The translations under genes were made by a program, and so were the position numbers. From Pseudomonadota bacterium (GTDB taxonomy: Bacteria; Pseudomonadota; Gammaproteobacteria; Acidiferrobacterales; Acidiferrobacteraceae): DNA of 7,399 bases. This document shows, in pieces, positions 1-7,399 of the stretch; position 1 is the stretch's first letter, and every line of letters starts with the position of its first letter. The stretch spans positions 1 to 7,399 of the forward strand of contig JAJZZU010000119.1 in NCBI GenBank assembly GCA_021797365.1, in the 5' to 3' direction. The notes below the pieces were generated by a model that searched no databases, was not told where the DNA came from, and was given only the letters and a program-made list of their open reading frames with translations.

Positions 1-153
1 CCGCCGTCGACCCTCAGCCATCACAGCCCGGACAAGACCCTCCAAACCCGTTCCCTCAAGGAACGCTTTCCTGATAAATCCGCGTAACCATCCAAAAAGA
101 CGCGGATCTTGGTGATCGCCTACACCTTGGGCTTGTCGAAATGAGGGGTTAAT
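1..153. other. Unassigned sequence left of the truncated recombinase
   Basis: I recognise no gene here. All three plus-strand frames are open from the window edge, but they close at 85-87, 67-69 and 110-112 without a familiar motif. On the minus strand, the recombinase frame stays open from its stop codon to the window edge, but the translation resembles no recombinase C-terminus that I know. The expected LGH box and tyrosine are absent, so the recombinase gene was cut close to position 153-160. This segment is therefore probably the end of whatever inserted there or was joined there, for example an insertion sequence. I could not name an IS family from the terminal bases. Confidence 0.4.
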
Positions 154-1299
154 TCAGATGTGCCTTAGCGAGAAACCGGACGCCATGAGATGGCCGGCAC
201 AGGCGTGGCGCAGGCAATGCGCCCCGAAGTGCGGTGTTGTGATTCCAAGGGCGCTCAGTCGAGCGCGTGCGATTTCGCTCATGCTGCCGGCCGACAAAGG
301 GCGTACTGGGGCCCTCAGTGTCAGAAACAGGGCCCGGTGTACGCATTGCGGCCGCACTTCACGCAGGTAGCGCAGGATCGCGTTGCCCACTTCGGGGACT
401 AACGGATAAGACTGCGCGCAGCGCTGCTTTGGACGCGTCACTAGAATGCGGTCGTTCACCCAATCAAGGTCGTCTATTCGCAGTGCGGCAACCTCTCCGC
501 GCCGCAGCCCGTATAGGGCAAGGAGCAAAAGGACAGCCCGATCCCGGATATCAACGTTACGCCCAGTATCAGCGCTGGAAAGTAGGCGCTGCACATCTTC
601 CCAAGCGGGTCCTTGCGGAATTCTCTCCATCACATAGATGCGCGGCAACTCTATGCTGGAGGCCAATCCCGTGGTGCACCAGTCTTGGGACCCGGCGTAG
701 CGAAAGAAACTGCGTAAGCTGTCCGTAAGCATAGACAATGAGGTGCGTGCCCATCCTTGATGCCCCTTAACCTTAATGAACGCATCAATATCGGTAATCG
801 TAATGGCACGCAGCGAGTCGCAACATGAAGGTAGACCGGCAAAGAAACGACCCACAAGATAGCATCGAGTCGAAACTGTAATCGGCGATAGGCCGCGCTC
901 CTGGCGCAAGTAGCACGCAAAACTCTCAAGTTGCTGAGCAAAGGGTCGTTCCCCTTCTGGAAAGCGCACGACGCAACCTTCACTTTCCAGCCATTTGGTA
1001 ATGATGTGAACGAAAGCGCGACGGGACCGACGAAAAGTATCAGTGTCCTTGTCCCACGAAAGCCCTTTAAATCGTCTCCGCTGGTCAACTGCGGATTCGA
1101 TGTCTTGGAGAGAAATCTCCTTACAGTTGAGATCGATACCGGGTGCCGCGGCGAGCGTGATCCAGGCGATATTGAGCAGCCTTGCGCGCGAATACCCTTG
1201 TTTGGCACACGCTCGGAGAAAGCGCTCGCGCGAGTCGGCATGGGGCCCTGTGCGGTAACGCTCAAGGATAGTTGGGTGACGGAACAGCGTCTCAAACAT
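154..1299 (-). pseudogene. Tyrosine recombinase/integrase, C-terminally truncated
   Basis: This encodes 381 residues of a tyrosine site-specific recombinase of the phage-integrase superfamily, which cuts and rejoins DNA through a tyrosine intermediate. Residues about 117-205 match the helical core-binding (SAM-like) domain, and about 230-381 the catalytic domain. Visible catalytic residues are Arg266 (in GLRRGEV), the beta-hairpin Lys291 (in RPKQR), and His361 and Arg364 (HCLRH). The protein ends at GFSLRHI, exactly where family members continue into the LGH box and the nucleophilic tyrosine. Both are missing, so it should not catalyse recombination alone. I chose the ATG at 1299 because GGAGG lies 6 bases upstream; an upstream in-frame start at 1335 has no such site. 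The long N-terminal region before the core-binding domain recalls recombinases found in tandem multi-recombinase elements. No companion recombinase is visible in the window. Confidence 0.82.
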
Positions 1300-1346
1300 G
1301 ATCGTCCTCCATGAAAGGGAATGGACGATCATCATCTACCTGAATT

Positions 1347-1426
1347 TATGTGGCGCAAACGCGAGCGAAGCCCCCAGCCTCCGAGGCATCATCGACCCTG
1401 CGCCACATATCTTTGGACGCCACATA
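1347..1426. repeat. Three copies of a TATGTGGCGC-type motif upstream of the recombinase
   Basis: TATGTGGCGC occurs at 1347-1356. Its exact reverse complement GCGCCACATA occurs at 1400-1409, and the nine-base form CGCCACATA recurs at 1418-1426. The same core, with ACGTGGCGC in place of ATGTGGCGC, forms both arms of the adjacent 32-bp palindrome. Such a cluster beside a tyrosine recombinase gene is what recombinase binding (arm or core) sites look like. That role is inferred from position and symmetry only. The sites also lie in the 5' region of the recombinase gene and could let the protein repress its own transcription. Confidence 0.6.
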
Positions 1427-1427
1427 C

Positions 1428-1459
1428 ACATAGTTACGTGGCGCGCCACGTAACTATGT
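1428..1459. repeat. Perfect 32-bp palindrome at the recombinase-element/IS junction
   Basis: The left arm ACATAGTTACGTGGCG (1428-1443) is the exact reverse complement of the right arm CGCCACGTAACTATGT (1444-1459), with no spacer. The recognisable IS110 transposase frame resumes at about 1455-1458, so the palindrome sits on the breakpoint. This fits the terminal inverted repeat or attachment core of the element that carried the recombinase. It could also extrude as a cruciform in supercoiled DNA. The palindrome is certain; the function is inferred. Confidence 0.75.
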
Positions 1460-2244
1460 CAAGACTAACAAGAACGATGCCGCCGACGCTGAAGCGATCT
1501 GTGAAGCCGTGGCGCGCCCCAATATGCGCTTCGTGCCCATAAAAACCATCGAGAGTCAGGCGGTCCTAGCCCTGCATCGCGCCCGTCAGGGATTCGTCAA
1601 GGCGCGCACCGCGCAGGCCAATCAGATCCGGGGACTGCTGTCAGAGTTCGGACTCGTGATCCCGCAAGGCATCGCGTCGATCACCAAACAGGTCCCGCGG
1701 ATCCTCGAAGATGCCGAGAACGGCCTACCCGACACCCTGCGCGCATTGATCGCCCGGTTGACCACCCATCTGAAGGACCTAGACTGCCAGGTAGACGAAC
1801 TCGAAGCCCAGATTCAGGTTTGGCACCGGCAGAACACTGAGAGCCGAAGACTCGCCGAGATACCCGGTATCGGCCCGATCACGGCCACGGCCCTCGTGGC
1901 CTCGATTGGTGATGCGAAGACCTTCGCCAATAGCCGGCAACTCGCGGCCTGGCTCGGACTTGTGCCAAGGCAGCATTCGAGCGGCGGCAAGCCTATGCTT
2001 CTTGGTATCAGCAAGCGCGGGGACGTGTACCTTCGGACACCCCTCATTCACGGGGCGCGAGCCGTGATCCGCGTGTCCGCCGCGAGGTTCACGCAAGAGA
2101 CGTGGCTAAAGCGCCTCCTCGATCGCCGTCCCAAAAACGTGGCGGCGGTGGCGCTCGCCAACAAGAACGCGCATGGTATGGGCACTCTTGGCCCATGGGC
2201 GGGACTATCGTCCGAACGGCAGGCCTTCGCCCCTTGCAGCCTAG
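1455..2244 (+). pseudogene. IS110/IS1111 family transposase, 5'-truncated and frameshifted
   Basis: The frame reads YVKTNKNDAADAEAICEAV from 1455, a stretch typical of IS110-family transposases just after their N-terminal DEDD (RuvC-like) domain. That domain, with most of its acidic catalytic residues, is absent. The middle has a coiled-coil-like helical region, followed by the C-terminal Tnp domain: IPGIGPITATALVASIGD, then LAAWLGLVPRQHSSGGK with a serine at the expected active-site position, then LGISKRGDVYLR. After NVAAVALANKNA the frame breaks near 2170-2173. The usual ending (MVWALLAHGRDYRP, then LAA) is found one frame over, from 2173 to a TAG at 2242-2244. Two bases seem to be missing (GCGCAT for GCGCGCAT). 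The uninterrupted reading frame, from a GTG at 1509 to 2255, therefore ends in a non-native tail. The gene is almost certainly inactive. Confidence 0.85.
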
Positions 2245-2545
2245 GTACGCCTTAAGAGGCCGAGCAGGACATGCGATGAGTGGTGTGATGAGCAGAGAGA
2301 TATAGGAGGCAAGCTCCCACGATTGCACAGGCAATCATGACGTGATGGCAATGAGGTCGGACCGCAAACGGCGAAACCTGCGGGGTCCAGAGCACCGTGA
2401 GTGCGATGAAGTGATGAGGCGCCGTTTCGCATATTCCATCAGGGACAGAGACACAGGTCTCATCAAAAGTCCGGATGTATGGCTGCAATCGATTCTCTTT
2501 GACGTCAAGGATTGAATGCTTGGCAAACAGGGGGCGTGTACGGCC
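2245..2545 (+). ncRNA. IS non-coding end, candidate seekRNA/bridge RNA region
   Basis: There is no convincing gene here; the longest frame (2252-2782, minus strand) looks like chance. In IS110-family elements a structured guide RNA that specifies donor and target is encoded next to the transposase, and in the IS1111 group it lies downstream of the gene. This stretch has that position and roughly the expected size. Visible structure includes a perfect GATTGC/GCAATC hairpin with an ACAG loop (2321-2336) and a GGGGGC/GCCCCC stem (2530-2548). The full RNA fold and its ends cannot be set by eye. Confidence 0.35.
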
Positions 2546-2754
2546 CCCGCCGCTTAGACAGGGCGACTCGGGTATAGGGATCGTTTTAGTCGCATAAATG
2601 CTCCAGGGGTTGAGCTCTAAAACGCGCGCCTCTAAAACGCGTTCGCCGCTTCGGTCTCTGGGTGGGATGTGTCTCTCGCAGTAGCGGGCGTGGCACAGTA
2701 AATCCATGTCTATTGAGCGGGATGGCTGTATATGGTCCGCTGGGGTTGCCGACG
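2546..2754. other. Intergenic spacer between IS end and toxin-antitoxin promoter
   Basis: I see no gene here. It contains a 12-base direct repeat, CTCTAAAACGCG, at 2615-2626 and 2630-2641. The inverse of its core, CGTTTTAG, lies at 2582-2589. Minus-strand frames crossing this stretch lack recognisable domains and run into the IS non-coding end and the toxin-antitoxin promoter. Confidence 0.4.
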
Positions 2755-2783
2755 TTGACCGCCGCATGACTACTGCATACACT
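2755..2783 (+). promoter_or_regulatory. Sigma70-type promoter of the vapBC-like operon
   Basis: A -35 box TTGACC (2755-2760, five of six consensus bases) is followed by a 17-base spacer and a -10 box TACACT (2778-2783, four of six). This places transcription start about 30 bases before the antitoxin ATG. The -10 box lies inside the inverted repeat at 2770-2808, so a repressor bound there would block RNA polymerase. Confidence 0.6.
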
Positions 2784-2808
2784 AGTCTGCAACTAGTTTA
2801 TGCAGTAG
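2770..2808. promoter_or_regulatory. Operator-like inverted repeat overlapping the promoter
   Basis: CTACTGCATA (2770-2779) is the exact reverse complement of TATGCAGTAG (2799-2808). Inside it, two ACTAGT hexamers (2781-2786 and 2792-2797) continue the symmetry after one mismatch, around a CTGCA centre. Type II toxin-antitoxin operons are usually autorepressed by the antitoxin or its complex with toxin at such palindromes. The position over the -10 box fits that role. The inferred binding protein is the product of the next gene. Confidence 0.65.
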
Positions 2809-2820
2809 GAGGGGTGTGCA

Positions 2821-3063
2821 ATGCCCGAGATCGGTGCTTACGAGGCGAAGACGCATTTGTCCGAGATCTTGGATCGGGTGCGTAAAGGGGAGCGGTTCAT
2901 TATCACCAAGCATGGGCAGGCGGTGGCGGAGTTACGATCGGTGGCGACCCAGGGCTTGGAAGAGCGGCGTGCGGTTGTGGCCCGCATGAAGGCGTTTCAG
3001 GCCACCCATGACCTAGGGGATATCTCGTTGCGCGAATTAATCGACGCAGGGCGTAAATACTGA
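2821..3063 (+). CDS. Phd/YefM-family antitoxin (VapB-like)
   Basis: This 80-residue antitoxin pairs with the PIN toxin encoded next to it. The N-terminus has the Phd/YefM pattern: IGAYEAKTHLSEILDRVRKGE, then FIITKHGQAVAEL. In this family it forms a dimeric DNA-binding fold. The C-terminal part (about 45-80) is the segment that usually wraps the toxin. The start is well supported, with AGGAGG at 2807-2812 eight bases before ATG. The stop codon TGA (3061-3063) shares its last base with the toxin ATG, giving translational coupling. Family knowledge says such proteins neutralise the toxin and repress their own operon; the palindrome at 2770-2808 supports autoregulation. The length is normal and nothing appears broken. 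It is called VapB-like because of its PIN partner, although the fold is that of Phd rather than of AbrB-type VapB. Confidence 0.9.
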   Translation: MPEIGAYEAKTHLSEILDRVRKGERFIITKHGQAVAELRSVATQGLEERRAVVARMKAFQATHDLGDISLRELIDAGRKY

Positions 3064-3491
3064 TGGCCTTTATCGCCGATGCCTCTATGACGTTGGCCTG
3101 GTATCTGCGCGATGAAGACGCTGAATCTGCCAATCGGGTACGTGAGCGATTGTTGGGGGAGGGTATTTGTGTCCCCGCCCATTGGGCGCTGGAGGTCTGT
3201 AATGCCCTGCTTGTCGCCACGCGGCATGGTCGCATCACCATCCAGGAAATGAGTGAACTTCTACCGGATTTGCGTCTGTTGCCCGAGACCGTTGACCATC
3301 AGACTGACGCGGCTGCCTGGTCGACCACGTTAGATCTTGCAAAGGCCCATGGGCTGACGTTGTACGACGCGGCCTATCTCGAGCTTGCGCTAAGGCGCGA
3401 GTTGCCGCTTGCCACGTTAGACAAAAGGCTCCATGGCGCCGCCATTGCTGCGGGCGTCGCCATCGTCCCTGAGATGCAAAAGGGATCATAA
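3063..3491 (+). CDS. vapC: VapC-like PIN-domain toxin ribonuclease
   Basis: This encodes a 142-residue PIN-domain protein, the toxin of the type II pair. All four acidic residues expected to hold the metal ions are visible: Asp6 (FIADAS), Glu44 (WALEVCNALL), Asp102 (LYDAAYLELA) and Asp120 (LATLDKRL). VapC toxins are Mg-dependent endoribonucleases, often cutting tRNA or the ribosomal sarcin-ricin loop. The target of this one cannot be read from sequence. The ATG overlaps the antitoxin stop by one base (TGATG), so translation depends on the upstream gene. The length is typical and the active site is complete, so the pair is probably functional. I see no clear terminator after the TAA. Confidence 0.92.
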   Translation: MAFIADASMTLAWYLRDEDAESANRVRERLLGEGICVPAHWALEVCNALLVATRHGRITIQEMSELLPDLRLLPETVDHQTDAAAWSTTLDLAKAHGLTLYDAAYLELALRRELPLATLDKRLHGAAIAAGVAIVPEMQKGS

Positions 3492-3610
3492 AACCTTAAG
3501 CGGCGGCAATGGCTTCCCGTCCGCGCCCGGCTTCCTGCTGCGACGCACGTCTTCGTTAGGGCGAACCAAGCGCTGAATACTTGTCCGCGCAGTCCCCCTG
3601 CGCTTGCTAG
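3492..3610. other. Spacer with the deletion junction before the truncated toxin
   Basis: No gene is recognised. The toxin frame that follows is closed by a TAG at 3608-3610. I could not find the missing toxin N-terminus in any plus-strand frame here. The region therefore replaces that sequence rather than holding a simple frameshift. No strong hairpin-plus-T-run terminator is seen after the upstream toxin. Confidence 0.35.
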
Positions 3611-3829
3611 AAACGTGGTGGAGCACGAACCCTCATTGCGACGAATAAGGGCAACCGGTGGTTCTTCGTTTTCGGTCTCGAGAACAACGAGCGCGCCAAT
3701 ATCGACTCGGAAGAACTGGGTGCCCTTAAAGATCTTGCTGCTGATTTGCTGGTTAGGACGGCTCGGCAGCTCAGCGAAGCGGCCGAAGACGGTTCGCTAC
3801 AGGAGATTTGTCATGACAACCAAACCTAA
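3611..3829 (+). pseudogene. RelE/HigB-like toxin, N-terminally truncated
   Basis: The frame from 3611 reads KRGGARTLIATNKGNRWFFV, then FGLENNERANI, then an LAADLL helix and the ending LQEICHDNQT before TAA (3827-3829). This matches the C-terminal two thirds of RelE/HigB-like toxins that pair with NadS-type antitoxins. Full-length members, as I remember them, have roughly 50-60 further N-terminal residues including the start. Here they are replaced by unrelated sequence and an in-frame TAG at 3608. No start codon with a ribosome site serves the remaining frame, so the gene is probably dead. It overlaps the antitoxin start by 17 bases, the native arrangement for this toxin-first pair. The residual frame could still help translate the antitoxin if the region is transcribed. 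Confidence 0.75.
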
Positions 3830-4070
3830 GGCGCGAAGTCGAATTTTCGAGGCCGTTTATGAGACGGCAAGCGACCTGCATCGTCTCGGGTTCATCGACA
3901 AGCGCGCATTGCGGAAGAATCTCCATCTGAACCAGACCGTGTTGGCCGCTGTGTTGAATACCAGCGTGCCGACTGTGCGTAAGTGGGAGGTCGGCGACAA
4001 AGAGCCGAGCGGCCCGTCATCGAAGCCTCTCCGCCTGATTGAACGCAAAGGGCTCGAAGCAGTTTGCTAG
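3813..4070 (+). CDS. NadS/HigA-like helix-turn-helix antitoxin with apparent internal deletion
   Basis: This encodes an 85-residue DNA-binding antitoxin of the HigA/NadS type. It begins MTTKPKARSRIFEAVYETAS and continues DLHRLGFIDKR. It ends in a Cro/C1-like helix-turn-helix region: LNQTVLAAVLNTS, VRKWEVGDKEPSGPS, then LIERKGLEAV. In related proteins, as I recall them, about 20 residues (a segment like RxxFDALCLPPVxxYTPEQI) separate IDKR from the RALR helix. Here the two are fused directly, which suggests an in-frame deletion. The recognition part appears intact. I chose ATG 3813 because AGGAG lies eight bases upstream and the family N-terminus starts there; a longer frame from 3615 only reads the toxin out of frame. 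With its toxin truncated, this is an orphan antitoxin that could still bind operators. Confidence 0.8.
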   Translation: MTTKPKARSRIFEAVYETASDLHRLGFIDKRALRKNLHLNQTVLAAVLNTSVPTVRKWEVGDKEPSGPSSKPLRLIERKGLEAVC

Positions 4071-4309
4071 CGCAGATCGGGAAGGGCAAGCGGGGGGTCC
4101 ATTCGGACAAGCTTGCTCAAGCGCCACGGCCGACTGAGGCACCCGATGACTAGGGTAGCGGATGGCCTCTCGGCCAACGCTCATATGAAACGTGTCACCT
4201 GGGATGGCCTTGGGCCCAGTTAGGTACTTGGAAGGCGCCTGGGCGCGCGCTATGACCCGAACTGAGCAGTCGCCCGACATTGTCATAAATTGATGCTATT
4301 TCAAGGAGT
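4071..4309. other. Non-coding stretch between antitoxin and tRNA fragment
   Basis: I see no gene here. Minus-strand frames crossing it have no recognisable domain. By tRNA-integration geometry this side of the fragment (the 3' side of the tRNA) would be the original chromosomal or older island DNA rather than the newly inserted element. Confidence 0.35.
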
Positions 4310-4354
4310 TGGTGCGCCCTAGAGGATTCGAACCTCTGACCTTTGGAATCGGAA
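4310..4354 (-). other. 3' fragment of tRNA-Arg(CCG): island attachment site (att)
   Basis: Read on the minus strand, this is the anticodon loop TTCCGAT (4348-4354, anticodon CCG), the 3' anticodon strand TCCAA, and the variable loop AGGTC. A perfect T arm follows (AGAGG, TTCGAAT, CCTCT), then the acceptor strand AGGGCGC, discriminator A and CCA (4310-4312). The 5' anticodon strand would be TTGGA, but the sequence gives TTGCA (4355-4359). The D arm and 5' acceptor strand are absent. A truncated tRNA starting at the anticodon loop is the usual att repeat left when a tyrosine integrase inserts an element into a tRNA gene. In that geometry the intact tRNA is at the far end of the element, and the element lies to the right of this site. 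Confidence 0.82.
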
Positions 4355-4453
4355 TGCAAAATAACTACGCGTATATTGCGCGGGATATTGTGTAGATATT
4401 TGGCGCCATGCGGCGCCGCAGACACATTAGCCTTATGACTCAGTACGTTAAGC
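4355..4453. other. AT-richer sequence inside the att site with a short hairpin
   Basis: No gene is seen here. The stretch just inside the putative att site is richer in A and T than its surroundings. It carries two GATATT hexamers (4384-4389 and 4395-4400) and a GGCGCC-ATGC-GGCGCC hairpin (4402-4417). Such flanks often hold integrase or excisionase arm sites, but nothing here proves that. Confidence 0.3.
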
Positions 4454-4847
4454 TCATCCATTTTGTGACATTTTACGCCGACATAAGCCGAGCTTTCTGG
4501 ACCTCGTGCGGGATTGTGTAACAACCTGGGCCATTCGCGCTCCAGGAAAAAGTGAGCGTTGCACGGTGGTTTGGGCCTGCAACTCAGCCATATGGCCCCG
4601 CTCTGCGGTGGCTCTCGACCCCTGATGTCCTGACAAACCAACAAGGGATATACGTAGCCCCTTGGCCTTTTAATTCAGCCGCCCGGGTATCCGCTGCATA
4701 ATAAAGCCAATAGAGACCATCGGTTATCGCGTCTGAGAGAGTAGGGGGTGCAGTTTTCCGGGACTGCGACAACCGCTCGAGTAAAGCTCCAAATCTCTTT
4801 CCCGGTCCTTCATCGGCAAAATTCCGCGCCCTATCAAGAGTAAGCAC
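4454..4847 (-). pseudogene. Small hypothetical protein, possibly frameshifted
   Basis: I do not recognise the family. From a GTG at 4847 the minus strand encodes LTLDRARNFADEGPGKRF, then LLERLSQSRKTAPPTLSDAITDGLYWLYYAADTRA in pieces of protein-like composition, stopping at 4584 (87 residues). After ELKGQG the composition becomes poor. One base over, the frame continues as LRISLVGLSGHQGSRATAER, then HMAELQAQTTVQ, and on to a stop at 4454. One extra base in the C-run at 4658-4661 would explain this and give a protein of about 130 residues. Alternatively the 87-residue version is the real gene, or the whole is chance. It is divergent from the DUF262 operon, with about 90 bp between. The ribosome site is weak (a G-run right before GTG). 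Confidence 0.35.
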
Positions 4848-4936
4848 CCCCGCACGTCAGTAATTTCAAACTAGGGACTGCGTTTCCGAACGGGGGTATC
4901 TTTACCTTAAGCTACCGCTTATTACCAACAACATTG
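4848..4936 (+). promoter_or_regulatory. Divergent intergenic region upstream of the DUF262 operon
   Basis: This 89-bp gap must hold the promoter of the plus-strand operon unless transcription enters from further left. A TATCTT hexamer (4908-4913) could be a -10 box, but no good -35 box is seen at the right spacing. No clear operator or hairpin is visible. Confidence 0.25.
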
Positions 4937-6688
4937 ATGGGGGGGCCTGTGGGAGAAATGGGCGCAGAGAACGCTATTCTGGAACTTCGGCTTGTTGGCG
5001 ACATCGCGGGTTCGTTCCGCGTTGCCAGGTACCAGAGAGGATATCGCTGGGGCAAACTCGAAGTGACACGTCTGCTTAACGACATCTGGGAGAGCAAGGG
5101 CGAGCCCTACAGTCTGCAGCCAGTCGTCGTGAAACGTGACAGTGAGACCGCGTGGGAGCTGGTTGACGGCCAGCAGCGACTAATGACGCTGTACCTGATC
5201 TTCGTGTATATGCAGCGCGCTGGACTCAAGAACGTCGACCCGCAGTACTCCATTAGCTACGACACGAGGACGCAGAGCAAGGATTACCTTCAACACTTGG
5301 ACCCCGCGCTGGCCAACAGCAATATCGACTTCTTCCATCTACATGCAGCGCACGCATGCATCCAATCGTGGTTTGAGCAAAAGGGGCCGACGTCGCTCAA
5401 ACGACAGGAAGTCGCCGACGATGTCTTTCGCTGCCTCTGCAAGAGCGTGCGTGTTATCTGGTATGAGGCCCCGAAGGGGCTGGACTCGACGACACTCTTC
5501 ACGCGCCTGAATGTCGGGAGAATTCCGCTTACCGATGCAGAGCTGTTCAAGGCGCTCTTGCTCTCGCGCGCTCGGGGTGGCGTCGCCACCACGGACAGGA
5601 CCCACGAGATCGCCGCGCAATGGGACAGCATTGAGCGCGATCTCCAGCATCCGGACATCTGGGCGTTCGTCGCCGATGAGGTCTCTGCAGATAGCCCGAC
5701 GCGGATCACGCTGCTGCTCGATACGATTGCCGACTGGCCTCGGGGCCGACCGCGACCCCGGTTCCATACCTTCGACGTTCTGCGGGAGAAGATGGAGCAG
5801 AGCAGCCCAGAGACGGTCTGGAACGAGGTTGTCCAGCTCCATGCACTCATTCTGAGTTGGTATGAGAACCGGGACCACTACCACAAGATCGGCTATCTCG
5901 TGGCCGTGGGGCAGCGTTTCAGCGACCTCGTCGCGCTCGCGTCGGGCAAAATGAAAAGCGAATTCGGAGCGTTGCTCAACTCCCGGATTCACGACACCAT
6001 TGACCTCACGCCCTCCGGCATAACAGCGCTAAGTTATGAGTCCGACACAAACAAGTGCGCGCGCCTTCTACTCTTAATGAACGTGGAGACGGTACGCCGA
6101 ATGAAGGATTCGACAGAGCGATACTCCTTCCGCATTCATCGCAGCCAGGCCTGGTCGCTTGAGCACATCCACGCCCAGCACGCGGAGAGCCTAACGAAGG
6201 TTGAGCAATGGAAGGAATGGCTTCGCCTCCACCGCGATGCGCTCGCGGACCTTCCGTCGATCGACAAAGCCCGCCTAGAAGGACTAATCCACAGAATCGA
6301 TGATGCGGATGATAAGATCGATCGGCAACTGTTCCAAGAGCTCGCGCGCGATGTAACGGCAGAATTCACGCTCAGTGATGCATCGGCAGCAGCCACAGTG
6401 CATTCGGTTCATTCAGTATCGAACCTTGCGCTCCTCGCGAGTGGCCACAACAGCGCGCTAAACAACGCTGCGTTCGAGGTCAAGCGGCGGCGCATCATTG
6501 AACTCGATCGCCAGGGAGCATACATTCCCATCTGCACGCGCCAAGTATTCCTCAAGTACTATACAAATGCCGACGCCCAACAGATTCACTTCTGGAGCAC
6601 CCAGGACCGCGAAGCCTACTTAAATGCGATCCTCTCGTCCGACGGCGGCGTTGGCGCTTACCTTAAGCCGGAAGTGCCGCTGTCATGA
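4937..6688 (+). CDS. DUF262 protein with DUF1524/HNH-like C-terminus (GmrSD-like)
   Basis: This 583-residue protein has two recognisable parts. The N-terminal DUF262 (ParB/sulfiredoxin-like nucleotide-binding) domain shows YQRGYRW (32-38), LQPVVVK (60-66), DGQQRLMTL (77-85) and FTRLNVGRIPLTDAELFKA (188-206). After a helical middle comes a DUF1524-like, HNH-type nuclease region: SLEHIHAQ (407-414), SNLALL (495-500), NSALNN (505-510) and Lys516. In GmrSD, BrxU and SspE this architecture couples nucleotide hydrolysis to cleavage of modified foreign DNA, so an anti-phage or restriction role is inferred. The substrate is unknown. The start is uncertain: TTG 4934 and ATG 4937 lack a ribosome site, GTG 4949 has a G-run close by, and ATG 4958 has GGGAG only two bases away. 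The conserved region begins just after ATG 4958. The stop overlaps the next gene's ATG (ATGA), implying coupled translation. Confidence 0.88.
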   Translation: MGGPVGEMGAENAILELRLVGDIAGSFRVARYQRGYRWGKLEVTRLLNDIWESKGEPYSLQPVVVKRDSETAWELVDGQQRLMTLYLIFVYMQRAGLKNVDPQYSISYDTRTQSKDYLQHLDPALANSNIDFFHLHAAHACIQSWFEQKGPTSLKRQEVADDVFRCLCKSVRVIWYEAPKGLDSTTLFTRLNVGRIPLTDAELFKALLLSRARGGVATTDRTHEIAAQWDSIERDLQHPDIWAFVADEVSADSPTRITLLLDTIADWPRGRPRPRFHTFDVLREKMEQSSPETVWNEVVQLHALILSWYENRDHYHKIGYLVAVGQRFSDLVALASGKMKSEFGALLNSRIHDTIDLTPSGITALSYESDTNKCARLLLLMNVETVRRMKDSTERYSFRIHRSQAWSLEHIHAQHAESLTKVEQWKEWLRLHRDALADLPSIDKARLEGLIHRIDDADDKIDRQLFQELARDVTAEFTLSDASAAATVHSVHSVSNLALLASGHNSALNNAAFEVKRRRIIELDRQGAYIPICTRQVFLKYYTNADAQQIHFWSTQDREAYLNAILSSDGGVGAYLKPEVPLS

Positions 6689-7399
6689 AGAGCTACGTCA
6701 CGTCCTACAATGCTCTGTTCGCTCGACGTACGGCGGACGCACCGGTGGTGAAGCGCATCGAGATCCCGATCATTCAGCGGGACTACGCTCAGGGGCGAGA
6801 CAGCGACGCGGTTGCGCGCATTCGCACTAACTTCCTAGATGTGTTGCACGACGCAGTGACAATTGGGCCACCTATTAGCCTGGATTTCGTTTACGGCGAT
6901 GTTGTGGATGGCACACTTCGCCCTCTTGACGGTCAGCAACGTCTCACCACGTTGTTCCTATTACACTGGTATCTCGCGTGGCGAGCGGACCGACTCGATC
7001 AGGAGCAGGGCTGGAAGCGTTTTGAGTACGCCACCCGTCCGAGCGCCCGGCGCTTCTGCGCGTGCCTCGTTGAGTCCAACCCGCCATGCGATGCAAAATT
7101 GCGCATCTGGTTTGAGGACCAGCACTGGTTCCTGCACACATGGCAGCACGATCCGACCATCCAGTCGATGCTGGTTATGCTTGAGGCGATCCATGAGCGC
7201 TTTGCCAAAGCCGACTGCGTCGCTGCCTGGGAGCGAATTGTGCATTCCGATCCACCGGCAATTTCGTTCCACCTGCTTCCCATTGAGCGAATGGGTTTGA
7301 GTGAGGACCTCTATATCAAGATGAACTCGCGCGGGAAACCGCTCACGCCGTTCGAGAACATTAAGGCGAGGTTCGAGCAGGTCTTGGGTGCTCCAGAAG
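6685..7399 (+). CDS. Second DUF262 protein, partial (runs off the window)
   Basis: The ATG at 6685 overlaps the upstream stop codon by four bases (ATGA) and opens a frame that stays open to the window end, 238 residues seen. The DUF262 hallmarks are present: IEIPIIQRDYAQGR (25-38), the motif DGQQRLTTLFLLHW (82-95) and LYIKMNSRGKPLTPFENIKA (209-228). It is clearly a paralogous domain to that of the upstream protein but differs in sequence, with IIQRDYAQGR in place of YQRGYRW. Whether it also carries a C-terminal nuclease or another effector is beyond the window. The pairing and overlap argue that the two proteins work together, perhaps as a complex that senses and cuts invading DNA. That is inference from family context. 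No separate ribosome site is needed, given the overlap. Confidence 0.87.
   Translation, partial: MKSYVTSYNALFARRTADAPVVKRIEIPIIQRDYAQGRDSDAVARIRTNFLDVLHDAVTIGPPISLDFVYGDVVDGTLRPLDGQQRLTTLFLLHWYLAWRADRLDQEQGWKRFEYATRPSARRFCACLVESNPPCDAKLRIWFEDQHWFLHTWQHDPTIQSMLVMLEAIHERFAKADCVAAWERIVHSDPPAISFHLLPIERMGLSEDLYIKMNSRGKPLTPFENIKARFEQVLGAPE

Follow-up and report, generated by a model that had tools for sequence, protein, structure and literature searches.

A coupled pair of DUF262 genes at a contig end, probably of the GrwAB restriction type

Two adjacent genes for different DUF262 proteins lie at the right-hand end of the window (the whole stretch of DNA that we analysed, 7,399 nucleotides). A preliminary description had proposed them as a candidate defence system and left open whether they match one already named. 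The locus raises the question of whether these two proteins belong together and, if so, to which type of system. The pair consists of the following features:

4937-6688, + strand: grwA-like gene, encoding a DUF262 (GmrSD_N) domain, an alpha-helical linker and a His-Me/HNH (DUF1524) nuclease; 583 aa from ATG 4937
5000-5563, + strand: DUF262/GmrSD_N domain of protein 1 (residues 22-209), with QR (33-34), DGQQR (77-81) and FxxxN (188-192)
6161-6178, + strand: EHIHAQ, the catalytic-histidine motif of the His-Me nuclease (H410)
6422-6484, + strand: second half of the His-Me motif (N496, N505, N510 and K516), from motif reading and the family alignment
6685-6688, + strand: ATGA stop/start overlap of gene 1 with gene 2
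6685-7399, + strand: first 238 codons of a grwB-like gene that runs into the contig end
6757-7374, + strand: DUF262/GmrSD_N domain of protein 2 (residues 25-230), with DGQQR at 6928-6942 (R86)
7387-7399, + strand: probable chimeric contig end

We observed that the codons of protein 1 occupy 4937-6685, with the stop at 6686-6688, and that the ATGA overlap described earlier is present. In protein 1, residues 22-209 matched the Pfam family GmrSD_N (DUF262; E = 4.2e-25). A short match to GmrSD_C (DUF1524; E = 7.8e-7) spanned residues 491-520 and corresponds to positions 77-106 of the 138 in the profile; both matches were above the cut-off. The motifs of protein 1 were QR 33-34, DGQQR 77-81, F188 to N192, EHIHAQ 409-414, N496 and N505. 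In the family alignment, E409, H410, N496, N505, N510, F513, K516 and R517 were identical in all rows with letters at these positions (80/81 each). Among more distant relatives, L094 and L095 have K in place of N510 and keep H410, N496 and N505. Protein 1 has three candidate starts, ATG 4937, GTG 4949 and ATG 4958, and the choice among them is uncertain. GTG 4949 is the start of the database protein P0001 (579 aa). We favour ATG 4958 (576 aa) because GGGAGAA lies just upstream of it and several close relatives are 576 aa long.

The only Pfam domain found in protein 2 was GmrSD_N (residues 25-230, E = 1.6e-18). Its motifs were QRDYAQG at 31-37, DGQQR at 82-86 and YIKMN at 210-214, and DGQQR was invariant across the aligned rows (81/81). 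A sister protein, P0270 (759 aa, on 23 contigs), shares residues 1-234 with protein 2 at 100% identity; from there on it reads ERSCPDR where the window reads GAPE. The last 20 bases of the window (7380-7399) repeat 6589-6608 of gene 1 in inverted orientation (19/20 bases), and the repeat stops exactly at the contig end; such a copy arose in 0 of 200 simple shuffles. Because of this inverted repeat and the departure from an otherwise identical P0270, the last ~13 bases are probably a chimera introduced during library preparation or assembly. The two DUF262 genes described earlier are real, with the qualification that protein 2 is cut by the contig end and that bases ~7387-7399 look chimeric.

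We infer that P0270 represents the full-length protein 2 of the same population. Relatives of protein 2 extend ~500 residues further without a recognisable nuclease, and the precomputed Pfam annotation of P0270 lists GmrSD_N only. Structural models suggest that, in this GrwB-like build, DUF262 is followed by a helical region and then by an alpha/beta part at the C-terminus. This last part (~550-758 of P0122), which was barely searched on its own, gave no Pfam family and no convincing PDB match.

We searched genome contigs with protein 2 and kept the best 80 of 496 relatives. A protein 1 homologue lay immediately upstream on the same strand in 80/80 of these loci. By longest open reading frames, the genes overlapped by four bases in 28/80 loci and by one base in 9/80. 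Protein 1 was split in two frames at three loci (L008, L034, L071) and cut by a contig end at two (L001, L016), and protein 2 was short (359 aa) at L022. The reverse search used a protein 1 profile (E = 1e-30) against sets of 369, 395, 394 and 193 genomes. It matched 3, 10, 4 and 5 genomes, each set including its seed genome, and a protein 2 homologue lay directly downstream in all of them (22/22, of which 4 are seeds); this profile was built from genes already beside protein 2, which favours pairs. The forward and reverse locus sets are not independent, as some loci repeat (the ORF lengths of L084 equal those of L022). Protein 1 was open over 285 aa only in one reverse-test locus (L106).

Distances within the protein 1 family correlated with those within the protein 2 family (Mantel r = 0.959, 72 loci), as co-inheritance would give. 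dN/dS was 0.06-0.20 in 10 of the 11 comparisons (those computable): 0.06-0.14 against L001-L004 and L006, and 0.20 for protein 1 against L009, the comparison without a value being protein 2 against L009. Any third gene cluster was present in at most 10/80 loci. The pairing of protein 1 with protein 2 is real, and the conservation across genomes that had been put forward as a check was found. A tendency of DUF262 proteins to adjoin GmrSD homologues is described by Machnicka et al. 2015 (PMC4619093).

Some individual loci deserve mention in their own right. The grwA homologues that lie in two frames beside an open grwB (L008, L034, L071 and also L081) reflect either decay or sequencing error. 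L081, on a Paraburkholderia plasmid, carries a GrwAB-type pair near TcmP and Gp37/Gp68 genes, in defence-like surroundings. L108, on a Hymenobacter plasmid, carries a GrwAB-type pair ~4 kb from a gene annotated qatA.

We then compared the domains of the two families. GmrSD_C was detected at E = 0.01 in 46/47 members of the protein 1 family and in 0/66 members of the protein 2 family, so the nuclease resides in protein 1 only, in line with the preliminary description, which had so far seen a nuclease part in the first protein only. The nuclease tail motif was likewise found in 0/119 further protein 2 relatives among the matches listed. The DUF262 domains of both families were homologous (hhalign probability 97.8, 193 columns), and hhalign gave no alignment between the families outside DUF262.

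This arrangement resembles GrwAB, a two-gene GmrSD-like type IV restriction system from VSP-II of the V. cholerae WASA lineage, published in 2025 (PMC12137116). In that description, GrwA has the layout DUF262-linker-DUF1524, and in GrwB several domains with no assigned function come after DUF262. GrwAB is reported to restrict phages with modified DNA and to require both genes, residues R81, H431, N521 and N530 of GrwA, and R86 of GrwB (PMC12137116). The same account reports that Bas24 phages escaping GrwAB carry changes in DpdA, an enzyme that inserts 7-deazaguanine, and that GrwAB homologues occur in ~1% of genomes (PMC12137116).

The gene order and the domain split of the window pair are those of GrwAB. 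Protein 1 comes first, with DUF262 and DUF1524 and with QR, DGQQR, FxxxN and the His-Me residues all present. The second gene encodes DUF262 and a long C-terminal part without DUF1524, as seen in P0270 and the relatives; the window holds 238 codons of it. The required residues R81/H431/N521/N530 of GrwA and R86 of GrwB correspond to R81/H410/N496/N505 and R86 here, where the equal numbering of R81 depends on the chosen start of protein 1 and proves nothing. The long spacing from the histidine to the first asparagine is also shared (86 residues here, 90 in GrwA), while the asparagine-to-asparagine distance of 9 is common to GrwA-like and TgvB-like proteins and does not discriminate.

There were also differences from GrwAB. 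The arginine-to-histidine distance is 329 here and 350 in GrwA, protein 2 has YxxxN in 81/81 rows whereas FxxxN is printed for GrwB, and both the host and the element are different. The name Vibrio did not appear among the protein relatives listed (120 per listing, most rows without a name). Judged by architecture and residue geometry against the published description, the window pair is probably a GrwAB-type modification-dependent restriction system (probability roughly 0.85). It is a further member of this recently described type and not a new system, because its arrangement is that of published GrwAB. The earlier proposal of a coupled, probably heteromeric, type IV-like pair is supported, but both proteins essentially match one known system, GrwAB by arrangement, with TgvAB as a second published type.

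Three other readings were weighed. The first is a phosphorothioate-dependent SspE/DndI-like effector that works with a DNA-modifying partner system. DndI and SspE were the closest solved folds for the predicted structures of both window proteins, a similarity common to the whole DUF262-DUF1524 superfamily. SspE and DndI are described as single proteins tied to phosphorothioation systems (PMC8713573, PMC10952713). SspE reportedly depends on SspABCD for its action (PMC8713573), whereas no neighbour cluster accompanies the pair beyond the 10/80 loci given above. Profile scans of the left flank of the window named no ssp or dnd genes, the right flank being cut by the contig end. These data make such an effector very unlikely.

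The second reading is a TgvAB-type system. TgvAB, from VPI-2 of V. cholerae, is the other published DUF262 pair and is likewise reported to consist of two DUF262 proteins, one with a DUF1524 His-Me nuclease, both of which are required (PMC11411939). The residues named in print for TgvB, H571 and N602, are 31 apart (PMC11411939). For comparison we used pairs on enterobacterial plasmids of E. coli (L138:3920-7355) and Serratia (L139:3938-7424), which are TgvAB-like by context and distinct from the V. cholerae proteins. With the protein 1 profile, these TgvA- and TgvB-like proteins scored 60-100 bits through DUF262, above protein 2 (20.7 bits). Outside DUF262, however, this profile gave no more than 7 bits, for the nuclease tail of the TgvB-like proteins, and the protein 2 profile did not match the two TgvA-like proteins at E = 10. 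In both plasmid pairs the DUF262-only gene comes first and the nuclease gene second, the reverse of the order in the window. Their partner protein is short (472-483 aa), and the histidine-to-first-asparagine distance of the TgvB-like proteins is 23, compared to 86 here. In VPI-2, TgvAB is reported to be embedded in a type I R-M operon (PMC11411939), and the L138 pair has the same setting. We therefore disfavour a TgvAB-type assignment as highly improbable. Paired DUF262 annotation was also seen on many Klebsiella plasmids among the matches listed.

The third reading, two independent single-protein systems in which a GmrSD/HEC-06-like enzyme has an unrelated DUF262 neighbour by chance, draws on the best PADLOC match of protein 1 (HEC-06, E = 1.6e-21) and on accounts of GmrSD, BrxU and HEC-06 as acting as one protein, with no GrwB-like partner reported in them (PMC11411939, PMC10952713), but it is hardly credible against a conserved adjacent partner, the gene overlap and the co-divergence, and the best HEC-06 stretch covers residues 26-93 only, within DUF262.

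The surroundings of the GrwAB-type pair contain the following features:

154-1335, - strand: tyrosine integrase gene, whose reading frame stops with the Pfam match at position 150 of the 172 in the model
1509-2255, + strand: IS110-family transposase remnant without the N-terminal part (NCBIfam model positions 105-332 of 343)
2821-3491, + strand: Phd/YefM-type antitoxin and PIN-domain toxin pair (VapBC-like)
3615-4070, + strand: HTH antitoxin-like gene, with NadS/MqsA-like NCBIfam matches below the cut-off; toxin partner not recognised
4313-4370, - strand: 3' part of a tRNA gene, from the anticodon loop to CCA (tRNA model 21.9 bits, E = 0.13)

The integrase seems to lack its C-terminal end. ARAGORN found no tRNA in the window, and the fragment at 4313-4370 scored below the Rfam gathering score of 29. 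Read by eye, it is tRNA-Arg with anticodon CCG, and it is a likely attachment site at this sub-threshold score. Its 5' side faces right, which suggests that the inserted element lies on that side and that the pair sits just within it. The earlier placement of the pair just inside an att site fits these data and depends on this one fragment.

We propose the following mechanism for the pair. Protein 1 would be the effector: its DUF262 domain would act as NTPase and sensor, and a helical linker would connect this domain to a DNase of the His-Me finger type. The obligatory partner would be protein 2, which has a DUF262 domain of its own, then a helical region and the C-terminal alpha/beta part, and no recognisable nuclease. 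The two proteins most likely assemble into a complex able to recognise base modifications in the DNA of an infecting phage. Each of the two DUF262 domains would bind and hydrolyse NTP as a switch, upon which the nuclease of protein 1 would nick or cut the DNA.

Our analyses of this pair show the pairing, the co-divergence, the intact motifs and the domain division, together with the predicted folds. By analogy with the V. cholerae system, the pair would have an activity like that of GrwAB, the two proteins would form a complex, and the unique part of protein 2 may read the modification or set specificity. A further, rather doubtful possibility is that the C-terminal alpha/beta part of GrwB is an undescribed modified-base reader, with GrwAB splitting recognition (GrwB) from cutting (GrwA). 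Clades like the present one, in which most of the named members belong to Myxococcota and Burkholderiales, might then read modifications other than those read by the V. cholerae system.

Relatives of the pair are widespread and occur, by record title, in Myxococcota, Pseudomonadota, Actinomycetota, Bacteroidota, Bacillota, Campylobacterota and others. GrwAB is described so far from one V. cholerae lineage in the published account (PMC12137116), and a review states that the two-protein requirement warrants further investigation (PMC12409362). The relatives are a broad set of variants for asking which of the two proteins is the sensor of modified DNA and what makes a second DUF262 NTPase necessary.
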